DNA of 53,232 nucleotides from a virus, in IMG/VR virus record IMGVR_UViG_3300044615_001001, positions 1 to 53,232 of that record; one strand, given 5' to 3'. A program made the position numbers and the translations under genes. The notes beneath the pieces were generated by a model, which saw nothing but the letters and a program-made list of their open reading frames with translations, did not search any database and was not told where the DNA came from. Numbering within the stretch: the first letter of the stretch is position 1; every line of letters starts with the position of its first letter. Below are positions 1 to 53,232 of this stretch, piece after piece.

Positions 1-114
1 GCCGACCGCGTCGTCTTTCCAGTCGATCGTAGGCTCGGCGCGCTCCTCCGCTTGCTCCTCCGCGTGCAGCTTGCGGAACAGCTCGAGGCGCTCTCTCGTC
101 ATCGGCGTCGTCAT
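1..114 (-). CDS. 5' fragment of hypothetical gene (copy of 52950-53219)
   Basis: This is the first 38 codons of the 89-residue hypothetical protein complete at the other end of the window. It is present twice only because of the terminal redundancy. Its ATG (114-112) overlaps the TGA of the preceding minus-strand gene as ATGA, which shows that the operon reads through the contig junction. Confidence 0.8.
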   Translation of the reverse strand, partial: MTTPMTRERLELFRKLHAEEQAEERAEPTIDWKDDAVG

Positions 115-126
115 GCGTTCTCCTTC
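1..126. repeat. Left copy of 126-bp terminal direct repeat
   Basis: Bases 1-126 are identical to 53106-53231; the next base differs (G at 127, A at 53232). The repeat contains the 5' end of the gene that is complete at 52950-53219. A repeat of this size at both ends of an assembled contig usually means a circular or terminally redundant molecule. A true short terminal repeat cannot be excluded. Confidence 0.95.
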
Positions 127-1082
127 GCTCGCTCCACCTGACGCGTGCTCCACGCGTCGATCTCCGCGCGCTGAGCGTACACGCGGCCCGTGCTCGACGT
201 GCGCACCGGCAGGCCGCGACTCACGTACGAACGTGCCGCACGCTCGCTCGTCTGCATGTGCGCGGCGATCTCCTTCCACCCTTCCAGGTCGTATCCGGGA
301 ATCCGCATTTCCGCTGCCTCCGTGCGCCCGCCTCGGCGCAGCTCGCGAGCCTCGAGCACGCCACGCGCCACGAGGTCTTCGGTCATCTCACGAGTGACAT
401 GGCGAACGACGAGCGTGACGTGCCGCTTCGTCCAGCCGTCGCCCAGCGTCTCCGCGATCGCCTCGTACGTCTGAGGCACGCGACGCCACGTGCCAGCCTT
501 GCGGCCCTCAGTGCGCGACCACACGCGCTTGCCGCCCATGCGCGCCTCGACGATGAAGCGCACGAGCTCCGCGCTCACCTCCTCCGCGCCCACCGTCATC
601 GGCACGCACGCACGCACGAGCGCGCGCTCGAAATCCACGATGTCGTCGCGTCCGCCAGGTGTGCGCACCGTCCCGCCGCCTGCGCCCATGGCCTGCCCGA
701 AGCGTCCGGGATCGCTCGTGGAGCGCACGGGTGCACCGTCGTCGACCACGCGCGCCCACTGCTGCCACGCGGCAGCGAGCGTGCCCCACCGCGGCCGTTC
801 GTTCTCCTCGCCTCGACGACTGCGCTCGATGGCGCGACGGTCCTGCGTCGTGAGCAGCGTGCGGCCTCGATGCACCGCTACCTCGACGCCGTACGTCTCC
901 TCGGCGGCGTCCGCAATCGACGCCGACCACTGCTCACGCATGCGGCGCTGACAGACACGACACGTCACCTCGACGTGCGAGTCCGTGACGTCGACCGCGA
1001 CCATGCCGCAGAGCGAGAAGCGCAGATCGAGGCCCTCGCCCTCGCGGCGCTCACGTCGGAGGTGTAGCGCGCGCGTGGTCAC
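111..1082 (-). CDS. Hypothetical protein with C-terminal helix-turn-helix
   Basis: A protein of about 323 residues of unknown role. An N-terminal CRVCQRRM motif may bind metal. The middle is basic and contains a possible winged-helix stretch (PQTYEAIAETLGDGWTKRHV). The last 65 residues look like a MerR/excisionase-type DNA-binding domain (EGWKEIAAHMQTSERAARSY followed by VYAQRAEIDAW). The GTG at 1082 overlaps the upstream stop as GTGA and has GGAGG eight bases before it. An in-frame GTG at 1097 is a possible alternative. A DNA-binding role is inferred from the C-terminus alone. It is followed through ATGA coupling by the gene spanning the contig junction. Confidence 0.65.
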   Translation of the reverse strand: MTTRALHLRRERREGEGLDLRFSLCGMVAVDVTDSHVEVTCRVCQRRMREQWSASIADAAEETYGVEVAVHRGRTLLTTQDRRAIERSRRGEENERPRWGTLAAAWQQWARVVDDGAPVRSTSDPGRFGQAMGAGGGTVRTPGGRDDIVDFERALVRACVPMTVGAEEVSAELVRFIVEARMGGKRVWSRTEGRKAGTWRRVPQTYEAIAETLGDGWTKRHVTLVVRHVTREMTEDLVARGVLEARELRRGGRTEAAEMRIPGYDLEGWKEIAAHMQTSERAARSYVSRGLPVRTSSTGRVYAQRAEIDAWSTRQVERAKENA

Positions 1083-1501
1083 GACTGCACCCTCCACCGC
1101 TCAGAACCTCCGACCCACGCAGCGACGGTGCTGCACCTTGGGCATGTCCACATGAACGCGTAGTGCGGCATCGGATACAGGCCCGTTTCCACGCGGCAGT
1201 GAGCAAACGAAGCCATGTCCGCGGCGCACGCCACGCACTGACGTACCAGTGGTCCACGACGGAACGGCGACAGCGACGCGCCGTCGCGCACATCGTCGAG
1301 CGCGGACTCGTACGCGCGGTGAGCAAGACGCGCCCTGCGTCGCGCCTCAATGCGAGTCGCTCGCTTGCACAGCATCGCGCCGTGCCCGTGTTGGCCGAAG
1401 GTGCGCACCTCGCGCGACCAGTCGATGCGAGCGTCGCGAGCCATGGCGTCGGCGTTCTGTGCCTCGCGCCGGAGTCGCAGCAGCGTGTCAGCTGTGGTCA
1501 C
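1079..1501 (-). CDS. Hypothetical zinc-ribbon-like protein
   Basis: A 140-residue basic protein. The N-terminal half is helical and Arg/Ala-rich. The C-terminal half has two cysteine pairs, CVAC and CPRC, about 30 residues apart, a spacing typical of a structural zinc site. The start is taken at the GTG that overlaps the upstream TGA as GTGA. No family is recognised. Its helical part (RRARLAHRAYESAL) resembles the next gene upstream (KRARAAHRAYDAAL), so the two may be distant paralogues. Confidence 0.6.
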   Translation of the reverse strand: MTTADTLLRLRREAQNADAMARDARIDWSREVRTFGQHGHGAMLCKRATRIEARRRARLAHRAYESALDDVRDGASLSPFRRGPLVRQCVACAADMASFAHCRVETGLYPMPHYAFMWTCPRCSTVAAWVGGSERWRVQS

Positions 1502-1830
1502 GACTTGCCCTCGCCGAACGTGAACACGATGCGGGCGCCGTCCATGCGCCGCCCGCAAGGCAACGCCCTCCGCACCTCATTGCGCCACCGACTCAGCGCA
1601 GCGTCATACGCGCGGTGAGCGGCGCGCGCTCGCTTGCGTGCGACGCACCGGAATCCTCGCTTGTACCGCTCGGTCGGCCGCCCGTGCTGGCCGTGCGCGA
1701 TCACTTCCTCTCGCCACACGCGCGCCCACGTGGCCGCTTGCTCGTTGGCCGCACGCACCTCCGCGCGATGCATCAGCATCACGGGCCGCAGCTCGTCGAC
1801 CAGCCTGCGCTCTCCCTCGTCGCCGCTCAT
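1498..1830 (-). CDS. Hypothetical helical protein
   Basis: A 110-residue, Arg-rich, predicted all-helical protein beginning MSGDEGERRLVDELRP. The ATG is shared with the upstream stop as ATGA. It contains an RAHRAYDAALSRW stretch similar to RLAHRAYESAL in the gene downstream, suggesting duplication. No catalytic motif is visible and no function is assigned. Confidence 0.6.
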   Translation of the reverse strand: MSGDEGERRLVDELRPVMLMHRAEVRAANEQAATWARVWREEVIAHGQHGRPTERYKRGFRCVARKRARAAHRAYDAALSRWRNEVRRALPCGRRMDGARIVFTFGEGKS

Positions 1831-2780
1831 GTGGTGGCCTCGGTGTCGAGCACGATGTCTTCCGCGTAGTACGCCACGCCATTCACCAGAGGATCTCCGT
1901 CCTCGTCGAATCCGGTCACCATGCCGAGCCTCTCGTCGCTTCCCGGATGGCGGACGTGCGCGCCGAAGACAAGTCCCCGCTTGGCCGCTTGCACGCTCGG
2001 CTTTCCGCATGACGCGGCCACCAAAGCCAGCGCGTCCTCGGCCGCCTTCCGCCGCACCCTCTCGCGCTCGAGCTCGGCGCGCATGCTGGCCAGCTCGTGG
2101 CGCATCGCGTCGCGCTCGGCCTCCATCCCTTGCGCACCTCTTCGCATCGCCTCGACCTTTGCGATTGCGGCATCCCGCTCCGCGCGCGCCTCATCGACAC
2201 GTGCACGCATGTGGTCAGCGGCCGACGTCTCAAGCAGGAGCCACTCGCTCAGCGCCTCGATGCGCGCCTCCGCGTCGCGCCGCAGCCTCTTCGCCTCGTA
2301 CCCGAGGCTGGCTCTGCGCACGCTGTCGTACGGGTCGCATGCTGCCGCGACGCGCTCGTGCGCATCCGCCTTGACGAGCATGTCCACCGCCTCGCGAATC
2401 CCAGCAGCTGCGCTGTCCGCCCGCGCAGTGTCGCCGCCCTCGCTCGCCGTCACCTCCGCGTCAGCCGCAGGCGTGCCACGCTCTGCCGCATGCTGATCGT
2501 CTGCCGAGGGTGTCACGAGGTCCACGACGCCGCGCACGCACGGCCCCTGCGCTGCTCGTCCTGCGCTACCCCGCTGCTCGGCTCTGCACGCATCGTGGTC
2601 GACGTGGCAGACGCCGGCGCCGAAGTGGCGCTCCGCGTAGGCGCTCACGCTCTCCGAGAGAGACGCGTCCGTCGTCGCCCCTGCCACGGCTGGCGGTGCG
2701 AGTAGACGCGCCTCAAGTGTGACGATGCGCTCCTCGAGCGCCGCGAATCGCTGGCCGGTCGTGCCGAGGTCCTCGGTCAT
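1827..2780 (-). CDS. Hypothetical coiled-coil protein
   Basis: A 317-residue protein. A long charged helical region at roughly residues 140-255 has heptad character (ARVDEARAERDAAIAKVEAM, ASMRAELERERVRRKAAEDA), consistent with a coiled coil. The C-terminal 60 residues look like a small beta domain (GAHVRHPGSDERLGMVTGF, then YYAEDIVLD), resembling a modifier of KOW/SH3 type. The start ATG overlaps the next gene upstream as ATGA. It lies in the small-gene run after the terminase genes; a role is not evident. Confidence 0.65.
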   Translation of the reverse strand: MTEDLGTTGQRFAALEERIVTLEARLLAPPAVAGATTDASLSESVSAYAERHFGAGVCHVDHDACRAEQRGSAGRAAQGPCVRGVVDLVTPSADDQHAAERGTPAADAEVTASEGGDTARADSAAAGIREAVDMLVKADAHERVAAACDPYDSVRRASLGYEAKRLRRDAEARIEALSEWLLLETSAADHMRARVDEARAERDAAIAKVEAMRRGAQGMEAERDAMRHELASMRAELERERVRRKAAEDALALVAASCGKPSVQAAKRGLVFGAHVRHPGSDERLGMVTGFDEDGDPLVNGVAYYAEDIVLDTEATT

Positions 2781-2998
2781 CGCTCACCTCGCTTGACGTC
2801 GATGTAAGAGCGCATGGTGAGCGCGCACAGCTTCGCGATCTCTGACACCGTGTCCGGATGCGGCTCCACCCCGCAGACGTCGCACGCGATCTCCGCTGCG
2901 AGCCACAGAAGCGTTGCCGACTTCGCGCCGGGGTCGCCCGGCAGCGTGTCCACAGCATCGGTCACAGCCTCGTCGAATGCCGTCGTCGGATTCCTCAT
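2777..2998 (-). CDS. Small hypothetical protein
   Basis: A 73-residue acidic helical protein (MRNPTTAFDEAVTDAVDTLP) with a central CDVC pair. It is coupled on both sides by ATGA overlaps. No family recognised. Confidence 0.6.
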   Translation of the reverse strand: MRNPTTAFDEAVTDAVDTLPGDPGAKSATLLWLAAEIACDVCGVEPHPDTVSEIAKLCALTMRSYIDVKRGER

Positions 2999-3237
2999 GC
3001 GTCCACCCGTCCTCTCGTGCTCTCCACGAGCACGCTCTCCGCAGCCCTCGCGTACACGCGCACCACCGCCGAGCCTGACGCGTCAGCGAGCGCGTGCAGT
3101 CCACTCGCCGCCTCACCAAGCGCGGCCTCTCGCTCGAGGAGGGCGAACGCGACGTCAGACTCGCGCCCAGCCTGACGCGCGTGACGAGCAGCGCGCCAGA
3201 GATGGATGATCGCGTCGAGCGTGCGGCGAGCGTTCAT
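2995..3237 (-). CDS. Small hypothetical protein
   Basis: An 80-residue helical protein starting MNARRTLDAIIHLWRAARHA. The ATG overlaps the upstream TGA as ATGA; the frame is open further upstream but only this start is coupled. Function unknown. Confidence 0.6.
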   Translation of the reverse strand: MNARRTLDAIIHLWRAARHARQAGRESDVAFALLEREAALGEAASGLHALADASGSAVVRVYARAAESVLVESTRGRVDA

Positions 3238-3506
3238 GCGCGCCTGGTCTGCGTGATAGTCATCGCCATGAAGTGCGCGCGCGGCCTGACGACCTCTCGC
3301 AGCCTGTCGACAATCTCGTGTCGACCGTCGTTGCCCAGCGGAAGCGCCGTGGTGCACAGAAGCACATCGTCTTCCGGCTCGCTGTAGACGAACGTTGCGA
3401 ACATCGGCACGTCATACTCCTTCGCGAGCCTGATAATCTCTGTCATCAGCGGAGCGATGTGCTTGTCGTACGCCATCTCCCGCGGACCTCGGTTGTCACT
3501 GTCCAT
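3234..3506 (-). CDS. Small hypothetical protein after terminase
   Basis: A 90-residue protein with mixed alpha/beta character (MTEIIRLAKEYDVPMFATFV, then a charged loop and DDVLLCTTAL). It starts at an ATG that shares one base with the terminase stop (TGATG). It resembles small proteins often seen beside phage terminases, but no function is known to me. Confidence 0.65.
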   Translation of the reverse strand: MDSDNRGPREMAYDKHIAPLMTEIIRLAKEYDVPMFATFVYSEPEDDVLLCTTALPLGNDGRHEIVDRLREVVRPRAHFMAMTITQTRRA

Positions 3507-4981
3507 CACAGCCACCCTCCTCTCGATGCCGGCGCACGACCGGCAGGTCGTCCCACGTTGCCTGGCGTCAGCACGCCCTCGCTCAGCGCCTTGTGCGCTG
3601 TCACCGTCGCGTCGATCTCGTCGTCCACCTCGGCACTCGACATGCCCGAGAAGTCCAGCGCACGCGACACGTAGCCGCTCACATCCCACGTCGCCGACGC
3701 AGGCACGAGCACGCGCCCGTGATTCCAATCAGCCTCGAGCGCACGAGCGTTCACCAGCTTGTCGCCCTTCGTTGGCTCGTGGCGAACGCTCAGCCCCATC
3801 GAGCGCGCCGTCTCGAGGAGCGCGGCCTCCTGTCCGCCCGTGCGCATGTAGACCTGAGCGCCGAGGTAGCGCATCTGTAGAGCGCGCATCTCCGCGCACC
3901 ACTCCGAGAACGAGCAGCGACGGCGCAGCACCTCGAGCACGAAGAAGCGCGGCGGCTGTCCTGGCTCGGCGTCGAGCTCACGCGCGAGAACGACAGCGAC
4001 CGACCAGTCCGCCGTGGTGCGCGTGGAGTACGCGAGGTCCATACCAATCGCGCACGCGTAGCGGCCGGGCCGCACGTCGTACGTGTGCACGCCTCGCAGC
4101 AGCTTGCCTTCACGTGGACGCGGCGAGCCCATGTAGAGCGCCCACCAGTCGTGCTCCGTGACGAGCAACCTCTGAGCCTCGTAGAACGCGCGGTCGCGGC
4201 CGCCGAACGTAATCAGCGGCTCGCCCGTGTTCACGTCCACGCTCGGAATGTTGATCTCGAGCACATCGACGCCAGCGGCGCGCAACGGCTCAAGCTTGAC
4301 CGCCATCTGCGCAATCAGGTCTGTTGATGTCCAGCGCGTGTGCTCGATGACCACACTCGTTTCGGGGTGGCGACGAGACATCACCGCGGAACTGACCTGC
4401 GACACGATGCGTGATGACACGGCATCGCTCTCGGCCTCCACCTGGTTCTTGTACGGGTCGCAGATCCACACCGCCTTGAGCCCGCTCTGGCCCGTGAGGC
4501 CGCCGTCTCGACCACGTGCGAGCATCCCTCCGCCGCGCGTCGTGTACCACGAGTCAACGGCCTTTGAGTCGCCGCGGAGCTCAACGTTCGCGGCCTTCAC
4601 GATGTCGCGGATCTCGCGGGACTTCTCGTTCGCCAGATCCTGTCCGTACGTCACCAGACCGATTCGATGGTCCGGCCGGCGAGTGATGTGGCGCGCGCAT
4701 GCGTACTGGCCGAGCATCGTCTTTCCGATCTGCGGCGGTGCCGACACGAGCGCGATGACCGGCGCGGCCTCACCGCATGACGCGCGAAACACGCGGTCCC
4801 ACGCGTCAGCGATGGGCGACAGATCGTCGCGCCTCTGGCACGCTGGCCCGAACACCATCCGGCCCATGCGCAACTGGTAGTCGAGCACCGAGTCAGCCCG
4901 CGCAAGACGCAACTCGGCCGCGTGGATGCTCGCTTGAAGCTCCTCGATGGCCCGCGCTGCCTCTGCTGCGGTGAGTGTCAC
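3506..4981 (-). CDS. terL: Terminase large subunit
   Basis: A 491-residue DNA-packaging motor and nuclease that pumps the genome into the prohead and cuts concatemers. Residues 80-88 (SAPPQIGKT) form the Walker A motif. LKAVWICDP (169-177) fits Walker B, and EHTRWTSTD (213-221) looks like the coupling segment. The C-terminal RNase H-like nuclease begins GMDLAYSTRTTADWSVAVV, with metal-binding Asp at 315 and 325. The start is a GTG lying directly after the upstream TGA. The small subunit is one gene upstream, with a single small gene between them. Headful versus cos packaging cannot be decided from this sequence. Confidence 0.9.
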   Translation of the reverse strand: MTLTAAEAARAIEELQASIHAAELRLARADSVLDYQLRMGRMVFGPACQRRDDLSPIADAWDRVFRASCGEAAPVIALVSAPPQIGKTMLGQYACARHITRRPDHRIGLVTYGQDLANEKSREIRDIVKAANVELRGDSKAVDSWYTTRGGGMLARGRDGGLTGQSGLKAVWICDPYKNQVEAESDAVSSRIVSQVSSAVMSRRHPETSVVIEHTRWTSTDLIAQMAVKLEPLRAAGVDVLEINIPSVDVNTGEPLITFGGRDRAFYEAQRLLVTEHDWWALYMGSPRPREGKLLRGVHTYDVRPGRYACAIGMDLAYSTRTTADWSVAVVLARELDAEPGQPPRFFVLEVLRRRCSFSEWCAEMRALQMRYLGAQVYMRTGGQEAALLETARSMGLSVRHEPTKGDKLVNARALEADWNHGRVLVPASATWDVSGYVSRALDFSGMSSAEVDDEIDATVTAHKALSEGVLTPGNVGRPAGRAPASRGGWL

Positions 4982-5311
4982 TCACGCCCTCCGCGGCACC
5001 TTGAGGCGTCGCGCCTCGGCGACGATCCTTTGAGCGAGTGCCTCGACCGCTTGCCTTGACTCCGGCTGCCGTTCCCAAAGCGGCGTTCTGTTCAGAGGCT
5101 CCATGCCGAACACCACCGGCAGCGAGAACGGGGCCTTCATCACCAGCTGCATGAACGACCGTCCCTCTCGCGCCGCGTGCGTCACGACATACGCAGCATC
5201 ATTGTCGACGTCCGTGTTACTTCCTCCGTCGTATTCCCACTTGAAGCCACGCTCCTTGCACAACGCCTTCACCACATCCGAGATCCGCCACCGCTTCACG
5301 CGCTTGCTCAT
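4982..5311 (-). CDS. Hypothetical protein between terminase genes
   Basis: A 109-residue protein starting MSKRVKRWRISDVVKALCKE, lying between the small and large terminase genes. The ATG shares a base with the upstream stop (TGATG) and is preceded by GGAGGT. A basic N-terminus is followed by a beta-rich part. No recognised domain; its position suggests a packaging-related role, which is an inference. Confidence 0.6.
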   Translation of the reverse strand: MSKRVKRWRISDVVKALCKERGFKWEYDGGSNTDVDNDAAYVVTHAAREGRSFMQLVMKAPFSLPVVFGMEPLNRTPLWERQPESRQAVEALAQRIVAEARRLKVPRRA

Positions 5312-5865
5312 CACTCACCTCCACCCTCTCCTGGCGAACGCGGCGTAGCGTCGATCGCGCGCTCGGTCTCGTCGAGCCTGTCGAGAAGTGCCCTCAGTCG
5401 CTCGCGCTGCTCGACTGTCGCGGGGTCGCTGTCGACAGCCTGCACACGCAGCACGTCGAGACCATTCAGCTTCGCCACCAACTCGATCGCGCGAATGCGA
5501 TCGGAGTGCCGCGGCTCGCCCACAATCGGCACACCCTCTGACACACCAATCGTCGCGAGCATGCGACCGTCGGCAATCTCCATGAGTCGCGCCGTCAGCA
5601 TCTCTGCCGTGATCTTCGATTCCGCTGCGCGTTCCAGCTTGATCGCCCTGATGCGGTCCTGCACCTCCGGCTCGTCGAGCAGCTGGCTTGCGGTCACATG
5701 CGCACGGTCGGGAGAGAAGCCAGCGATGGTCGCCGCGCGCTTCCCGTTCATCTGCGCCTCGCCCATGTACGCCTGCACGAACGCCTCGCGCTTGTCGAGC
5801 GCAGGCTGAACCGCCCCGCGCTTCTTGCCTGGCGGACGCTTCCCGTTTGTGACACGAGCGGTCAT
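5311..5865 (-). CDS. terS: Terminase small subunit
   Basis: A 184-residue DNA-recognition subunit of the packaging enzyme. After a basic N-terminus, residues about 23-70 fit the Terminase_2 pattern: KREAFVQAYMGEAQMNGKRA, then AGFSPDRAHVTASQLL and an EVQDRI helix. The C-terminal third is a charged helix likely used for oligomerisation and contact with the large subunit. The order small subunit, one small gene, large subunit is common in phages. Confidence 0.88.
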   Translation of the reverse strand: MTARVTNGKRPPGKKRGAVQPALDKREAFVQAYMGEAQMNGKRAATIAGFSPDRAHVTASQLLDEPEVQDRIRAIKLERAAESKITAEMLTARLMEIADGRMLATIGVSEGVPIVGEPRHSDRIRAIELVAKLNGLDVLRVQAVDSDPATVEQRERLRALLDRLDETERAIDATPRSPGEGGGE

Positions 5866-5872
5866 ACCGGAG

Positions 5873-6355
5873 TCATACCGCGTGGCCCGCTCTCACCCTC
5901 TCGACCGCCACATCTCGCGCCTCTGACTCACCATCGAAGCGCACCCGCACCGTCTCGAGCCACGGGTTGACCTGCACCACATCATGACCCTCGTACTGCC
6001 GCACATGCCGCCCGCAGTACTGCGACCGGATGCCGCCAGCGACGACGCCGCGCACCCACCGCTCGCGCCCTCGCGCGTCGTGCACGTACGCCCAGCACGC
6101 GCCGCCCTCGCGCACGTCGAGCAGCCCCGACGCCTCGACCGCAGCGCGCTCGCCGTCCGTCAGCTCGCCGCCCTCGCGACACGTCCGCACGAGCGGCCCG
6201 ATGGGGTGCGCCTGGAGCTCTCGCGGCTCGCGCCATGACACGGATGTCATAGCGTTTCCCGCCACGACGTTGCCCTCAGACGCCCGCTCGTCACTCGGAC
6301 GCGCGGACGTAGCTGCCGACCCGTCTCCGGGCCACCTACCCACCGCCGCGCTCAC
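5873..6355 (-). CDS. Hypothetical protein
   Basis: About 160 residues. The N-terminal 35 residues look disordered. The rest appears beta-rich (ACWAYVHDARGRERWVRGVV, VNPWLETVRVRFDG) with a YCGRH motif. The GTG at 6355 overlaps the preceding small gene as GTGA. No family recognised. Confidence 0.6.
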   Translation of the reverse strand: MSAAVGRWPGDGSAATSARPSDERASEGNVVAGNAMTSVSWREPRELQAHPIGPLVRTCREGGELTDGERAAVEASGLLDVREGGACWAYVHDARGRERWVRGVVAGGIRSQYCGRHVRQYEGHDVVQVNPWLETVRVRFDGESEARDVAVERVRAGHAV

Positions 6356-6519
6356 GCGTCCCACCTCGTGACGTGCACCCACTGCGTGCGCCCATCGCTC
6401 CGGCGTCGCTTGACGTACGCCGCCCGCAGGCCGCGCCGCGCCCTCAGCGCGTGCTCGGCGTCGAGGTCGCGTAGCAGCGTCTCGTCGCGCACCATGGCAG
6501 GCTCCTCGGTCTCGCTCAT
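6352..6519 (-). CDS. Small basic protein
   Basis: A 55-residue protein starting MSETEEPAMVRDETLLRDLD and ending RTQWVHVTRWDA. Its ATG overlaps the stop of the helicase-loader gene (ATGA) and its TGA overlaps the next GTG (GTGA). Coupling at both ends supports a real gene despite the length. Confidence 0.6.
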   Translation of the reverse strand: MSETEEPAMVRDETLLRDLDAEHALRARRGLRAAYVKRRRSDGRTQWVHVTRWDA

Positions 6520-7214
6520 CGGGTCACCTCAGCCGTAGCGGGCGAACGCCGACGGCGGCGCATGTCGACGCGGCTGGTCAGCTCCAGCGTGTACCCGACG
6601 CTCTGCCAGCGAGATGCGGCGCGCGGCGTCAGTCGCTGTTCCCACTGAGCCTTCGTGATGTTGCCCAACAGGAGCGTCTTGGTGCGCGAGCCCTGGCGAG
6701 CGTTGATGAGCTCCTCGAGCATCGCGCGCACGTCGTCGAGGCGCTGACGCTCGCCGCCGATCTCGTCGACCACGAGAGCGCGAGCGCGCTTGAGCGACTC
6801 CCATCGCTCGCGGTCCGGCCCGTACTGCGCCGACCACAGCCGCACGAGCTCGCTCGAGAGCACGTAGCGGCCGTCCATGTCAGCGACCCACCACGCTGCC
6901 GCGACGGTCTTGCCGACGCCGCGTTCGCCCACGACGGCCAGCGCGCACGGCCCGTCCTTCGCCGCGCCCCACGAGAGCACGAGATCGGCCGTGAGCGGGT
7001 GTGGCCGCATCTCGTGGACGACCGTCCGCCGCCCGTCGTCGGTCAACTCGCCCGGCAGCTCGCGATCGAGGATCTCTGCGCGTCGCAGTCGACGAGCTTT
7101 GCCCTCCTCGCGCCATCGCTCGTAGTCGCGGCGCGCTTCCCACGCGGCAACCTCGGCGTCACTCGCCGGCCCTCGCAGCCCGACCGACCGCAGCGTCGCA
7201 ATCGCGTCACCCAT
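6516..7214 (-). CDS. DnaC-like helicase loader ATPase
   Basis: A 232-residue AAA+ protein of the DnaC/IstB type, expected to load the host DnaB helicase at the phage origin. Walker A is GERGVGKT at residues 96-103 and Walker B is ALVVDE at 146-151. LLLGNIT (181-187) fits sensor 1. The N-terminal 90 residues are charged and helical. The ATG at 7214 lies eight bases inside the end of the initiator gene. The pair mirrors the O-P arrangement of lambda-like phages. Confidence 0.85.
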   Translation of the reverse strand: MGDAIATLRSVGLRGPASDAEVAAWEARRDYERWREEGKARRLRRAEILDRELPGELTDDGRRTVVHEMRPHPLTADLVLSWGAAKDGPCALAVVGERGVGKTVAAAWWVADMDGRYVLSSELVRLWSAQYGPDRERWESLKRARALVVDEIGGERQRLDDVRAMLEELINARQGSRTKTLLLGNITKAQWEQRLTPRAASRWQSVGYTLELTSRVDMRRRRRSPATAEVTR

Positions 7215-8070
7215 GACCCACCTCCGTTCGCGCCCATGGCGGGATCTCCTGCACGGCCGGGCGCTCTCGGCTGTGCCCATCGTCGCGAGCCGCATCGAGC
7301 GCGGACCGCCCCCACTCGTTCGGGTTCGCCAGCAGATAGCCGACCGGGTAGCCCTCGACCCGCATGGCCTCGTCGTCGAAGAAGCCATCGATGATGGCCA
7401 CGAGATCGTCGGGCGGCAGCGCGCCGAGGCCGGCCAGCTTGCAGGCGTCGCCGTGGCTTGGCGCGGTGGTCGCGATGCGTCCCGGCACAGCCTTGCGGCG
7501 AGTCTGGTAGCCAGCCTGGATGGCGCGCCTCGCGACCTCGATGCGCCCGGTGTCGACGAGGGTTGTAACCGGGCGCGCGCGCGTCTGAGTGTCACTCACG
7601 CTAGTGAGTGACTGTTCTTGTTCCTGATCCTGATCTTGATCCTGATCAGAGGGTGGCCTGTAACTTACGGGCTTGTTCGACGTCACCGCCGAGCCGGTTA
7701 CTTCGATGTTACGCGTAACATCGCGCGCCTTGGCCATCCCGTTACGGGCGCGCTCCTTCTCTTTCTCGTACTTTTCGCGGGTGATGTTGTGGTCGGCCCA
7801 TTCCCGCAGACGCCACGCTTTCGCCGCGTCGTCGCGCTCCAGCAATCCGGCCGCGGAGAGTTCGTCGAGTTGCTTCCTCGGCGGCGCACCTCCGGCGATG
7901 AGCATCAGGGCCGCATCCGGGACCACCCCGTCCGACAGCTGGTCGGCGCACCACGACAGCATCGACACCCACAGGCCGCGCGCTTGGAGCGACAGGCCGC
8001 ACGTCCGAGGGTGCCGCCAGAACGTCCCCATCACGCGGGCGTAAAAGCCCTTCTTGGTCCTCTCGCTCAT
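7207..8070 (-). CDS. Replication initiator (replisome organiser)
   Basis: A 287-residue protein. Residues 1-100 resemble a winged-helix DNA-binding domain of replication proteins (GFYARVMGTFWRHPRTCGLS, LSAAGLLERDD, ADHNITREKYEKEK). A flexible linker follows, including an alternating acidic run (DQDQDQDQEQEQ). The C-terminal 100 residues look like a helical DnaD/O-type domain. The ATG overlaps the upstream gene as ATGA. It sits directly before the helicase loader and carries repeats inside its own coding DNA that could be the origin. The assignment rests on context plus the N-terminal domain. Confidence 0.7.
   Translation of the reverse strand: MSERTKKGFYARVMGTFWRHPRTCGLSLQARGLWVSMLSWCADQLSDGVVPDAALMLIAGGAPPRKQLDELSAAGLLERDDAAKAWRLREWADHNITREKYEKEKERARNGMAKARDVTRNIEVTGSAVTSNKPVSYRPPSDQDQDQDQEQEQSLTSVSDTQTRARPVTTLVDTGRIEVARRAIQAGYQTRRKAVPGRIATTAPSHGDACKLAGLGALPPDDLVAIIDGFFDDEAMRVEGYPVGYLLANPNEWGRSALDAARDDGHSRERPAVQEIPPWARTEVGHG
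7565..7745. other. Candidate replication origin inside the initiator gene
   Basis: Within about 180 bases there are six copies of GTAAC or its complement (7565, 7660, 7697, 7708, 7715 and 7741). Two of them form a perfect 20-base palindrome at 7704-7723, CGATGTTACGCGTAACATCG. There is also a 9-bp inverted repeat with a 4-base loop at 7591-7612 (GTCACTCAC / GTGAGTGAC) and a short tandem repeat of CTGATC units. The stretch is AT-richer than its surroundings. Lambda-like phages carry iterons inside the initiator gene, so an origin is plausible but unproven. Confidence 0.45.
7614..7648. repeat. Tandem CTGATC-type hexamer repeats
   Basis: About five imperfect units of CTGATC or CTTGAT/TTGTTC encode the alternating DQ/EQ run in the initiator linker. 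It may be only a coding low-complexity tract, or part of the origin. Confidence 0.7.
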
Positions 8071-8222
8071 CTCGCCTCCCACGTCACCACAGCCACCCCG
8101 CACCTCACCACCTCGCAGCCCTGCGCCTCGAGCTGCGCGACCACCTCGCTCGCCGTCGCCCACGGCACGAGCGCGCGACCGCCGCGCATCGAGGCGAGTA
8201 CCGCTCGCTCTGCGTCGGTCAT
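8067..8222 (-). CDS. Small hypothetical protein
   Basis: A 51-residue protein beginning MTDAERAVLASMRGGRALVP. It is coupled by ATGA overlaps to the methylase gene upstream and the initiator gene downstream. The sequence looks like a small alpha-beta fold. Function unknown. Confidence 0.6.
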   Translation of the reverse strand: MTDAERAVLASMRGGRALVPWATASEVVAQLEAQGCEVVRCGVAVVTWEAR

Positions 8223-9340
8223 CGCCACCTCGCCGCCGACGCAAGCGCGCGTCCCACGATCTCGGCGCACTGCGCCACCACCGCGTTCCCGCATGCCATC
8301 ACTCGCCAGGAGTCCGGCGCTTGACCTTCTTGCGCAGCATGGCCCGCTTCTGCGCCATCTCCTCGGCCGTCATCGGCGCTGGCACCGTCCAGTCGCACGG
8401 GAGCCCCATCATCCACTCGACGAACCGCGGGTGGAGCGTGCCGCCAACCGCTGTCGCTAGCCCATCCCCCGACCGCGCTGTCAGTCCAGCTTTGTTGTGG
8501 TTGCCCTTGACGGTCGGCGTCGGCAACACCGGCCGTCCCGACGGTTTCGCGGCACCAACCTGAGCGATCAAAGTCGGTCCCCCGCTGCGCTGACGGCGCG
8601 TCCCTCCCGATCCGGTGTTCGCCGTGGGCGTCATCAGCAGTCCCGACGGCTGCCGCGCCCCCACCGCTCCCAGCAATGTCGGCGTCCCGTCTCCGTGTGT
8701 GCTCGGGCCGTTCACCGCCAGCGACGCGACCGGAGTCGGCAGCAGCCCGCGCTTCGCGAGCGTGTCGAGCGAGGCTCGCTCCTTCCCAGCACGCCCGGCC
8801 GAGCCACCCTGGTTGCTGCCGTACCTCTGCGCGGTCGGGGTGGGTAGCAACAAGAAAGAGCCGTCGCCGCTCGTGCGGGGCTCCTGCGTGCGGCCATCCG
8901 TGCGTGCGGCGCGGATCTTCTCCCGCTGCGACACACGTCCACTCCGCATCGAACCCGAGATCGGCAAGGTCGGCCAGCACGTCACGCAGTCCGGCCGTGC
9001 GCAGTCCTGGCACGTTCTCGACGACAACGGCGCGGGGCTCGACGTCTCGGATGATGCGCGCGAACTCTGGCCACAGCCACCGCTCGTCGGCCTGCGCGAG
9101 TCGCTGTCCTGCGACGCTGACCGGTTGGCATGGGAATCCGCCGCAGACCACATCCACCCGAGCTGCTCCACTGGTCACCTCTCTGACGTCTGCGAACCTC
9201 GACGCGCTCGGCCAGTGACGGCGAAGCACGGCGCGGCAGTAGGGGTCCCACTCCGCTTGCCACATCACCGGACCAAGCCCCGCACGCTCGAGACCGAGCT
9301 CCAGGCCGCCAATGCCGCTGAACAGAGAGCCGATCGTCAC
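8219..9340 (-). CDS. C5-cytosine DNA methyltransferase (middle part in another frame)
   Basis: An uninterrupted 373-codon frame with C5-methylase motifs: FSGIGGLELG (motif I, residues 7-16), GGFPCQPVS (catalytic Cys at 71), ENVPG (108-112), RRRLFLVA (158-165) and a C-terminal CGNAVVAQ. The GTG start overlaps the RusA stop as GTGA. From about 8860 to 8299 this frame loses the third-base GC preference of its neighbours, while the +1 frame keeps it and carries family-typical LPTPT repeats and the VEWMMGLP motif. The true polypeptide may therefore switch frame twice, or the gene may be damaged. It probably protects phage DNA from host restriction. Confidence 0.75.
   Translation of the reverse strand: MTIGSLFSGIGGLELGLERAGLGPVMWQAEWDPYCRAVLRRHWPSASRFADVREVTSGAARVDVVCGGFPCQPVSVAGQRLAQADERWLWPEFARIIRDVEPRAVVVENVPGLRTAGLRDVLADLADLGFDAEWTCVAAGEDPRRTHGWPHAGAPHERRRLFLVATHPDRAEVRQQPGWLGRACWEGASLARHAREARAAADSGRVAGGERPEHTRRRDADIAGSGGGAAAVGTADDAHGEHRIGRDAPSAQRGTDFDRSGWCRETVGTAGVADADRQGQPQQSWTDSAVGGWASDSGWRHAPPAVRRVDDGAPVRLDGASADDGRGDGAEAGHAAQEGQAPDSWRVMACGNAVVAQCAEIVGRALASAARWR
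8299..8862 (-). other. Methylase middle segment in the alternative frame
   Basis: In the +1 frame relative to the methylase start, this stretch encodes LLPTPTAQRYGSNQGG, further LLPTP, MTPTA and LPTPTVKGN repeats, and HPRFVEWMMGLPCDWT, all typical of the variable part of phage C5 methylases. Its codons end mostly in G or C, unlike those of the overlapping methylase frame here. It ends at a TGA (8301-8299) whose last base starts an ATG in the original frame leading into the GNAVV motif. Frameshift, double mutation or assembly error are all possible. Confidence 0.6.
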
Positions 9341-9726
9341 GCCGCCCTCCGTCGCATCCGCTCGCCCGTGCGCACGACCTCGACGACCGTGCGCGGGCCC
9401 GCGTCGCCGCACATCGCGCGGTCCACCTCGAGCGCGTCGATCTGCGAGTCGTCCTCCCACGCCACGCCGTTGAGCGCGTCGAGGATGAGCTTGCACGCGT
9501 TGTCGACGTCGCTGCGTCGCGCGTCCGGCATGTCGAGCCACACGCGCACCAAGAAGCGCCCATCACGCCGCCAGCCACGCGGCCGAGACGCGAGCGCGAG
9601 CAGGCGATGCTCGTGCTGTGCCTTGCGCTGGCCTGCCTCGGTGAAGCGCCGCTTCCCGCGCTGCTGCATGGGGCGCTTCCACGTCGTCGGACGGCCCTCG
9701 ACCACGTACGAGAACGACGCGCTCAT
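9337..9726 (-). CDS. rusA: RusA-family Holliday junction resolvase
   Basis: A 129-residue endonuclease that cuts four-way junctions formed in recombination and replication. The diagnostic stretch is SDVDNACKLILDALNG (residues 72-87) followed by EDDSQI, giving the metal-binding Asp residues at about 73, 75 and 92. Basic residues at the N-terminus (TTWKRPMQQRGKRRF) suit DNA binding. Length fits the family. Its ATG overlaps the upstream stop (ATGA), and it lies in the replication cluster. Confidence 0.9.
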   Translation of the reverse strand: MSASFSYVVEGRPTTWKRPMQQRGKRRFTEAGQRKAQHEHRLLALASRPRGWRRDGRFLVRVWLDMPDARRSDVDNACKLILDALNGVAWEDDSQIDALEVDRAMCGDAGPRTVVEVVRTGERMRRRAA

Positions 9727-10178
9727 GCGGCCCTCCGCGCCGTCACCCAGCGCACGCCATCGGCGCGCCCGACGTACTCGCGAAGCCTTCCGCCGCGTGC
9801 CGCCGCCCGAGCTGCGCGCTTTCTCCTCGCGTCATGGTCGCGGTCGCACTCTTCGCAGCGGAGTAGTCGCGGCGATCTGCCGTTGATGATCCGCTTGCAG
9901 TCGATGCATGTCGGCGCGCGGCGCGGCTGGTGTCCGTAGCGCGCACGCGCGTATTCGCGCATGTACTCGCGGCGCTGGACGCAGAAGATCGCCCATCGCA
10001 CGGGGTCCGCGCGCAGTATCGCGTACCGCCTGCGGGATCGTTCCCTGTCCTCCTCAATCTCGCCTTCTGTGCGGAGCGTCGCCTTGATCGAGAAGGCTGC
10101 GTGGTGGCTCACGTGGTAGTCGCGCGAGTATCCGAGCGACTCCACGAGCTCGTCGTCATCGAAGATCGACAAGCTCAT
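9723..10178 (-). CDS. Hypothetical zinc-finger protein
   Basis: A 151-residue protein starting MSLSIFDDDELVESLGYSRD. The C-terminal half has CIDC and CEEC pairs about 20 residues apart within a basic context (RDHDARRKRAARAAARGG), which fits a zinc-binding nucleic-acid contact. The region before it (RREYMREYARARYG) is often seen in small phage proteins of HNH-like type, but no His-Asn-His triad is complete. Coupled by ATGA at both ends. Confidence 0.6.
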   Translation of the reverse strand: MSLSIFDDDELVESLGYSRDYHVSHHAAFSIKATLRTEGEIEEDRERSRRRYAILRADPVRWAIFCVQRREYMREYARARYGHQPRRAPTCIDCKRIINGRSPRLLRCEECDRDHDARRKRAARAAARGGRLREYVGRADGVRWVTARRAA

Positions 10179-10393
10179 CGCCACTGCCTCACGCGTCCAT
10201 CGCCGCCCTTGCTGCGCACGCCCAGCGCCACGAGACGACGCTCGCCAGCGCGGCACTCGCGACAGCGGGAGAGCCGCTGTCCCTCGATGCTGTGCGGCAC
10301 CATCTGCACCGACCGTGACCGCTGCATCGCACACGAGCGCGCCGACATGCTGATCGCGTACGGCCCGCACCAGATCCGATCGTCCTCGCTCAT
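10175..10393 (-). CDS. Small cysteine-containing protein
   Basis: A 72-residue basic protein starting MSEDDRIWCGPYAISMSARS, with scattered cysteines including CREC. The ATG shares one base with the upstream TGA. No family recognised. Confidence 0.55.
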   Translation of the reverse strand: MSEDDRIWCGPYAISMSARSCAMQRSRSVQMVPHSIEGQRLSRCRECRAGERRLVALGVRSKGGDGRVRQWR

Positions 10394-10665
10394 CACCCCA
10401 CCTCCGCAAAGCACAGCACCAACTGCGCGGGCCTCGGTCGCTCACACGGTGTTGCGGTGCACGTCGCCGCCTTGCGGCGATCGCGCGATGCCTGCGCGCG
10501 CTCGCGACAGCGGCTCATGTACCAAGGATCGAGTCGCCGACTCTGGTAGCGGTCACGGTCCCGCTCCGCCGCCTCGGCGCGCTCCTCGTGCGCACGCTCG
10601 CACACGTCGTCCCACTCGGGACACGCGTAGCCGAGCGCGGCGAGCGTCTCGTCGTCGATGTGCAT
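10393..10665 (-). CDS. Small hypothetical protein
   Basis: A 90-residue charged protein (MHIDDETLAALGYACPEWDD), rich in Arg and Glu in the middle. Its N-terminus (ETLAALGYACPEWDD) resembles the start of the gene at 9723-10178 (DDELVESLGYSRD) and may be a shared short binding module. TGATG start overlap. Confidence 0.55.
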   Translation of the reverse strand: MHIDDETLAALGYACPEWDDVCERAHEERAEAAERDRDRYQSRRLDPWYMSRCRERAQASRDRRKAATCTATPCERPRPAQLVLCFAEVG

Positions 10666-10892
10666 CACTCCCCCATCCATCGAGCAAGCTGCTCGACCGC
10701 CTTGACCCAACTGCGTCGCTGGCACTCGTCGCTGCCAGCGGCAGCGAGTTGGGCCTGTTCGATGTGGTGCTCCACCATCAAGCCGCGCGAGTAGCCGCGA
10801 GCATCGCGCACGTAGTTGCGCGCCTGACTCGTCGGCGGTCCCACGTGGACCACGCCAGCCGCCTTGAGAACGCCCTCGTGGTAGATGCTCAC
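10665..10892 (-). CDS. Small hypothetical protein
   Basis: A 75-residue protein starting at a GTG (VSIYHEGVLKAAGVVHVGPP) coupled as GTGA to the gene upstream. The C-terminal half is helical. No family recognised. Confidence 0.55.
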   Translation of the reverse strand: MSIYHEGVLKAAGVVHVGPPTSQARNYVRDARGYSRGLMVEHHIEQAQLAAAGSDECQRRSWVKAVEQLARWMGE

Positions 10893-11227
10893 GCGGCCCT
10901 CGCTCTTGCGTCGCGCTCGCGCTTCGCCCGCTGGTGACGACGCCACTCCTCGCGGCGCTGTTCGTCTGTCATCAGAGCGCGCCGCTCGATCACTCGGCGC
11001 CTCGCCCGCTCGGCCATCTCCTCGCGCGCCGCCCACGCCTTCGCGCGGATGCTTGCGAGGTACTCCTCCATCGACACGCCTCCGCGTGCGCGTCGTCTGG
11101 ACGCCTGATACGCGCGCTCCGCTTCCACGTGCCACTGGTGCACGAGCGGGTTGGCGCTGCGCAGCGATGCTGCCGCGACAGCGCGACGCCAGATAGCGCG
11201 CGCTTCGTCCATCGTCGGCACTCTCAC
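10889..11227 (-). CDS. Hypothetical Arg-rich helical protein
   Basis: About 112 residues. The GTG at 11227 overlaps the upstream TGA (GTGA); an ATG at 11212 is an alternative start. The C-terminus is a highly charged helix (REEMAERARRRVIERRALMT, then EEWRRHQRAKRERDA). Function unknown. Confidence 0.55.
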   Translation of the reverse strand: MRVPTMDEARAIWRRAVAAASLRSANPLVHQWHVEAERAYQASRRRARGGVSMEEYLASIRAKAWAAREEMAERARRRVIERRALMTDEQRREEWRRHQRAKRERDARARAA

Positions 11228-11319
11228 GGCTCCGACTCCTCCGGCGCAGTCAAGACGAGCCACGCGAGCGCCACGAGGCACCCGCAGAGCACGAGGAACA
11301 TCCCGGCCTCAAGCGTCAT
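11224..11319 (-). CDS. Tiny single-span membrane protein
   Basis: A 31-residue peptide, MTLEAGMFLVLCGCLVALAW followed by LVLTAPEESEP: one hydrophobic span with an acidic tail. It is coupled by ATGA upstream and GTGA downstream, the same spacing used by neighbouring genes, which supports translation. The role is unknown; it is too early in the operon to call a holin. Confidence 0.5.
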   Translation of the reverse strand: MTLEAGMFLVLCGCLVALAWLVLTAPEESEP

Positions 11320-11663
11320 CGCTGCCCCCGCTTGGCGAGCCACGCGGCGCGCGCTTCCTCGAGCTTCTCGGCGCACGCATACGCCGCTTGCCCGTAGGCT
11401 TGCGAGAGAGCGGCCGTGTCGATGCGAGCGGCGATCGGCTGCTCCATGAGCACCCGAAACACTTCGCGTGCCGTGGCGTCGATACGGTCGACTCGGGCGC
11501 GCTCGTCCTCGCCACCGCCGCGAGACGCGTCCACCTCGGCCACGATGGCCTGCGCCGCGTGCGACATGCGCTCGTTCAAGGCCGCTCGCAGCGGAACGCT
11601 GGACCGCTCGACCGCCTCCATTGCGAGCCGCACCAACTCCGACTGCCACTCGTACCTCGTCAT
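11316..11663 (-). CDS. Hypothetical helical protein
   Basis: A 115-residue acidic-basic helical protein starting MTRYEWQSELVRLAMEAVER. Coupled by ATGA at both ends. No domain recognised. Confidence 0.6.
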   Translation of the reverse strand: MTRYEWQSELVRLAMEAVERSSVPLRAALNERMSHAAQAIVAEVDASRGGGEDERARVDRIDATAREVFRVLMEQPIAARIDTAALSQAYGQAAYACAEKLEEARAAWLAKRGQR

Positions 11664-12163
11664 CGCACACCTCCCACCACACGAAGCCCACGTTCACGCT
11701 GCGCACGACGCAGCCAGTCGCGGCGCGCGGACATCACGCGCTCGACGTCATCCCACTCGGCCAGCTCGCGCTCGGCCTCCTCGGGCGACACGTAGCCGTC
11801 CGCCTCGTTCGTCGCGGCGACGCTCATCACGTCGCTCAGTTCGCGCACGATCGCGTGCAGGTCGCGCACGTGCTCGACGTCGGCGCGCACGAGTGAGTGG
11901 CGCGGGCCGGCGATGAACGCGGCTAGCGCAAGGCGCAGCGGCTCCGGCGCGAGCGCCGCGCGTGCGATGTCGAGCGTCTTGCCGCCCTTGGGCTTGGCGC
12001 ACTGCGAGAGGCCCGTGCGCGACATGCACATTACCGCGGCGACCTGCTCGTGCGTCGCGTCGCAAGCGTTGCGGCCACGACGCACAGCCTCGGCGGCATC
12101 GCATCGCATCTCGACGAGCGCGCTGTCAGCGCGTGCAGTGACGGTGGTGGTCATCGTCGTCAC
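11660..12163 (-). CDS. Probable DNA-binding regulator (CII-like position)
   Basis: A 167-residue protein whose first half carries a helix-turn-helix-like stretch (DATHEQVAAVMCMSRTGLSQCA). The rest is helical and acidic (SPEEAERELAEWDDVERVM). It is the second gene of the leftward operon, directly after the repressor, where lambda-like phages carry a Cro/CII-type regulator. The GTG overlaps the upstream stop (GTGA); an ATG nine bases on is possible. A regulatory role is inferred from motif and place. Confidence 0.6.
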   Translation of the reverse strand: MTTMTTTVTARADSALVEMRCDAAEAVRRGRNACDATHEQVAAVMCMSRTGLSQCAKPKGGKTLDIARAALAPEPLRLALAAFIAGPRHSLVRADVEHVRDLHAIVRELSDVMSVAATNEADGYVSPEEAERELAEWDDVERVMSARRDWLRRAQRERGLRVVGGVR

Positions 12164-12399
12164 TCCCCCGCCGTCGGAGCGGCGGTCATGGTGGGGGTGT
12201 GCAGGCCGAGCAGCGCATCCGAGGACACGCCGAGCGTCTGGCAGAGACGCCGCAGCGCATCGCCGTCGGGCATGCGGCCGGCCTCGTAGTAAGCGACCGA
12301 CCGCGGAGACATGCCGGCCGCGACGGCGAGCCCCACCTGCGTCAGCCCCTTCGACACGCGAGCGGCACGGAGCCGCTCTCCCAGCGATTCGTTGGTCAT
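12160..12399 (-). CDS. XRE-family repressor (Cro/CI-like)
   Basis: A 79-residue protein almost wholly made of one XRE helix-turn-helix domain: LGERLRAARVSKGLTQVGLA, AAGMSPRSVAYYEAGRMPD, then a LCQTLGVSSDALLG helix. The ATG at 12399 has no Shine-Dalgarno sequence and lies about seven bases after a possible -10 box, so its mRNA may be leaderless. It faces a second XRE protein across an 87-bp control region, the standard layout of a lysis-lysogeny switch. Its small size suits a Cro-type role. Confidence 0.8.
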   Translation of the reverse strand: MTNESLGERLRAARVSKGLTQVGLAVAAGMSPRSVAYYEAGRMPDGDALRRLCQTLGVSSDALLGLHTPTMTAAPTAGE

Positions 12400-12406
12400 G
12401 CCCGCT

Positions 12407-12435
12407 TGACTAGCAGAGCTAGCACGGTCGTGCAA
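12407..12435 (-). promoter_or_regulatory. Putative leftward promoter
   Basis: Read on the minus strand: TTGCAC (-35), a 17-base spacer, then TAGTCA (-10), ending about seven bases before the repressor ATG at 12399. The operator-like palindrome at 12418-12433 lies within it. The -10 is a weak match, so this is tentative. Confidence 0.4.
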
Positions 12436-12447
12436 GCTCGGCCGTGC
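12418..12447. promoter_or_regulatory. Tandem operator-like palindromes in the genetic switch
   Basis: GCACGGTCGTGC (12422-12433) is a perfect palindrome. A near copy, GCTCGGCCGTGC, follows at 12436-12447, 14 bases on. A looser third site, GCACCGTGC, lies at 12466-12474. The first is part of a 16-base element, GCTAGCACGGTCGTGC (12418-12433), that recurs with two changes at 14685-14700 upstream of the early rightward operon. These are the likely binding sites of one or both XRE proteins. Confidence 0.6.
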
Positions 12448-12486
12448 ACGTACCCGGTTGCTGACGCACCGTGCGAGCCTCCAGCC

Positions 12487-12948
12487 ATGTCCACGGCCGA
12501 TTGGTCAGGCGTCTCACGACGCATCCGCGCACGCCGCACCGAGCTTGGTCTCAGCCAGCAGGAGGCAGCGTCGCGCGCTGGGATCAGCGTGCGGGTCGCG
12601 GCGAAGTACGAGACCGAGATCCCGCCGTCCGGCCCGGAGCTCGCCACGCTCGAGAAGCTGGCGCGCGCGCTGGACGTGTCGCCCGCATGGCTGCTCTACG
12701 GCGTCGGCGAGCACGTCGCGGAGATCGGCGAGGCCATGCTCACGCAGCTCCGCGGACTCGGTGTGCTGCCTACCGAGGACGAAGTCGCTTGGGTCACGAG
12801 CGCGCCCAACTTCCTGCACATGGACGCGCTTGGCGTCGCGCAGGCGATCCTTGGACAGCGTCGAGGAATCGCGCCGGAGACGGCTGCTATCATCGAGGCG
12901 GAGACGAAGAGGCACGACGATCCAAGCGTGCCGCGGAGGAAGCGATGA
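12487..12948 (+). CDS. XRE-family repressor
   Basis: A 153-residue protein. Residues about 8-65 form an XRE helix-turn-helix: VSRRIRARRTELGLSQQEAA, SRAGISVRVAAKYE, ALDVSPAWLLYG. The remainder is helical with no visible autocleavage motif, so induction by RecA cannot be read from the sequence. The ATG lacks a Shine-Dalgarno sequence. It is transcribed away from the Cro-like gene across shared operators and is translationally coupled (ATGA) to the lipoprotein gene downstream, so both should be made in the lysogen. Confidence 0.8.
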   Translation: MSTADWSGVSRRIRARRTELGLSQQEAASRAGISVRVAAKYETEIPPSGPELATLEKLARALDVSPAWLLYGVGEHVAEIGEAMLTQLRGLGVLPTEDEVAWVTSAPNFLHMDALGVAQAILGQRRGIAPETAAIIEAETKRHDDPSVPRRKR

Positions 12949-13547
12949 CGATGCGATGGGGGATGGCGCTGACGGTGGCGCTGCTGTGTGGGTGCGGCGC
13001 GGAGATGCAGGCGGCCGACGCGGGCGATGTCGCGATGCTGCCCGATGTCTGGTGGGGCGATGCTCCGGTTCCGGAGTGCACGCCGGGATGCTCGAGTGTG
13101 CAGATGTGCTGCACGAGCAGCGTCGCCGGCAATCGCTGCGTGGACCACTTCTCAGATCCATCGAACTGCGGCGGCTGCGGCATCGTGTGCCGCGCGACCG
13201 AGTTGTGCATCAACCAGGCGTGTCGCGTGCCTGGAACGCTCGATGCCGGTCCCGTTGACGCGTACGTGCGACAGCCGGACGCGCCGATCATCGGCAGCTG
13301 CTCGCCTGCGTGTGGCGCCGACTTCCAGTGCTGCGGCTCGACGTGCGTGAACCGTGACGGCGCGGGCGGCACCTCGGATTCGTCGTTCGCGAACTGCGGC
13401 GCGTGCGGCCGTACGTGCGACGCGGACACGGCGAACCGCTGCGGTCGCTTCGGCACGATGACGAGGTGCATGTGCGGCGACGGACCATCCTGCGAGGCCG
13501 GCGCGCGCTGTCAGCTCGACAGCGACGGTACGCTGGTCTGCATGTAG
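12945..13547 (+). CDS. Cysteine-rich lipoprotein (probable lysogenic-conversion gene)
   Basis: A 200-residue secreted protein. A short signal sequence (MRWGMALTVALLCGCG) ends in a lipobox-like LLCGC. The mature part has 20 or more cysteines in repeats such as CTPGCSSVQMCC, SNCGGCGIVC, CSPACGADFQCC and NCGACGRTC. This NCGxCG pattern is known from myxobacterial surface proteins. It is coupled to the repressor gene (ATGA) and so likely expressed from the prophage, where it could alter the host surface or block superinfection. That role is inferred. Its 3' end overlaps the convergent gene by 37 bases. Confidence 0.75.
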   Translation: MTMRWGMALTVALLCGCGAEMQAADAGDVAMLPDVWWGDAPVPECTPGCSSVQMCCTSSVAGNRCVDHFSDPSNCGGCGIVCRATELCINQACRVPGTLDAGPVDAYVRQPDAPIIGSCSPACGADFQCCGSTCVNRDGAGGTSDSSFANCGACGRTCDADTANRCGRFGTMTRCMCGDGPSCEAGARCQLDSDGTLVCM

Positions 13548-13966
13548 CCGACCTCTCGCAGCCTGCGCCTGATGATCTCGCGGCTCGCGAGCGGCCACAG
13601 TGCGCGCAGCGCATCGACGCTGCCGCGAGTGTCCCGCGCATCGCGCACGAATGCTCGGCGTGGCAGGAGGAGCGCGCATCCGATGCGCGAGCACACGCGC
13701 TCGAGGATGTCGCCGCGCAGACGCGCCCCGCGCACGAGCTCGTGGCCGCACTCGTGCGCCACGTAGTACGCGATCGCGTCGTCAGGCGCGTCGGATGGGT
13801 ACCAGACGATCCCGCCGTCGAGGCGGGGTCGCATGCCTGGTAGCGGCGCTAGCCGCAGTCCGAGATAGCTCACCGCGAACGTGCGCGGATCGCATCGCGG
13901 TCGGTCGTCGAGCCCGCTCTCGACCGTGGCCTGTCGGGCCACCTCCTCGGCCTCGTCCTCGCTCAC
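13511..13966 (-). CDS. ImmA/IrrE-like zinc metallopeptidase
   Basis: A 151-residue protein with HECGH at residues 71-75 (HExxH zinc motif), preceded by a helix DDAIAYYVA. In ImmA/IrrE proteins this fold cleaves a paired XRE repressor. Residues CALLLPRRAFVRD fit the usual segment after the motif. It lies two genes from the XRE repressor, which fits an antirepressor or immunity role, but it is transcribed on the opposite strand. GTG start with a weak ribosome-binding site. Confidence 0.7.
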   Translation of the reverse strand: MSEDEAEEVARQATVESGLDDRPRCDPRTFAVSYLGLRLAPLPGMRPRLDGGIVWYPSDAPDDAIAYYVAHECGHELVRGARLRGDILERVCSRIGCALLLPRRAFVRDARDTRGSVDALRALWPLASREIIRRRLREVGYMQTSVPSLSS

Positions 13967-14002
13967 GCCAGAACGGACGTGCCGCGCCGTCGCTGACTGA
14001 CA

Positions 14003-14659
14003 TCACTGACGCGTTGGGCGGACCCAATCCAGTCCGTGCACGGCAAACGGCACATGCACCGGCAGGCGGCCGGCAATCGGCACCTCGACGATGACCTCGC
14101 GCGCGTCGAGCATGGAGCGCACGAACGCGCCGCCGTCGCTGACAAAGACGCCCTCGCGCGATTCCGACTCGCTCGCCTGCCACGAGGAGACGGGCAGGTC
14201 GTCAAACCGCGCTTCGATGCGGCACCCGCGGTACCCGCAGTCCACCACGCCGCCATACATCGTCACGAAGACGTCGGGGTCATCCTCGTAGCGCGCGGCA
14301 CGCACGCACAGCCTTGCTCGAGCCTCGCCCCACGGCTCTCCGACGCGGACGGGACGCGTTGACTCGGTGCACGCGATGTCGCGCACGGTGCCGCGCATCT
14401 CGTCAGGCAACTCGCGATACGTCCACACGGTCACGAACGCGTCGGCGGCAGCGTCGCGACCGCTGTCCGTGCCCGCGTCAACGCTGACCAGGAACTCCGC
14501 GATCGTCTGCGTTTCGGCCTCGCGCGGTGGCTCGCTCATCGAGTGCACGGCCAGTCCGCCCACGAGAGCGCCGACGAGGAATCCCACGGCACCCGCTGTC
14601 CCCTGTTGCATGCGCTGACGGTCGCGCTCCGCACCCTCGGAGTCCGTGAGTGTTCGCAC
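14003..14659 (-). CDS. Membrane-anchored hypothetical protein
   Basis: A 218-residue protein. Near the N-terminus, residues about 17-40 (QQGTAGAVGFLVGALVGGLA) form one membrane span. The rest should be exported and is beta-rich, with paired cysteines (VVDCGYRGCRIEARFDDLPV). The GTG at 14659 has GGAAG five bases upstream; an ATG at 14611 just before the span is the alternative. It is divergent from the early rightward operon, so it may be expressed in the lysogen and act at the envelope, for example in superinfection exclusion (inference). Confidence 0.6.
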   Translation of the reverse strand: MRTLTDSEGAERDRQRMQQGTAGAVGFLVGALVGGLAVHSMSEPPREAETQTIAEFLVSVDAGTDSGRDAAADAFVTVWTYRELPDEMRGTVRDIACTESTRPVRVGEPWGEARARLCVRAARYEDDPDVFVTMYGGVVDCGYRGCRIEARFDDLPVSSWQASESESREGVFVSDGGAFVRSMLDAREVIVEVPIAGRLPVHVPFAVHGLDWVRPTRQ

Positions 14660-14677
14660 GTTTCTTCCGTGCTCGCC

Positions 14678-14705
14678 TTGACGTGCTAGCACCGCCGTGC
14701 ATACT
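14678..14705 (+). promoter_or_regulatory. Early rightward promoter with repressor operator
   Basis: TTGACG (14678-14683), a 16-base spacer and CATACT (14700-14705) resemble a sigma-70 promoter. The spacer carries GCTAGCACCGCCGTGC (14685-14700), which matches 14 of 16 bases of the element at 12418-12433 in the repressor switch. A repressor bound here would block RNA polymerase, so this is the likely controlled promoter of the recombination operon. Confidence 0.6.
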
Positions 14706-14724
14706 GGGACCCATGGAGGTCGGC

Positions 14725-15210
14725 ATGGACGGCGAGATCAGGACGCAGCGCCTCGGCTGCGCGTGCGTCGGGACGGGCGTGGTCGTGGCGGGCGAGTGGC
14801 GGCACGTGAGCGGCGAGATGCGCTGGACGCGCGTGACGCACCCGTGCCCCGACTGCCGGCGAGCGGACGACGTGGCGAGCCGCGAGACGCTGCCCGCGCC
14901 CGCGCCGCTCGACATGGACTGCTGGCACGACGCGCTCGACATGGGCGACGCTGACGAGGCGTGCCCGTGCTGCGGCGGTGACGGCTACCACGCCGACCGC
15001 GACCCCGACGGCCTCGAGTGCGGCGAGCAGCGCGTGTGCCCGCGCTGCGATGGCCGCGGGCTCGTCGCGAGCGATGCGACGATCGCTGCGTGCCGCGAGG
15101 GGTACGCGTCGATGCCGATCGACGACATCGAGGCAGGCGTGCGCGCGTGGCCGCTCAGCTACGCCGAGGCGCGTCCCGAGCAGCCGTGCAGCGTGCGGGA
15201 GGTGGCGTGA
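14725..15210 (+). CDS. DnaJ-type zinc-finger protein
   Basis: A 161-residue protein with four CxxC/CxxCxGxG-like modules: CACVGTG, CPDC, CPCCGGDG and CPRCDGRG. These are the zinc repeats of the DnaJ central domain without a J domain. The ATG at 14725 is preceded by GGAGG at five bases; an upstream ATG at 14713 is possible. It is the first gene of the early rightward operon. Such stand-alone zinc proteins are common in phages of this type, but their role is unknown. Confidence 0.7.
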   Translation: MDGEIRTQRLGCACVGTGVVVAGEWRHVSGEMRWTRVTHPCPDCRRADDVASRETLPAPAPLDMDCWHDALDMGDADEACPCCGGDGYHADRDPDGLECGEQRVCPRCDGRGLVASDATIAACREGYASMPIDDIEAGVRAWPLSYAEARPEQPCSVREVA

Positions 15211-15776
15211 TGGAAGCGTGGCAGATGACGCGCGCGCAATGGAAGGCGCGCGCAGGCGTGCACACGCCGCACATCGGTGAGGTCTCCGCTGTCCAGCTTG
15301 GGCGCATGTCGCGCGCTGCGAGGACGCGATACGACAACGAGCGTCGCGCCGAGTGGCAGGCGTCCGCCGATGCGTCGAGTGAGTACGCGCGCCGCTGCGT
15401 CGAGGCGTACGACGCCGATCCGACCGTGCTCGAGCGCGCGTCCAGCGATGCGCGGTCGGCCATCCACGCCGCGCTTGCGCAGCGCGAGAAGGAATCGCGC
15501 GGCCAGCGGCTACAGGCGCTCGCAAAGCAGAACGTGGACGTGGCCGCAGCCAAGCCTGGCGACCGCGTGTGGTGGGTGCTCGGCGGGCGCTACGTGCGAG
15601 TTGTCGCCGCTCTGCACGTGTCGCTGCGCGTCGTGGTCGGCGACCGTCAGATCCGAGTCAACCGCGGCGAATGTCAGTGGCTCCAGTACAACGACCTCGT
15701 GGCCGCCGAGGCCGCGGGACGCACCGTCGACGAACGGCGCGTCTTCGTGGAGATGGCACGAGGAGACGCATCGTGA
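15210..15776 (+). CDS. Hypothetical protein
   Basis: A 188-residue protein. The N-terminal 110 residues are helical (MEAWQMTRAQWKARAGVHTP, then RSAIHAALAQREKESRG). The C-terminal 75 residues look like a small beta domain (KPGDRVWWVLGGRYVRVVAA, then IRVNRGECQWLQYNDLVAAE). ATG overlaps the upstream stop (TGATG). No family recognised. Confidence 0.65.
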   Translation: MEAWQMTRAQWKARAGVHTPHIGEVSAVQLGRMSRAARTRYDNERRAEWQASADASSEYARRCVEAYDADPTVLERASSDARSAIHAALAQREKESRGQRLQALAKQNVDVAAAKPGDRVWWVLGGRYVRVVAALHVSLRVVVGDRQIRVNRGECQWLQYNDLVAAEAAGRTVDERRVFVEMARGDAS

Positions 15777-15970
15777 CCGCGCTCGCTGGCGAACTGACGG
15801 TGCGGCAGCTCGGCGAGATGCTGCGTTCGCGCGGCGCGGACAACCTGCACGTGCGGCACGTGGGCAACACGTGGTGCGTGATGCTGCGCGGATGGGTCAT
15901 CGCCACGCCCGATCTTCAGGACGCACTCATGCGCGCGGTGTCGCGCATCGACGGGGAGCGTCGTGGCTGA
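15773..15970 (+). CDS. Small hypothetical protein
   Basis: A 65-residue protein starting at GTG (VTALAGELTVRQLGEMLRSR). It has a compact alpha-beta pattern (LHVRHVGNTWCVMLRGWVIA). GTGA overlap with the upstream gene, and its end overlaps the exonuclease start by eight bases. Confidence 0.6.
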   Translation: MTALAGELTVRQLGEMLRSRGADNLHVRHVGNTWCVMLRGWVIATPDLQDALMRAVSRIDGERRG

Positions 15971-16655
15971 CGCGCTGTCGCTCGACCTCGAGACGGTGGC
16001 GGCGCAGACGGCGACGGTCGTCGATCCGTGGCTCGCACGCCGTCGTCACGGGTGGGGCGCGTCGGAGGTGCCTGCGCTGCTGCTCGCGTACGACCGTCGA
16101 GACGACGAGGCGCGCACGGCGCGGCGCTATCATCTCGAGGACGCCGAGGTCACGCGACGCGGCGGCGTGCCGCGCATCGTGGCACGCAAGGCCGGCCTCC
16201 TCGCGAGCGTTCGCCTCTCTCGTGCGATGAGTGAGGGAGCGAGACGCGAGCGCGAGCTTGTCGAGACGTGGGCGCGTGACTGCGGATACGACGGCGTGAC
16301 GATGGCCGATGCGATGCCGCGGGAGTTTCTCCCGCTGCGCGACGACGAGTGCCCGCGACTGACCGCCACGCCTGATGCGTGGTGCCGCGGTCCGAGCGAC
16401 GAACTGATCGCGGTCGAGGCTAAGTGCACGTTCGATTGCCCGAGCGAGTGCGGATGGTACTGGCGCGCTCAGACGCAGGCGCAGATGGCGTGCATGTCCG
16501 CCGCTGCCGCGGTGCTGGTGTGCGGGCCTGGATGGGTGCGCGGCGAGGACTCGCGGCCGATCTCGTGGCTCATCGAGCGCGACGAGCAGGAGATTGCGCG
16601 CATCCGCGATGTGTGCGTCCGCGCGTGGGCGGACGTGGAGAGGGTGAGGCAATGA
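15963..16655 (+). CDS. YqaJ-type recombination exonuclease
   Basis: A 230-residue PD-(D/E)XK nuclease of the lambda exonuclease/YqaJ family, which degrades 5' strands to give single-stranded ends. Visible motifs are HGWGASEVPALL (29-40), the acidic helix RRERELVETWA (94-104), the metal site LTATPDAW (133-140; Asp 138) with VEAKCTF (151-157; ExK), and QTQAQMA (170-176). GTG start at 15963. The next gene encodes a Rad52-like annealing protein, its expected partner. Confidence 0.85.
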   Translation: MADALSLDLETVAAQTATVVDPWLARRRHGWGASEVPALLLAYDRRDDEARTARRYHLEDAEVTRRGGVPRIVARKAGLLASVRLSRAMSEGARRERELVETWARDCGYDGVTMADAMPREFLPLRDDECPRLTATPDAWCRGPSDELIAVEAKCTFDCPSECGWYWRAQTQAQMACMSAAAAVLVCGPGWVRGEDSRPISWLIERDEQEIARIRDVCVRAWADVERVRQ

Positions 16656-17278
16656 CGATCAGCGAGATCCAGAGGACGATGCTTAACGAGGCGCTCCCGC
16701 GCGATCGCGTGGCGCAGCGTGAGCAGGCCGGGCGCGCGCTGTCGTACGTCGAGGGCTGGTGGGTGATCGCGGAGCTCAACCGCGTCTTCCCGTCGGGCTG
16801 GTCGTACGACGCGGGCGACACGCGCGAGGTGGCGCGAGAGCAGGACGACAAGGGGCGATGGCGCGTGAGCTACAGCGCGCGCTGCGTGCTCGAGGCTGGC
16901 GGCGTGCGCATCGTCGATCGCGGCCACGGCCACGGCATCGACAAGCAAGCCGGCATCGCGGTCGAGAGTGCCGAGAAGGAAGCGTGTACGGACGCGCTCA
17001 AGCGGTGCGCGAAGTCGCTGGGCTACAGGCTCGGCCTCGCGCTCTACGACAAGACGCAGGAACACGTCGCCGACGAAGCCGCGGAGCCGCAGGCGCCCGC
17101 GCACACGGCCTCGCAGGAGGCACGCGTCTACGACGACTGGAGCAGCGGAGTCATCCCGGCCGACGAGCTGCGCAAGCTCTGGCCGACGCTGAGTGACGGT
17201 CTGCGCAAGCGGATCAACGAAGAAAAGGCGCGGCGCAAGGCCGCACAGGGCGCGCAGGCGCAGAGCGGAGGTCGGTGA
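16652..17278 (+). CDS. Rad52/22-family single-strand annealing protein
   Basis: A 208-residue recombinase that anneals complementary single strands made by the adjacent exonuclease. Typical stretches are LSYVEGWWVIAELNRVFPSG near residue 30-50, a YSARCVLEAGGVRIVDRGHG beta-hairpin, and AEKEACTDALKRCAKSLGYR followed by LGLALYDK. The C-terminal 60 residues are charged and variable. Its ATG overlaps the exonuclease stop (ATGA), so the two are translated together. Confidence 0.88.
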   Translation: MTISEIQRTMLNEALPRDRVAQREQAGRALSYVEGWWVIAELNRVFPSGWSYDAGDTREVAREQDDKGRWRVSYSARCVLEAGGVRIVDRGHGHGIDKQAGIAVESAEKEACTDALKRCAKSLGYRLGLALYDKTQEHVADEAAEPQAPAHTASQEARVYDDWSSGVIPADELRKLWPTLSDGLRKRINEEKARRKAAQGAQAQSGGR

Positions 17279-17625
17279 TGAGTGGAAGACCCGAGGTCAA
17301 GATCAGTCTCGCGAGCAAGGGCAAGGACGGCGATCGCGAGTACGTCGATCTGTTCGCGTTCTGGCGGAACGAGCGCGGCCAGCTCGGCGGCAAGGTCGAT
17401 CGCGGCGTGGCTGCGATCCAGATCATCCGCAAGGACGGCACGAAGGAGATCGTGAAGCCCGACGAAAAGGGCTACCTCGACGGTTGGTTCATCAACGCCA
17501 AGGTGGAGAGTGCGGGCGAGTCCGCGCCGCAGCGCACGCAGCGGTCGAGCAACGCGCGTCCACCGCAGTCGAGGCGCGAGGAGCCGGTCGACGACTTCGT
17601 GGACGACGACATCCCTTTTGATTGA
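17278..17625 (+). CDS. SSB-like protein with acidic DDDIPF tail
   Basis: A 115-residue protein ending DDFVDDDIPFD. An acidic tail with a terminal D-D-I-P-F is the partner-binding hallmark of bacterial single-stranded DNA-binding proteins. The first 80 residues are beta-rich (PEVKISLASKGKDGDREYVD, LFAFWRNERGQLGGKVDRGV) but do not match a standard SSB OB-fold closely. Placed after the exonuclease and annealing protein (TGATG overlap), it probably coats single strands or recruits host repair proteins. Confidence 0.65.
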   Translation: MSGRPEVKISLASKGKDGDREYVDLFAFWRNERGQLGGKVDRGVAAIQIIRKDGTKEIVKPDEKGYLDGWFINAKVESAGESAPQRTQRSSNARPPQSRREEPVDDFVDDDIPFD

Positions 17626-17656
17626 CCCCACCGAGGTTGCGTTCGCCTCGGTGGGG
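17626..17656 (+). terminator. Hairpin after the recombination cassette
   Basis: A perfect 11-bp stem (CCCCACCGAGG / CCTCGGTGGGG) with a 9-base loop begins directly after the stop of the SSB-like gene. There is no U-tract, so termination is not certain; it may instead stabilise the mRNA end. It lies at the junction with the inserted HNH gene. Confidence 0.6.
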
Positions 17657-17667
17657 CAGGAGGCAAG

Positions 17668-18087
17668 ATGGAACGTGAGAAGTGCGAGCGCCTGTTCAAC
17701 AAGCGTGTGACCAAGAGCGATGGTTGCTGGATTCACTCCGGGTCTCGCGCTTCTCACGGGTACCCACAAGCAACCGGTCTGGATGGCAGAACAAACACAG
17801 CGCACCGAGTCTCGTACATGCTCAATGTTGGCGAGATTCCAGCTGGGAAGTTCGTTTGCCACAAGTGCGACAACAGGCTTTGCGTAAGGCCTGACCATCT
17901 GTACGCGGGCACGCACCGAGAGAACATGCGTGACATGCGCGTGCGCGAGCGAAATATCCGGAAGCTCACGCACGAGCAGGCGGCCAGAATCAGGGCCGAC
18001 ACGCGGCCACAGCGGCAGATCGCAGCGGACTACGGCGTCAGCCAGTCCACGGTTTGGCACATCAAGATTGGTCGGACTCACTACTAG
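17668..18087 (+). CDS. Free-standing HNH homing endonuclease
   Basis: A 139-residue HNH_3-type nuclease. AHRVSYMLNVGEIPAGKFVC (45-64) leads into CHKCDNRLCVRPDHLYAGTH (64-83), with the paired cysteines and final His of this family. The C-terminus (LTHEQAARIRADTRPQRQIA, ADYGVSQSTVWHIKIGRTHY) is a DNA-binding helix-turn-helix. Composition is AT-richer than flanking genes. GGAGG lies six bases before the ATG. It stands alone after a hairpin and before a 150-bp gap, as expected for a recent selfish insertion. Confidence 0.88.
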   Translation: MEREKCERLFNKRVTKSDGCWIHSGSRASHGYPQATGLDGRTNTAHRVSYMLNVGEIPAGKFVCHKCDNRLCVRPDHLYAGTHRENMRDMRVRERNIRKLTHEQAARIRADTRPQRQIAADYGVSQSTVWHIKIGRTHY

Positions 18088-18238
18088 GCCACCAGGCCGC
18101 GCGGCTCGTCCGCGCGCTGCGCTCGACAGCACCGCAGTCACGACCCTCCACGGCACCACGGCACCGGGCGATCCGGTGAGCCACGGAAGGCGACTGACAC
18201 GGCGTCTAGCTCAGCGCGGGCACGAGCGGAGGTGAGTG
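18088..18238. other. Intergenic stretch after HNH gene
   Basis: About 150 bases without a supported gene. Apart from the GGAGGT ribosome-binding site of the next gene I see no clear promoter or structured element. It may be the right-hand scar of the HNH insertion. Confidence 0.5.
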
Positions 18239-18616
18239 ATGACGAACGAAGAACTGGCGGACATCCGCGCCTACGTCGCACAGCGCGCGGCAGCGCGAGC
18301 GCGAAGCGAGCACATCGACAGCGACGAGCGGCGCGAGGCTGCGCTGCTCGGGGCGCTCGACGAGGCGACGCGACAGCGCGACGAGGCACGCGTCGGCTAC
18401 GAAGCGGCGGTGCGCGATCTGCTCGCCGAGATCGACCGCCTGCGCGATTCGCACTCAACGCTCGTCAACCGCGTGCTCGACGTGGAGCGCGTGCTCGAGG
18501 ACGTCGGCTGTGACTGCGCGTGCGACCACGCGTCGCTCGAGGAGCACGAGCCCGATTGCCATCCGTGCGTCGCCTGCCGCGTCGCTGACGCGCTGTGGCC
18601 GGAGGCGGGACGATGA
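18239..18616 (+). CDS. Cys-rich accessory protein, copy 1
   Basis: A 125-residue protein: a helical N-terminal part (RREAALLGALDEATRQRDEA), then a C-terminal module VLDVERVLEDVGCDCACDHA through DCHPCVACRVADALW, with seven Cys/His ligands that could hold zinc. The module is repeated in the gene at 20972-21307; 66 bases (18470-18535 and 21173-21238) are identical. ATG follows GGAGGT. Function unknown. Confidence 0.65.
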   Translation: MTNEELADIRAYVAQRAAARARSEHIDSDERREAALLGALDEATRQRDEARVGYEAAVRDLLAEIDRLRDSHSTLVNRVLDVERVLEDVGCDCACDHASLEEHEPDCHPCVACRVADALWPEAGR

Positions 18617-18861
18617 CCGCGCCCACGGAACACGACCACCGCGCCGCGATCGCGGCGAACCTGGACCGCATCAAGCTGCCGACCTACGCGGATGCGGTGC
18701 GCGCGCTGCCCGTCATCCCGACGTGCGGTGACTGCGGGTGGCAGGCGTCGGCGCTGTCGAGGACAGGAGCCGTGATCCGCGTGTGCATCAAGAGCAAGGC
18801 GCGCGAGATCGACCTGTCGGCCGCACCGCCGTCGTGGTGCGAACTGCGAGACAAGCGATGA
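18613..18861 (+). CDS. Small CxxC protein
   Basis: An 82-residue protein starting MTAPTEHDHRAAIAANLDRI, with CGDCGW in the centre and further single cysteines (VCIKSK, WCELRDKR). Possibly a small zinc fold. ATGA overlaps at both ends. Confidence 0.6.
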   Translation: MTAPTEHDHRAAIAANLDRIKLPTYADAVRALPVIPTCGDCGWQASALSRTGAVIRVCIKSKAREIDLSAAPPSWCELRDKR

Positions 18862-19235
18862 CCGACCTGTACGAAGCCCTCCGCGCCGCCATAGCGCCAG
18901 ACGGCCGCGTGCGCCTGACGCTGCCGCTGCTCACGGCGATGCGCGAGGAGGTCGAGCGACGGGAACGCGGCGAGTCGATCGAGGTGTTGCGCGAGCGAGC
19001 GGAGACCGCGGAGCGCGAGCTCGAAGGCGCAGAGCGCGAGGCCGACGAGCAGCGCGAGCGACGCAAGCGCGCCGAGCTCGAGCGCGATGGAGCGCACCAG
19101 CGGGCGGAGAAGGCCGAGCGCGACATGCACAACCTCATCGCCCACGCTCGCGCGTGCCTCGACCCCGAGATCGTCTCGCGCGACCCGGCACACGCGAGGC
19201 TGGCCGCGCTCCTCGAGCGCATCGAGGGCACATGA
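18858..19235 (+). CDS. Coiled-coil protein
   Basis: A 125-residue protein. Residues about 30-95 form a long Glu/Arg-rich helix (EVLRERAETAERELEGAERE, then RKRAELERDGAHQRAEKAER), a likely coiled coil. ATGA overlap upstream; its stop overlaps the excisionase start. Role unknown. Confidence 0.6.
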   Translation: MTDLYEALRAAIAPDGRVRLTLPLLTAMREEVERRERGESIEVLRERAETAERELEGAEREADEQRERRKRAELERDGAHQRAEKAERDMHNLIAHARACLDPEIVSRDPAHARLAALLERIEGT

Positions 19236-19711
19236 GTGCCGCGCGCACGCTCACCGATGCCGATCCGTGGTTCGACGCGCACGAGGCAGCTGCGTACCTG
19301 CGGCTCTCCGAGTCACGCGTGCGCGACCTCGCGCGTGCTGGCGAGCTGCGCGAGGATGGACGCGGCCCGAAGGGCATCCGGATGTGGCGGCGCTCCACGC
19401 TTGACGCGTGGTTTGTGAGGAGACGAGACGATGCCGAAGCGACGAGACACGAAGCCGACCGCGCACTCAGGCATCCGCTCGACGGAGGGCGGGCACGTGG
19501 TTCGTGTGCGGGTCCGCGACCCTCGGACGGGGCAGGAGGTGGACCGCCCGCGCTTCGTGCCGGGGTCACTGCGGGAGGCGCTGCGCGTCCAGGCCGAGAT
19601 GCGCGCCGAGGTGCGCGAGCGGGGCAGGGTGACGCGCACGAAGCTGTCGGACTACGCGCGCTCGTGGCTCGCGAGAAAGCGGACCGCGCTCTCCGTCGCG
19701 ACGCTCGATAG
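19232..19711 (+). CDS. xis: Excisionase-like MerR/HTH_17 protein
   Basis: Residues 10-60 (FDAHEAAAYLRLSESRVRDL, then GPKGIRMWRRSTLDAWFVRR) are a winged helix-turn-helix of the excisionase/HTH_17 type, which bends attachment-site DNA and directs integrase toward excision. It lies directly before the integrase, as xis genes usually do. The domain is finished by about 19425, yet the frame stays open to 19711, overlapping integrase by 281 bases. The extra 95 Gly/Ala/Arg-rich residues look like out-of-frame integrase DNA. Confidence 0.7.
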   Translation: MSAARTLTDADPWFDAHEAAAYLRLSESRVRDLARAGELREDGRGPKGIRMWRRSTLDAWFVRRRDDAEATRHEADRALRHPLDGGRARGSCAGPRPSDGAGGGPPALRAGVTAGGAARPGRDARRGARAGQGDAHEAVGLRALVAREKADRALRRDAR

Positions 19712-20603
19712 GTACGCCGTCGCTCTCGAGGATCACATCATGCCGACGCTCGGCGCGTGGTACGTCGATGCGATCACGCCGGACGCGTGTGTCTCGTGGC
19801 GCGACGAGGCCGCGGCTCGCACCTACGGCGACAGGCGCACGTACGGCGCACGCACCATCAACGGATGGCTCCGCGTGCTCCGCACCGTGCTCGCCGATGC
19901 GTGCGTCGAGCTGCGTCTCGGGCCCTCGCCCGCGTCGAGGCTGCGCGCGCTGCCCGAGCCGCCAGCGTACGACGACAACGACCCGAACGTGCTCAGCGCG
20001 ACCGAGCTCGGCGCGCTACTCGTGGCGCTGCGCGAGACGGCCCCCGCGTGGTACGCGCTGATCGCGCTCATGGGCCTCACCGGCCTCCGCACGAGCGAGG
20101 CTACCGCGCTGCGCTGGTCGGACATCGACGGCGACGTCATCACGGTGCGCCGCTCGGCTGTGCGCGGGCACGTTCGCGAGCGCACGAAGACGGGCGCGGT
20201 GAGACGCGTGCCTCTCGCGCCCGTCGTGGTCGATGTGCTACGAGAGCAGCGTGCGGCGCTCGAGCTGCGCGCCCGCGAAGAGTCGATCGCGCGCGGCGAG
20301 ATCGTGCCGGCGAGCGAATGGGTGTTTCCGTCGGACGTGGGCACACCGCGCTACGGCACCACGCTCGCGCGCCCCCTGCGCCGCGCGATGGTTGCCGCGG
20401 GCATAGAGCGCCGACTCACGCCGCACGGGCTGAGGCGCACCTTGAACGACGTGCTGCGCGTGGTCGCCTCGGCCGACGTCCAGAAGGCGATCACGGGGCA
20501 CAGTAGCGAGGCGATGCGCCAGCACTACGCGCATGTGCGCGTCGAGGAGCGCGCGGCAGCGATCGCACGCGTCGCAGACGTTGTGCGTCTGGAGCGACGG
20601 TGA
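19431..20603 (+). CDS. int: Tyrosine recombinase integrase
   Basis: A 390-residue integrase that joins phage attP to a host tRNA gene. After an arm-binding N-terminal region and a SAM-like core-binding domain (about 70-165), the catalytic domain shows Arg 220 (LTGLRTSEATAL), Lys 253 (RTKTG), His332-xx-Arg335 (PHGLRRT), His 357 (ITGHSSE) and the nucleophile Tyr 366 (RQHYAH). All key residues are present. The gene ends just before a 3' tRNA half that is the likely attP core. Confidence 0.95.
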   Translation: MPKRRDTKPTAHSGIRSTEGGHVVRVRVRDPRTGQEVDRPRFVPGSLREALRVQAEMRAEVRERGRVTRTKLSDYARSWLARKRTALSVATLDRYAVALEDHIMPTLGAWYVDAITPDACVSWRDEAAARTYGDRRTYGARTINGWLRVLRTVLADACVELRLGPSPASRLRALPEPPAYDDNDPNVLSATELGALLVALRETAPAWYALIALMGLTGLRTSEATALRWSDIDGDVITVRRSAVRGHVRERTKTGAVRRVPLAPVVVDVLREQRAALELRAREESIARGEIVPASEWVFPSDVGTPRYGTTLARPLRRAMVAAGIERRLTPHGLRRTLNDVLRVVASADVQKAITGHSSEAMRQHYAHVRVEERAAAIARVADVVRLERR

Positions 20604-20611
20604 CGCGGCTC

Positions 20612-20632
20612 CGGGGTACTTGCGGGGTACCG
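20612..20632. repeat. Integrase arm-type repeat, copy 1
   Basis: Contains the double motif GGGGTAC-TTGC-GGGGTAC, a direct repeat of GGGGTAC. The same 21 bases recur exactly at 20787-20807. The two copies flank the tRNA-Gly-like core, as arm-type integrase sites do. Confidence 0.65.
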
Positions 20633-20647
20633 AGCGCCGGTCTTGAA

Positions 20648-20690
20648 GCGGGACAAGGGATTCGAACCCTCGACTTCAACCTTGGCAAGG
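20648..20690 (-). other. attP core: 3' half of tRNA-Gly(GCC)
   Basis: Read on the minus strand, this gives the anticodon loop TTGCCAA, the 3' anticodon strand GGTTG, a short variable loop, the T-arm GAGGG-TTCGAAT-CCCTT and the acceptor strand GTCCCGC. The 5' half of the tRNA is absent. Integrating phages use such 3' halves to restore the target gene, so integration into a host tRNA-Gly(GCC) gene is predicted. Confidence 0.8.
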
Positions 20691-20786
20691 GTGGCGCGAC
20701 TGAACAGATCGCCAGCGTTTCGAGCGATTTTCCCGAGCAAGACGACGATGCGTGACGGCGCTCGACGGGCGCTGACGGTGCGTGCG

Positions 20787-20807
20787 CGGGGTACTTGCGG
20801 GGTACCG
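20787..20807. repeat. Integrase arm-type repeat, copy 2
   Basis: Exact second copy of the 21-base element at 20612-20632, on the other side of the tRNA-Gly-like core and 13 bases before the second tRNA-like half. Confidence 0.65.
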
Positions 20808-20820
20808 CGCTCGCCTGCTG

Positions 20821-20867
20821 GGGGTGCGCGGGACTCGAACCCGAGCACGACGCGCGCACGTAAGGCA
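20821..20867 (-). other. Second tRNA 3'-half fragment
   Basis: On the minus strand there is a T-arm (TCGGG-TTCGAGT-CCCGC) followed by an acceptor strand GCACCCC. The preceding bases could include an anticodon loop CTTACGT (anticodon TAC, Val, uncertain). No D-arm or 5' acceptor strand is present, so it is not a complete tRNA gene. It may be a second or older attachment core. Confidence 0.55.
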
Positions 20868-20945
20868 ATCCGACGAATCCGAGCGCAAGCGATGCGTCCG
20901 GATTGCGCGCGTTTCGCATGAGAACGAAAGTAACGCGGCGTTTGC

Positions 20946-20961
20946 TGGCGCAGTCCAGCGG
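20946..20961. repeat. Leader repeat TGGCGCAGTCCAGCGG, copy 1
   Basis: Sixteen bases identical to 21672-21687. Each copy lies a short distance before the ribosome-binding site of a small gene, and CTGG/CCAG within or beside it could form a small hairpin. Possibly a regulatory leader. Confidence 0.55.
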
Positions 20962-20971
20962 AGGTGAGGCA

Positions 20972-21307
20972 ATGGGCGACAGCGACAAGTGGTGGCGGCA
21001 CACGTACCGTGTGCCATCGGAGCGGTTGCGGGAGCTCCGGGCCGGTCTCGTTGGCCAGACGGACCGAGACGTGGCGGTTGAGCTGCTCGGCGCGGCGGAG
21101 CGCATGGCCGGCGAGATCGAGCGCATGCGAGCCGCGCTCGATGTGTCAGGGGCGCAGGCCAATCTTGCCGAACGCGTGCTCGACGTGGAGCGCGTGCTCG
21201 AGGACGTCGGCTGTGACTGCGCGTGCGACCACGCGTCGGTCGAGGAGCACGAGCCCGAGTGTCGGCCGTGCGTTGCCTGCCGCGTCGCGCATGCGCTCTG
21301 GCCGTGA
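20972..21307 (+). CDS. Cys-rich accessory protein, copy 2
   Basis: A 111-residue protein starting MGDSDKWWRHTYRVPSERLR. Its C-terminal 45 residues repeat the Cys/His module of the gene at 18239-18616 (VEDVG-type helix, then CDCACDHASVEEHEPECRPC and VACRVAHALWP). The N-terminal halves differ, so the module was copied or recombined onto another domain. Ribosome-binding site GGAGGTGAGG precedes the ATG. Confidence 0.65.
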   Translation: MGDSDKWWRHTYRVPSERLRELRAGLVGQTDRDVAVELLGAAERMAGEIERMRAALDVSGAQANLAERVLDVERVLEDVGCDCACDHASVEEHEPECRPCVACRVAHALWP

Positions 21308-21323
21308 AAATGGCTGGACCCAC

Positions 21324-21351
21324 TTGCGCATTTAAGCGCCGGGTGTATATT
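21324..21351 (+). promoter_or_regulatory. Strong sigma-70-like promoter, copy 1
   Basis: TTGCGC (21324-21329), a 16-base spacer and TATATT (21346-21351). The whole block from GAAAAT upstream to the -10 is closely matched at 22133-22184. The next ATG lies seven bases after the -10, so the transcript should be leaderless. Confidence 0.65.
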
Positions 21352-21358
21352 AAGACCC

Positions 21359-21613
21359 ATGACGGCGAACAAGACCTGGAAGCGCGGCGGCAAGAACGTG
21401 GTTACCGGCCAGGCTGTCGAGTGGAACGGCGAGGAGTACTTCGTGGACTCCTACTACCAGAAGGGTGGCGCGGAGCACTACGTGTACGACGCTGACTCGA
21501 TCGTTGGACAGGTGTCGACGGTCGACGGCGCGGACACTGCGGACTCGACGGCGCGCCTGTTCCGCTCGGCAATCACGAGCGACGACCTCCGCGCGATCGT
21601 CGACTCGCTGTGA
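21359..21613 (+). CDS. Small accessory protein
   Basis: An 84-residue protein (MTANKTWKRGGKNVVTGQAV, then EWNGEEYFVDSYYQKGGAEH). The pattern suggests a small beta-sheet fold. It starts right after a -10 box with no Shine-Dalgarno sequence, so leaderless translation is likely. No family recognised. Confidence 0.65.
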   Translation: MTANKTWKRGGKNVVTGQAVEWNGEEYFVDSYYQKGGAEHYVYDADSIVGQVSTVDGADTADSTARLFRSAITSDDLRAIVDSL

Positions 21614-21622
21614 TCCAGCGCC

Positions 21623-21672
21623 GAGGTCCTGTGTTTTGAGGTCCTGTGTTTTCGTGACGAGGTCCTGTGTTT
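21623..21672. repeat. Triple direct repeat GAGGTCCTGTGTTT
   Basis: Three copies of the 14-base unit GAGGTCCTGTGTTT start at 21623, 21638 and 21659. They fill the space between two small genes. They may bind a regulator, or have arisen by slippage. Confidence 0.75.
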
Positions 21673-21687
21673 GGCGCAGTCCAGCGG
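21672..21687. repeat. Leader repeat TGGCGCAGTCCAGCGG, copy 2
   Basis: Exact copy of 20946-20961, here directly after the triple repeat and about 30 bases before the start of the next small gene. Confidence 0.55.
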
Positions 21688-21715
21688 TTCGCCCGCAGCG
21701 AGTGGAGGTGAGTCG

Positions 21716-21895
21716 ATGACGAAGAGGCAGGCACGACGCATCCGGCGCAAGGCCAACGCGTGGGCCCGCGAGACGCGGCGCTTGATGCTGCATCGCGGCG
21801 AGGGCAAGCGTCGTCAGTGCACAACCGCCGAGCTGCGACGGTGGGCGCGTGAGTGGCCGTGGTTCCGCACCCGGGCTCGCTGGGAGACGTTGTGA
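21716..21895 (+). CDS. Small basic protein
   Basis: A 59-residue, strongly basic protein (MTKRQARRIRRKANAWARET) with a Trp-rich C-terminus (WAREWPWFRTRARW). GGAGGTGAGT precedes the ATG. It could bind nucleic acid; no family recognised. Confidence 0.55.
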   Translation: MTKRQARRIRRKANAWARETRRLMLHRGEGKRRQCTTAELRRWAREWPWFRTRARWETL

Positions 21896-21999
21896 CGAAG
21901 CGCGGCGCACAGAGGGCGCGTGGTCGAGCGAGGGCGCGTCGCCGCGCCATGCTCGGCACTTGCCGAGATCGAGTGGTGGATTCAGCGCATGGCGAATGA
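21892..21999 (+). CDS. Possible very small basic protein
   Basis: A 35-codon frame starting at GTG (VTKRGAQRARGRARARRRAM) that overlaps the upstream stop as GTGA. Coupling favours translation, but the Arg-rich composition is also what random GC-rich DNA gives. Confidence 0.3.
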   Translation: MTKRGAQRARGRARARRRAMLGTCRDRVVDSAHGE

Positions 22000-22084
22000 C
22001 AGAAGCGTCGCCGTCGTGTTCGCGTTGGCGTCCGAGGCCTTCGCGGTAGCAGCCGAGCGCGCAAACAAGCCGCGCGACGCGTAG
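21989..22084 (+). CDS. Possible very small hydrophobic protein
   Basis: A 31-codon frame (MANDRSVAVVFALASEAFAV then AAERANKPRDA) with a hydrophobic helix and polar ends. No ribosome-binding site is clear. Listed because the stretch otherwise has no gene. Confidence 0.25.
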   Translation: MANDRSVAVVFALASEAFAVAAERANKPRDA

Positions 22085-22097
22085 CGACGCTGACGAT

Positions 22098-22139
22098 TTT
22101 TCGCCAGCGATTCCGCGCATTTACGCGCCGTCGCGAAAA
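22098..22139. promoter_or_regulatory. Nested inverted repeat before second promoter
   Basis: Outer arms TTTTCGC (22098) and GCGAAAA (22133) enclose GCGCATTTACGCGC, itself an inverted repeat. The inner sequence is a third relative of the GCRYATTTNNGCGCC motif found inside both strong promoters. It may terminate the transcript upstream, or be an operator. Confidence 0.45.
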
Positions 22140-22156
22140 TAGTTGTGGTCGGGCAC

Positions 22157-22184
22157 TTGCGTATTTCAGCGCCGGGTCTATATT
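22157..22184 (+). promoter_or_regulatory. Strong sigma-70-like promoter, copy 2
   Basis: TTGCGT (22157-22162), a 16-base spacer and TATATT (22179-22184). It matches the promoter at 21324-21351 over nearly all positions, including the internal ATTT-AGCGCCGGGT block. An ATGACG lies eight bases after the -10, as in copy 1. Confidence 0.65.
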
Positions 22185-22234
22185 CACTCCACATGACGAC
22201 GGGCACGGAGCCCGACGCGAGGAGAGGCAAGACC

Positions 22235-22612
22235 ATGAGCAGCTACACGATCACGGCGAACGGCAAGACGATGGGCACCTACGAGGGCGCGACGCGCGAC
22301 GAGGCGATCCTCGCCTACGTGCGCGATGCCGGGTACGCGAGCGTCGAGGATGCCGCGGAGACGCTCGGGCAGACGGCCGAGGCGTTCCTCGCGGCGCTGG
22401 TCGTCGACGAGGAGCGCGGGCTCGTGGCGGGGTGTCTGGCTGTCGAGGGTGGGCACACTGTAGTGCGCGTCGGCGCTCCGGCGCGTCGCGACATGGGCCG
22501 TCGCCACCGTCACACGTCCACCGGCCAGACCGCGGAGTCTCTCCTCAGCGTCGTGAGCGAGGATGAGGCGGAGAGTGGCATCGCGTCGGGTCGATACGTC
22601 GACGGGCGCTGA
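22235..22612 (+). CDS. Small accessory protein
   Basis: A 125-residue protein beginning MSSYTITANGKTMGTYEGAT, with a small beta-hairpin start and a helical middle (VEDAAETLGQTAEAFLAALV). GAGG lies seven bases before this ATG. An in-frame ATG at 22193 directly after the promoter could give a leaderless form with 14 more residues. It may resemble short phage proteins with an xxYTVTxNG start. Function unknown. Confidence 0.6.
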   Translation: MSSYTITANGKTMGTYEGATRDEAILAYVRDAGYASVEDAAETLGQTAEAFLAALVVDEERGLVAGCLAVEGGHTVVRVGAPARRDMGRRHRHTSTGQTAESLLSVVSEDEAESGIASGRYVDGR

Positions 22613-22720
22613 CCCACCACGATCCTCCGCCCACGCGGAGATGCGCGCCCCGAGAGGATCGCGCCGGCTCGCTACCGGCAGGGCGCATCGCGGCACAGGG
22701 CCGCACGAGGAGAGACGACG

Positions 22721-23104
22721 ATGACGACCACGAGCACCACGATCGGATACCTCGCCACAACCGCCGAGGACTGGCGCGCCGTTGCGCGCGCCGCCGATGC
22801 GCTGGGCGCGTCCGCCGATGACTGCTGGGCGGCATCGGACGACGCGTGGGACCGCGGCGACCTTTCCGCCGCGCGCATGCTCGCTCGCGCCGCGGCCTGG
22901 TTCTCCGAGACGCCCTCGCAGCGTCGCGCCTCGCGCGCGTTTGACGCGCCCGAGTCCAGGGGGCTCGACACGATTGGATCCGACTCGATCGCGACCTCTG
23001 GCGTGCCGTCCGCGCATGACCGTCGGCGACATGACGCGCGACCGGGCGCCTTCTGTGTCTGCGACGCGTGCGCTTACACCGGTTCTGCTAGGGGGGCGTG
23101 GTGA
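22721..23104 (+). CDS. Hypothetical protein
   Basis: A 127-residue protein starting MTTTSTTIGYLATTAEDWRA. The first 65 residues are Ala-rich helices. The C-terminal part is polar and ends with a CVCDACAY motif. Good ribosome-binding site (GAGGAGAG). It is coupled to the next gene (GTGA). Confidence 0.6.
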   Translation: MTTTSTTIGYLATTAEDWRAVARAADALGASADDCWAASDDAWDRGDLSAARMLARAAAWFSETPSQRRASRAFDAPESRGLDTIGSDSIATSGVPSAHDRRRHDARPGAFCVCDACAYTGSARGAW

Positions 23105-23289
23105 CCGACCGCATGCAGCGCGCGCAGGCCGCCTACGACGCGGCCGAGCCGGATGACACGGAGTGGGTCGAGTGCCCCGAGTGCGGCGGCTCGGGGGGCG
23201 TCTCGGCGTGCGACTCGGAGGGCGAGTACCTCGGGGAGTGCCCGCGGTGCGGCGGTGCGGGCGAGGTGCGGCAGGAGGGCGAGTCATGA
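23101..23289 (+). CDS. Small DnaJ-type zinc protein
   Basis: A 62-residue protein with two DnaJ-like zinc half-sites, CPECGGSGG and CPRCGGAGE. This is the smallest of several zinc-ribbon proteins in this early region. GTG start with GTGA overlap, and ATGA overlap to the next gene. Confidence 0.65.
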   Translation: MTDRMQRAQAAYDAAEPDDTEWVECPECGGSGGVSACDSEGEYLGECPRCGGAGEVRQEGES

Positions 23290-23585
23290 CGACGTGCAAG
23301 GCCTGCGGCGGCGAGTACGTGGCCGGCGAGCGATGCCCCGCCCGAGGCGACGAGGCGCACACGCGCGGCCGTGGGCGGCCCGCCTACGCCGACGACGAGC
23401 GACGCAGCGTGCGTCTCGAGGTGCGTCTCAGCGCCGACGAGGACGCGGAGGTGCGCGCCTACGCCGAGAGGCGCGAGCAGCCGATCGCCGAGGCTGTGCG
23501 TGACGCGGTGCTCAGGGCCGCGCGTCGGGCCACCGCTCCGACCAGCGACGCAGCACCGTCACCTCGTCGTCGTCGAGCGACGTGA
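23286..23585 (+). CDS. Small protein: CxxC plus ribbon-helix-helix-like segment
   Basis: A 99-residue protein. The N-terminus has CKACGGEYVAGERC, a probable zinc knuckle. Residues about 35-75 (SVRLEVRLSADEDAEVRAYA, then EAVRDAVLRAARR) resemble a ribbon-helix-helix DNA-binding fold. It could be a small repressor. Its last 74 bases overlap the convergent late gene. Confidence 0.6.
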   Translation: MTTCKACGGEYVAGERCPARGDEAHTRGRGRPAYADDERRSVRLEVRLSADEDAEVRAYAERREQPIAEAVRDAVLRAARRATAPTSDAAPSPRRRRAT

Positions 23586-24291
23586 CCGACCACAGCCACA
23601 CCCCCGGCACGTCCACCGCGCCGCGCTCGTCGAGGCACACGCGCCGCAGGTCGGCCTCCAGGCGCGTGCCACCGTCCTGGCCCTCGGCCGTCTCGGTGCG
23701 CCGCTCGTAGAGCGCGACGTGAGGCAGCACGCGGGCACGTCCCCACGTCCGCGCGTGCTCGGCGATGCCAGCCCGCGCTCGCGACGAGGCCGCCCGCTCG
23801 TAGCACTGCCAGCCGAGCCATCCCGCGTCATGCGTGCGAGACCAGTCCGCCAGCGTCGCCCACGGCCAGCGCGTCCCGCGGTCGCTGGGAGCTCCCAGCG
23901 TCGTTACTGCGACGGGGATGCCGCCCGAGCCAGCGACGCACGCGTCCAGCGTGGCACGCAGTGCCGGGCCGCGACGCTGGTACGGCGCCTCGGCGTCGAG
24001 GATGGCTGTAGAGGCGCGCACGAGCAGCGACGAGGCCGTGAGGCGCGCTGCGACGTCGGCCGGGTCCTTGACGGCGTCGGAGCCTGGGAAGCTGTACACG
24101 TGCACGGCCAGTCCCTCCGCGCGAGCGTCGGCGGCCCACGAGGAGAGTTGCGCGCCGGTCGCGCGCCAGCCGCTCACGGCCTCCGCGCACAGTGCGACGT
24201 GGCGCACGCCAGCGAGACGCAGGCGGCGAGCGGTGCGGCGGGAGAGGCCGCCGCGCTGGAGGTAGACGCCGAGTCCGCGGGGCGCGCTCAC
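23512..24291 (-). CDS. TIM-barrel hydrolase-like protein (endolysin candidate)
   Basis: A 259-residue protein with alternating strands and helices of a TIM barrel: GLGVYLQRGGL, VRHVALCAEAV, LAVHVYSFPG, STAILDAEAPYQ, GIPVAVTTLG, GWLGWQCYE and VPGVWLWSV. The acidic pair in ILDAEAPYQ fits the active-site position of glycoside hydrolases of GH25 or similar families. It is the last gene of the late operon, where lysis enzymes often lie. No signal peptide is seen, so a holin would be needed. Substrate unproven. GTG start coupled as GTGA. Confidence 0.6.
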   Translation of the reverse strand: MSAPRGLGVYLQRGGLSRRTARRLRLAGVRHVALCAEAVSGWRATGAQLSSWAADARAEGLAVHVYSFPGSDAVKDPADVAARLTASSLLVRASTAILDAEAPYQRRGPALRATLDACVAGSGGIPVAVTTLGAPSDRGTRWPWATLADWSRTHDAGWLGWQCYERAASSRARAGIAEHARTWGRARVLPHVALYERRTETAEGQDGGTRLEADLRRVCLDERGAVDVPGVWLWSVTSLDDDEVTVLRRWSERWPDARP

Positions 24292-24470
24292 CGCACCACC
24301 TCGCGTCGGTCCACGTCGCGCATCGCCGCGATCTCGCGTGCGTAGTGCGCGCGGATGCGGCGGCCCTCCTCATGCGCCGCGAGGATCTCCTCTCGTGTCG
24401 GCGTCCTGACGACCGCGGACAGCCACGCCTGGCCGATGGTCCGCCATCCGCTCATGTCGATCGCGCTCAC
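24288..24470 (-). CDS. Small hypothetical protein
   Basis: A 60-residue protein starting at GTG (VSAIDMSGWRTIGQAWLSAV) with a helical charged C-terminus. GTGA overlaps at both ends. Confidence 0.55.
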   Translation of the reverse strand: MSAIDMSGWRTIGQAWLSAVVRTPTREEILAAHEEGRRIRAHYAREIAAMRDVDRREVVR

Positions 24471-24649
24471 CAGATCCGCTCCCATCTCGCGAGGTCTTGC
24501 GCTCGCGCGTCACGTCGCATCGTCGCGCCCCACTCCGTGCGCACCGCGAGCGTCACCCACTCGCCGATCACCTCGGTCACGCGCCAGATAAAGCGCGGGT
24601 CGTCGGGGTCGCGCAGCTGGTCACCGCGCACGTAGGGCACACGCTCCAT
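24467..24649 (-). CDS. Small hypothetical protein
   Basis: A 60-residue protein (MERVPYVRGDQLRDPDDPRF, IWRVTEVIGEWVTLAVRTEW), probably a small beta-barrel. GGAGG lies four bases before the ATG. Confidence 0.6.
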   Translation of the reverse strand: MERVPYVRGDQLRDPDDPRFIWRVTEVIGEWVTLAVRTEWGATMRRDARAQDLARWERIW

Positions 24650-24662
24650 GCGTCCTCCACCC

Positions 24663-26012
24663 CTACGCGGCGAACGCGCCGCCGATGGGCACGACGGGCG
24701 GCACGATGGCGTCTAGGCTCGGGTCGTCATCCGCGCAGCCGACCTCGACGACGCGCAGATCGCCGACGATGTGACGCGCGGTGCTCTCCCACATGACCTG
24801 CGCTGGCCGCGAGCCGTGGATGCCATACGCGCCTTGTGCGTACGCGGCGGTCCCGCCGAGACAGCCGTTGACCACGATGTCGATCCCGTCGTCGAGCGCG
24901 GTGCGCAGTGGCACGTGGTAGTGGCCGAGAGCGAGCGCGCGGATCGGTGCCTCGCCCTGCGTCGCGCGTGCGCTGTTCCAGCGCCGCAGCTGGTCGGCGA
25001 TGCGGTGCGTGTGCACCGTGCGGCCCGGCTGGCCCGCGCTGATCACGGTGTCGCCGTGCGTGAGCGCGCCGATCGCGCCGCCTGGCGCGGTCCACGTCGC
25101 GTAGGGCGTGACCGGGATCGCGAACGTGACGCCCGAGTCGCGCGCGAAGACCGCCTCGAGCATGCGGTAGAGCACCGTGACCGCCCCGTCCCACTTGCTC
25201 GACACGGCGCGGCCCATCGAGTGCGGCCAGCGGCCGTGGTTGCCAGGCGTGCACACGACATCGACGCGCGAGAACGCTTCGCGCAGATAGGCGATCGTGT
25301 GCGTGAGGATCTGCCGAGCGCCGTCGAGCTGCGACGCGAGCGCGTCGTGGTCGCGTGACGGCCCGTGAATCTCGCCCTCGATGATGTCGCCGCCGAGCAG
25401 TAGGCGACACGTCGTCGCGCCTCGGTGCGCGGGCTTGTACGCCGCGGCCTCGCGCGCCACGTACGCGGTGCGCCTCGCAGCCTCGCGCCAGCCGTAGCGG
25501 CTGCCAGGCACCTCGCGCGAGTCGATGATCTGCCCGTAGTGCAGGTCCGACAGCAGCACGACGACCTCTCGCTCGCCGTCGTACGCTCGCGTGGCGGACG
25601 TGCGGCACGGCCCGCGTACGACACACGGCGTCGATGCGATGGCCTCGGAGAGACGCGTGGCGAGCGTGTCCGTCCAGTGCTCGCGGTCGCCAACGAGTCG
25701 CTCGAGGCGACGCGCGTGGAGCAGGTCGCGCTGCACACCTCGGCGCTCTCCGAGCTCGGCCGGCGAGGGCTGCTCGTCACCGCTCGGCGCGTCGAGCTCC
25801 ATCGCAGCGGCCGCCTTGGAACGCGCCCAGCCGCCGAGGGCTTCGTAGTCGCCGGAGCACGGCCAGTGCTCGTCGGTGTCGACGCGCGCGAGCGTCACGC
25901 GGTCGCGCGACATCTCGACGACGCGCTTGCCCGCGCGGTGCGCGGCCTCGACGACGCAGCCGATCACCCATGCGCGATGGGCAGCGGTGCCCTTGGTGGG
26001 TCGCTCGGTCAC
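24663..26012 (-). CDS. Calcineurin-like metallophosphoesterase
   Basis: A 449-residue protein. The C-terminal 300 residues carry the metallophosphoesterase metal-site motifs in order: LLSDLHYG (153-160), LLGGDIIEGE (205-214), TPGNHGRW (255-262), LTHGD and ALGHYHV. This fold cleaves phosphoester bonds of nucleotides, nucleic acids or proteins; the substrate is unknown. The N-terminal 140 residues are helical. The GTG overlaps the Ntn-hydrolase stop (GTGA). Its location at the end of the late operon suggests host takeover or DNA processing, not virion structure. Confidence 0.88.
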   Translation of the reverse strand: MTERPTKGTAAHRAWVIGCVVEAAHRAGKRVVEMSRDRVTLARVDTDEHWPCSGDYEALGGWARSKAAAAMELDAPSGDEQPSPAELGERRGVQRDLLHARRLERLVGDREHWTDTLATRLSEAIASTPCVVRGPCRTSATRAYDGEREVVVLLSDLHYGQIIDSREVPGSRYGWREAARRTAYVAREAAAYKPAHRGATTCRLLLGGDIIEGEIHGPSRDHDALASQLDGARQILTHTIAYLREAFSRVDVVCTPGNHGRWPHSMGRAVSSKWDGAVTVLYRMLEAVFARDSGVTFAIPVTPYATWTAPGGAIGALTHGDTVISAGQPGRTVHTHRIADQLRRWNSARATQGEAPIRALALGHYHVPLRTALDDGIDIVVNGCLGGTAAYAQGAYGIHGSRPAQVMWESTARHIVGDLRVVEVGCADDDPSLDAIVPPVVPIGGAFAA

Positions 26013-26545
26013 GCGGGCACCTCGACGATGTGGATCGGCGCGCGCACTGACGGGCAATGACGGATCGCAGCTTGGATGGCCGCTCGTGCGCGGTGCCTTG
26101 GAGCCCCGCGCGTCGTCGTCAGCGAGCCGAGCGCGTAGGCCGCACCGCTGCCGATCGACGTGTAGCCGTGCGCGCTGCGGTAGACCGAGAAGTCCGGCTG
26201 CACGACCCATGCTTGCCCGCCGCACGCGACGAGCAGCAGCGAGCCGCTTGAGGGCGAGGACTCGCCGTCGGAGCCAGCCACGCGTGCCTCGATGGCAGCG
26301 GACCGCAGGCCCATCGCGAGCTGGCTCACGTAGTCGCGCGGCGAGTGCGCTCGCTTGCGCGACGGGATCTTGATGCCGCTCAGCCATGTCGTGATGAGCA
26401 CGCCGCCGCAGAAGCCGATCGCGATGCCGTCGCGCTCGCTGATCTTCGGCTCGGCCGACAGCTCCGCTGATTCCTCGTTGCCGATGAACGAGTCGCTGGC
26501 CATCACCACGCCACCCTCGTACTCCACCGCCACGATGCACGTCAT
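26009..26545 (-). CDS. Proteasome beta/HslV-like Ntn hydrolase
   Basis: A 178-residue protein starting MTCIVAVEYEGGVVMASDSF. Removal of Met would expose Thr as residue 1. With that numbering Asp 17 (ASDS) and Lys 33 (AEPKI) match the proteasome catalytic set T1/D17/K33. Later AIGFCGG, GSLLLVACGGQAWVVQPDFS and YTSIGSGAAYALGSL fit the family core. HslV has about the same length. No partner ATPase is seen in the window. It may degrade host or phage proteins, or serve as a morphogenesis protease. Confidence 0.85.
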   Translation of the reverse strand: MTCIVAVEYEGGVVMASDSFIGNEESAELSAEPKISERDGIAIGFCGGVLITTWLSGIKIPSRKRAHSPRDYVSQLAMGLRSAAIEARVAGSDGESSPSSGSLLLVACGGQAWVVQPDFSVYRSAHGYTSIGSGAAYALGSLTTTRGAPRHRARAAIQAAIRHCPSVRAPIHIVEVPA

Positions 26546-26724
26546 GCGTACGCCTCCCCCTGCGTGCGACACCACCACACGAGCGCGACCGTCTGCGACG
26601 CGGTGAGCGTCACGGCGTCGCCGTCGTCGTCATCGATCACGAGCGCGTACACGACCTCGGCAGCGGTGCGCGGGTCGTCGCGCATGCGACGCTTGGCCGC
26701 CGAGATGGCGCGGCGCGAGATCAC
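26542..26724 (-). CDS. Small hypothetical protein
   Basis: A 60-residue protein beginning at GTG (VISRRAISAAKRRMRDDPRT) with an acidic loop (VIDDDDGDAVTL). It is coupled to the Ntn hydrolase (ATGA), so a linked function is possible. No family recognised. Confidence 0.55.
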   Translation of the reverse strand: MISRRAISAAKRRMRDDPRTAAEVVYALVIDDDDGDAVTLTASQTVALVWWCRTQGEAYA

Positions 26725-26957
26725 GCCGACTCGCGCTGCGCGATGCGCAGGAGCACGAGGTACGCGATGCACTCGACCGTGAGGTCTTCGCCCGTGCTGC
26801 GATCGAAGCGCGCCAGGCGCATCGCAAGTGCGTCGCGCTCGTGCACCTCACGAAACAGTGTGGACACGTCGGCCACGCCGTCCCACGCCTCCAGCCTGCC
26901 CACGAGCAGCGCGCGCGTTTCCGCGAGCACTGCATCCACCATCTCCTCGCCACTCAC
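26721..26957 (-). CDS. Small helical protein
   Basis: A 78-residue helical protein (VSGEEMVDAVLAETRALLVG). The GTG at 26957 overlaps the upstream stop; a GTG two codons earlier is possible. Function unknown. Confidence 0.55.
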   Translation of the reverse strand: MSGEEMVDAVLAETRALLVGRLEAWDGVADVSTLFREVHERDALAMRLARFDRSTGEDLTVECIAYLVLLRIAQRESA

Positions 26958-27592
26958 GCCCACGGTAGCCTCCTGTCAGCCACGGAGGGCGAACGCAGCT
27001 CGGGCGCATTGCGGTCGAGCCACGCGATCGCGGTGCGGCCCGCGTGCGACACGATGCCGCCTGCGACGATGGTAGGCGCGCGGCTCGCGAGGAAGCGGCG
27101 CAGGTACGCGACGTCGGCGTCACTCACGCCGTAGCCGTGCATCGACTCGGCGCGGACGCGCGGATACCAGTCCTCGATCGTGCCGTAGCGCCAGTGATGG
27201 AGCTCGAGATTGACGGCGTAGGCCTCGGCCTCGATGCGCGTGCGGCGCGCCTTGCTCACGAGGTAGTCGAAGCCGTGCGCAAGCGTGCTCGTTGCGTCTT
27301 GCTGGTGGATGCGCTCGCACTCGTGGGCGAGCACCTCGATCTGCTGCCAGCACGACCAGCGACCATCGACGCCGACGTCGAACGGCACGAGCACCGTGCG
27401 GCCGAGCGTGGTCACGTAGTTGTCGAGGAACGCGTCGCGGCTCTTCTGGATCTGCACCGTCGCGAGGAACGTCGCGGCGACCTCCATCGCGAGATCGCCG
27501 CGCTTGGGCTTCACGCTCGCGCCGTACTGCTCGCACATGACGCGATAGAAGGCGCGCACCGTGTCCGGCGAGATGTCCGAGTCAGCGATCAC
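26954..27592 (-). CDS. Metallopeptidase-like protein with altered zinc motif
   Basis: A 212-residue protein. The segment IEVLAHECERIHQ (about residues 85-97) and the downstream RIEAEAYAVNLEL resemble small gluzincin-type proteins, where HExxH and a later Glu bind zinc. Here the second His is Arg (HECER), so zinc binding is doubtful. GGAGG lies five bases before the GTG start. It may be an inactive relative or use another ligand. Confidence 0.5.
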   Translation of the reverse strand: MIADSDISPDTVRAFYRVMCEQYGASVKPKRGDLAMEVAATFLATVQIQKSRDAFLDNYVTTLGRTVLVPFDVGVDGRWSCWQQIEVLAHECERIHQQDATSTLAHGFDYLVSKARRTRIEAEAYAVNLELHHWRYGTIEDWYPRVRAESMHGYGVSDADVAYLRRFLASRAPTIVAGGIVSHAGRTAIAWLDRNAPELRSPSVADRRLPWA

Positions 27593-27695
27593 GCGGCCCT
27601 CCTGTCAGCGCGAGAGCGACGAGCGCGCCGATGACCGACGCGACGCCGCCGAGATAGCCCGCGGCGAGCAGGCCGAGGGCAGCGAGCGCGGTCAC
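27582..27695 (-). CDS. Tiny membrane protein
   Basis: A 37-residue peptide made mostly of one or two hydrophobic stretches (VTALAALGLLAAGYLGGVAS, VIGALVALALTGG). It starts at a GTG overlapping the upstream stop (GTGA) and overlaps the next gene by 11 bases. It could be a small holin or membrane regulator; this is a guess from size and place. Confidence 0.5.
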   Translation of the reverse strand: MTALAALGLLAAGYLGGVASVIGALVALALTGGPRDR

Positions 27696-27910
27696 GGCGT
27701 CACCGCGTCGAGCCACGCGCCGAAGTCCGCGCGCTCGTCATCGGTGAGCGCCGGCACGAACCCAGCGCCGGTGCGTTTGCGCCCGCGCGACGCAGCCCAC
27801 TCGTTCCACCGAGCGTTGATCCACACGATGTACGAGGCGTTCCCGCTGCGCTCCAGTTCGGCACGCCACCCGGTGGTCGCGCGCACGTACGCGGCGAAAT
27901 ACGGCTGCAT
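27692..27910 (-). CDS. Small hypothetical protein
   Basis: A 72-residue protein (MQPYFAAYVRATTGWRAELE, then VWINARWNEWAASRGRKRTG), probably helical, with several Trp residues. TGATG start overlap and GTGA end overlap. Confidence 0.55.
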   Translation of the reverse strand: MQPYFAAYVRATTGWRAELERSGNASYIVWINARWNEWAASRGRKRTGAGFVPALTDDERADFGAWLDAVTP

Positions 27911-28164
27911 CACGGCCGCTCCGGCAGACACGCCGTCACGACCTCGCCAGCCGAGACGGTCTCGCTGCACGCCCACTCGCCGCCGCTCGTGAGCGCGTCG
28001 CAGTCGGACACGAGCGTCCACTGGCCGCGCGAGTTGCAGAGCTCGACGCGCGAGCCTGAACACCTCGACGCCAGCGTCTGGCAGACGGGCGCAGGGCAGC
28101 CCGTGCACAGCCAGCCGATGACGAACGCCACGGTGAGCGACACCACGAGATCGCCGCGCGTCAC
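27910..28164 (-). CDS. Small Cys-rich lipoprotein
   Basis: An 84-residue secreted protein. The signal (DLVVSLTVAFVIGWLCTGCP) ends in a lipobox-like LCTGC. The mature part has regularly spaced cysteines (CQTLASRCSGSRVELCNSRG, SDCDALTSGGEWAC). It may be an outer-membrane spanin-like or superinfection-exclusion lipoprotein. It recalls the larger Cys-rich lipoprotein next to the repressor. GTG start coupled as GTGA. Confidence 0.6.
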   Translation of the reverse strand: MTRGDLVVSLTVAFVIGWLCTGCPAPVCQTLASRCSGSRVELCNSRGQWTLVSDCDALTSGGEWACSETVSAGEVVTACLPERP

Positions 28165-28349
28165 GACCGACGCTCGAGGCCAACGAAGACGCCGACGAGA
28201 TGCACCTCGCCCGTCTCCGGATCCTCGAACTCGCGTGCCTCGTAGACGGCATCGCGCGCGCCCGATGCGATGCGCACGCGGTCGCCTGCCTGGGTGACCT
28301 CGGCCGTGGTGCCGCCGTGGTCGCCGCCCGTGAGAGTGATGGTGATCAT
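28161..28349 (-). CDS. Small hypothetical protein
   Basis: A 62-residue beta-rich protein (MITITLTGGDHGGTTAEVTQ, DPETGEVHLVGVFVGLERRS). ATGA overlaps the adhesion protein gene upstream. Function unknown. Confidence 0.6.
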   Translation of the reverse strand: MITITLTGGDHGGTTAEVTQAGDRVRIASGARDAVYEAREFEDPETGEVHLVGVFVGLERRS

Positions 28350-29788
28350 TCCAGGTAACCCTCGATGACCGCGACGCCACGGATGATCTCGGATGCCGTC
28401 GCGGTTCCCACCGGCATCTTGAGCGCCAGGTGGAACACCTGACCCGACTCGACCACGAAGGGCGTATCCGTCTGCCACTGCACGGGCGCGACGTTCGCGC
28501 CGATCGCCGCGCCGACGGGGATCGACTGCGACCCGATCGGCTTGCGGAAGCTGTTCGCGGCGAGCGTGACGGCCGCGGCGCGACCGAGGAACCACTGCAG
28601 CAACGTGGGCGTCGTCGCGCTTGCGGCGCCCATGACCCACGTGTCGATCTTCACGCCCGTCACGCACAGGGTCATGCCCGTAGGCACCGTGAAGGCGAAG
28701 AGAGCGTAGTCGGTCTCCGCGCCGGCCACGGCAGCGAACTGCCACTGGCCGCCAAGCGTCGTGTAGCCGGCCGCGGTGTTCGAGAGCGTTGCGCTCGCAG
28801 GCGCGGCGCTGTTCGCGTGGTTTGCGAGCTGCGCACCGCTCGTGGGATTGAGCAGCGTCGAGCGCCCCGCGCGCGCGAGGGCGTGCTGGAAGAGACGGCC
28901 CTCGTCGATGTCCTGCTGCATCACCGCCACCTCTGAGTAGAAGAGACGGTTTGCAGTCGCAGGAGCCGTCACGTTCAAGACGCGCAGCAGCAAGGGAAGT
29001 GCGCGCTGCGAGGTGTGCCGGATCTGCGTCTGCGTGTACGAGAGCGTGGCGTCGAGCACGGGCCCGGTCGCTGTCGACCCGTTGCTGTCCCACATCACGA
29101 CGCGGAAGGCGTCGTCCAGCCAGTAGAGATCGAGGTCGTACCAGTACGTCGGCTTGACGTTGGCCGGGCCCGCACCCATCGAGACGCCGGTCGAGAGCGT
29201 CGCCGTGTCCGCGCTGCTCGTCACGTAGACGAGCTCGAGCGCGCCCGACGTGGTGACGCGCAGGCACACGCCATCGACCAGCTGCTCGGTCGTTCCGCTC
29301 GCGGTGGCGAAGCCGACCTGCATCACCGACCCGGCAGCGTTCCAGTCGAATCGCGTCCGAATGCTGTGCCGCAGCACTCCCTCGCGCGGCTTCACGAACC
29401 GCGCGACCGACGTGTGCGCGGCCACCGTGGTTGCCGTGGTCGTGTTGTTCGCGTTCAGCGTGACGACGCCAGGCGAGGCCTGCGTGATCGTCATCGTGGT
29501 CGTGGTCTGTGTCCACTGCTGGGTATTCACGGCCGCGCCGTCGACCGGATCCCAGAAGAGAAGCCCGTTGACCCGCGAGAGCGCGAGTCCGCCGAGGCTG
29601 CCCACTCGCAGCGGGCGCACGACGTCTTCCTCATAGCCGGCGAGCGGCATGCCGCGCTTGGTTGCGACGAGGTCGCCGCTCTCGACGACGCACGGCTCGC
29701 CATCGGTGCCGACGATCACTGCGTGCAGGCCACCAGCGGTGCCCTCGAGCGCCGTGCCACCGTTGCTGAATCCGACCTCAATCGACAT
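28346..29788 (-). CDS. Minor tail / adhesion protein
   Basis: A 480-residue protein rich in Thr, Ala and Val with alternating strands (QQWTQTTTTMTITQASPGVV, TYWYDLDLYWLDDAFRVVMW), typical of beta-sandwich phage appendage proteins. A central segment resembles a concanavalin-like or jelly-roll module. It lies in the adhesion cluster after the collagen-like fibre. A part in host binding is inferred from composition and location. Confidence 0.6.
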   Translation of the reverse strand: MSIEVGFSNGGTALEGTAGGLHAVIVGTDGEPCVVESGDLVATKRGMPLAGYEEDVVRPLRVGSLGGLALSRVNGLLFWDPVDGAAVNTQQWTQTTTTMTITQASPGVVTLNANNTTTATTVAAHTSVARFVKPREGVLRHSIRTRFDWNAAGSVMQVGFATASGTTEQLVDGVCLRVTTSGALELVYVTSSADTATLSTGVSMGAGPANVKPTYWYDLDLYWLDDAFRVVMWDSNGSTATGPVLDATLSYTQTQIRHTSQRALPLLLRVLNVTAPATANRLFYSEVAVMQQDIDEGRLFQHALARAGRSTLLNPTSGAQLANHANSAAPASATLSNTAAGYTTLGGQWQFAAVAGAETDYALFAFTVPTGMTLCVTGVKIDTWVMGAASATTPTLLQWFLGRAAAVTLAANSFRKPIGSQSIPVGAAIGANVAPVQWQTDTPFVVESGQVFHLALKMPVGTATASEIIRGVAVIEGYLE

Positions 29789-29797
29789 GACGACTCC

Positions 29798-30682
29798 TCA
29801 GGTGAGCTGGATCCAATCGACGTAGAAGAAGCCGCTCGCGACTCCACGCCGACACGCGACGCGAAGATTGAAGCCAACGCCGGCCGTGACCGGGCCGACG
29901 CGCACTTCGAGCTCCTCGACGAAAGCCTCGTCCGCGCTGTGGCTGGCAGTCGCCACGGCAGGCACGGACGCGATGATGCGCGATGTTGTGGTGACGGTCG
30001 GGCTCGAGACGGTCACCGTCGCATCGCGACGACGAGTGCCGAAGTCCACGGTCTCGCGCCCGCGAATGGGCGGGTTGGTCCATGCGATGTCGTAGTCAGT
30101 GCCACTCGCCTTGACCGGCAGCTGACCAGTAGTACCGCCAACAGGCACGCCGGGCCCTGCCGGGCCGGTTGCGCCAGTGGGACCTGCCGGTCCTGTTGCG
30201 CCGGTCGGACCAGCGGGCCCTGTCGCGCCCGTCGCGCCCGTGGCGCCTGTCGGTCCAGGGTCGCCCTGCGGCCCTTGCGGACCAGTCGCGCCTGCCGGTC
30301 CGGTGTCGCCTTGTGGACCCTGCGGGCCAGCGGCTCCGGTGGGACCGGCGGGGCCGGTGGCTCCGGCAGGGCCAGTGTCGCCCGCGGGGCCCTGCGACCC
30401 GGTCGCGCCAGTCGGGCCCGCGGGACCAGTGGCACCCGTCGCTCCGGTCGCGCCTGTGGGCCCCTGAGAGCCGACGAGCGAGGCGAGCCATGCGGCCTCG
30501 TCGCCAACGAAGCCCTCGGCAACAGCCAGCTCGTACGCGCTTTGTCCCGCGGGGCCCTGCGGGCCAGTGCCGCCGAGCGAGAGCGCGAGCTCGACGTCGG
30601 CGCGCGTGACGTCGATCTCACCTCCGTTGACGGTGGTGAGCGTGACGCGCGGCGCGCTGTCCTGCGTGAGTGTGACCCTCAC
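29798..30682 (-). CDS. Collagen-like tail fibre protein
   Basis: A 294-residue fibre. Residues 71-178 are unbroken Gly-X-Y triplets ([20 protein letters not shown] type), which form a collagen triple helix. A short non-collagen insert ([20 protein letters not shown]) lies before it, a spacer often seen in phage collagen-like fibres. The last 110 residues form a beta-rich head domain that likely trimerises and binds the host. GTG start, GTGA overlap with the small beta protein upstream. Confidence 0.88.
30149..30472 (-). repeat. Collagen-type triplet repeat DNA
   Basis: About 36 consecutive Gly-X-Y codon triplets give a 9-base periodic DNA tract, prone to length change by recombination or slippage. 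The opposite strand shows an open frame of Pro-Val/Ala repeats that is only its shadow. Confidence 0.9.
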
Positions 30683-31005
30683 GACGTCGTGATCCTCGGC
30701 ACCACCTCGACGAGCACCGTCTCGGTGTGGATCACGGTGGATCCAATGCTGAATCGGAGATCGAAGACGACGTTTCCCGTCCAGTCGACGGTGGTCGACG
30801 CGGGGACCGAGAGAGTGAACTCGCCCGGATCGGTGCCCTGGTCAGCCAGCGTGACGGTCGCGGTGCCAGCGAGCGTGAGCGCGTTTCCGGCGCGAAACTG
30901 ACTCGTGACCGTGTAGCCCGTGAGATTGATCGGAGTGCCGGCGCTGGTCCTCGAGACACCCGAGAAGCTCAGCGTCGCCCCCGCCTTGTGCCTGAAGGAC
31001 AGCAT
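30679..31005 (-). CDS. Small beta-sandwich tail protein
   Basis: A 108-residue protein with a regular strand pattern ([56 protein letters not shown]). It resembles the N-terminal domain of baseplate upper proteins that anchor fibres. It is coupled (GTGA) to the collagen-like fibre, so it may attach the fibre to the tail. Confidence 0.6.
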
Positions 31006-31008
31006 ACT

Positions 31009-31233
31009 TCACTCCTCTCCGGCGAACGGGCTCGGAGGCGGCGCAGCGCCGAAGATTCGGTCCATCTCCGCACTGGCCGCACCGGCCGCGGGGAGGTGCG
31101 CGTTGCCGCGTGCGATGAGGCTCTCGATGGTGTCGCGCTCACTCGGCGTGAGGAGCGCGAGCATCTCGGGCGCGGCACGCACAAGAGCCGCGAGGATGTT
31201 GCCGGCGAGCTGCACAGCGGATTCGGGACTCAC
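31009..31233 (-). CDS. Small hypothetical protein
   Basis: A 74-residue helical protein starting at GTG (VSPESAVQLAGNILAALVRA), with a central LTPSERDTIESLIARGNAHL. GTGA overlap with the membrane protein gene upstream. Its role is unknown; placement suggests the lysis cluster. Confidence 0.55.
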   Translation of the reverse strand: MSPESAVQLAGNILAALVRAAPEMLALLTPSERDTIESLIARGNAHLPAAGAASAEMDRIFGAAPPPSPFAGEE

Positions 31234-31952
31234 TGCGCACCTCCGATCGCGCCGCTCACCCATGCGGGCAGTGCGGGCAGCGAGAGGCCGACGTCGGCGA
31301 GACGCGCTCCGAGCGACGCCCATGCGGACGCCGCGAGAGACAACGCGACCATGAGCGAGCCCATCACGTCGCCACTGTCAGCGAGAGCGGCCGCGCGGAT
31401 CACGCCCTCGTACGTCGCCACCGCGTCGCGCGTTGCGTCCTGCGCGAGCGCAGCTGCGCGACACTCGCTCTCAGCGTCGGCGAGACACGAGGCCTCGCCA
31501 GCGCACGCGTCACGCGCCGAGGTGCACGCGGCCACGAGGGACGCCTGCGACGCCTCGAGCGTGACCGCGGCGAAAGCGTACACGCGCGCGTGAGTCGCGA
31601 GCGCGGACGGTCCGCAGCCAGCCAGTGCACCAGCCAGCACGACGGCCACGACGGGCGCGATCGTGCGCTGTAGGTGCGACTCGTCGAGCTCCTCGAGCGG
31701 GTCAGGGTCGCTCCCGTTCGCGTGCGGCGGAGGCGGAGGCGCGGGCGGTCGCTGCTGCTGCGCCGAGAGAAGCGCGCGCATGAGCGAGAGCACCACGCCG
31801 CCGACAGCGGCCACGCCGGTCAGCAGGTCGGCGCGCTGCTCAGGCGACGACAGCGCCCACACGCCGAAGAGTGCGGCGAAGAGGGCACACAACACGATGG
31901 CGGTCGGCCACTCGATGCGCGGTGCGCGGATGGGCGGTAGAGGCGGCATCAT
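31230..31952 (-). CDS. Multi-span membrane protein with internal lipobox
   Basis: A 240-residue protein. Residues 17-34 and about 43-63 form two membrane spans, like a holin hairpin. A Pro-rich linker (RPPAPPPPPHANG) and an acidic stretch follow. Residues 98-113 (IAPVVAVVLAGALAGC) look like a lipoprotein signal with a perfect LAGC lipobox, and the rest has spaced cysteines. It could be a holin joined to an outer-membrane lipoprotein, or two products from one frame if an internal GTG is used. ATGA overlap with the coiled-coil membrane protein. Confidence 0.55.
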   Translation of the reverse strand: MMPPLPPIRAPRIEWPTAIVLCALFAALFGVWALSSPEQRADLLTGVAAVGGVVLSLMRALLSAQQQRPPAPPPPPHANGSDPDPLEELDESHLQRTIAPVVAVVLAGALAGCGPSALATHARVYAFAAVTLEASQASLVAACTSARDACAGEASCLADAESECRAAALAQDATRDAVATYEGVIRAAALADSGDVMGSLMVALSLAASAWASLGARLADVGLSLPALPAWVSGAIGGAQ

Positions 31953-32296
31953 GACTGTTCCTTCTCATCGATGAGCTGCTGAGTGAGCGACCGATGTCGC
32001 CCGGTGTCGTCGCGCCTCGCGATGCGGATCGGCGCGGGGATGACTCGTCCCGTGGAGATTGCGTCTCGGAGCGATTCGTTTTCCTCGACGAGCGCGTCCG
32101 CCCGGCGCTCGGCCACACGAAGGCTCGCTTCGAGCTCAACGACGCGGGCCTCGAGCCTGTCGACGCGATCGAGCAGCGCGCGCACGAGCGCGGCACTCGC
32201 ATCGGCGCGCTTGCGCAACACGTACGCGACCGCGTTGATGAGCGCGGCGACCGCGAGCGCGATCGTCGACCAGTTCTCCGCAGACAGCGCGTCCAT
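31949..32296 (-). CDS. Membrane-anchored coiled-coil protein (holin or i-spanin candidate)
   Basis: A 115-residue protein. An N-terminal span (NWSTIALAVAALINAVAYVL) is followed by a long coiled coil (ALLDRVDRLEARVVELEASL, RVAERRADALVEENESL). One span plus a periplasmic coiled coil is the layout of inner-membrane spanins such as Rz. The next gene encodes a lipobox-bearing membrane protein that could be the partner. TGATG overlap upstream. Confidence 0.6.
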   Translation of the reverse strand: MDALSAENWSTIALAVAALINAVAYVLRKRADASAALVRALLDRVDRLEARVVELEASLRVAERRADALVEENESLRDAISTGRVIPAPIRIARRDDTGRHRSLTQQLIDEKEQS

Positions 32297-33033
32297 CACA
32301 GCCCCCCGAGGTACGCCTCGAGCGCGGTGCGCTGAGTCGTCGTTGCGACCGCGTGCGCCATCACAGCGCCCTTGATCTTGCCGTCCCAATACTGGCCGTC
32401 GGGGCCTGAGAAGCAGCCGAGCGAGAGCGTGTTGCTCGACGCCGGTACGGTGGTCGGGATCGTGCCGGTGAAGGTCACCGACTGAGACACGCCATCGATC
32501 CACAGCCGCAGCTTGTCGGCATTCGTCGCGCCGCCGCCATCGAACACCCACACATACGTGCGCTCGGTGGACGCAGCGATGGCCGAGGCGACCTCACCGA
32601 AGTTGGTGCCCGGCGTGCCGAGGTGCATCCGAAGCGCGGTGCCGTTGGTCTGCACTGACCACGATCCGCTCGTGCTCTGAGAGCGCGCGAACGGAACGCG
32701 GTTGCCCGTGGCAACGTCTGGCGTCACGCGCAGCGCGATGGTCAGCGCCGCGCCACTCGCGAGCGACCCGTTGCTCGCGCACGCGAGGTTGTCGTCGCTG
32801 CCGTCGAAGTCGATTCCGGTCGCGCCCTGAATCGGCTGCTGAAGGGACGTGCCGTTGATGACGTCGTTGCCATTGCGCGAGTGATCGCGCGCGAGCACGA
32901 CCTGCGCCCCGGTGCCCAGCACCACCCTGCGGCGATGATCGAACGCGGCAACGAGCGAGCTGCCGAAGATCGTCACGGGCGGAATCGGCGGCAACGTGCC
33001 GTTTGCACGACGACCGCGCAGACCGCGACGCAT
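32296..33033 (-). CDS. LamG/concanavalin-like adhesion protein, copy 1
   Basis: A 245-residue protein with a LamG-type beta-sandwich: IDFDGSDDNLACAS, ALTIALRVTPDV, GTPGTNFGEVASAI, LRLWIDGVSQSVTFTGTIPT and a WDGKIKGAVMAHAV end. It is clearly related to the protein at 34501-35229 (shared GTPGxNFGE, WDGxIKGAV). Phages use such domains to bind sugars on the host surface. TGATG start overlap. Confidence 0.75.
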   Translation of the reverse strand: MRRGLRGRRANGTLPPIPPVTIFGSSLVAAFDHRRRVVLGTGAQVVLARDHSRNGNDVINGTSLQQPIQGATGIDFDGSDDNLACASNGSLASGAALTIALRVTPDVATGNRVPFARSQSTSGSWSVQTNGTALRMHLGTPGTNFGEVASAIAASTERTYVWVFDGGGATNADKLRLWIDGVSQSVTFTGTIPTTVPASSNTLSLGCFSGPDGQYWDGKIKGAVMAHAVATTTQRTALEAYLGGL

Positions 33034-33416
33034 CACCCGAGCCCCGTCGCGTGCATGATGCGCACGACGCCCGACGCGGCCTCGCACTGGAGCGCGAGGT
33101 GCGTGGAGTCTGCGGGAATGCGGACGTGCACGTATCCCTCGCCGTCGGCGACGCTGATGTGCGGTGCGTTTGCCGCCGCCGTCGAGGCCGGAGGCGTGCC
33201 GGTGTTGCGCGTGGTGCGGTCGACGGTCATGAGTGCCGACGTGCCGAATCGGACGTGCGCGCGCGTGCCGCCGCCGTCGAGACGGATGGTCATGTACGAG
33301 CCCGCCGAGAGGCCGAGTCCCGACAGCGTGTACGCCACGCTCGACGTGCCGCCATCGATCGCGTTTGGCGTGCCAGGCGTGAAGTCGCTGGCCTGCCGCT
33401 CAGTCTTGCTGCTCAT
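33033..33416 (-). CDS. Small beta-rich tail protein
   Basis: A 127-residue protein (GYMTIRLDGGGTRAHVRFGT-type strands, then EGYVHVRIPADSTHLALQCE), likely a compact beta-sandwich. It lies between adhesion proteins. Similar short proteins decorate baseplates, but no family is certain. Confidence 0.6.
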   Translation of the reverse strand: MSSKTERQASDFTPGTPNAIDGGTSSVAYTLSGLGLSAGSYMTIRLDGGGTRAHVRFGTSALMTVDRTTRNTGTPPASTAAANAPHISVADGEGYVHVRIPADSTHLALQCEAASGVVRIMHATGLG

Positions 33417-33426
33417 GTGTCCCCCG

Positions 33427-34491
33427 TCAGGTCGCGACTCGCGACTCGTAGATCACCAGGCCCTCGAGAGAGCCCGTCTTGATGCCAGGCCCCGTGACGC
33501 GCGTCTCCACGGTCACGATCTCGTCGGTGCTCGACCGTCGGCCGTCGCTCGTCGAGAGGTCTTCGGCGTACACGTCGAGCGCGACGTGCGTGCTCCACGT
33601 GCCCGACGTCGTGGCCGTAACTGTGGCCGTCGCGGTGTCGCCGGATGTTGCCGTGAAGCGCACCTCGAGCGTGTCGCCGCTCGCCGTGACTCTGCCAGTG
33701 GCCGCGACGTACACGCGCCGCAGCGTCTCGCCGATGTACCGGTGCGACGCCTGGATGGTCGGGCCCTCGTCGAAGACTGCGGCCCACGCGCTCGTTGCAG
33801 CGACGCCCTGCCCCTGTGGTCGCGCCCACGCGAAGAGGTGGCGGTCCGTGTAGCTGTGCAGCGTGGTGTCGTTCTGATCGCGCATGAGCGCGACGACGCC
33901 GCCGAGTGACGTGTAGTCGATGCTGCTCGCGATCGGCCAGTCGGGCGCGAGCGTCGCGATGTCAACGGGCGCGTCGTTCGCGTCGAACTCCAGCGCGGCG
34001 CGTCCGAGTGCGGTGCACTGGATGCCATCGACGTAGACGCTGCCGCCGTTCGAGTCCGTGCGCTGAAACGTGAACGTCCGCGCCGCGGCGAGGTCGCTCG
34101 TGTCAGTCGTCCCCGTCAGCGTCTCGGTGTGCTGACGCCACGTCACGCGCGGGAGCTCAGCCGCATCGAACGGCATCACGGTGTGCGTCGAGGTGCCGCC
34201 CGTTGGGTCGGTGAAGACCACGGTCGCGACGGCCGTCGTCGAGCGCAGTGCGAACCGCCACTCGAAATGGCGCATCCACGACGTGCGCTGCACGGGGATC
34301 GTGTACGTGTGCGTGGTGCTCGCCGGAAGCGCGTAGTCGAGCGCCGCGCACGGGATGAGCACGCGCGAGTGGCCGCGCAGGTAGACGAGCCCCTCGCCGA
34401 TGGAGCGGATCTGGTGCGCTCGCACGGGCTTGCCAGACGCGATCCCGGTGCGCGCCGGGAAGGAAAAGCGCACCGGTACAGTCGTGGGCAT
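33427..34491 (-). CDS. Tail/baseplate protein
   Basis: A 354-residue beta-rich protein starting MPTTVPVRFSFPARTGIASG. Strand-dense regions include TTHTYTIPVQRTSWMRHFEW, ATVTATTSGTWSTHVALDVY and DEIVTVETRVTGPGIKTGSL. It lacks enzymatic motifs. It lies between the two LamG-like genes and is likely part of the host-contact apparatus. Confidence 0.6.
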   Translation of the reverse strand: MPTTVPVRFSFPARTGIASGKPVRAHQIRSIGEGLVYLRGHSRVLIPCAALDYALPASTTHTYTIPVQRTSWMRHFEWRFALRSTTAVATVVFTDPTGGTSTHTVMPFDAAELPRVTWRQHTETLTGTTDTSDLAAARTFTFQRTDSNGGSVYVDGIQCTALGRAALEFDANDAPVDIATLAPDWPIASSIDYTSLGGVVALMRDQNDTTLHSYTDRHLFAWARPQGQGVAATSAWAAVFDEGPTIQASHRYIGETLRRVYVAATGRVTASGDTLEVRFTATSGDTATATVTATTSGTWSTHVALDVYAEDLSTSDGRRSSTDEIVTVETRVTGPGIKTGSLEGLVIYESRVAT

Positions 34492-34500
34492 CGCGCCTCC

Positions 34501-35229
34501 TCAGAGCGTCGAGAGGTACGTGTCGAGGTCGGCGATGTCTTGGTCGGCCGTCGAGTGACCGATCGCGATGACAGCGCCCTTGATCACGCCGTCCCAGAAC
34601 TGCGCCGCGTTGCCGTACATGCCGAGCCAGACGCTGTTCGTGTCAGCGGTCAGCGTCGATGGGATGGTGCCCGTGTAGCTCGGCGACTGGAGCGAGCCGT
34701 TGAGGTACATGCGGAGACGGTTGCTGTTGCCGCTCAGTGAGCCGTCGTAGCGCACGATGATGCGCGACGTGACGCCCGCACTGAGCGCGCTCGAGATCTC
34801 ACCGAAGTTGCTGCCGGGCGTGCCCGCGTGCCAGCGCATGCCGGTCGTGTTGCTCTGCATGCTCCACGTGCCGCTGCCCGCCTGCGACTTGCAGATTGGC
34901 ACTCGGTTGCTCGTGGTAACGTCGGGGTTGACCGAGATGCCAACGATCAGTGTCGTGGTCGCGTCGAGCGTGGCATCGTCCGGAACCTCAAGACGGTCGT
35001 TCGTGCCATCGAAGATCACGCCCGTGCCGCTCGTGTAGGTCGGCTGGTTCGTGGCCTCGGTCGCGTCGTTGCCCTTGCCGGACTGGTCCCCCCACGTGCT
35101 GACGGGCGAGCCGCTCACGCCGGTCACGTGAGTGAGCCACATGCCGAGCGTGCTGCCGAAGATCGACAGCGGGTCAGGTGCCGCAGCGGCGCGCTTGCGC
35201 GCGCACGACATGAGACTCGCGCTCATCAT
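34501..35229 (-). CDS. LamG/concanavalin-like adhesion protein, copy 2
   Basis: A 242-residue paralogue of the protein at 32296-33033, with VIFDGTNDRLEVPDDATLDA, TTTLIVGISVNPDVTTSNRV, GTPGSNFGEISSAL and WDGVIKGAVIAIGHS. The N-terminus has a typical WGDQSGKGNDAT lead-in. ATGA overlap with the tail fibre upstream. Two diverged copies could bind different host sugars. Confidence 0.75.
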   Translation of the reverse strand: MMSASLMSCARKRAAAAPDPLSIFGSTLGMWLTHVTGVSGSPVSTWGDQSGKGNDATEATNQPTYTSGTGVIFDGTNDRLEVPDDATLDATTTLIVGISVNPDVTTSNRVPICKSQAGSGTWSMQSNTTGMRWHAGTPGSNFGEISSALSAGVTSRIIVRYDGSLSGNSNRLRMYLNGSLQSPSYTGTIPSTLTADTNSVWLGMYGNAAQFWDGVIKGAVIAIGHSTADQDIADLDTYLSTL

Positions 35230-36167
35230 GTCAGCGCCGAGCCTCCGGTCACCCACCAGTTCGTCCCGTCGCTCACGACGTGCCAGCGGCCGTAATCCGC
35301 GTCACTTGAGCCGGGAAGGTCGAGGTTGGCCGCACTGCCGTTGATGCTCTCCGAGGCGTGCCGCGCCAGCGTGATCTTGTTCGTCCCGGTGTTGGTCTTA
35401 GTGATGCAGAACTGGCGGCCCTCGCCGTCGTCTGTCGGCGAAGGAAGGGTCAGTGTCACCACGCCGGAGCCGGTGTTGACAAAGCACGTAGTGTCCTTGC
35501 CAGGAAGCGTGGTGTTGCTCGAGATCGACTGCACCCGAACCGCATCGGCGCGAATCCACCACGCGTCACCCGCATCGTTGCCGGATTGCAGGTACAGCCG
35601 TCCCTTGTCGCCAGACGTCTGGTGCCAGAAGGAGCCGGGTAGCCAGCCGTACGTTGACACCGAGTCTGTGGCATCAACTGGCGCCCCAGACCGCTGCCAC
35701 ACGGCGCGCGTCTGCGGAGCAAGCGGGAACGTCCACCAGTCTGTCCCGTCACACGTCACCAGGAACGCGGCGTAAGCGTGAGCGTACCCCGTGACGTCTA
35801 CCACGTTGTCCGTGCCATAGAGCACGCGACTCGCGGCCACGTTGTCGATCTTCTCAGAGCCCGCGCGCGCGAGCGTGATCGTCTCACTCGCCGTGCCGTC
35901 GATCTTCTGGATGATGTACATCCGGCCGGCGCTCGGCGTCGGAAGTGTGAGCGTGGTTGCGCCGGATGCGTGGCTGCACTGCACAACGCGATTGCTGTCT
36001 GCGAGCGTGGCGGTCGTGCCGGTGACGAGCGTGTAGCTCCAGCCACCGAGAGCCGCGATCGCCGCCGCAGTCGTGCGGACGCTCGAGCCGCTCTGCACGA
36101 TGCGCACGAGCTCGCTGCCGGTCAGCGCGCTTGCCGCTGACTCGTCGGATGTCTTGGTGTTCGCCAC
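35226..36167 (-). CDS. Tail fibre protein with repeated beta modules
   Basis: A 313-residue protein with two copies of a fibre module: VVQCSHASGATTLTLPTPSA...IIQKIDGTASETITLARAGS...I near residues 62-110, and CFVNTGSGVVTLTLPSPTDD...KTNTGTNKITLARHASESIN near 228-275. Such repeats are common in phage tail fibres and side tails. The C-terminus (GRWHVVSDGTNWWVTGGSAL) is a typical fibre end. ATG start. Confidence 0.75.
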   Translation of the reverse strand: MANTKTSDESAASALTGSELVRIVQSGSSVRTTAAAIAALGGWSYTLVTGTTATLADSNRVVQCSHASGATTLTLPTPSAGRMYIIQKIDGTASETITLARAGSEKIDNVAASRVLYGTDNVVDVTGYAHAYAAFLVTCDGTDWWTFPLAPQTRAVWQRSGAPVDATDSVSTYGWLPGSFWHQTSGDKGRLYLQSGNDAGDAWWIRADAVRVQSISSNTTLPGKDTTCFVNTGSGVVTLTLPSPTDDGEGRQFCITKTNTGTNKITLARHASESINGSAANLDLPGSSDADYGRWHVVSDGTNWWVTGGSALT

Positions 36168-36170
36168 TTG

Positions 36171-36851
36171 CTACTCCCGCAGCTCGATGCCGCCGTCTTC
36201 GCGAAGCTCGTAAGAGCCGTCCTCGCGAAGCTCGTAGTTGGTCGTGCCGTCGATCCGCACGTACTGACGCGCCATGACCGAGAGCAGCTCGACAGTGGGC
36301 TTGCTGCCCGAGTGCGAGCACCACACCTCGAAATGCGCGGTGCGGCGCAGTGCGCCCGAGCCGCTGCCGTCGGGGCGCAGCGCGAAGTCAGACGCGAAGC
36401 GCGCGCCGGGCACGTACAACTCGCCGCGCACCGTCTCCGCGGTGGTGCTCGACATCGTGTGTTCGTTCTGCGTCTCGCTTGTCAGCGCGAAGAACGGGCC
36501 GATGCGAATGGGCGCAATGCGCACGCCGATCGTGATGCTGCCGGAGCCGCCGCTGCGCCGGTACCGGATGCGATAGACGACCTTGCTCGAGCCGCCGTCG
36601 CGCGCCTCGATTGGCTCGTACGCCCAGCGTCCGACGAGGACGTGATAGACGCTGTTGGGGTCGGTCTGACGCAGCGTCGGAGTGCCGCCCGTGGGCGTTA
36701 CGATGTTGACGATGTGGCTGTGATGCGCGTCGTAGAGGTGCTGTGTGTTCGCGACGAGCAGGTCACTCACGAAGCCCGCGTCTACACCGTCGTCCTCAGA
36801 GAGCAGGCCCTCGATGCCGCGGACGTAGCCGCTGCGAAACGAGGTGCTCAT
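36171..36851 (-). CDS. Tail protein with C-terminal ELRED repeats
   Basis: A 226-residue protein. The main part is a beta-sandwich (GSITIGVRIAPIRIGPFFAL, RTAHFEVWCSHSGSKPTVEL). It ends with three near-repeats of YELREDGS (residues about 203-226), a motif that in phage fibres often forms a short beta-helix or joins to another subunit. ATGA coupled to the large baseplate gene. Confidence 0.6.
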   Translation of the reverse strand: MSTSFRSGYVRGIEGLLSEDDGVDAGFVSDLLVANTQHLYDAHHSHIVNIVTPTGGTPTLRQTDPNSVYHVLVGRWAYEPIEARDGGSSKVVYRIRYRRSGGSGSITIGVRIAPIRIGPFFALTSETQNEHTMSSTTAETVRGELYVPGARFASDFALRPDGSGSGALRRTAHFEVWCSHSGSKPTVELLSVMARQYVRIDGTTNYELREDGSYELREDGGIELRE

Positions 36852-39622
36852 GGTGTGAACCTGTACGGTGCGCGGGTGGTGCTCGACGTGTGCACGCGCA
36901 TGTCGTCGCGCGCGAGGAAGGCATACGACTGGAGCTGCCCGGTCGCGATGCCGCTCGTGTCAGACGGCGAGAAGCACAGATTCCACGTGCTCGATCCAGG
37001 TGTCCAGCTCGCGTCGAGCTCAAGGCCGACGTTGTTGCCGCTCACGCTCGTCACAGTGCCAGTGCGCACCGTCGGCGACTCGACGTCGTACTGGTACAGG
37101 CGCACCTTGTAGCCGACCGCGAAGAAGCTCGCGTCAGCGACGCTGCCGCCAGGCCCGTATTCGTCAGCGTCGAGCGTGACTGTCCACGTCGTGCCCGAGC
37201 CACTCTGCGAGGTGACGCGACCCGTGGGCGCGTAGCCGGCGAGCGTCAGGCCATCAAAGAGCAGCGTGAGCTCCACGCACGGCTCGGCGAAGCGCCACGA
37301 CCGCCCGATGACGGTAGAGCGCAGCGACACGATGCCGCCGCCCGCGCCGTCGATCTGGCGCTGCCGGTCGTATGGCAGTTGCGGGATGGTCGCGAAGACG
37401 CAGTCGCCGATCAGCGCGTCGTAGAAGGGGAGCGTCACGGGCACGCGCGCGGAGAACCGAATACGCGACCACAGCGACACCTTGCCGTAGCAGTGTCCGA
37501 TCAGCTCCTCGGGGGACGGCTCTGCGCCCGCAGGGCGGCTCTTCGGCGCGATGGACAGCGCGAGGTACTGCCGTTGTGCCGCGAGGGCACCGAGGGCCAC
37601 CACGCGCACTGGCTCACCCTTGTGCTCGTCTTCGATCGAGTCGTAGTTCTGCGAGACCTCGAGCCCCGAGAGCATGCCGTCGGGCTCGACGACGAGATCG
37701 CCGAAGCCATCGGACGTGATGATGTCTTCGGTGCCGAGCGCGTGGTCAGCGGTGAGGCGCGGCACAAGCGGACGGATCGTGATCGCGCCCGTGACGGTCG
37801 TGGCGAGGTACGCGCCGAGGAGCCGCAGCTCGTGCTTCACGACGTCGGCGAAGCTGACGTTCGTCGCCCACGCATACCGCCTGTAGAGCAGCCATGAGCG
37901 CCCGCCCGCGGCCTCCTCGACGGCGGCGTTGATCGTCGCCTCGCCGTCGAGGTCAGTGGTCAGCAGGAAAGGCACGGTGCCCGCATTCGCGAGGCTCGGC
38001 GCGAGTCCGGCGAGCGTGCGGAGCATCTGGCCGACGTGGCCGGTGCCGAGGTCGCGAACGAGCGTGACGGTTGGAAGCGATGCCGGCGTGACGATGGTGA
38101 GACCGAAGATGCTCGCGCCCGTCAGCGACAGCGTGAGCGCCTCGCCGCTGAGCGCGCGCATCGAGTCGGGGTCCCACGTGACAGCGCCAGTGCCGGCGTC
38201 TACCGCTGTGACCGTGGCCTCCCACGCGTAACCAAAGCCGTCCTCAGTGATGACGTCCTGCGTGACGCGGATCGTGTCTCCAGCGGCGACGCCAGCCGAT
38301 CGGCCGATGTACAGCCGATGCCACGGGTAGGTCGCGATGTCGGCGGCCGTGCCGGGCACGGTGCCGACTGGAGCATGGAGGCCACGCGGCACGCCGCGCA
38401 GACCTGCCGCAGCGGGTCGCCATCCAGCGTCAGTGAACGGGTATCCGGACCACGTGACGCGCATCTCCTCGCTCGCGCTCACGGAGTCTGCGTAAAGCGA
38501 TCCGGGCGGCGTGCTTGGCGACTGCAACTGTCCGGAGAACCACCCGTCGATCACGCTCCCGCCCATGCAGGACACGTAGCGAGGGTCAGTCGATGCGATG
38601 CGAACGAAGAGCTCCCAGCCGTAACCGACCGGCCGCGCCTCGAACACGAGATCGCCCCATGACGCGACGGTGGCGTTGTCGTTAAGGGCAGTTGTGACCG
38701 CGTTGCAGAACGCGTCCTGCGTCTCCCATCGGCCAGAGAGCACGATGGTCGTGCCCGCGTCGACCTCCGAGCGCGTGGTGTTGTCCGCGCGTCGGAAGAC
38801 AGAGAACCGGAACGGGCTGTGTCCGGGGTAGTAGATCCCCGTGATGACACCGGCGCCCTCTTTCGGGCCGATGTCCGTGTCGAGCAGCGAGGTCAGCGGC
38901 GCGAGCGAGAGGCTCCACGTCGCGCCGTCGCTGAGCGTCGGAGCGGTCCCGACGATGCCGCGCGCGATGAGCGAGCCGCTGTCGTGCGCGTCGGTGCTCG
39001 GCGAGATGGCGTGGCCGTAGATCCACACGCGACGACGCCGGTAGGTGGGCGGCGCGTCGAACATCGCGCAGAGAAGCGTGGAGTCGCCGGTCAGCGTCGA
39101 GGTTGCGACGTAGTGGCTCTGAGCGGTCGTGCGCCACACGCCGCGCGTCACCGTGATCGCGGTCGCGCTGTCGATGGAGTCGACGCGCACGGCCTCGGTG
39201 TCGACGTGATAGACCTCTCCGGCCGTCAGACCAGCGGTGCTGCGCAGCGTCCACGACGTCGCGCTCGCGTCGACAGTGGCCGCGAGGTACGCGACGTCTT
39301 GCGGGACACGCGAGAACACAGACGAGGCTGCGCGGAGGTTCCACGCGATGCTGTCGTCCGTGTCCTCGATCGTGATGCTGCCGAGGCTCGCGCGGTAGTC
39401 CGCGCCAGGCAGGTACACGCTCTCCTGAAAGCTCAGCCCGTCACGTCGCAGGCCGCCCACGCGGCGCACGCCCTCGACGTCATAGCCGTCCTCGGTCGCA
39501 CCGCTGCCGAGCAGCTCAGCCATCTCGTGCGACGAGCAGAACTCGAGCGGGCACCCCTCGACGGCCACGCGCAGATCGAACGCGCCGCCGCCGAGGTCGA
39601 GCACCTGCGTGACGAACGACAT
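36848..39622 (-). CDS. Large baseplate/tail hub protein
   Basis: A 924-residue protein, the largest in the window. The N-terminal 250 residues are beta-rich (FDLRVAVEGCPLEFCSSHEM, GSITIEDTDDSIAWNLRAAS). The rest alternates beta modules and hydrophobic strands (TVTAVDAGTGAVTWDPDSMR, VKHELRLLGAYLATTVTGAI). Size, location after the tape measure and lack of enzyme motifs fit a central hub or tail-tip protein. No recognised domain, so the assignment is from context. Confidence 0.65.
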   Translation of the reverse strand: MSFVTQVLDLGGGAFDLRVAVEGCPLEFCSSHEMAELLGSGATEDGYDVEGVRRVGGLRRDGLSFQESVYLPGADYRASLGSITIEDTDDSIAWNLRAASSVFSRVPQDVAYLAATVDASATSWTLRSTAGLTAGEVYHVDTEAVRVDSIDSATAITVTRGVWRTTAQSHYVATSTLTGDSTLLCAMFDAPPTYRRRRVWIYGHAISPSTDAHDSGSLIARGIVGTAPTLSDGATWSLSLAPLTSLLDTDIGPKEGAGVITGIYYPGHSPFRFSVFRRADNTTRSEVDAGTTIVLSGRWETQDAFCNAVTTALNDNATVASWGDLVFEARPVGYGWELFVRIASTDPRYVSCMGGSVIDGWFSGQLQSPSTPPGSLYADSVSASEEMRVTWSGYPFTDAGWRPAAAGLRGVPRGLHAPVGTVPGTAADIATYPWHRLYIGRSAGVAAGDTIRVTQDVITEDGFGYAWEATVTAVDAGTGAVTWDPDSMRALSGEALTLSLTGASIFGLTIVTPASLPTVTLVRDLGTGHVGQMLRTLAGLAPSLANAGTVPFLLTTDLDGEATINAAVEEAAGGRSWLLYRRYAWATNVSFADVVKHELRLLGAYLATTVTGAITIRPLVPRLTADHALGTEDIITSDGFGDLVVEPDGMLSGLEVSQNYDSIEDEHKGEPVRVVALGALAAQRQYLALSIAPKSRPAGAEPSPEELIGHCYGKVSLWSRIRFSARVPVTLPFYDALIGDCVFATIPQLPYDRQRQIDGAGGGIVSLRSTVIGRSWRFAEPCVELTLLFDGLTLAGYAPTGRVTSQSGSGTTWTVTLDADEYGPGGSVADASFFAVGYKVRLYQYDVESPTVRTGTVTSVSGNNVGLELDASWTPGSSTWNLCFSPSDTSGIATGQLQSYAFLARDDMRVHTSSTTRAPYRFTP

Positions 39623-40375
39623 TCAGAGGCTCCCGAGGCGCACCGCATCGACACGCACGCGCCACGCGAAGTCGGCGTCACGGTACTGACGCTCGTGCGT
39701 CGAGTCGTCCCAGTCGGGCGTGCGCAGTTGCCAGACGCCAGCGGGCTCAGGGTCGCCGGCCTCGGGCGTGAGGCTCACGAGCTCCTGTGTCGGGCCTGCG
39801 TGCTCCCACAGATGCTGCCACGTCCACGGCACGGCCGACGTGGCTGCGTAGGAGTGCACGGCTGCAACGGGCTCGTGCTGGTGCTCCCACTGCGCCGTGA
39901 CGACTGCGCGCGTCGGGCGCGCAACGTATCCGCGGCCGTCGTCAGCCTCCTTGCGCATCGAGCGCTGAGCGTGACGAAGACCCGTGTACGCGCTGCGCGC
40001 ATCGAGGCGCGGCACGATCACGTAGTAGGGCCGCACGTCGCTCGCGTGCGAGGTTGCGGTCGCGCCCGTCGAGCGCCCGAGGATGCGCCTCATGAGCGTC
40101 CCCGCGCTCGAGCCGGGAAACGCGATGGTGAAGCTGCCGCCGCCGTTGCTGAGCGTGTACGCGTGCGTGGTCGTCGAGTAGCTGACGGTGGCGCTCGCGA
40201 AGCCAGCGGTGACGAGCGCGGCCTGGAGCGCCGCCGCGAACGCCGTGCACGTCGAGTCGACAGACGCGAACGAGACGTGTGCGTAGTGGCCGCTCGCGAT
40301 GCTCACGGGCGTGCCGCCCCACGTGATCGTCGCGGTGCCGACGCGCTCGTGACGCCAGGCCGAGAGGAGGTACAT
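39623..40375 (-). CDS. Tail-tip/distal tail protein
   Basis: A 250-residue protein between the tape measure and hub genes, where distal-tail proteins lie in siphoviruses. The N-terminal half is beta-rich (GTATITWGGTPVSIASGHYA, TLSNGGGSFTIAFPGSSAGT). The C-terminal half has WQHLWEHAGPTQELVSLTPE. Function by position. Confidence 0.6.
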   Translation of the reverse strand: MYLLSAWRHERVGTATITWGGTPVSIASGHYAHVSFASVDSTCTAFAAALQAALVTAGFASATVSYSTTTHAYTLSNGGGSFTIAFPGSSAGTLMRRILGRSTGATATSHASDVRPYYVIVPRLDARSAYTGLRHAQRSMRKEADDGRGYVARPTRAVVTAQWEHQHEPVAAVHSYAATSAVPWTWQHLWEHAGPTQELVSLTPEAGDPEPAGVWQLRTPDWDDSTHERQYRDADFAWRVRVDAVRLGSL

Positions 40376-40376
40376 G

Positions 40377-42065
40377 TCAGCCTCCGATCAGCGAGGGATC
40401 GACGCGGAAGCCCTCGCGGGCCGACTCGTTGAGCGCGTCGACCACGCCTGCGTACATGTCGCGGCGCGTGACGAAGCCACCGGGGTAGACGTTGATTGTG
40501 ACGGGCTGCGACGGTGCCGCGGTCGTGCTCGCGTCAGTGGGCGTGACGCTCTGAGACGCGCCCGCGCCGCTCGCGTCCTTGCCGCCGCCACCGAACGCAC
40601 CGATCGCGCCGCCGACAGCGCCAGCGGCGACGCCGACAGCGCCCCACGCAGCGGCCGCAGCGAAGTGCAACGCGGCCGTGTCGTACTTGTAGCTAGCGAG
40701 GTCGGCGATGCCGCGCGCGGTCTCCGTGACAGCTTGCACGATCGACTCGATGACGAGCGCCTTGAGGACGCCCTTCACCATGTCCTCGGCGGCCTCAACA
40801 AAGCTCTTCGATCCGTCGAGCCACGCGCCGAGCGCGGACTCGAAAGCGCCAACCATCGTGCCGCCGACGACGTCCGCGATCTCGTTGCCGACCGACGTCA
40901 TGCCGACGCGCATCAGCTCGGACTGCGAGAGCATCGCCTGGCCCGCGCGCTGCTGCGCCTCGCGTGCGTCGCGCCACGCCTCGATCACGTCGTCGATGGA
41001 GCCGCGCCACGAGTCGTTGAAGGTGGCGGATGCCTCGCGCGCTGCGTCTGCGAGCTCGCGCTGCTGCTCGATGGCCTGCCGCTGCATCTCGGCCATCTCA
41101 CGAGCGCGTTCCTTCTCGGCTTCGAAACGCTCCTCCGCCTTCTCGGCGTAGGCGTCCGTGCCGAGGCCTGCCGCGAAGGTCAACGCGTCCGCGCCGCCCG
41201 CGTCTGCGTCGGCGATCATCTGTCGCAGTGCCGCGCCGTTGTCGGAGCGGAACGTGTCGCGCTCGGGGCGAGCGCCACCGCGACTCCGCCCACCCTCGTC
41301 GCCCGTGTCTCCGGGCATGCGACCGGTGGCGATGAAGTCCGCCGCGTCGGCCTCCATGTCCTGCTGCGCCTGCGAAAGCGCGTCGCGCGCAGACGACAGA
41401 CGCTGCTCGGTGAGAGCGCGTGCCTGGCCAACCGCCGTCAGCGCGCGGAGGTTCTGCTCGCTCGCCGCCATCGAAGAGAGGGCGCGCGCCGTCTCGTTGA
41501 GGTTCTGTAGCGTGCGCTCCTGGAGCGCGACCGCAGCCTGCTGCTCCTCGAGCGAACCGAGGCCCATCGCGAGCGTGTCTCGCTGCGATCGCTCGCGGTT
41601 CACGTTGCGGATCGACTCGAGCAGGCTGTCGTACGACGCTGCCTGCGTGTCGATCGTGACAGTCAACTCGGACGTGACGTCGGCCGCAGCAGCGGCGATC
41701 AGGCGGTACGCGGTGAGCCCGAGCGTGGCCGCGCCGAGCGCCACACCAAGCGGTCCCATCGCGCCCGACAGCGCGCCGACAGCGCCGCCGAGCTGAGAAA
41801 TCGCCGCACTCGCGGTGCGGCCAAGTGGCGAGAACTCTCCGAGCGAAGCTGCGAACGCGCCGAGTGCGGCCACGCTCTGACCGGTGCGCTGGCCGACCTG
41901 CTGCACGCTCGTGCCAAGCTGCGCGACCGCGCGCGCCGAGGTCTGCGCCGCTCGCGCGGTGGTCTGCGCAGCCGTGCGATTGGCCTCGGCAACGCGCCCA
42001 ACGTCGCGGATCGAGCCCTCGACGTTGTTGACGCGCACGCCGAACTCGAGATCGAAGTCGCTCAT
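40377..42065 (-). CDS. Tape measure protein
   Basis: A 562-residue helical protein that sets tail length. It has Ala-rich coiled coils (TTARAAQTSARAVAQLGTSV, RQAIEQQRELADAAREASAT) and two hydrophobic segments (AVGALSGAMGPLGVALGAAT, FAAAAAWGAVGVAAGAVGGA), as tape measures do. At about 0.15 nm per residue it predicts a short tail of roughly 80-90 nm. It follows the tail chaperones through an ATGA overlap. Confidence 0.85.
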   Translation of the reverse strand: MSDFDLEFGVRVNNVEGSIRDVGRVAEANRTAAQTTARAAQTSARAVAQLGTSVQQVGQRTGQSVAALGAFAASLGEFSPLGRTASAAISQLGGAVGALSGAMGPLGVALGAATLGLTAYRLIAAAAADVTSELTVTIDTQAASYDSLLESIRNVNRERSQRDTLAMGLGSLEEQQAAVALQERTLQNLNETARALSSMAASEQNLRALTAVGQARALTEQRLSSARDALSQAQQDMEADAADFIATGRMPGDTGDEGGRSRGGARPERDTFRSDNGAALRQMIADADAGGADALTFAAGLGTDAYAEKAEERFEAEKERAREMAEMQRQAIEQQRELADAAREASATFNDSWRGSIDDVIEAWRDAREAQQRAGQAMLSQSELMRVGMTSVGNEIADVVGGTMVGAFESALGAWLDGSKSFVEAAEDMVKGVLKALVIESIVQAVTETARGIADLASYKYDTAALHFAAAAAWGAVGVAAGAVGGAIGAFGGGGKDASGAGASQSVTPTDASTTAAPSQPVTINVYPGGFVTRRDMYAGVVDALNESAREGFRVDPSLIGG

Positions 42066-42508
42066 GGTCGGCCTCGTCCCTTCTTCGCTGCACGCTCGCT
42101 GAGTTGCTTCTGGCGCTCTTGCTCGCGCTTCTTGCGGTCCTCGCCCATGTCGTGAGCGCGGATCGCGTTGAGCGCGGCGTCGTAGACCTCGAGCCCGCGG
42201 ATCAGCGCGACGGGCGGGTCATTGCCCCACACGAGATGGAGCGATCGTTCTTTCCAGTGGCGGTAGGCGCGCAGCACCTCGCCGATGAACGGATCCTCGT
42301 ACGCGCGCCACGGGCACCCGTCGTACCGCTGGCCGGTGATGGTCTCGACGTTCCGCGCGACCTGCTCTGCCGCGTCCTCGCGCGAGAGCACGCGCAGCCT
42401 GCGCACCTTGCCGTCGCAGTCGCACTGATGGCTGTCGCGCAGCGCGCGCGCCGCTTCGTGCACGCCACGCGCGGCGGGGAGGGCCTTCAGGTGGAGGAGG
42501 TCTTTGCC
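42062..42508 (-). CDS. Tail assembly chaperone, frameshift extension (gpGT-like T part)
   Basis: A 148-codon stretch open from within the end of the preceding gene to the tape measure start. It has no ATG with a ribosome-binding site near its 5' end. It encodes SREDAAEQVARNVETITGQR and KERSLHLVWGNDPPVALIRG, a helical protein with a basic tail (RKKREQERQKQLSERAAKKG). Position and overlap fit the T part of a lambda-like G-GT pair, made by a -1 ribosomal frameshift from the gene at 42487-43038. Confidence 0.6.
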   Translation of the reverse strand, partial: GKDLLHLKALPAARGVHEAARALRDSHQCDCDGKVRRLRVLSREDAAEQVARNVETITGQRYDGCPWRAYEDPFIGEVLRAYRHWKERSLHLVWGNDPPVALIRGLEVYDAALNAIRAHDMGEDRKKREQERQKQLSERAAKKGRGRP

Positions 42509-43038
42509 TGCGCGCTCAACGCCTGCTCCGCACGGAGGCGGGCCTCCATCGACGTGAGCTCGTCCAGCGATGACTGCGGCACCGTGTAGGGCACGGAGCC
42601 GCCCGCGGCTTTTCCCCGCAGCGTCCGCTCGTAGATGACCGTCCCGATCTCGTAGATGGCGGCGCGGCCGAACGTCTCTTGGATGGCCTCGAGCTCCGAG
42701 TCGCTCCACGCGCACTGGTCGCGGCCGTTCATGCGCATCGTCGGACGCAGGCACGCGCCCACACGCGGGCCCATCTCGTCAGCGTCGCGGATCTCGATGC
42801 AGCCGAGCCAGAACGAGCGCACGACCATCTCACTCGCGTTCGCGCTGCGCTCGACCGCGCCGCAGTCGACGTTGCCCAGCGGGCGCACGACGAACCGCAC
42901 CGCGCGCTGTCCGGGCAGCTCACGGATCTTGAGCGGATCGCGGGTCTGCGCGTAGTCGCGCCGCTCGCTCGGAGAGAGCGCGAGCGCGGGGTCAGTCGCG
43001 CGCACGACCTCGATCGTACGCACCAGCGGATCTGCCAT
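42487..43038 (-). CDS. Tail assembly chaperone (gpG-like)
   Basis: A 183-residue protein immediately after the tail tube gene and before the tape measure region, the standard place for the tail chaperone. It has mixed beta and helical parts (QRAVRFVVRPLGNVDCGAVE, SELEAIQETFGRAAIYEIGT). Its last codons overlap another open frame, and a GGCAAAG heptamer lies seven codons before its stop. The chaperone would coat the tape measure while the tube assembles. Confidence 0.65.
   Translation of the reverse strand: MADPLVRTIEVVRATDPALALSPSERRDYAQTRDPLKIRELPGQRAVRFVVRPLGNVDCGAVERSANASEMVVRSFWLGCIEIRDADEMGPRVGACLRPTMRMNGRDQCAWSDSELEAIQETFGRAAIYEIGTVIYERTLRGKAAGGSVPYTVPQSSLDELTSMEARLRAEQALSAQAKTSST
42502..42508 (-). 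promoter_or_regulatory. Candidate -1 frameshift site GGCAAAG
   Basis: Read on the minus strand as G-GCA-AAG in the gpG-like frame. A slip of one base gives GGC-AAA, entering the T frame. Lambda uses GGGAAAG at the equivalent place. The A-site AAG to AAA change is favourable, but the P-site pairing is poor, so efficiency is uncertain. Confidence 0.45.
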
Positions 43039-43062
43039 GTCCCACCTCCTCGAATCTTTGCG

Positions 43063-44313
43063 TCAGGAGAACGACAGCCGGAACGGAGCGCGGCGGAATG
43101 CCGTGCTCTGACTCGTCTTGTTTTCGTCCTCGAGCACGCGGCACGTGATCGTCATGCCGCGACGGCCACCCGCGTCGGCCTCGGCGACATCCGTGATCTG
43201 CACGGTGCCGCATTCGATGGCGCGGAAGTCGCCGGCCGCTCCACCGCAGAACGCCGCGAGCTGGTACTTCGTCCGGTTGTCGCGCGCCGTGCGGTACGTC
43301 TTCGCAGTCGTCGACTCGATCGGCATCGTGAACTGGACCTGGGGCGCGTCGCCGCGCTCGCGCCACATCTGCCGGATGCCCTGCGTCCCGTGCGGGCTCG
43401 CGATCGGCGTGTGGCTGATGTTGGGCGTGAAGGTGAACGACGTGAAATCGATCAACGTGCGGGTCGTGCTCGCGATGGGACCGAACAGCAGGCCGCCCTT
43501 GACGAACGCGCTCGGCTCGCCGCCATCGTACGTCGCCTCAGCGATCGCGCTGCCGCCCTGCGGCGTCGCGATGGTGTCGTCGTGGTAGTCGACCGCGCCC
43601 TGTAGCGATGCGGTCCACTGCGGCAGATCGCCGAGCGCCATCGTCACGCCGAACGACGTCGCCTGCATGCCGCAGAGAAGGAAGATGTGCTCGCGGTTGA
43701 CCGCGGCCTCCCACAGCACCTGGAGCGACGTCTGCGCGACGCTCGGCTCCTCGGGCCACACGTGGAGGCTGTTGAGGACCACCGCGAGCGGCGTGGGCGC
43801 GGCGCTGAACTCCCACGCGAAGGTGAGCGCATCGGTGGACACCGTCTTGACCACGTTCCACTGGTACGTGCCGCCGATGTCGACCCACACGTGGCCACCA
43901 GGCGTGAAGCGCGAGCCGTGACCCGACGCGACCGTGAATCCCGTGGCGCTCGGCGAGGGAGATGCCGCGACCGTCGAGCCAGCGCCGGGCGACGTGTAGC
44001 CGCCGAGGATGCTCTCGAGGACCTTGGCCTGCGCGGTCTTGGTGATGGACGCTGCCGCGTTGATCGTCTGGCCGGAGCCGACGAAGTAGCTCGCGAGCTC
44101 GTACGCGGGGCGATCGAAGCCGAGCACGCTCAGGCGTCGCTGCCAGTACCGCTGCACCACCGAACTGTCCTCAAGCATCTGCTGCCCGAAGCCCGGCGTC
44201 GCCTCCATCGTCCGAATGTCGAAGAGATCGCCGATCGTGCCGGTCATGTCGGCCGCGTACGTGCTCTCCACGCCGATACGGACGCGAGCGATGCCCGGAG
44301 TCATGAAGGTCAT
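43063..44313 (-). CDS. Major tail tube protein
   Basis: A 416-residue protein beginning MTFMTPGIARVRIGVESTYA. Beta-rich stretches (GTYQWNVVKTVSTDALTFAW, LIDFTSFTFTPNISHTPIAS, GTVQITDVAEADAGGRRGMT) and the position between tail completion genes and the tail chaperones indicate a tube subunit. It is longer than most tube proteins, and the middle (TVAASPSPSATGFTVASGHG) could be an added surface domain. Confidence 0.65.
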   Translation of the reverse strand: MTFMTPGIARVRIGVESTYAADMTGTIGDLFDIRTMEATPGFGQQMLEDSSVVQRYWQRRLSVLGFDRPAYELASYFVGSGQTINAAASITKTAQAKVLESILGGYTSPGAGSTVAASPSPSATGFTVASGHGSRFTPGGHVWVDIGGTYQWNVVKTVSTDALTFAWEFSAAPTPLAVVLNSLHVWPEEPSVAQTSLQVLWEAAVNREHIFLLCGMQATSFGVTMALGDLPQWTASLQGAVDYHDDTIATPQGGSAIAEATYDGGEPSAFVKGGLLFGPIASTTRTLIDFTSFTFTPNISHTPIASPHGTQGIRQMWRERGDAPQVQFTMPIESTTAKTYRTARDNRTKYQLAAFCGGAAGDFRAIECGTVQITDVAEADAGGRRGMTITCRVLEDENKTSQSTAFRRAPFRLSFS

Positions 44314-44317
44314 GCGG

Positions 44318-44848
44318 TCACTCCATCCGTAGAGTCAGAGAGATCGGGAACTGGTCGACGCAAGCGATGAAGCCGCGCTGCTCTGCGCGCGTCGGTCCGA
44401 TGACTCGGTGCCCGATCGACGTGAGCGCGCCACCGTCGATGCCGGTCTCCTCGCCAGCCATCGTGAGCGTCAGAGCTCCAGGCCAGCACAGGGCCGCTCG
44501 CACGAGGTGCGAGTCGTCGGTCGCTGTCACGTACGCGCGCTCCGACTCGGCCGAGAAGAGGTCGTTGCCTGCGCGGTAGCGCCGCACGATCTCGCAGATG
44601 CCGGAGTATCGAAGTCGGTCGCCGGGAGCGACCTCGGGCTGCGGTGCAGCGGAGAGGTCGCGAAGGTAGACGAAGCAGGCGCGTCCGAGCTTGATCGCCT
44701 CGGCCTCGTTGCCCGCCTCGCCGCGCTGTGCAGCGGGGGCGCGCTTGAAGAGCCGGTCCTCGGCAAGCGCGCGCGTGCGTCCGGTGACCAGCGTGAGCGA
44801 CTCGTAGATCGCCTCGAGCGCTGGTCGCGTGGACGTCGGGAAGGTCAT
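44318..44848 (-). CDS. Tail completion/terminator-like protein
   Basis: A 176-residue protein (MTFPTSTRPALEAIYESLTL) with an alpha-beta pattern typical of tail terminators, including CFVYLRDLSAAPQPEVAPGD and a C-terminal CVDQFPISLTLRME. It lies between the gpG-like morphogenesis gene and the tail tube gene. ATGA overlap. Assigned by position. Confidence 0.6.
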   Translation of the reverse strand: MTFPTSTRPALEAIYESLTLVTGRTRALAEDRLFKRAPAAQRGEAGNEAEAIKLGRACFVYLRDLSAAPQPEVAPGDRLRYSGICEIVRRYRAGNDLFSAESERAYVTATDDSHLVRAALCWPGALTLTMAGEETGIDGGALTSIGHRVIGPTRAEQRGFIACVDQFPISLTLRME

Positions 44849-45339
44849 CGCTGGCCCCTCCGTGCCCTGTAGCGGGCGAGTGCGGCTCGCACGGACTCGG
44901 CGATGGTGGCGCGCACCTCGGCGACGAGCGCCGCGCTTGGCGGGCCGCCAGGCCCGACGGGGAGCATGGGACGCGCAGGGATGTTGCCGCGCCCGAACTG
45001 ATGCGTTGCCGCGTACGCCGCGGCCGGACCGCCCGCGTGGATGCTCACGCGTCGCTGGTCGCGCTGGACGCGCGGCGCGAAGCTGTTCTTGAGCATCGCC
45101 GTGACGATGAGGATCTTCGTGCCCGCGGTCTTGCGCGCGCGCGCGATGAGGGTCTTCTCCGACAGCGGTGTCCACGGCCGACCCTGCGGATCGGTCTGCG
45201 TCTCGAAACGCTGCGAGACTTCTTCGTGCAGCACTTCGCCGATGGGCGAGAGCGCGCCGTCGAGGCCCTCGAGAATCGCGGCCGTCAGGTCGCCGACGTC
45301 GCTGCCAGCCTGCGCGGGAGGGACGAGCTCAATGAGCAT
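44845..45339 (-). CDS. Phage virion morphogenesis protein (Mu gpG-like)
   Basis: A 164-residue protein of the virion morphogenesis family: ALSPIGEVLHEEVSQRFETQ, TDPQGRPWTPLSEKTLIARA, KILIVTAMLKNSFAPRVQRD, AATHQFGRGNIPARPMLPVG. These match the conserved QTDPxGxxWxPLS and HQxG motifs of Mu gpG and HK97 gp10-like tail-joining proteins. GGAGG precedes the ATG. Confidence 0.85.
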   Translation of the reverse strand: MLIELVPPAQAGSDVGDLTAAILEGLDGALSPIGEVLHEEVSQRFETQTDPQGRPWTPLSEKTLIARARKTAGTKILIVTAMLKNSFAPRVQRDQRRVSIHAGGPAAAYAATHQFGRGNIPARPMLPVGPGGPPSAALVAEVRATIAESVRAALARYRARRGQR

Positions 45340-45352
45340 CGCGCACCTCCGC

Positions 45353-45826
45353 TCAGAACAGGCCCTCAGATCGACGCACGCCGCGCGAGTCGACGCCCGC
45401 GAACTGCGGTGCTTCGCCGGCCGCGACCATCGCCGCGATGCCGCTGTCCGCTGCCGCCTCGGTCGCACCAGGCACGGCGGCCTCGCCCGCACGAATGCGG
45501 CCGAGGAGACGTGTGTACTCAGCGAGGAACGCCTCGGCGTCGGCGCTGTTGGGCGCACCGCCGATGCGGAAGAGCCACGCCGCAGCGTAGTAGTCCGTCA
45601 GGTCGGAGATGATGCCGGGCGTTGCCGGCGAGTCGGTCACCGCGGCGAAGGGAACCGAGTAGAGGCGCGCGAGGTCGGCGTCGACCGCATTCGCGGCGCG
45701 CTCGATCGCGTCAGCAAACACGCTCGTGTCCTCGATGCCGTCCTGGTCGACGTCGAGGAGCGCCACCATGCGCGCGGGCCGGACGAGGGCGTCGAGCCTC
45801 GCGCGCGTGGTGTACGGGTGTGCCAT
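45353..45826 (-). CDS. Gp36-like head-tail connector (DUF1320)
   Basis: A 157-residue protein matching the Mu Gp36 family: YTTRARLDALV, VALLDVDQDGIEDTSVFADA, IERAANAVDADLARLYSVPF and LTDYYAAAWLF. These proteins sit at the head-tail joint. Its place after the capsid cluster and before gpG is as in Mu-like phages. Confidence 0.85.
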   Translation of the reverse strand: MAHPYTTRARLDALVRPARMVALLDVDQDGIEDTSVFADAIERAANAVDADLARLYSVPFAAVTDSPATPGIISDLTDYYAAAWLFRIGGAPNSADAEAFLAEYTRLLGRIRAGEAAVPGATEAAADSGIAAMVAAGEAPQFAGVDSRGVRRSEGLF

Positions 45827-45833
45827 GTCGCGC

Positions 45834-46286
45834 TCAGTAGTTGTCGGTGAGGTACACGACGAGCTTGCCGATCGGCACGACGACGCCAGTGCCGCCCTTG
45901 GTGATCTCGAAGCTGAGCTGACTCAGCGCCGTGACCGTGGCGTCGGCAGAGACGACGGTGAGAGGCACGGGAACCCACGCGGTGAAGTTGCCGGTACCCG
46001 TGATCGCCGTCGTCGCGCTGGCCACGGTGGTCTTGCTGCCGCCACCCGCCGCGCGCTTGCTGACGATGATCGTCGCGTTGTTCGTGTTGTCCGCGGTGAG
46101 CGATGCAGCCGGGACGAAGTACGCGGCGAGCACGCGGCTCGAGCGTCGCGCCATGCCGACGGGGACCTCGGACGTTGCCGTCGAGGCCGCGCCGTCGGCG
46201 GCAGTCTTGAGGTGGTCGAACACGACCACCTGGTCATTGGTGCTCGCGAGGAGCTTGCCGATTGTGTGTGCCTGCTGGGCGCTCAT
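45834..46286 (-). CDS. Structural protein, possibly head decoration
   Basis: A 150-residue beta-rich protein (DQVVVFDHLKTAADGAASTA, FTAWVPVPLTVVSADATVTA). It lies between the capsid and connector genes. No firm family; a head surface or spike role is inferred. Confidence 0.55.
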   Translation of the reverse strand: MSAQQAHTIGKLLASTNDQVVVFDHLKTAADGAASTATSEVPVGMARRSSRVLAAYFVPAASLTADNTNNATIIVSKRAAGGGSKTTVASATTAITGTGNFTAWVPVPLTVVSADATVTALSQLSFEITKGGTGVVVPIGKLVVYLTDNY

Positions 46287-46462
46287 GGCTTCCCCTTCTT
46301 GCTCGAGGTGGACGCGTTGACGCTCCCGCTCGCGCTGTCGGCGTCGCGAACGACTCCGGCGCTCACGAGAGACACTCCGATCTCGGGCGAGACGTTGATC
46401 GTCACGCCAGCATCGAAGCGCCGCTCAGCGAAGAGCATCGGGCGGAGGAGCGTCACTCGCAT
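46283..46462 (-). CDS. Small head-region protein
   Basis: A 59-residue protein (MRVTLLRPMLFAERRFDAGV) with a disordered Lys/Ser-rich tail (ASTSSKKGKP). TGATG overlap with the capsid gene. Similar short proteins follow Mu-like capsids; role unknown. Confidence 0.6.
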   Translation of the reverse strand: MRVTLLRPMLFAERRFDAGVTINVSPEIGVSLVSAGVVRDADSASGSVNASTSSKKGKP

Positions 46463-47397
46463 CACGCGACGCTCGTGATGAGGGTGGCCATGTCGTTCTG
46501 CGGGAGCACCTCGTCATCCGAGTGCTCGGCCTGGATCATCACCGAGCCGCCGGGGCCGATGTGCGGGGCCGCGTACTCACGCACGCGCACCTGACCGCCG
46601 AGGCGGAACGTGCACGCGAACGACTCGATGTCCTTGCCGCTCGGGTTGAGCGGAACGCGCGCGATGCCGAACACGGTCGTGCCCCAGACTCGCGAGTAGC
46701 TGCCGCTCGCCGCGCCGGGGTTGGCCGTGTCGCGCTGAGCGTCCGAGACCGCGAGCTCGTCGCAGTCGAAGAACTCGCCGAACTCGGCGCGGCTGATCAT
46801 GCCGCTCGTCGCGCCCTTGAGCGCCAGGAGCTGCGGGTGCACGCGGAGCGTGTGCCACACGTCGATGCTGCACCACGCCACGAGTCGCGACTCCTCGGAG
46901 CTCGGCGCGATGCGGCGGATCGCCGTGAGGATGTCGTCGACCGGCGTCGCCGTGGTCTTGTTCGCCCACACCGCCGACGCCGCTGCCGTCGAGGCGTAGT
47001 TGCCGGTGGTCGTGAACTGCGTCGCCACGCGGAACTCGCGCGCGAGGAGCAGGCTGTTCATCAGCTGCTGCGTCTTGCCCTGGCGCGGGTCGAGTGGCCC
47101 GTTGTTGGCGTCGAGGTCCGCGGAGTTGATCGGGAGCTTGAGGCCGTAGTCGACCACCTTGAAGGTGCTCGAGCTGACGTTGTAGATGCCACTCCGCGCC
47201 TCGGTCTCCGGCCCGAACACGGCCTCGAGGATGTTCGTCGCGTCACGGCGCGAGCGCGTGCGGAACGTGTCCGAACGCATGTCGCAGGACACGACGGGGG
47301 AGAGGAGATCGGCGATGTACTTGCCGTTCTTGTACCCGGTCGCGAAGTCGGTCAGACCGGGATTGATGTGGGCTTCCGAGACGTATGCGCCAGCCAT
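46462..47397 (-). CDS. Major capsid protein
   Basis: A 311-residue protein beginning MAGAYVSEAHINPGLTDFAT. Features of HK97-fold capsids of the Mu type include an N-terminal arm, FKVVDYGLKLPINSADLDAN, an RVATQFTTTGNYASTAAASA loop, ESRLVAWCSIDVWHTLRVHP and VWGTTVFGIARVPLNPSGKD. It follows the protease/scaffold and a small DUF2190-like protein, the usual order. No delta domain is needed because a separate scaffold is present. Confidence 0.85.
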   Translation of the reverse strand: MAGAYVSEAHINPGLTDFATGYKNGKYIADLLSPVVSCDMRSDTFRTRSRRDATNILEAVFGPETEARSGIYNVSSSTFKVVDYGLKLPINSADLDANNGPLDPRQGKTQQLMNSLLLAREFRVATQFTTTGNYASTAAASAVWANKTTATPVDDILTAIRRIAPSSEESRLVAWCSIDVWHTLRVHPQLLALKGATSGMISRAEFGEFFDCDELAVSDAQRDTANPGAASGSYSRVWGTTVFGIARVPLNPSGKDIESFACTFRLGGQVRVREYAAPHIGPGGSVMIQAEHSDDEVLPQNDMATLITSVA

Positions 47398-47431
47398 GAT
47401 GGTTGGTCCTTTCTGCTGCTGAGCGCGTCGC

Positions 47432-47815
47432 TCAGATGAACTGAATCTTCAGGTCGACGAGGATGATGTCGCCGTCGGCGGTGCTCGCGGCGCAGGCCAT
47501 GCCGAGAACCATCGAGGGCGAGCCCGTGGTCTTGCGCGCGAACCCGTCCGTGCCCTCGGCGATCAACTCGTCACCGATGACGATGGCGGCGGCGTTGCCG
47601 TCCACGCGCACCGGGTATTCACCGCACTTGGCGATCTGCACCGGATCGCCAGCGGACGCCGAGTGCATCGTCACGCCGTAGATGAGGCCGCCCGCGCCAG
47701 ACGGATAGACCACCTGCGCTGCGTCGGTGTGGAGCGCAACGAGGCGGTTCGCCTCGACTGCGACGTTGGCGATCTTGGTCACTGCGCCGTTGACGGCGCC
47801 GCCCGTGTAGCTCAT
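47432..47815 (-). CDS. DUF2190-like capsid cement/decoration protein
   Basis: A 127-residue protein with the pattern of DUF2190 proteins: VEANRLVALHTDAAQVVYPS, GDPVQIAKCGEYPVRVDGNA, IVIGDELIAEGTDGFARKTT and ending in hydrophobic strands. These proteins bind the outside of Mu-like heads. Located between protease/scaffold and capsid. Confidence 0.75.
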   Translation of the reverse strand: MSYTGGAVNGAVTKIANVAVEANRLVALHTDAAQVVYPSGAGGLIYGVTMHSASAGDPVQIAKCGEYPVRVDGNAAAIVIGDELIAEGTDGFARKTTGSPSMVLGMACAASTADGDIILVDLKIQFI

Positions 47816-47842
47816 GTGCTGTCTCCTTCTCTGCTCGCGCCG

Positions 47843-48751
47843 TCAGCGCGTGGTCTCGAAGAGGTGCGGGTGCTTTGCCTGCGCTCGACGCAGTGCGGTG
47901 GCCCTGACCTCGTTGGGGCCGTACTTCGGGAACTCCCGACGCACGCCCTCCTCCTCGGCGGCGCGAGCCTCCGAGACGGTCTGCGGAACGCTCGCGTCCG
48001 CGCGCGCGTGACGCGAGAACACATCGCCAGTCGGCACGGTGGACGAGCGGAGCGCGTTGACGATCATCCGCTCACGGACGGCCGTGTCCTGGATTGCCAG
48101 CGTGTCGGCGACGAGCTGCTCGAGCTGCTCGCCGCTCAACGTGGCCTTGGCCTCGACGGCGCGGCGCTGGATGGCCTCGCGCGTGTCGCGCTTGGCGACC
48201 TCGGCGCGCAGACTGGCCACCTCGGCGCGCAGCGCGGGGAGAGCCGTGAGCGCGGCGCGGGCCGCAGTCGCGTCCTGCTGCGACATCGCCGCAGCGTCCG
48301 CGCCAGCATCGGCCGCGGGAGCGCCCTGGCCGAGCGCGCCCTTGAACGCCGCGAGCGACGCCGTGAAGAGGTCGAGCAGCTCACTCGGCGACGCCTCGGG
48401 CTTGCCGAAGAGATCCTGCATGCCGCCGACGACGCTCGACGCGAACGCCTCGAGCGCGGCCTGGTCCTCGAGACCGGGCACCGCCCGCCTGACGGGCGCG
48501 TCGGCTGGAGTCTTCTGCTCGGGCGGAGTCGTGGCGGACATGGCTTCCGCGGGCGGCGGCGCAGCCGGATTGCCGGCCTGCTCCAGAGCCTTCTCGGTCT
48601 TCGCCGCGCTCTTGATCGCCGCGAGCGCGTCCATCACGGGAGACGCGTAGGACTCGGCGCTCATCTCGTCCTCGACGCTCACGCCGAGCGTGGCTGCGAT
48701 CTTGGCGAGCAGGTCGAGAGCAGGGCCGCGAGCGTGCTTCTTGTCGGACAT
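47843..48751 (-). CDS. Possible internal-start scaffold protein (Mu Z-like)
   Basis: In frame within the protease gene, ATG at 48751 with GAGG six bases before it begins MSDKKHARGPALDLLAKIAA and runs 302 residues to the same stop. In Mu and relatives the scaffold is made from a second start inside the protease gene. The coupling here is visible but not proven. Confidence 0.5.
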   Translation of the reverse strand: MSDKKHARGPALDLLAKIAATLGVSVEDEMSAESYASPVMDALAAIKSAAKTEKALEQAGNPAAPPPAEAMSATTPPEQKTPADAPVRRAVPGLEDQAALEAFASSVVGGMQDLFGKPEASPSELLDLFTASLAAFKGALGQGAPAADAGADAAAMSQQDATAARAALTALPALRAEVASLRAEVAKRDTREAIQRRAVEAKATLSGEQLEQLVADTLAIQDTAVRERMIVNALRSSTVPTGDVFSRHARADASVPQTVSEARAAEEEGVRREFPKYGPNEVRATALRRAQAKHPHLFETTR

Positions 48752-49363
48752 CGTGAGCCTCATCGATCGGAAGTGGATGCCCGCAGTCGCGCGGACGGAG
48801 TTGTTGGGTGCCAGTCCCTCGACAGCCGGAACGTTGGTCAGCGCGTGCTGGAGGAGTCGGCCGTCAGACGAGAAGCCGATCGACCCGTAGGCGAGGCGAC
48901 CAGAGTCGATGTCGCGCGCCACGTCGGGCGAGGTCTCGGCGTAGACGTAGAGATGCCAGCGGCCGGCGCGGTCCTGCACCTCGACGCCCGTGTGCACGTA
49001 GCCGTCAGAGCGCGTCTCGGTCGCGCTCAGCTGCGAGTGCGCGGGTGACGTGCCGCCATCCATCGGCGCAGGGCTGCCCGCGTTGAGGCGCGCAGCCATC
49101 GTCGCGATGAGGTCGCGAGTGACCTGCGAGCCATCGGGCGCGGGCGCGCTCTCCTCGGCCGTCGCATCAAGCCAGCGCCACTGACCGTTCTCGCGGCCCG
49201 ACTCGTCGCGCAGGATGCCGCGCTTCGGGCGGTAGTCGTTGTCGCTCAGCAGCGAGTCGAGCGCGGCGCGAAGCGTGGGATACGCCTCGCCAGCGTCGGC
49301 GTCGCGAAGGCGCACCTCTGCTCCGCCCTTGGTCTCGACGACGACGAGCGGGAGAGTGGGCAT
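47843..49363 (-). CDS. Mu gpI-like head protease with scaffold domain
   Basis: A 506-residue protein. The N-terminal 220 residues resemble Mu-type prohead proteases (RLAYGSIGFSSDGRLLQHAL, TNVPAVEGLAPN). A Pro/Ala-rich linker leads to a coiled-coil scaffold domain (ALRAEVASLRAEVAKRDTRE, KATLSGEQLEQLVADTLAIQ). The start is the ATG at 49363 preceded by GAGGTG; an earlier in-frame start would run into the tRNA. An internal ATG at 48751 could give scaffold alone, as in Mu I/Z. Confidence 0.75.
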   Translation of the reverse strand: MPTLPLVVVETKGGAEVRLRDADAGEAYPTLRAALDSLLSDNDYRPKRGILRDESGRENGQWRWLDATAEESAPAPDGSQVTRDLIATMAARLNAGSPAPMDGGTSPAHSQLSATETRSDGYVHTGVEVQDRAGRWHLYVYAETSPDVARDIDSGRLAYGSIGFSSDGRLLQHALTNVPAVEGLAPNNSVRATAGIHFRSMRLTMSDKKHARGPALDLLAKIAATLGVSVEDEMSAESYASPVMDALAAIKSAAKTEKALEQAGNPAAPPPAEAMSATTPPEQKTPADAPVRRAVPGLEDQAALEAFASSVVGGMQDLFGKPEASPSELLDLFTASLAAFKGALGQGAPAADAGADAAAMSQQDATAARAALTALPALRAEVASLRAEVAKRDTREAIQRRAVEAKATLSGEQLEQLVADTLAIQDTAVRERMIVNALRSSTVPTGDVFSRHARADASVPQTVSEARAAEEEGVRREFPKYGPNEVRATALRRAQAKHPHLFETTR

Positions 49364-49378
49364 GTGCACCTCAAGCGA

Positions 49379-49451
49379 TTGCGGAGACGGGAATTGCACC
49401 CGTGCGTGGCCGGCTTATGAGGCCGGTGCGTTGCTACTTCGCCACTCCGCG
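49379..49451 (-). tRNA. tRNA-Met(CAT), initiator-like
   Basis: Folds into a cloverleaf on the minus strand. The acceptor CGCGGAG pairs with CTCCGC, leaving C1 opposite A72, the mismatch that marks bacterial initiator tRNAs. The anticodon arm is CCGGC-CTCATAA-GCCGG, with two of the three G-C pairs typical of initiators. The T-arm is ACGGG-TGCAATT-CCCGT. The D-loop is short and lacks GG, which is odd. CCA is not encoded. It lies between MuF and protease genes. Elongator Met or Ile(CAT) cannot be fully excluded. Confidence 0.8.
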
Positions 49452-49502
49452 ATAGGCCGCCGAGATTACGGATGCGCGAGCGCAGAGCCGTCGGCGGGCT
49501 TG

Positions 49503-51176
49503 TCAGTCAGCGAGCGGGCCGGGAGCGGACTCCCAGCCAGCATCCGGCGTCACGCCAGCGATGCGGCCCTCGGTGAGCATGTAGCCGCGCGCCTCGAACT
49601 GCCTCGCGCTGATCGTGGTCAGCGAGCAACGACAGTTGCTCGTGATGATTCCGTTCGCCCCTATCCAGCTGAAAGGCGACTGGAGGTCGAACACATGTCC
49701 AGAGAACGAATGGCGCTTGACGCTGACTACCTTGTCCGTGCCTACGAGGCCGGAGCCTCTGAGAAGAAGCTCGCTGACGAACTTGGCGTCTCGCGCAGTG
49801 CCATCAGGCGCAGACTGGTCGCGCGCAACGTGAAGCCGCGAGGCCGCTCCGAAGCGGAGCTGCTGAAGTGGTCCGCCATCAAGCGAGACAGAGCCCTCGT
49901 CGAGCGCCAGTGCGGCAGAGCGTGGAATGCCGCGAGGGGTCGAGTCCACACGCTTGAGGAGCGCGTCGCCAGAGCTGCCAGCGGCGGACGCCTCATCGGC
50001 AAGCACGAGGACACAATCGCCGGTCTGCTCGACGCCGCTGGCTGTGCCGTGGAGCGCCAGTTTGCCTGGGGCCCCTACAACATCGATCTGGCCGCGCATG
50101 AAGCGCGCGTCGCCATCGAAGTCGTTGGGACTCCACCCGTCCACGCTGGCCGAGATAGAGTCCGCGAACGCACCGAATACCTGCTCAATGGCGGCTGGTG
50201 CGTGCTCTTTGTCTACGTTGGTCCACTGTGGGGTCGCCGCACCGTTGAGATCGACGGTGCGTTCGTAACAAACGAGATCGTCTCCCTCGTGGAGAGAGCC
50301 CGCCGCAACGAACCCGTTCACGGTTGCTATCGGGTGATTCGGGGTGACGGGGAGCCGACGGCCATGCTCCGTAAGTACCTCAACAATCTCCCCGTCGTAC
50401 CAAGCGCGGTAGGCGCCGTCGAAGGTGCCCTCAACGACAACGCCTGACGGGAAGCATCGGAAGCCGAGCGGGGGCGCGTAGTACGCGGCCTCGTCGGTGC
50501 CCTGCCGGAACACGCGGCCGTGAAGCGCGCGGTGCATCGGCCGGACGGCCTCGTCGCCAGCGGTCACGTAGCGAAGGAAGGGGCGCAGCGCGGCGACGTC
50601 GGGATCGTTGACGGCCTGCCATCGGCCAGCGCCGTACGACGTCGCGACGTTCGTTCGCACGACGGTCTCGAGGTAGTGCGGACTCGCGGGCGCGATGCCC
50701 ATCGCTCGCACCTCGTCACGCTCCGCAGCGCGGATCGCCTCGTACACCTCGTCGGTGGTGAGGTCTTGCTCGAGAAGCCGCGCGATGCTTGTGCGTGCCA
50801 CTTCGCGCAGACGCTCTGTCGCGAGACGCCGCGCCACGAAGCCACCTTCACGGTAGCGGTCACGCAGCGCGTCGAACTCCTCTTCGGAGATCAGCCGCTT
50901 CGCGCGGAAGAACGCAACCGCGTCGTCGAACGGCATCGCCAAGAACGGCGACTCACGGCGCGAGGTGACGGCGCGTGCTGCGCTGTCGCTGTCCTCTGCG
51001 AGCTCGACCTCACGCACCATCAACTGGCCGCCGAGCGCCGCTTGAAACGACGTGCGGTAGAGCAGGCCCGCGAGCCTGTCGTCGGTCTGGAGCTGGTCGG
51101 CCCAGCGGGCCACCACCTCGTCGATGTCACTCGGACCACGCAGCGAGCGCGCGTGCGCCGCGAGCAGGTCGAGCAT
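49503..51176 (-). CDS. MuF-like head morphogenesis protein interrupted by an intein
   Basis: From the ATG at 51176 the frame gives 557 residues: a 240-residue N-extein, a 274-residue intein and a 43-residue C-extein. The N-extein has the MuF signature PFDDAVAFFRAKRLISEEEF and TVVRTNVATSYGAGRWQAVN. Spliced, the exteins give PPLGFR-CRCSLTTISARQF, the conserved C-terminal CxC motif of MuF proteins. MuF is a minor head protein involved in head assembly and injection. No ribosome-binding site precedes this ATG, and residues before it resemble a portal C-terminus, so a frameshift from the portal gene may be the true origin. Confidence 0.75.
   Translation of the reverse strand: MLDLLAAHARSLRGPSDIDEVVARWADQLQTDDRLAGLLYRTSFQAALGGQLMVREVELAEDSDSAARAVTSRRESPFLAMPFDDAVAFFRAKRLISEEEFDALRDRYREGGFVARRLATERLREVARTSIARLLEQDLTTDEVYEAIRAAERDEVRAMGIAPASPHYLETVVRTNVATSYGAGRWQAVNDPDVAALRPFLRYVTAGDEAVRPMHRALHGRVFRQGTDEAAYYAPPLGFRCFPSGVVVEGTFDGAYRAWYDGEIVEVLTEHGRRLPVTPNHPIATVNGFVAAGSLHEGDDLVCYERTVDLNGAATPQWTNVDKEHAPAAIEQVFGAFADSISASVDGWSPNDFDGDARFMRGQIDVVGAPGKLALHGTASGVEQTGDCVLVLADEASAAGSSGDALLKRVDSTPRGIPRSAALALDEGSVSLDGGPLQQLRFGAASRLHVARDQSAPDGTARDAKFVSELLLRGSGLVGTDKVVSVKRHSFSGHVFDLQSPFSWIGANGIITSNCRCSLTTISARQFEARGYMLTEGRIAGVTPDAGWESAPGPLAD
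49635..50456 (-). mobile_element. Intein in MuF (274 residues)
   Basis: The N-terminal splicing domain starts CFPSGVVVEGTFDGAYRAWY, with Cys 1, and has block B LPVTPNHPIATVNGFVAAGS followed by LHEGDDLVCYE. The C-terminal domain is VVSVKRHSFSGHVFDLQSPF then SWIGANGIITSN, followed by Cys +1. The penultimate residue is Ser, not the usual His, which may slow Asn cyclisation. The middle (about 150 residues) contains no LAGLIDADG or HNH motif; NDFDGDARF and QQLRFGAASRLHVARDQ look conserved-like. The nuclease appears to be encoded on the opposite strand. Confidence 0.9.
49695..50447 (+). CDS. Putative homing endonuclease antisense to the intein
   Basis: A 250-residue frame on the strand opposite the intein, wholly inside it. 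The ATG follows GGAGG by eight bases. Residues 8-50 form a helix-turn-helix (LVRAYEAGASEKKLADELGV, SRSAIRRRLVARNVKPRG). Residues 100-175 fit a PD-(D/E)XK/Vsr-like nuclease: GKHEDTIAGLLDAAGCAVER (Glu 105), WGPYNIDLAAHEARVAIEVV (Asp 131, Glu 142), GTPPVHAG, then RTEYLLNGGWCVLFVYV. This is the pattern of Vsr-like or EDxHD-type homing nucleases. Codons lie exactly opposite intein codons, second base to second base. Confidence 0.8.
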   Translation: MSRERMALDADYLVRAYEAGASEKKLADELGVSRSAIRRRLVARNVKPRGRSEAELLKWSAIKRDRALVERQCGRAWNAARGRVHTLEERVARAASGGRLIGKHEDTIAGLLDAAGCAVERQFAWGPYNIDLAAHEARVAIEVVGTPPVHAGRDRVRERTEYLLNGGWCVLFVYVGPLWGRRTVEIDGAFVTNEIVSLVERARRNEPVHGCYRVIRGDGEPTAMLRKYLNNLPVVPSAVGAVEGALNDNA

Positions 51177-51217
51177 CGAGCGGCCGAGAGACGCGCTCTC
51201 GAGGAGCGCCTCAGCGG

Positions 51218-52651
51218 CTAGTGCGCCCGGTCGTCCGACGACTGCCTGAGCAGTCGCGCGAGCGGATGCGTCGAGGTCTGCGACGTCGCCCCACTCGGCG
51301 TCATCGCGGCCCTCGGAAAAGGGACCTCCGCAGACGCACCCCCCGGCGCGCTTGTGGAGGCTGGGAGGGAAAGAGGCGACCCGCTGTACGCGGGCGGAAG
51401 CTGTGGCGCGGCGAACGCGTCGCCGCCGTCGATCGCGTCGTAGCCGTTCGACGTGCGGAGCTCGTTCTTCGTGCAGAGACCGGCCTGGTACTCCGCGACG
51501 CTCCACGGGCGCTGCGCCTGCACTGCCGTCTCGATGACTGGCACGACGGCGCCGGGGCGATTGAAACGCACGAGCGGCGCGAGCCACTGATCGCAGATCG
51601 TCTCGTCGAGCTCGGTGAGGTCGGCCGCGAGGATGTCGCCGCGCACCTGCGCTTGCGCCTGGCTGCCGTACGTCTGCGCGTCCTTGACCTCGATGCTGAG
51701 GTTGCCGCCGAGTAGCGAGACCGCGTACTCCGTGTTGCAGTAGTCCGCGAACAGCTTGTGCAGTTCGGGGTAGAGCGAGACGGGGATCTCGTTGATCTCG
51801 ACGCCCGTGCGGAACGCCGCGCGCCACGTCGAGGACAACTGCCCAAGCTGGTCAACCACCTCGTCAAGCATCGTCGTGGACGTGCTCGGGTCGTTGACCA
51901 CGCCGTACAGCTGCGGCTGGCCGTACCGCTCGATCATCTCGAGCCACCAGCGCAGCCCGAACCGCTTCGCGAGCGCGAGCGCGAGGAGCGGACGCAGCGC
52001 GCCGCGCTTCTGGAGACGTAGATGCACGCCGCCCGTTGGGCTGTGCACGATGAACTTGTGCGGCCACGAGGACAGCGGCTTGCCGTGGCACTCCGCGCCA
52101 GGCTCGTACACGCACAACTCGCCGTACTCATCGACGGAGAGGCGCGTGGGATCGATGGGGCGCGGACGCGAGACGACCCACCCGCGCGAATCGAGCTGCC
52201 AGTCGTGCTCGAGGACGCCGACGCCGCGGAGGATGCCCTGCGCAAGCTCGGCGCGACGACGCGCGAAGCCAGGCGTCTCGTAGAGGATCGTCGAGACCGA
52301 CTGCGCCGTTGCGAGCGCGTCGCGGTCCTGCTCGTAGCCGACCGGTGGGCGCACTGCCCAGCGCCTCGACGTGATCGCGTGAATGCGCGCAGCGGACACG
52401 CCACGAAGGCGCGAGTCACGCACGAGCGCGCCCTCGTAGATGGCCTGTAGCGGCGAGATCGTGCCGACGTCAGCGGAGCGCAGTGCGCTCACGAGCTGCT
52501 GGCCAGCGTTGACCTCGTACTCCATCGGATCGCTGACCTGCCGCGACGTGCGAGGCACGCCGTACACGCGACCGACGGGAGCGCCGCCGCTGAGCGTCAG
52601 CGGGGCGGCTGCCGCGCGCTTGCTCCACGGGAGCCAGTCGGTCCACGCCAT
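51218..52651 (-). CDS. Portal protein (DUF935, Mu gp29-like)
   Basis: A 477-residue head portal subunit through which DNA enters and leaves. It fits the Mu gp29/DUF935 family: RDSRLRGVSAARIHAITSRR, GVGVLEHDWQLDSRGWVVSR, RPIDPTRLSVDEYGELCVYE, KRFGLRWWLEMIERYGQPQL and TYGSQAQAQVRGDILAADLT. The last 39 residues (after Gly 438) do not resemble the family, whereas the -1 frame from that point (CVCGGPFSEGRDDAEWGDVA and on) does. GGAGG precedes the ATG by four bases. Confidence 0.88.
   Translation of the reverse strand: MAWTDWLPWSKRAAAAPLTLSGGAPVGRVYGVPRTSRQVSDPMEYEVNAGQQLVSALRSADVGTISPLQAIYEGALVRDSRLRGVSAARIHAITSRRWAVRPPVGYEQDRDALATAQSVSTILYETPGFARRRAELAQGILRGVGVLEHDWQLDSRGWVVSRPRPIDPTRLSVDEYGELCVYEPGAECHGKPLSSWPHKFIVHSPTGGVHLRLQKRGALRPLLALALAKRFGLRWWLEMIERYGQPQLYGVVNDPSTSTTMLDEVVDQLGQLSSTWRAAFRTGVEINEIPVSLYPELHKLFADYCNTEYAVSLLGGNLSIEVKDAQTYGSQAQAQVRGDILAADLTELDETICDQWLAPLVRFNRPGAVVPVIETAVQAQRPWSVAEYQAGLCTKNELRTSNGYDAIDGGDAFAAPQLPPAYSGSPLSLPASTSAPGGASAEVPFPRAAMTPSGATSQTSTHPLARLLRQSSDDRAH
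51338..51344 (-). promoter_or_regulatory. Candidate -1 frameshift heptamer GGGGGGT in the portal gene
   Basis: In the portal frame the codons read CCG-GGG-GGT, so the heptamer is G-GGG-GGT, which permits canonical tandem slippage to GGG-GGG. A -1 slip leads directly into CVCGG..., the frame of the following MuF gene. The same homopolymer could instead be the site of an indel or assembly error. Confidence 0.5.
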
Positions 52652-52806
52652 GACGCCTCCACGCGCCGCAGGCGCACCGTAAGCGGCTCAACGCGTCCTG
52701 GGGAGGTGGTGGGTGGGCCAGGTCGCGCGAGCCTACCCAAGAGAGGCACGAAAACGGACCTATTGCCAACGGACGAGAGCGGCAGAGTGCGGCAATCAGC
52801 GGCGAG
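52652..52806. other. Intergenic region before the portal gene
   Basis: About 155 bases with no supported gene, the longest break in the head-gene part of the late operon. It contains the portal ribosome-binding site (GGAGG at about 52656-52660). I see no convincing promoter or hairpin, though a late promoter could lie here. Confidence 0.5.
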
Positions 52807-52953
52807 TCATCGCTCGGCTACATCGCGCATCATGTCAGCGAGCGCCGACAGCGCTGACACCCGCGTCAGCCATCGACCACGCACACGCACGCCCTCGACG
52901 CTGACACGCCACCAACCGTCACGGTCGCGCACGAGTCGGATGTCGACGATCAC
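52807..52953 (-). CDS. Small hypothetical protein
   Basis: A 48-residue protein beginning at GTG (VIVDIRLVRDRDGWWRVSVE), with a beta-strand pattern and a helical end (ALSALADMMRDVAER). GTGA overlap with the gene upstream supports translation. No family recognised. Confidence 0.55.
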   Translation of the reverse strand: MIVDIRLVRDRDGWWRVSVEGVRVRGRWLTRVSALSALADMMRDVAER

Positions 52954-53219
52954 GGGCACTCCGGGTCAGGCCCGTCGCACGAGCTCTCGTTCATCGGCAC
53001 GCGGTAGAACGTCACGCCATCGTCGGACCGCCACCAATGGTCGGGCTCCCCACGATGCGACGCCACGCGTGCGCGCTCCAGCCGATCTACCTCGGCGAGC
53101 AACTCGCCGACCGCGTCGTCTTTCCAGTCGATCGTAGGCTCGGCGCGCTCCTCCGCTTGCTCCTCCGCGTGCAGCTTGCGGAACAGCTCGAGGCGCTCTC
53201 TCGTCATCGGCGTCGTCAT
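52950..53219 (-). CDS. Hypothetical protein spanning the contig junction
   Basis: An 89-residue protein (MTTPMTRERLELFRKLHAEE, then DAVGELLAEVDRLERARVAS). The N-terminal half is a charged helix; the C-terminal part has HWWRSDDGVTFYRVP. Its 5' end is repeated at 1-114. The ATG overlaps the TGA of the gene complete at 111-1082 (ATGA). Confidence 0.65.
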   Translation of the reverse strand: MTTPMTRERLELFRKLHAEEQAEERAEPTIDWKDDAVGELLAEVDRLERARVASHRGEPDHWWRSDDGVTFYRVPMNESSCDGPDPECP

Positions 53220-53231
53220 GCGTTCTCCTTC
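53106..53231. repeat. Right copy of 126-bp terminal direct repeat
   Basis: Identical to bases 1-126. Removing one copy gives a circular map of about 53.1 kb in which the minus-strand operon is continuous across the junction. Confidence 0.95.
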
Positions 53232-53232
53232 A

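Follow-up and report, generated by a model that had tools for sequence, protein, structure and literature searches.

Can one segment of phage DNA encode a protein-splicing element on one strand and, on the other, the homing nuclease that would make it mobile? The question is raised by an insert in a head morphogenesis gene of a viral genome fragment (IMG/VR virus record IMGVR_UViG_3300044615_001001, positions 1 to 53,232; GC 66%), the whole of which, 53,232 nucleotides, is referred to here as the window. The gene carrying the insert is MuF-like and has a Mu-type portal gene on one side and a Mu-like protease gene on the other. A tRNA-Met gene (anticodon cat, 49377-49452, minus strand) is located just downstream of it, i.e. 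upstream of the nuclease on the nuclease strand. Our answer, held with high confidence, is that the insert is a mobile phage intein with its homing endonuclease encoded on the opposite DNA strand, although splicing, transcription of the nuclease strand, cleavage and copying by repair are all inferred. The minus-strand features are:

49503-51218, minus strand (start approximate): MuF-like head morphogenesis gene, host of the intein (Phage_Mu_F 9.3e-11, phageSPP1_gp7 6.2e-12)
49635-50456, minus strand: MuF intein, 274 codons, class-1-like, with Cys1 at 50454-50456 and the terminal Asn at 49635-49637 (from translation, HINT fold and Pfam)
50253-50456, minus strand: N-terminal splicing domain of the intein, blocks A and B, with TPNHP at 50331-50345; constrained in both frames
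50058-50210, minus strand: intein subdomain IExVF...DFDGD...IDVV, residues about 83-133 (pLDDT 70-92)
49794-50066, minus strand: disordered intein linker, residues 131-221 (pLDDT about 40)
49635-49775, minus strand: C-terminal splicing domain of the intein, blocks F and G

The Pfam Phage_Mu_F match corresponds to the extein part of the gene. The insert is in frame with it, reading CFPSGVVV...TPNHP...GHVFDL...ITSN from 50456 to 49635 and followed by Cys+1. A sequence-only reading of this DNA had recognised blocks A, B, F and G here together with Cys 1, a C-terminal Asn and Cys +1, and they are indeed present (block B as TPNHP, block F as GHVFDL, block G as SN). Pfam Intein_splicing matched the window intein at 5.1e-05 and 71 of 73 family members, and the model of the window intein has a HINT fold (Mtu RecA intein, VIA Z 12.5, rmsd 1.5, 105 aligned). 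Across the inteins of the family, Cys1, the block B His, the terminal Asn and Cys+1 hardly vary. By its blocks and its predicted fold, then, the MuF insert is an intein, splicing itself being an inference. Besides the HINT domain, the AlphaFold model contains a confident subdomain with a DFHGD motif (DFDGD in the window, at 50109-50123, where it faces the nuclease catalytic strand), followed by the disordered linker; this small subdomain and the linker make up the in-frame middle of the intein, which holds no nuclease.

The nuclease is found on the other strand:

49695-50447, plus strand: gene of the antisense nuclease, running from ATG to TGA (250 aa), its codons in exact register with those of the intein (149 unique proteins in the family; AF2 pLDDT 87.7; purifying selection in the family)
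49704-49844, plus strand: helix-turn-helix domain of the nuclease, residues 4-50 (structural matches to Tn3 resolvase, Mos1 and DeoR-type HTH; Pfam HTH_7, HTH_23 and others)
49992-50315, plus strand: Vsr/DUF559/I-Bth0305I-like nuclease domain, residues 100-207 (structure comparison, profile search, Pfam)
50007-50009, 50085-50087 and 50118-50120, plus strand: conserved nuclease residues E105, D131 and E142

This gene leaves uncovered 60 bases of the intein at one end and 9 at the other. The sequence-only reading had given the same limits for both genes, with codons facing each other in exact register and a helix-turn-helix domain in the opposite-strand product, and retranslation, structural comparison and Pfam bore all of this out. 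The predicted structure consists of the N-terminal helix-turn-helix and a catalytic domain, and resembles Vsr (1cw0; VIA Z 10.6, rmsd 3.0, 115 aligned), the Neisseria endonuclease-like protein 3hrl (VIA Z 10.3) and the homing endonuclease I-Bth0305I (3r3p; VIA Z 10.2, rmsd 2.8, 94 aligned). Foldseek by itself gave no E-value below 0.001 for this model; profile searches with the nuclease reached 3hrl at E 1.1e-6 and 3r3p at E 6.7e-5. Pfam MTES_1575 was matched in 47 of 76 nuclease family members, and HTH_7, HTH_23 and other HTH profiles in up to 40 of the 76. Among the 149 unique proteins D131 is present in all, E142 in 147, E105 in 146 and R159 in 142, and the profile alignment with I-Bth0305I pairs both E105 and E142 with Glu residues. 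There was no conserved His at the one nuclease column examined, and the EDxHD residue set has not been shown to be complete. On the strength of its predicted structure and these profile matches, the plus-strand product has a Vsr/I-Bth0305I-like nuclease fold; that it cleaves DNA is inferred.

To find relatives we searched phage genomes by tblastn with the plus-strand protein. At E 1e-5 this gave 45 annotated records, from phages of Gordonia, Pseudomonas, Mycobacterium, Escherichia, Cronobacter, Haemophilus, Aggregatibacter, Vibrio and Rhodococcus, and relaxing the cut-off raised the number to 91, with Salmonella now among the hosts. At all 17 phage loci inspected (GC 0.41 to 0.68) the match lies antisense within an uninterrupted host CDS and keeps the same register, with at least about 240 codons open antisense to that CDS. 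About 190 further loci came from scans of viral contigs. An intein N-terminal domain was detected nearby on the opposite strand at 205 of 208 loci matching the nuclease, in the same register in all 205 and over a GC range of 0.36-0.70; both splicing domains could be identified at 199, joined in one open frame in 198. The exceptions comprise contig ends, a single weak match (L211) and two loci with a nuclease broken by TAG (L161 and L162). In bacterial genomes, which are independent samples, all full-length matches but one lay antisense, in register 0, to an intein. The window's own nuclease has no close relative outside its lineage, the best identity there being about 38%. None of the phage records examined has the nuclease annotated. 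In Salmonella phage vB_StyS-sam a hypothetical protein, ORF43, is annotated antisense (L019:2694-3095, plus strand) in a frame other than that of the nuclease, and the true antisense gene has therefore likely gone unannotated.

Presence at one exact site in some genomes and absence from it in close relatives is what is expected of a homing endonuclease, and the family meets this criterion. For the jerseyvirus MuF gene, the intein-bearing query is covered to 80% or more by 58 of 349 matching phage records, and the jerseyvirus relatives examined are without exactly 816 bp (an empty site); in the same way, relatives of E. coli phage KMB36 are without exactly its 894 bp. The Gordonia phages Angelicage and Kewpiedoll have exteins that are 99-100% identical and, at the same site, inteins that are only 34.7% identical. 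Two loci represent decay: at L162:2779-3759, as at L161, the TAG breaks the nuclease while the 327-codon intein frame on the opposite strand stays intact, and by its sequence L162 is a decayed nuclease within a working-looking intein. The element resides in four unrelated host genes, coding for MuF, RtcB, dCMP deaminase and uracil-DNA glycosylase (UDG); L116 has it within the RtcB gene, and L117 within the uracil-DNA glycosylase gene, with Thr at +1. The gene at 616-1968 of Virus Rctr197k (L016, KX853510.1), annotated as 'putative head morphogenesis protein', is a dCMP deaminase with an intein of this family, a misannotation that probably stems from similarity to MuF inteins. Taken together, the empty sites, intein replacement, nuclease decay and four unrelated host genes indicate mobility, as far as this can be read from genome comparison.

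One nuclease is not within an intein. In a Thermoleophilia bin (L219) a free-standing nuclease gene (3001-3696, plus strand) converges with an intein-free MuF gene (3680-4726, minus strand). Its reverse frame has two stops, as would be expected where no intein needs that frame. We considered this gene as a free-standing origin of the family, but it nests among the intein-borne nucleases as sister to L062 (in a tree of 118 columns with modest support), which speaks against an origin; from this position it is probably a later escape from an intein.

That both proteins are real does not in itself make the nuclease a homing enzyme. It might serve mainly some other role, such as antisense control of MuF, given that its transcript would necessarily be complementary to the MuF mRNA, or attack on rival phages, since such nucleases are able to keep out a phage's competitors. 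We regard this as unlikely for the main function: the presence and absence of the element, its exact empty sites, the replacement of inteins and the decay of the nuclease fit a homing cycle, although an added role is not excluded.

The more basic doubt is whether the antisense frame is a gene at all. Inteins in a GC-rich genome could be accompanied by an opposite frame that is merely an open, conserved-looking shadow, and the window by itself lends this some support. In the register used, antisense frames are easily open at high GC, and from local codon usage the probability that the intein frame of the window would be open given the nuclease is about 0.34 (log10 -0.47), and that of the nuclease frame given the intein about 0.22 (log10 -0.66). 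With a GC of 66%, its double-open frame is thus no more than chance would provide, and the significance of the arrangement has to rest on the relatives. Over the middle region of 107 non-redundant inteins, one would expect, again from local codon usage, about 422 intein-frame and 607 nuclease-frame stops, against 0 observed; the 33 representatives below 50% GC alone would account for 248 intein-frame and 382 nuclease-frame stops. Chance openness at high GC, which suffices for the window, was rejected on these grounds for the family, and the effect persists down to 36% GC.

The uniform register also finds an explanation. In that register the only codons that create antisense stops are TTA, CTA and TCA, each replaceable by a synonymous Leu or Ser codon, and any nuclease sequence is therefore compatible with an open intein frame. 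Synonymous choice alone could fully open the reverse frame of all 107 nucleases in the register used, but of only 30/107 and 34/107 in the other two antisense registers. That it alone lets all of these nucleases keep an open reverse frame is a simple reason for a single register to be found.

Open frames do not measure selection. Given that the codons pair one to one, each substitution could be scored in both frames, and this was done for 20 disjoint pairs of relatives and not for the window's own pair, which is without a close relative outside the lineage. The nuclease-frame ratio (NN/SN) was 1.09 and 1.20 in the two flanking exteins, which serve as a nuclease-free control, and fell within the insert to 0.59 in the N-terminal part, 0.40 in the middle and 0.45 in the C-terminal part. 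The intein-frame ratio (NN/NS) was 0.34, 0.81 and 0.56 in the same three parts, the last within the overlap with the nuclease, and 0.13 in the C-terminal domain before the nuclease start. In the middle the fastest-evolving position was nuclease codon position 3, in all 20 pairs; in the exteins it was position 3 of MuF. A caveat concerns the splicing domains: in the approximately 20 intein codons that precede the nuclease start the nuclease-frame ratio is also below 1 (0.52, 0.30-0.82), so ratios within strongly conserved intein blocks are partly biased, and the argument rests on the middle. As judged from these substitutions, the nuclease frame is under purifying selection across the insert.

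On the codon-position and paired-frame tests, with their extein controls, we rejected the nuclease as a shadow of the intein. An intein standing alone has to contend with a middle more constrained in the nuclease frame than in the intein frame, a fast position that flips between insert and exteins, and an antisense protein that is confidently predicted to fold as a nuclease and that profile searches match to nucleases of solved structure. The position test largely refutes it, within the limits of a comparison of relatives, and we give it very little credence.

Finer bins along the middle divide it in two. The intein ratio is 0.53-0.74 over about the first 80 codons, which take in the DFHGD subdomain, and about 1.0 over the next 80 (bins 4-7), and these roughly 80 codons lacking intein-level selection agree with the region that AlphaFold predicts as a disordered linker. 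The same substitution data show the intein frame to be selected in the splicing domains and the DFHGD subdomain, the linker being intein-neutral beyond staying free of stops. Whether the DFHGD motif merely reflects the catalytic strand of the nuclease is not settled: the ratio in the motif itself is 0.59 (0.30-1.04), next to the lower range of the subdomain and its confident structure. The converse reading, that the nuclease alone is real and sits antisense in MuF as a large, tolerated, unspliced insertion kept open, can point to the linker and to ShiLan, a tolerated in-frame insertion that hides an HNH nuclease and is without a splicing domain (PMC11855218), but it is scarcely tenable in the face of the HINT fold, the near-invariant splicing residues and the strong intein-level selection on the splicing domains (0.13-0.56).

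The sequence-only reading would have failed had the homologues lost the opposite frame or its catalytic residues, had the predicted product lacked a nuclease fold, or had the plus frame been free of selection, and none of these came about. Its inference that one stretch is selected for two proteins has to be narrowed, holding for the splicing domains and the DFHGD subdomain and not for the linker codons.

The overlap extends to the start signals of the nuclease, both of which are written by intein codons:

49682-49686, plus strand: Shine-Dalgarno of the nuclease (GGAGG), complementary to the Asp-Leu-Gln codons of block F
49695-49697, plus strand: ATG start of the nuclease, complementary to CAT, the codon for His254 in block F

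These are the GGAGG, eight bases ahead of the ATG, and the start codon that had been proposed from the letters alone. A strong Shine-Dalgarno precedes the nuclease in 56 of 84 representatives. The block F His occurs in 71 of the 84 representatives with a recognisable block F, and the complement of its codon is ATG in 60 of these, where local His usage would lead one to expect 30.8 +/- 4.0, and GTG in the remaining 11. Likewise the block F Leu is encoded by CTC, which writes the GAG of the Shine-Dalgarno, in 61 of 81 cases against an expected 17.9 +/- 3.5. The biased His and Leu codons show that codon choice in the splicing domain has been bent to start a gene on the opposite strand. We also searched for a sigma-70-like promoter near the nuclease and did not find one.

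A homing cycle may be proposed from these data. The MuF mRNA would be translated through the insert, from which the HINT domain would splice itself out, restoring MuF. A putative transcript of the opposite strand would be translated from the ATG and Shine-Dalgarno complementary to block F, giving the helix-turn-helix and nuclease protein, which would then cut an intein-free MuF site and have the element copied in by repair; this last step is inferred from the fold, from the invariant residues and from how the empty sites are distributed. We may speculate that, as the antisense transcript is complementary to MuF mRNA, expression of the nuclease and of MuF could be separated in time. There are no RNA, protein, cleavage or splicing data, and in the absence of a recognised sigma-70-like promoter the transcription of the nuclease is unexplained.

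On balance we lean towards seeing here a widespread and undescribed class of selfish element, in which a splicing protein and a homing nuclease occupy the two strands of one segment, the intein codons are selected to spell the ribosome binding site and start of the nuclease, and the unit moves among genes for MuF, RtcB, a deaminase and a glycosylase. Over about 750 bases the two strands code for folded proteins unrelated to each other, and the pair is conserved across more than 100 diverse phages. This makes it a rare natural data set on the limits of double coding on opposite strands and on the reason for the use of a single register. Inteins would also have here a new means of carrying a nuclease that places no burden on the splicing protein, and this bears on the interconversion of mini-inteins and nuclease-bearing inteins. 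As the nuclease is unannotated in the phage records examined, inteins listed as nuclease-free may have one encoded on the opposite strand.

Among published cases the ShiLan domain comes nearest. It is a selfish insertion in phage DNA methylase genes that is open in the host frame, with a homing nuclease concealed in a different frame (Arsenault, Gosselin and Gogarten 2025, PMC11855218). There the HNH nuclease is on the same strand, out of frame, and no splicing domain was detected (PMC11855218), whereas the MuF element has its nuclease on the opposite strand together with a full splicing domain, and so does not qualify as ShiLan-type. That paper cites a preprint by the same authors on actinobacteriophage inteins, with mention of a 'non-canonical architecture' and overlapping reading frames (PMC11855218). 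An antisense nuclease within an intein was not found in the literature searched, although the 2025 actinobacteriophage intein preprint could anticipate part of the arrangement. This preprint, by Gosselin, Arsenault and Gogarten, is said to survey the inteins of PhagesDB actinobacteriophages and probably covers the Gordonia phages with antisense-nuclease inteins. The component parts are thus of known kinds; the novelty of the antisense arrangement is uncertain and priority remains open.

With canonical bifunctional inteins (PI-SceI, PI-PfuI, Mtu RecA) the MuF element shares the HINT fold, blocks A, B, F and G, insertion at conserved residues and a nuclease between the splicing blocks. In those inteins, however, the nuclease shares strand, reading frame and polypeptide with the splicing domain, and is usually of the LAGLIDADG or HNH type; here it is a separate protein from the opposite strand, and the element does not meet the definition of a bifunctional intein. 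With I-Bth0305I and the EDxHD, Vsr-like homing nucleases the likeness lies in the fold (Z 10.2-10.6), a conserved E...D...E core and the union of helix-turn-helix and nuclease in one small protein. Nucleases of this type were reportedly described by Dassa and colleagues in 2009 between the halves of split inteins, and we know of none that overlaps a splicing domain on the other strand. Their genes occur in introns, free-standing or between split halves, whereas the MuF nuclease overlaps its splicing domain from the opposite strand and is in sequence nearer to DUF559/MTES_1575 than to the I-Bth0305I/Vsr-like homing nucleases.

Follow-up and report, generated by a model that had tools for sequence, protein, structure and literature searches.

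The window analysed here is the whole of IMG/VR virus record IMGVR_UViG_3300044615_001001, 53,232 nucleotides with a G+C content of 69.5%. On its minus strand lies a portal gene of the Mu type, the product of which matches Portal_Mu (PF06074, DUF935) over residues 70-379 at 1.7e-43 (149.7 bits against a Pfam cut-off of 23.9). An earlier reading made from the letters alone, referred to below as the sequence-only reading, had proposed that the zero frame continues past Gly438 into a 39-residue tail and that the -1 frame entered at the same point reads CVCGGPFSEG... on into MuF. Both statements agree with what we find: the tail ends at the stop at 51218, and the -1 frame is open from the heptamer to 49503, through a match to Phage_Mu_F (PF04233; 1.1e-10, 42.6 bits against a cut-off of 29.6). 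The intein that had been placed inside the MuF part is also there, with a Pfam match to an intein splicing domain that falls below the cutoff and with an empty site in the near relative described below. The features of the region are collected in Table 1.

Table 1. Features of the portal/MuF region (positions are those of the window)
Feature	Position	Strand	Remarks
Zero-frame portal ORF	51218..52651	-	477 aa, Portal_Mu/DUF935; unshifted product
In-phase heptamer G GGG GGT, proposed slip site	51338..51344	-	CxCG motif just after, in -1 frame
Second in-phase heptamer C CCT TTT, alternative slip site	51317..51323	-	enters the same -1 frame
Predicted stem-loop	51272..51315	-	22 nt after GGGGGGT, 1 nt after CCCTTTT
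-1 frame helical domain, about 110 residues	51003..51338	-	corresponds to the C-terminal end of ordinary Mu-type portals
First ATG in -1 frame after the heptamer	51174..51176	-	weak Shine-Dalgarno match
ATG in -1 frame at ordinary portal/MuF boundary	51018..51020	-	moderate Shine-Dalgarno match; possible separate MuF start
-1 frame MuF (PF04233), first extein part	50457..51002	-	Pfam
Intein, 274 aa	49635..50456	-	inserted at GFR/C...SN/CRC of MuF; absent from L002
-1 frame MuF, last extein part and stop	49503..49634	-	

The helical domain with which Mu-type portals end is found here in the -1 frame and not in the zero frame. When set against eight phage portals, the -1 stretch aligns with the helical domain at the C-terminus of the Mx4, Riverbug, YPCBV-1, D3112 and Mu portals, which bears out the earlier suggestion that it resembles a normal DUF935 C-terminus. 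The -1 residues (…LLYRTSFQAALGGQLMV) stand where ordinary portals have their last helical segment (Mx4 …LTERAYLLAQLAGRLAV), and likeness to ordinary MuF proteins starts at residue 123-138 of the -1 product. Two AlphaFold runs gave weak models (mean pLDDT 64.3 and 54.1); the -1 domain is modelled as helical at low confidence, and neither model carries weight in the argument. The portals of Mu, D3112, YPCBV-1, Bise and Riverbug themselves include the helical segment, and MuF has a gene of its own that overlaps the portal gene slightly. The sequence-only reading had held that related phages with a complete portal end and an independent MuF start would tell against slippage. Such phages do exist (Mu, D3112 and YPCBV-1); however, they are distant from the window and have no slip site at the joint, so the objection fails here. 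The same reading was mistaken in stating that no start codon lies ahead of MuF, since the -1 frame contains, ahead of the MuF domain, ATG 51176, GTG 51116, GTG 51113, TTG 51023, ATG 51020 and GTG 51017. The Shine-Dalgarno score of ATG 51020 is -5.0 (-6.1 in L002), compared with -8.7 for the portal start.

The heptamer GGGGGGT is present in the phase that had been claimed for it, over the zero-frame codons GGG GGT. A second in-phase heptamer, C CCT TTT, had been overlooked and lies 21 nt beyond the first. Heptamers are more frequent at the junction than expected by chance: the portal ORF has two of the form XXXYYYZ in phase, both at the junction and ahead of the zero-frame stop, and none was found in 2,100 codon pairs taken from the portal ahead of the junction and from six further genes of the window, while a GGGGGG at the two glycine codons arose in 3.1% of 2,000 synonymous shuffles. 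The predicted stem-loop downstream has a folding z of -2.65 in the window and -3.3 in L002 (control mean -0.26, 5th percentile -2.29, 50 windows), and it is kept in L002 with three differences, all in unpaired loop positions. Neither of its two distances falls within the usual heptamer-to-hairpin spacer of 5-9 nt (PMC5009743), and no clear Shine-Dalgarno stimulator was found upstream of the window slip site.

C CCT TTT may be the slip site in place of G GGG GGT. On G GGG GGT the A-site tRNA would have to re-pair from GGU to GGG, an untidy match, and both tRNA re-pairing and the position of the hairpin speak for CCCTTTT. The reading of the peptide speaks for GGGGGGT. The -1 residues encoded between the two heptamers, CVCGGPF, resemble a CPxC...F motif that stands at the same place in relatives where MuF has its own ATG or GTG (L047 MIGCPRCGVAFAAG, L084, L086, L157 and L158) or is fused (L171), and it is this match of CVCG to the CPxC of L047, L084, L157, L171 and others that makes GGGGGGT the preferred site on this count.

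A near relative from another metagenome, IMGVR_UViG_3300023179_008132 (L002), is 89-93% identical to the window in the aligned pieces and has no intein. It keeps CCCTTTT, both frames, the hairpin and a zero-frame tail open to almost equal length, and its GGGGGGT also has six Gs, not the five or seven that the sequence-only reading had associated with an assembly error. The substitutions between the two follow the zero frame ahead of the site and the -1 frame beyond it: 44 of 75 are at zero-frame third positions in the 600 nt of portal upstream, and 46 of 60 are at -1 third positions in 600 nt of MuF. Between the heptamer and the first -1 ATG, 9 of 13 fall at -1 third positions (binomial 0.009), as do five of the six in the 45 nt beyond the zero-frame stop. 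In the overlap both frames are about equally conserved at the amino acid level, with four changes in the zero-frame tail. The substitution pattern of this one diverged pair, on which conservation in the window lineage rests, shows the -1 frame to be under coding constraint upstream of any ATG. A further record, L003, is 100% identical to the window over the compared stretch and supplies no independent evidence. Scans of viral_contigs with P0001, P0004 and the capsid protein returned only L002 and the contig of L003, L004 and L055, and a P0001 scan of genome_contigs returned no relative of the window lineage; P0001 searches found two distant portals in 297 genomes from one phylum and three in 257 genomes from one class, at 25-27% identity. 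A stretch of about 58 nt around the heptamer is identical between the window and L002, and it was dropped as evidence since an equally long identical stretch occurs elsewhere in the portal.

The same joint occurs, with a different slippery run, in several named phages. In the Rhizobium phage RR1-B the portal ends ...GTA AAA AAA AAC and MuF follows in the -1 frame with the helical domain ahead of it; the arrangement is the same in RcapMu (A8), RcWaterboi (A9) and EBPR siphovirus 4 (A9). The joints of RcapMu, RcWaterboi and RR1-B resemble that of the window in the early portal stop, the -1 frame of MuF, the helical C-terminus ahead of it and the slippery run, but they differ in that the run is A8-A9, the zero-frame stop comes 2-5 codons past the run (39 in the window) and there is no intein. 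The depositors of the RcapMu record noted a short portal for which a 'possible +1 frameshift would allow readthrough', together with an early MuF start without a good RBS, whereas the frames as we read them stand in a -1 relation.

We used the portals of such phages as seeds for a survey of IMG/VR, 84,980 species genomes and named phages, which yielded 174 loci, many of them duplicates. MuF is in the -1 frame in 125, in one ORF with the portal in 30, in the +1 frame in nine and in the same frame but separate in three; the remaining seven were set aside for want of a match to the portal or to MuF. Loci were not selected for the A-run, and since the seeds were alphaproteobacterial these counts are silent on overall frequency. 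Among the 117 clusters formed at 95% nucleotide identity, 65 have MuF in the -1 frame and an A8-A10 run where the portal ends. The others comprise 22 with a -1 relation and no A-run, which take in L002 with its GGGGGGT as well as ordinary ATGA-type overlaps, 18 in-frame fusions, eight with a +1 relation and no run, one with a +1 relation and a run, and three in the same frame. Rhizobium, Agrobacterium, Rhodobacter, Paracoccus, Sulfitobacter, Rhodovulum and Ochrobactrum are among the hosts of the named loci.

The run is of nearly constant length, being A9 in 61 of the 65 unique slip-type loci, A8 in two and A10 in two, and it is nearly confined to the joint: one other run of eight or more As was found in 260,365 nt of portal and MuF coding sequence (108 loci), and AAA accounts for 31% of the other lysine codons (1,247/4,066). 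Its phase relative to the zero frame varies among the relatives, and every A9 contains an in-phase A AAA AAN. By comparison, an in-phase XXXYYYZ occurs within the final 150 nt of the portal gene in five of 27 loci of the ordinary layout. No Shine-Dalgarno stimulator was found upstream of the A-run in the relatives, and folding downstream of it has a mean z of -1.08 (n=82) versus -0.35 in controls (n=164). Two loci depart from the pattern, L065 (near 5880) keeping the A9 and the -1 relation with one extra stop in the helical domain, and L116 (near 5860) having an A8 with MuF in the +1 frame. A fourth layout was seen in L047, L084, L086, L157 and L158, where the portal body is followed by the helical domain and MuF as a separate gene; that gene starts at an ATG or GTG of its own, which overlaps the portal stop, and its product begins with a CPxC-like motif.

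The in-frame fusions provide a mirror image of the slip layout. An A9 or A10 run stands at the joint in 20 of 21 unique in-frame portal-MuF fusions, the exception being L171, a fusion without a run. In 18 of these 20, some of which are close relatives, a -1 stop follows the run after no more than five codons (background for these ORFs, 0.232); in the other two, L081 and L089, the -1 stop comes after 9 and 10 codons and a +1 stop after two. Slipping on the leftover A9 would thus give such fusions a short portal, and the two layouts would make the same two products: in one, plain translation would give the portal and a -1 slip the fusion, and in the other plain translation would give the fusion and a -1 slip the portal. 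On a portal tree of 117 rows there are at least nine changes between layouts, with sister pairs of unlike layout (L022/L139, L069/L081 and L066/L135), and the run stays. The tree is a quick one (LG+G4 with SH-aLRT only) that leaves out unique loci with a portal core of fewer than 330 residues and has long branches outside the alphaproteobacterial clade. The persistence of the run through these apparent flips is hard to explain unless both products matter. The window lineage, that is the window and L002, lies far from the A-run clade (branch 4.18), and its slip site would for that reason be either an independent or a very old case.

We infer that a programmed -1 slip at the portal/MuF joint probably yields a portal-MuF fusion. 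This was the central proposal of the sequence-only reading, and it is supported by the site kept in L002, by the coding constraint on the -1 frame and by the slippery run at the joint of the relatives. The slip would sit where the portal body gives way to the helical domain at its C-terminus. Translation without a slip would stop 39 codons on and produce a portal without the helical domain, while a slip on G GGG GGT, or on C CCT TTT, would produce one chain of portal, helical domain and MuF, from which the intein would then be spliced out. Since the portal acts as a dodecameric ring, slippage at a level of some percent would produce mixed rings in which a few MuF copies are attached to portal subunits. 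The tied MuF would presumably be placed at the vertex inside the head, much as Gag-Pol places Pol in retroviruses.

Other origins for this arrangement have to be considered. MuF could be translated separately from ATG 51020 or ATG 51176, with the portal ending in a non-homologous tail of 39 residues. The moderate Shine-Dalgarno match of ATG 51020, its position at the MuF start of ordinary Mu-like phages and the split layout of the five relatives with a start of their own all lend this some weight, yet we think it unlikely because coding conservation in the -1 frame extends upstream of both ATGs and to both sides of the zero-frame stop, which a start at 51020 leaves unexplained. Moreover, the start codon of the split relatives precedes the entire helical domain including the CPxC, which is not so in the window. 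Separate initiation could, in any case, coexist with slippage. Nor does it seem any likelier that RNA polymerase rather than the ribosome slips on the homopolymer and makes mRNAs with one extra base. The A9 of 61 of the 65 slip-type relatives, its variable phase and the lack of an upstream Shine-Dalgarno stimulator fit such a process well, a nine-base run being a known length for efficient transcriptional slippage (PMC5009743). However, the window run is only G6, short of a homopolymer of about eight or more, and in the relatives both the stronger downstream folding and the in-phase A AAA AAN inside every A9 fit ribosomal slippage. A ribosomal slip is favoured for the window, and the two kinds of slippage are equally possible for the A-run relatives.

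If the true run had seven Gs, the gene would be a single in-frame fusion, of the kind that does exist among the relatives. We rejected such an assembly or sequencing error as very improbable, because six Gs and the two-frame layout are also found in L002, which comes from a different metagenome and has diverged by about 10%. Even a single in-frame fusion should yield two products, since the fusions among the relatives keep a slippery run. Given that a single base separates the window layout from an in-frame fusion, the gene could also be a fusion decaying after a genuine frameshift mutation, with no slip at all. This is the least probable of the explanations considered, as both lineages have open frames on either side of the joint and purifying substitution patterns, and the head gene region of the window is otherwise orderly.

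A programmed slip at this joint would have parallels in other genes. Lambda gpG/gpGT and the -1 frameshifted coat proteins of A2 and T3 are cases in which a morphogenesis gene yields a minority fusion at a set ratio (PMC5009743); the slip is -1 as proposed for the window, but the genes are others. The dnaX gene makes its long tau and short gamma products from one slippery site, with the roles of the frames reversed in some bacteria and with RNA polymerase slippage on a 9-base run in Thermus (PMC5009743), although dnaX is a cellular gene for another protein with no capsid role. The fused product itself is encoded as a single gene in Microbacterium cluster EA/EB phages (PMC7302621), as in L017, L066 and other fusions of our survey, where one ORF suffices and no frame change is involved. 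In SPP1 the portal (gp6) binds the MuF protein gp7 and takes a few copies of it into the procapsid (PMC6316719). There the two are separate genes and the contact is non-covalent, whereas the link proposed for the window is covalent; by analogy, slippage at some percent per ring would achieve through a covalent bond what SPP1 achieves through binding.

Recoding in phage morphogenesis genes is thus already known, and at the portal-MuF joint we found no published case: no paper on portal-MuF frameshifting was found in the open-access literature, to which the search extended. The PRFect paper names MuF-like genes among its unverified predictions, owing to VIP2-MuF fusions, and the word 'portal' is absent from its text (PMC10885494), as it is from the first 300,000 characters of the 2016 frameshifting review (PMC5009743). 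On balance we lean towards regarding portal-MuF slippage as a conserved and previously undescribed stoichiometry device of Mu-type heads, through which each ring would get both subunits and which the window lineage would have reached or kept with other slippery letters. Binding is the usual explanation for how a few MuF copies come to lie beside a portal ring of twelvefold symmetry. A slip site kept through layout flips would say that plain and MuF-tailed portals are both needed in some ratio and, if this is true, phages would have a Gag-Pol-like way of loading a few MuF copies through the portal. The composition of the ring would become testable in the laboratory phages RcapMu, RcWaterboi and RR1-B, and the annotation of many Mu-like phages and prophages with a seemingly truncated portal and a MuF seemingly without a start would have to be corrected.

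Several other elements lie in or near this region. The empty MuF intein site of L002, around 2630-2640, reads LGYRCRCGL where the window has LGFR-intein-CRCSL. Within the intein (50456-49635, minus strand) there is an antisense plus-strand ORF of 251 aa at 49692-50447, with an HTH match and weak MTES_1575/DUF559 endonuclease matches, which looks like a homing endonuclease gene nested antisense in the intein. By tblastn this ORF has matches in 45 phage records, 37 of them covering at least 80%, and in Gordonia phage Angelicage (gp15, MuF-like) and Pseudomonas phage BR161a the annotated gene lies on the strand opposite to the match. A tRNA-Met (CAT) at 49377-49452 on the minus strand follows directly downstream of MuF within the head gene region; none was called in L002, and an Rfam search found only a tRNA. 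Finally, L003 spans the ends of the window with a 126-nt overlap (1-126 and 53106-53231), from which the record looks circular or terminally redundant.
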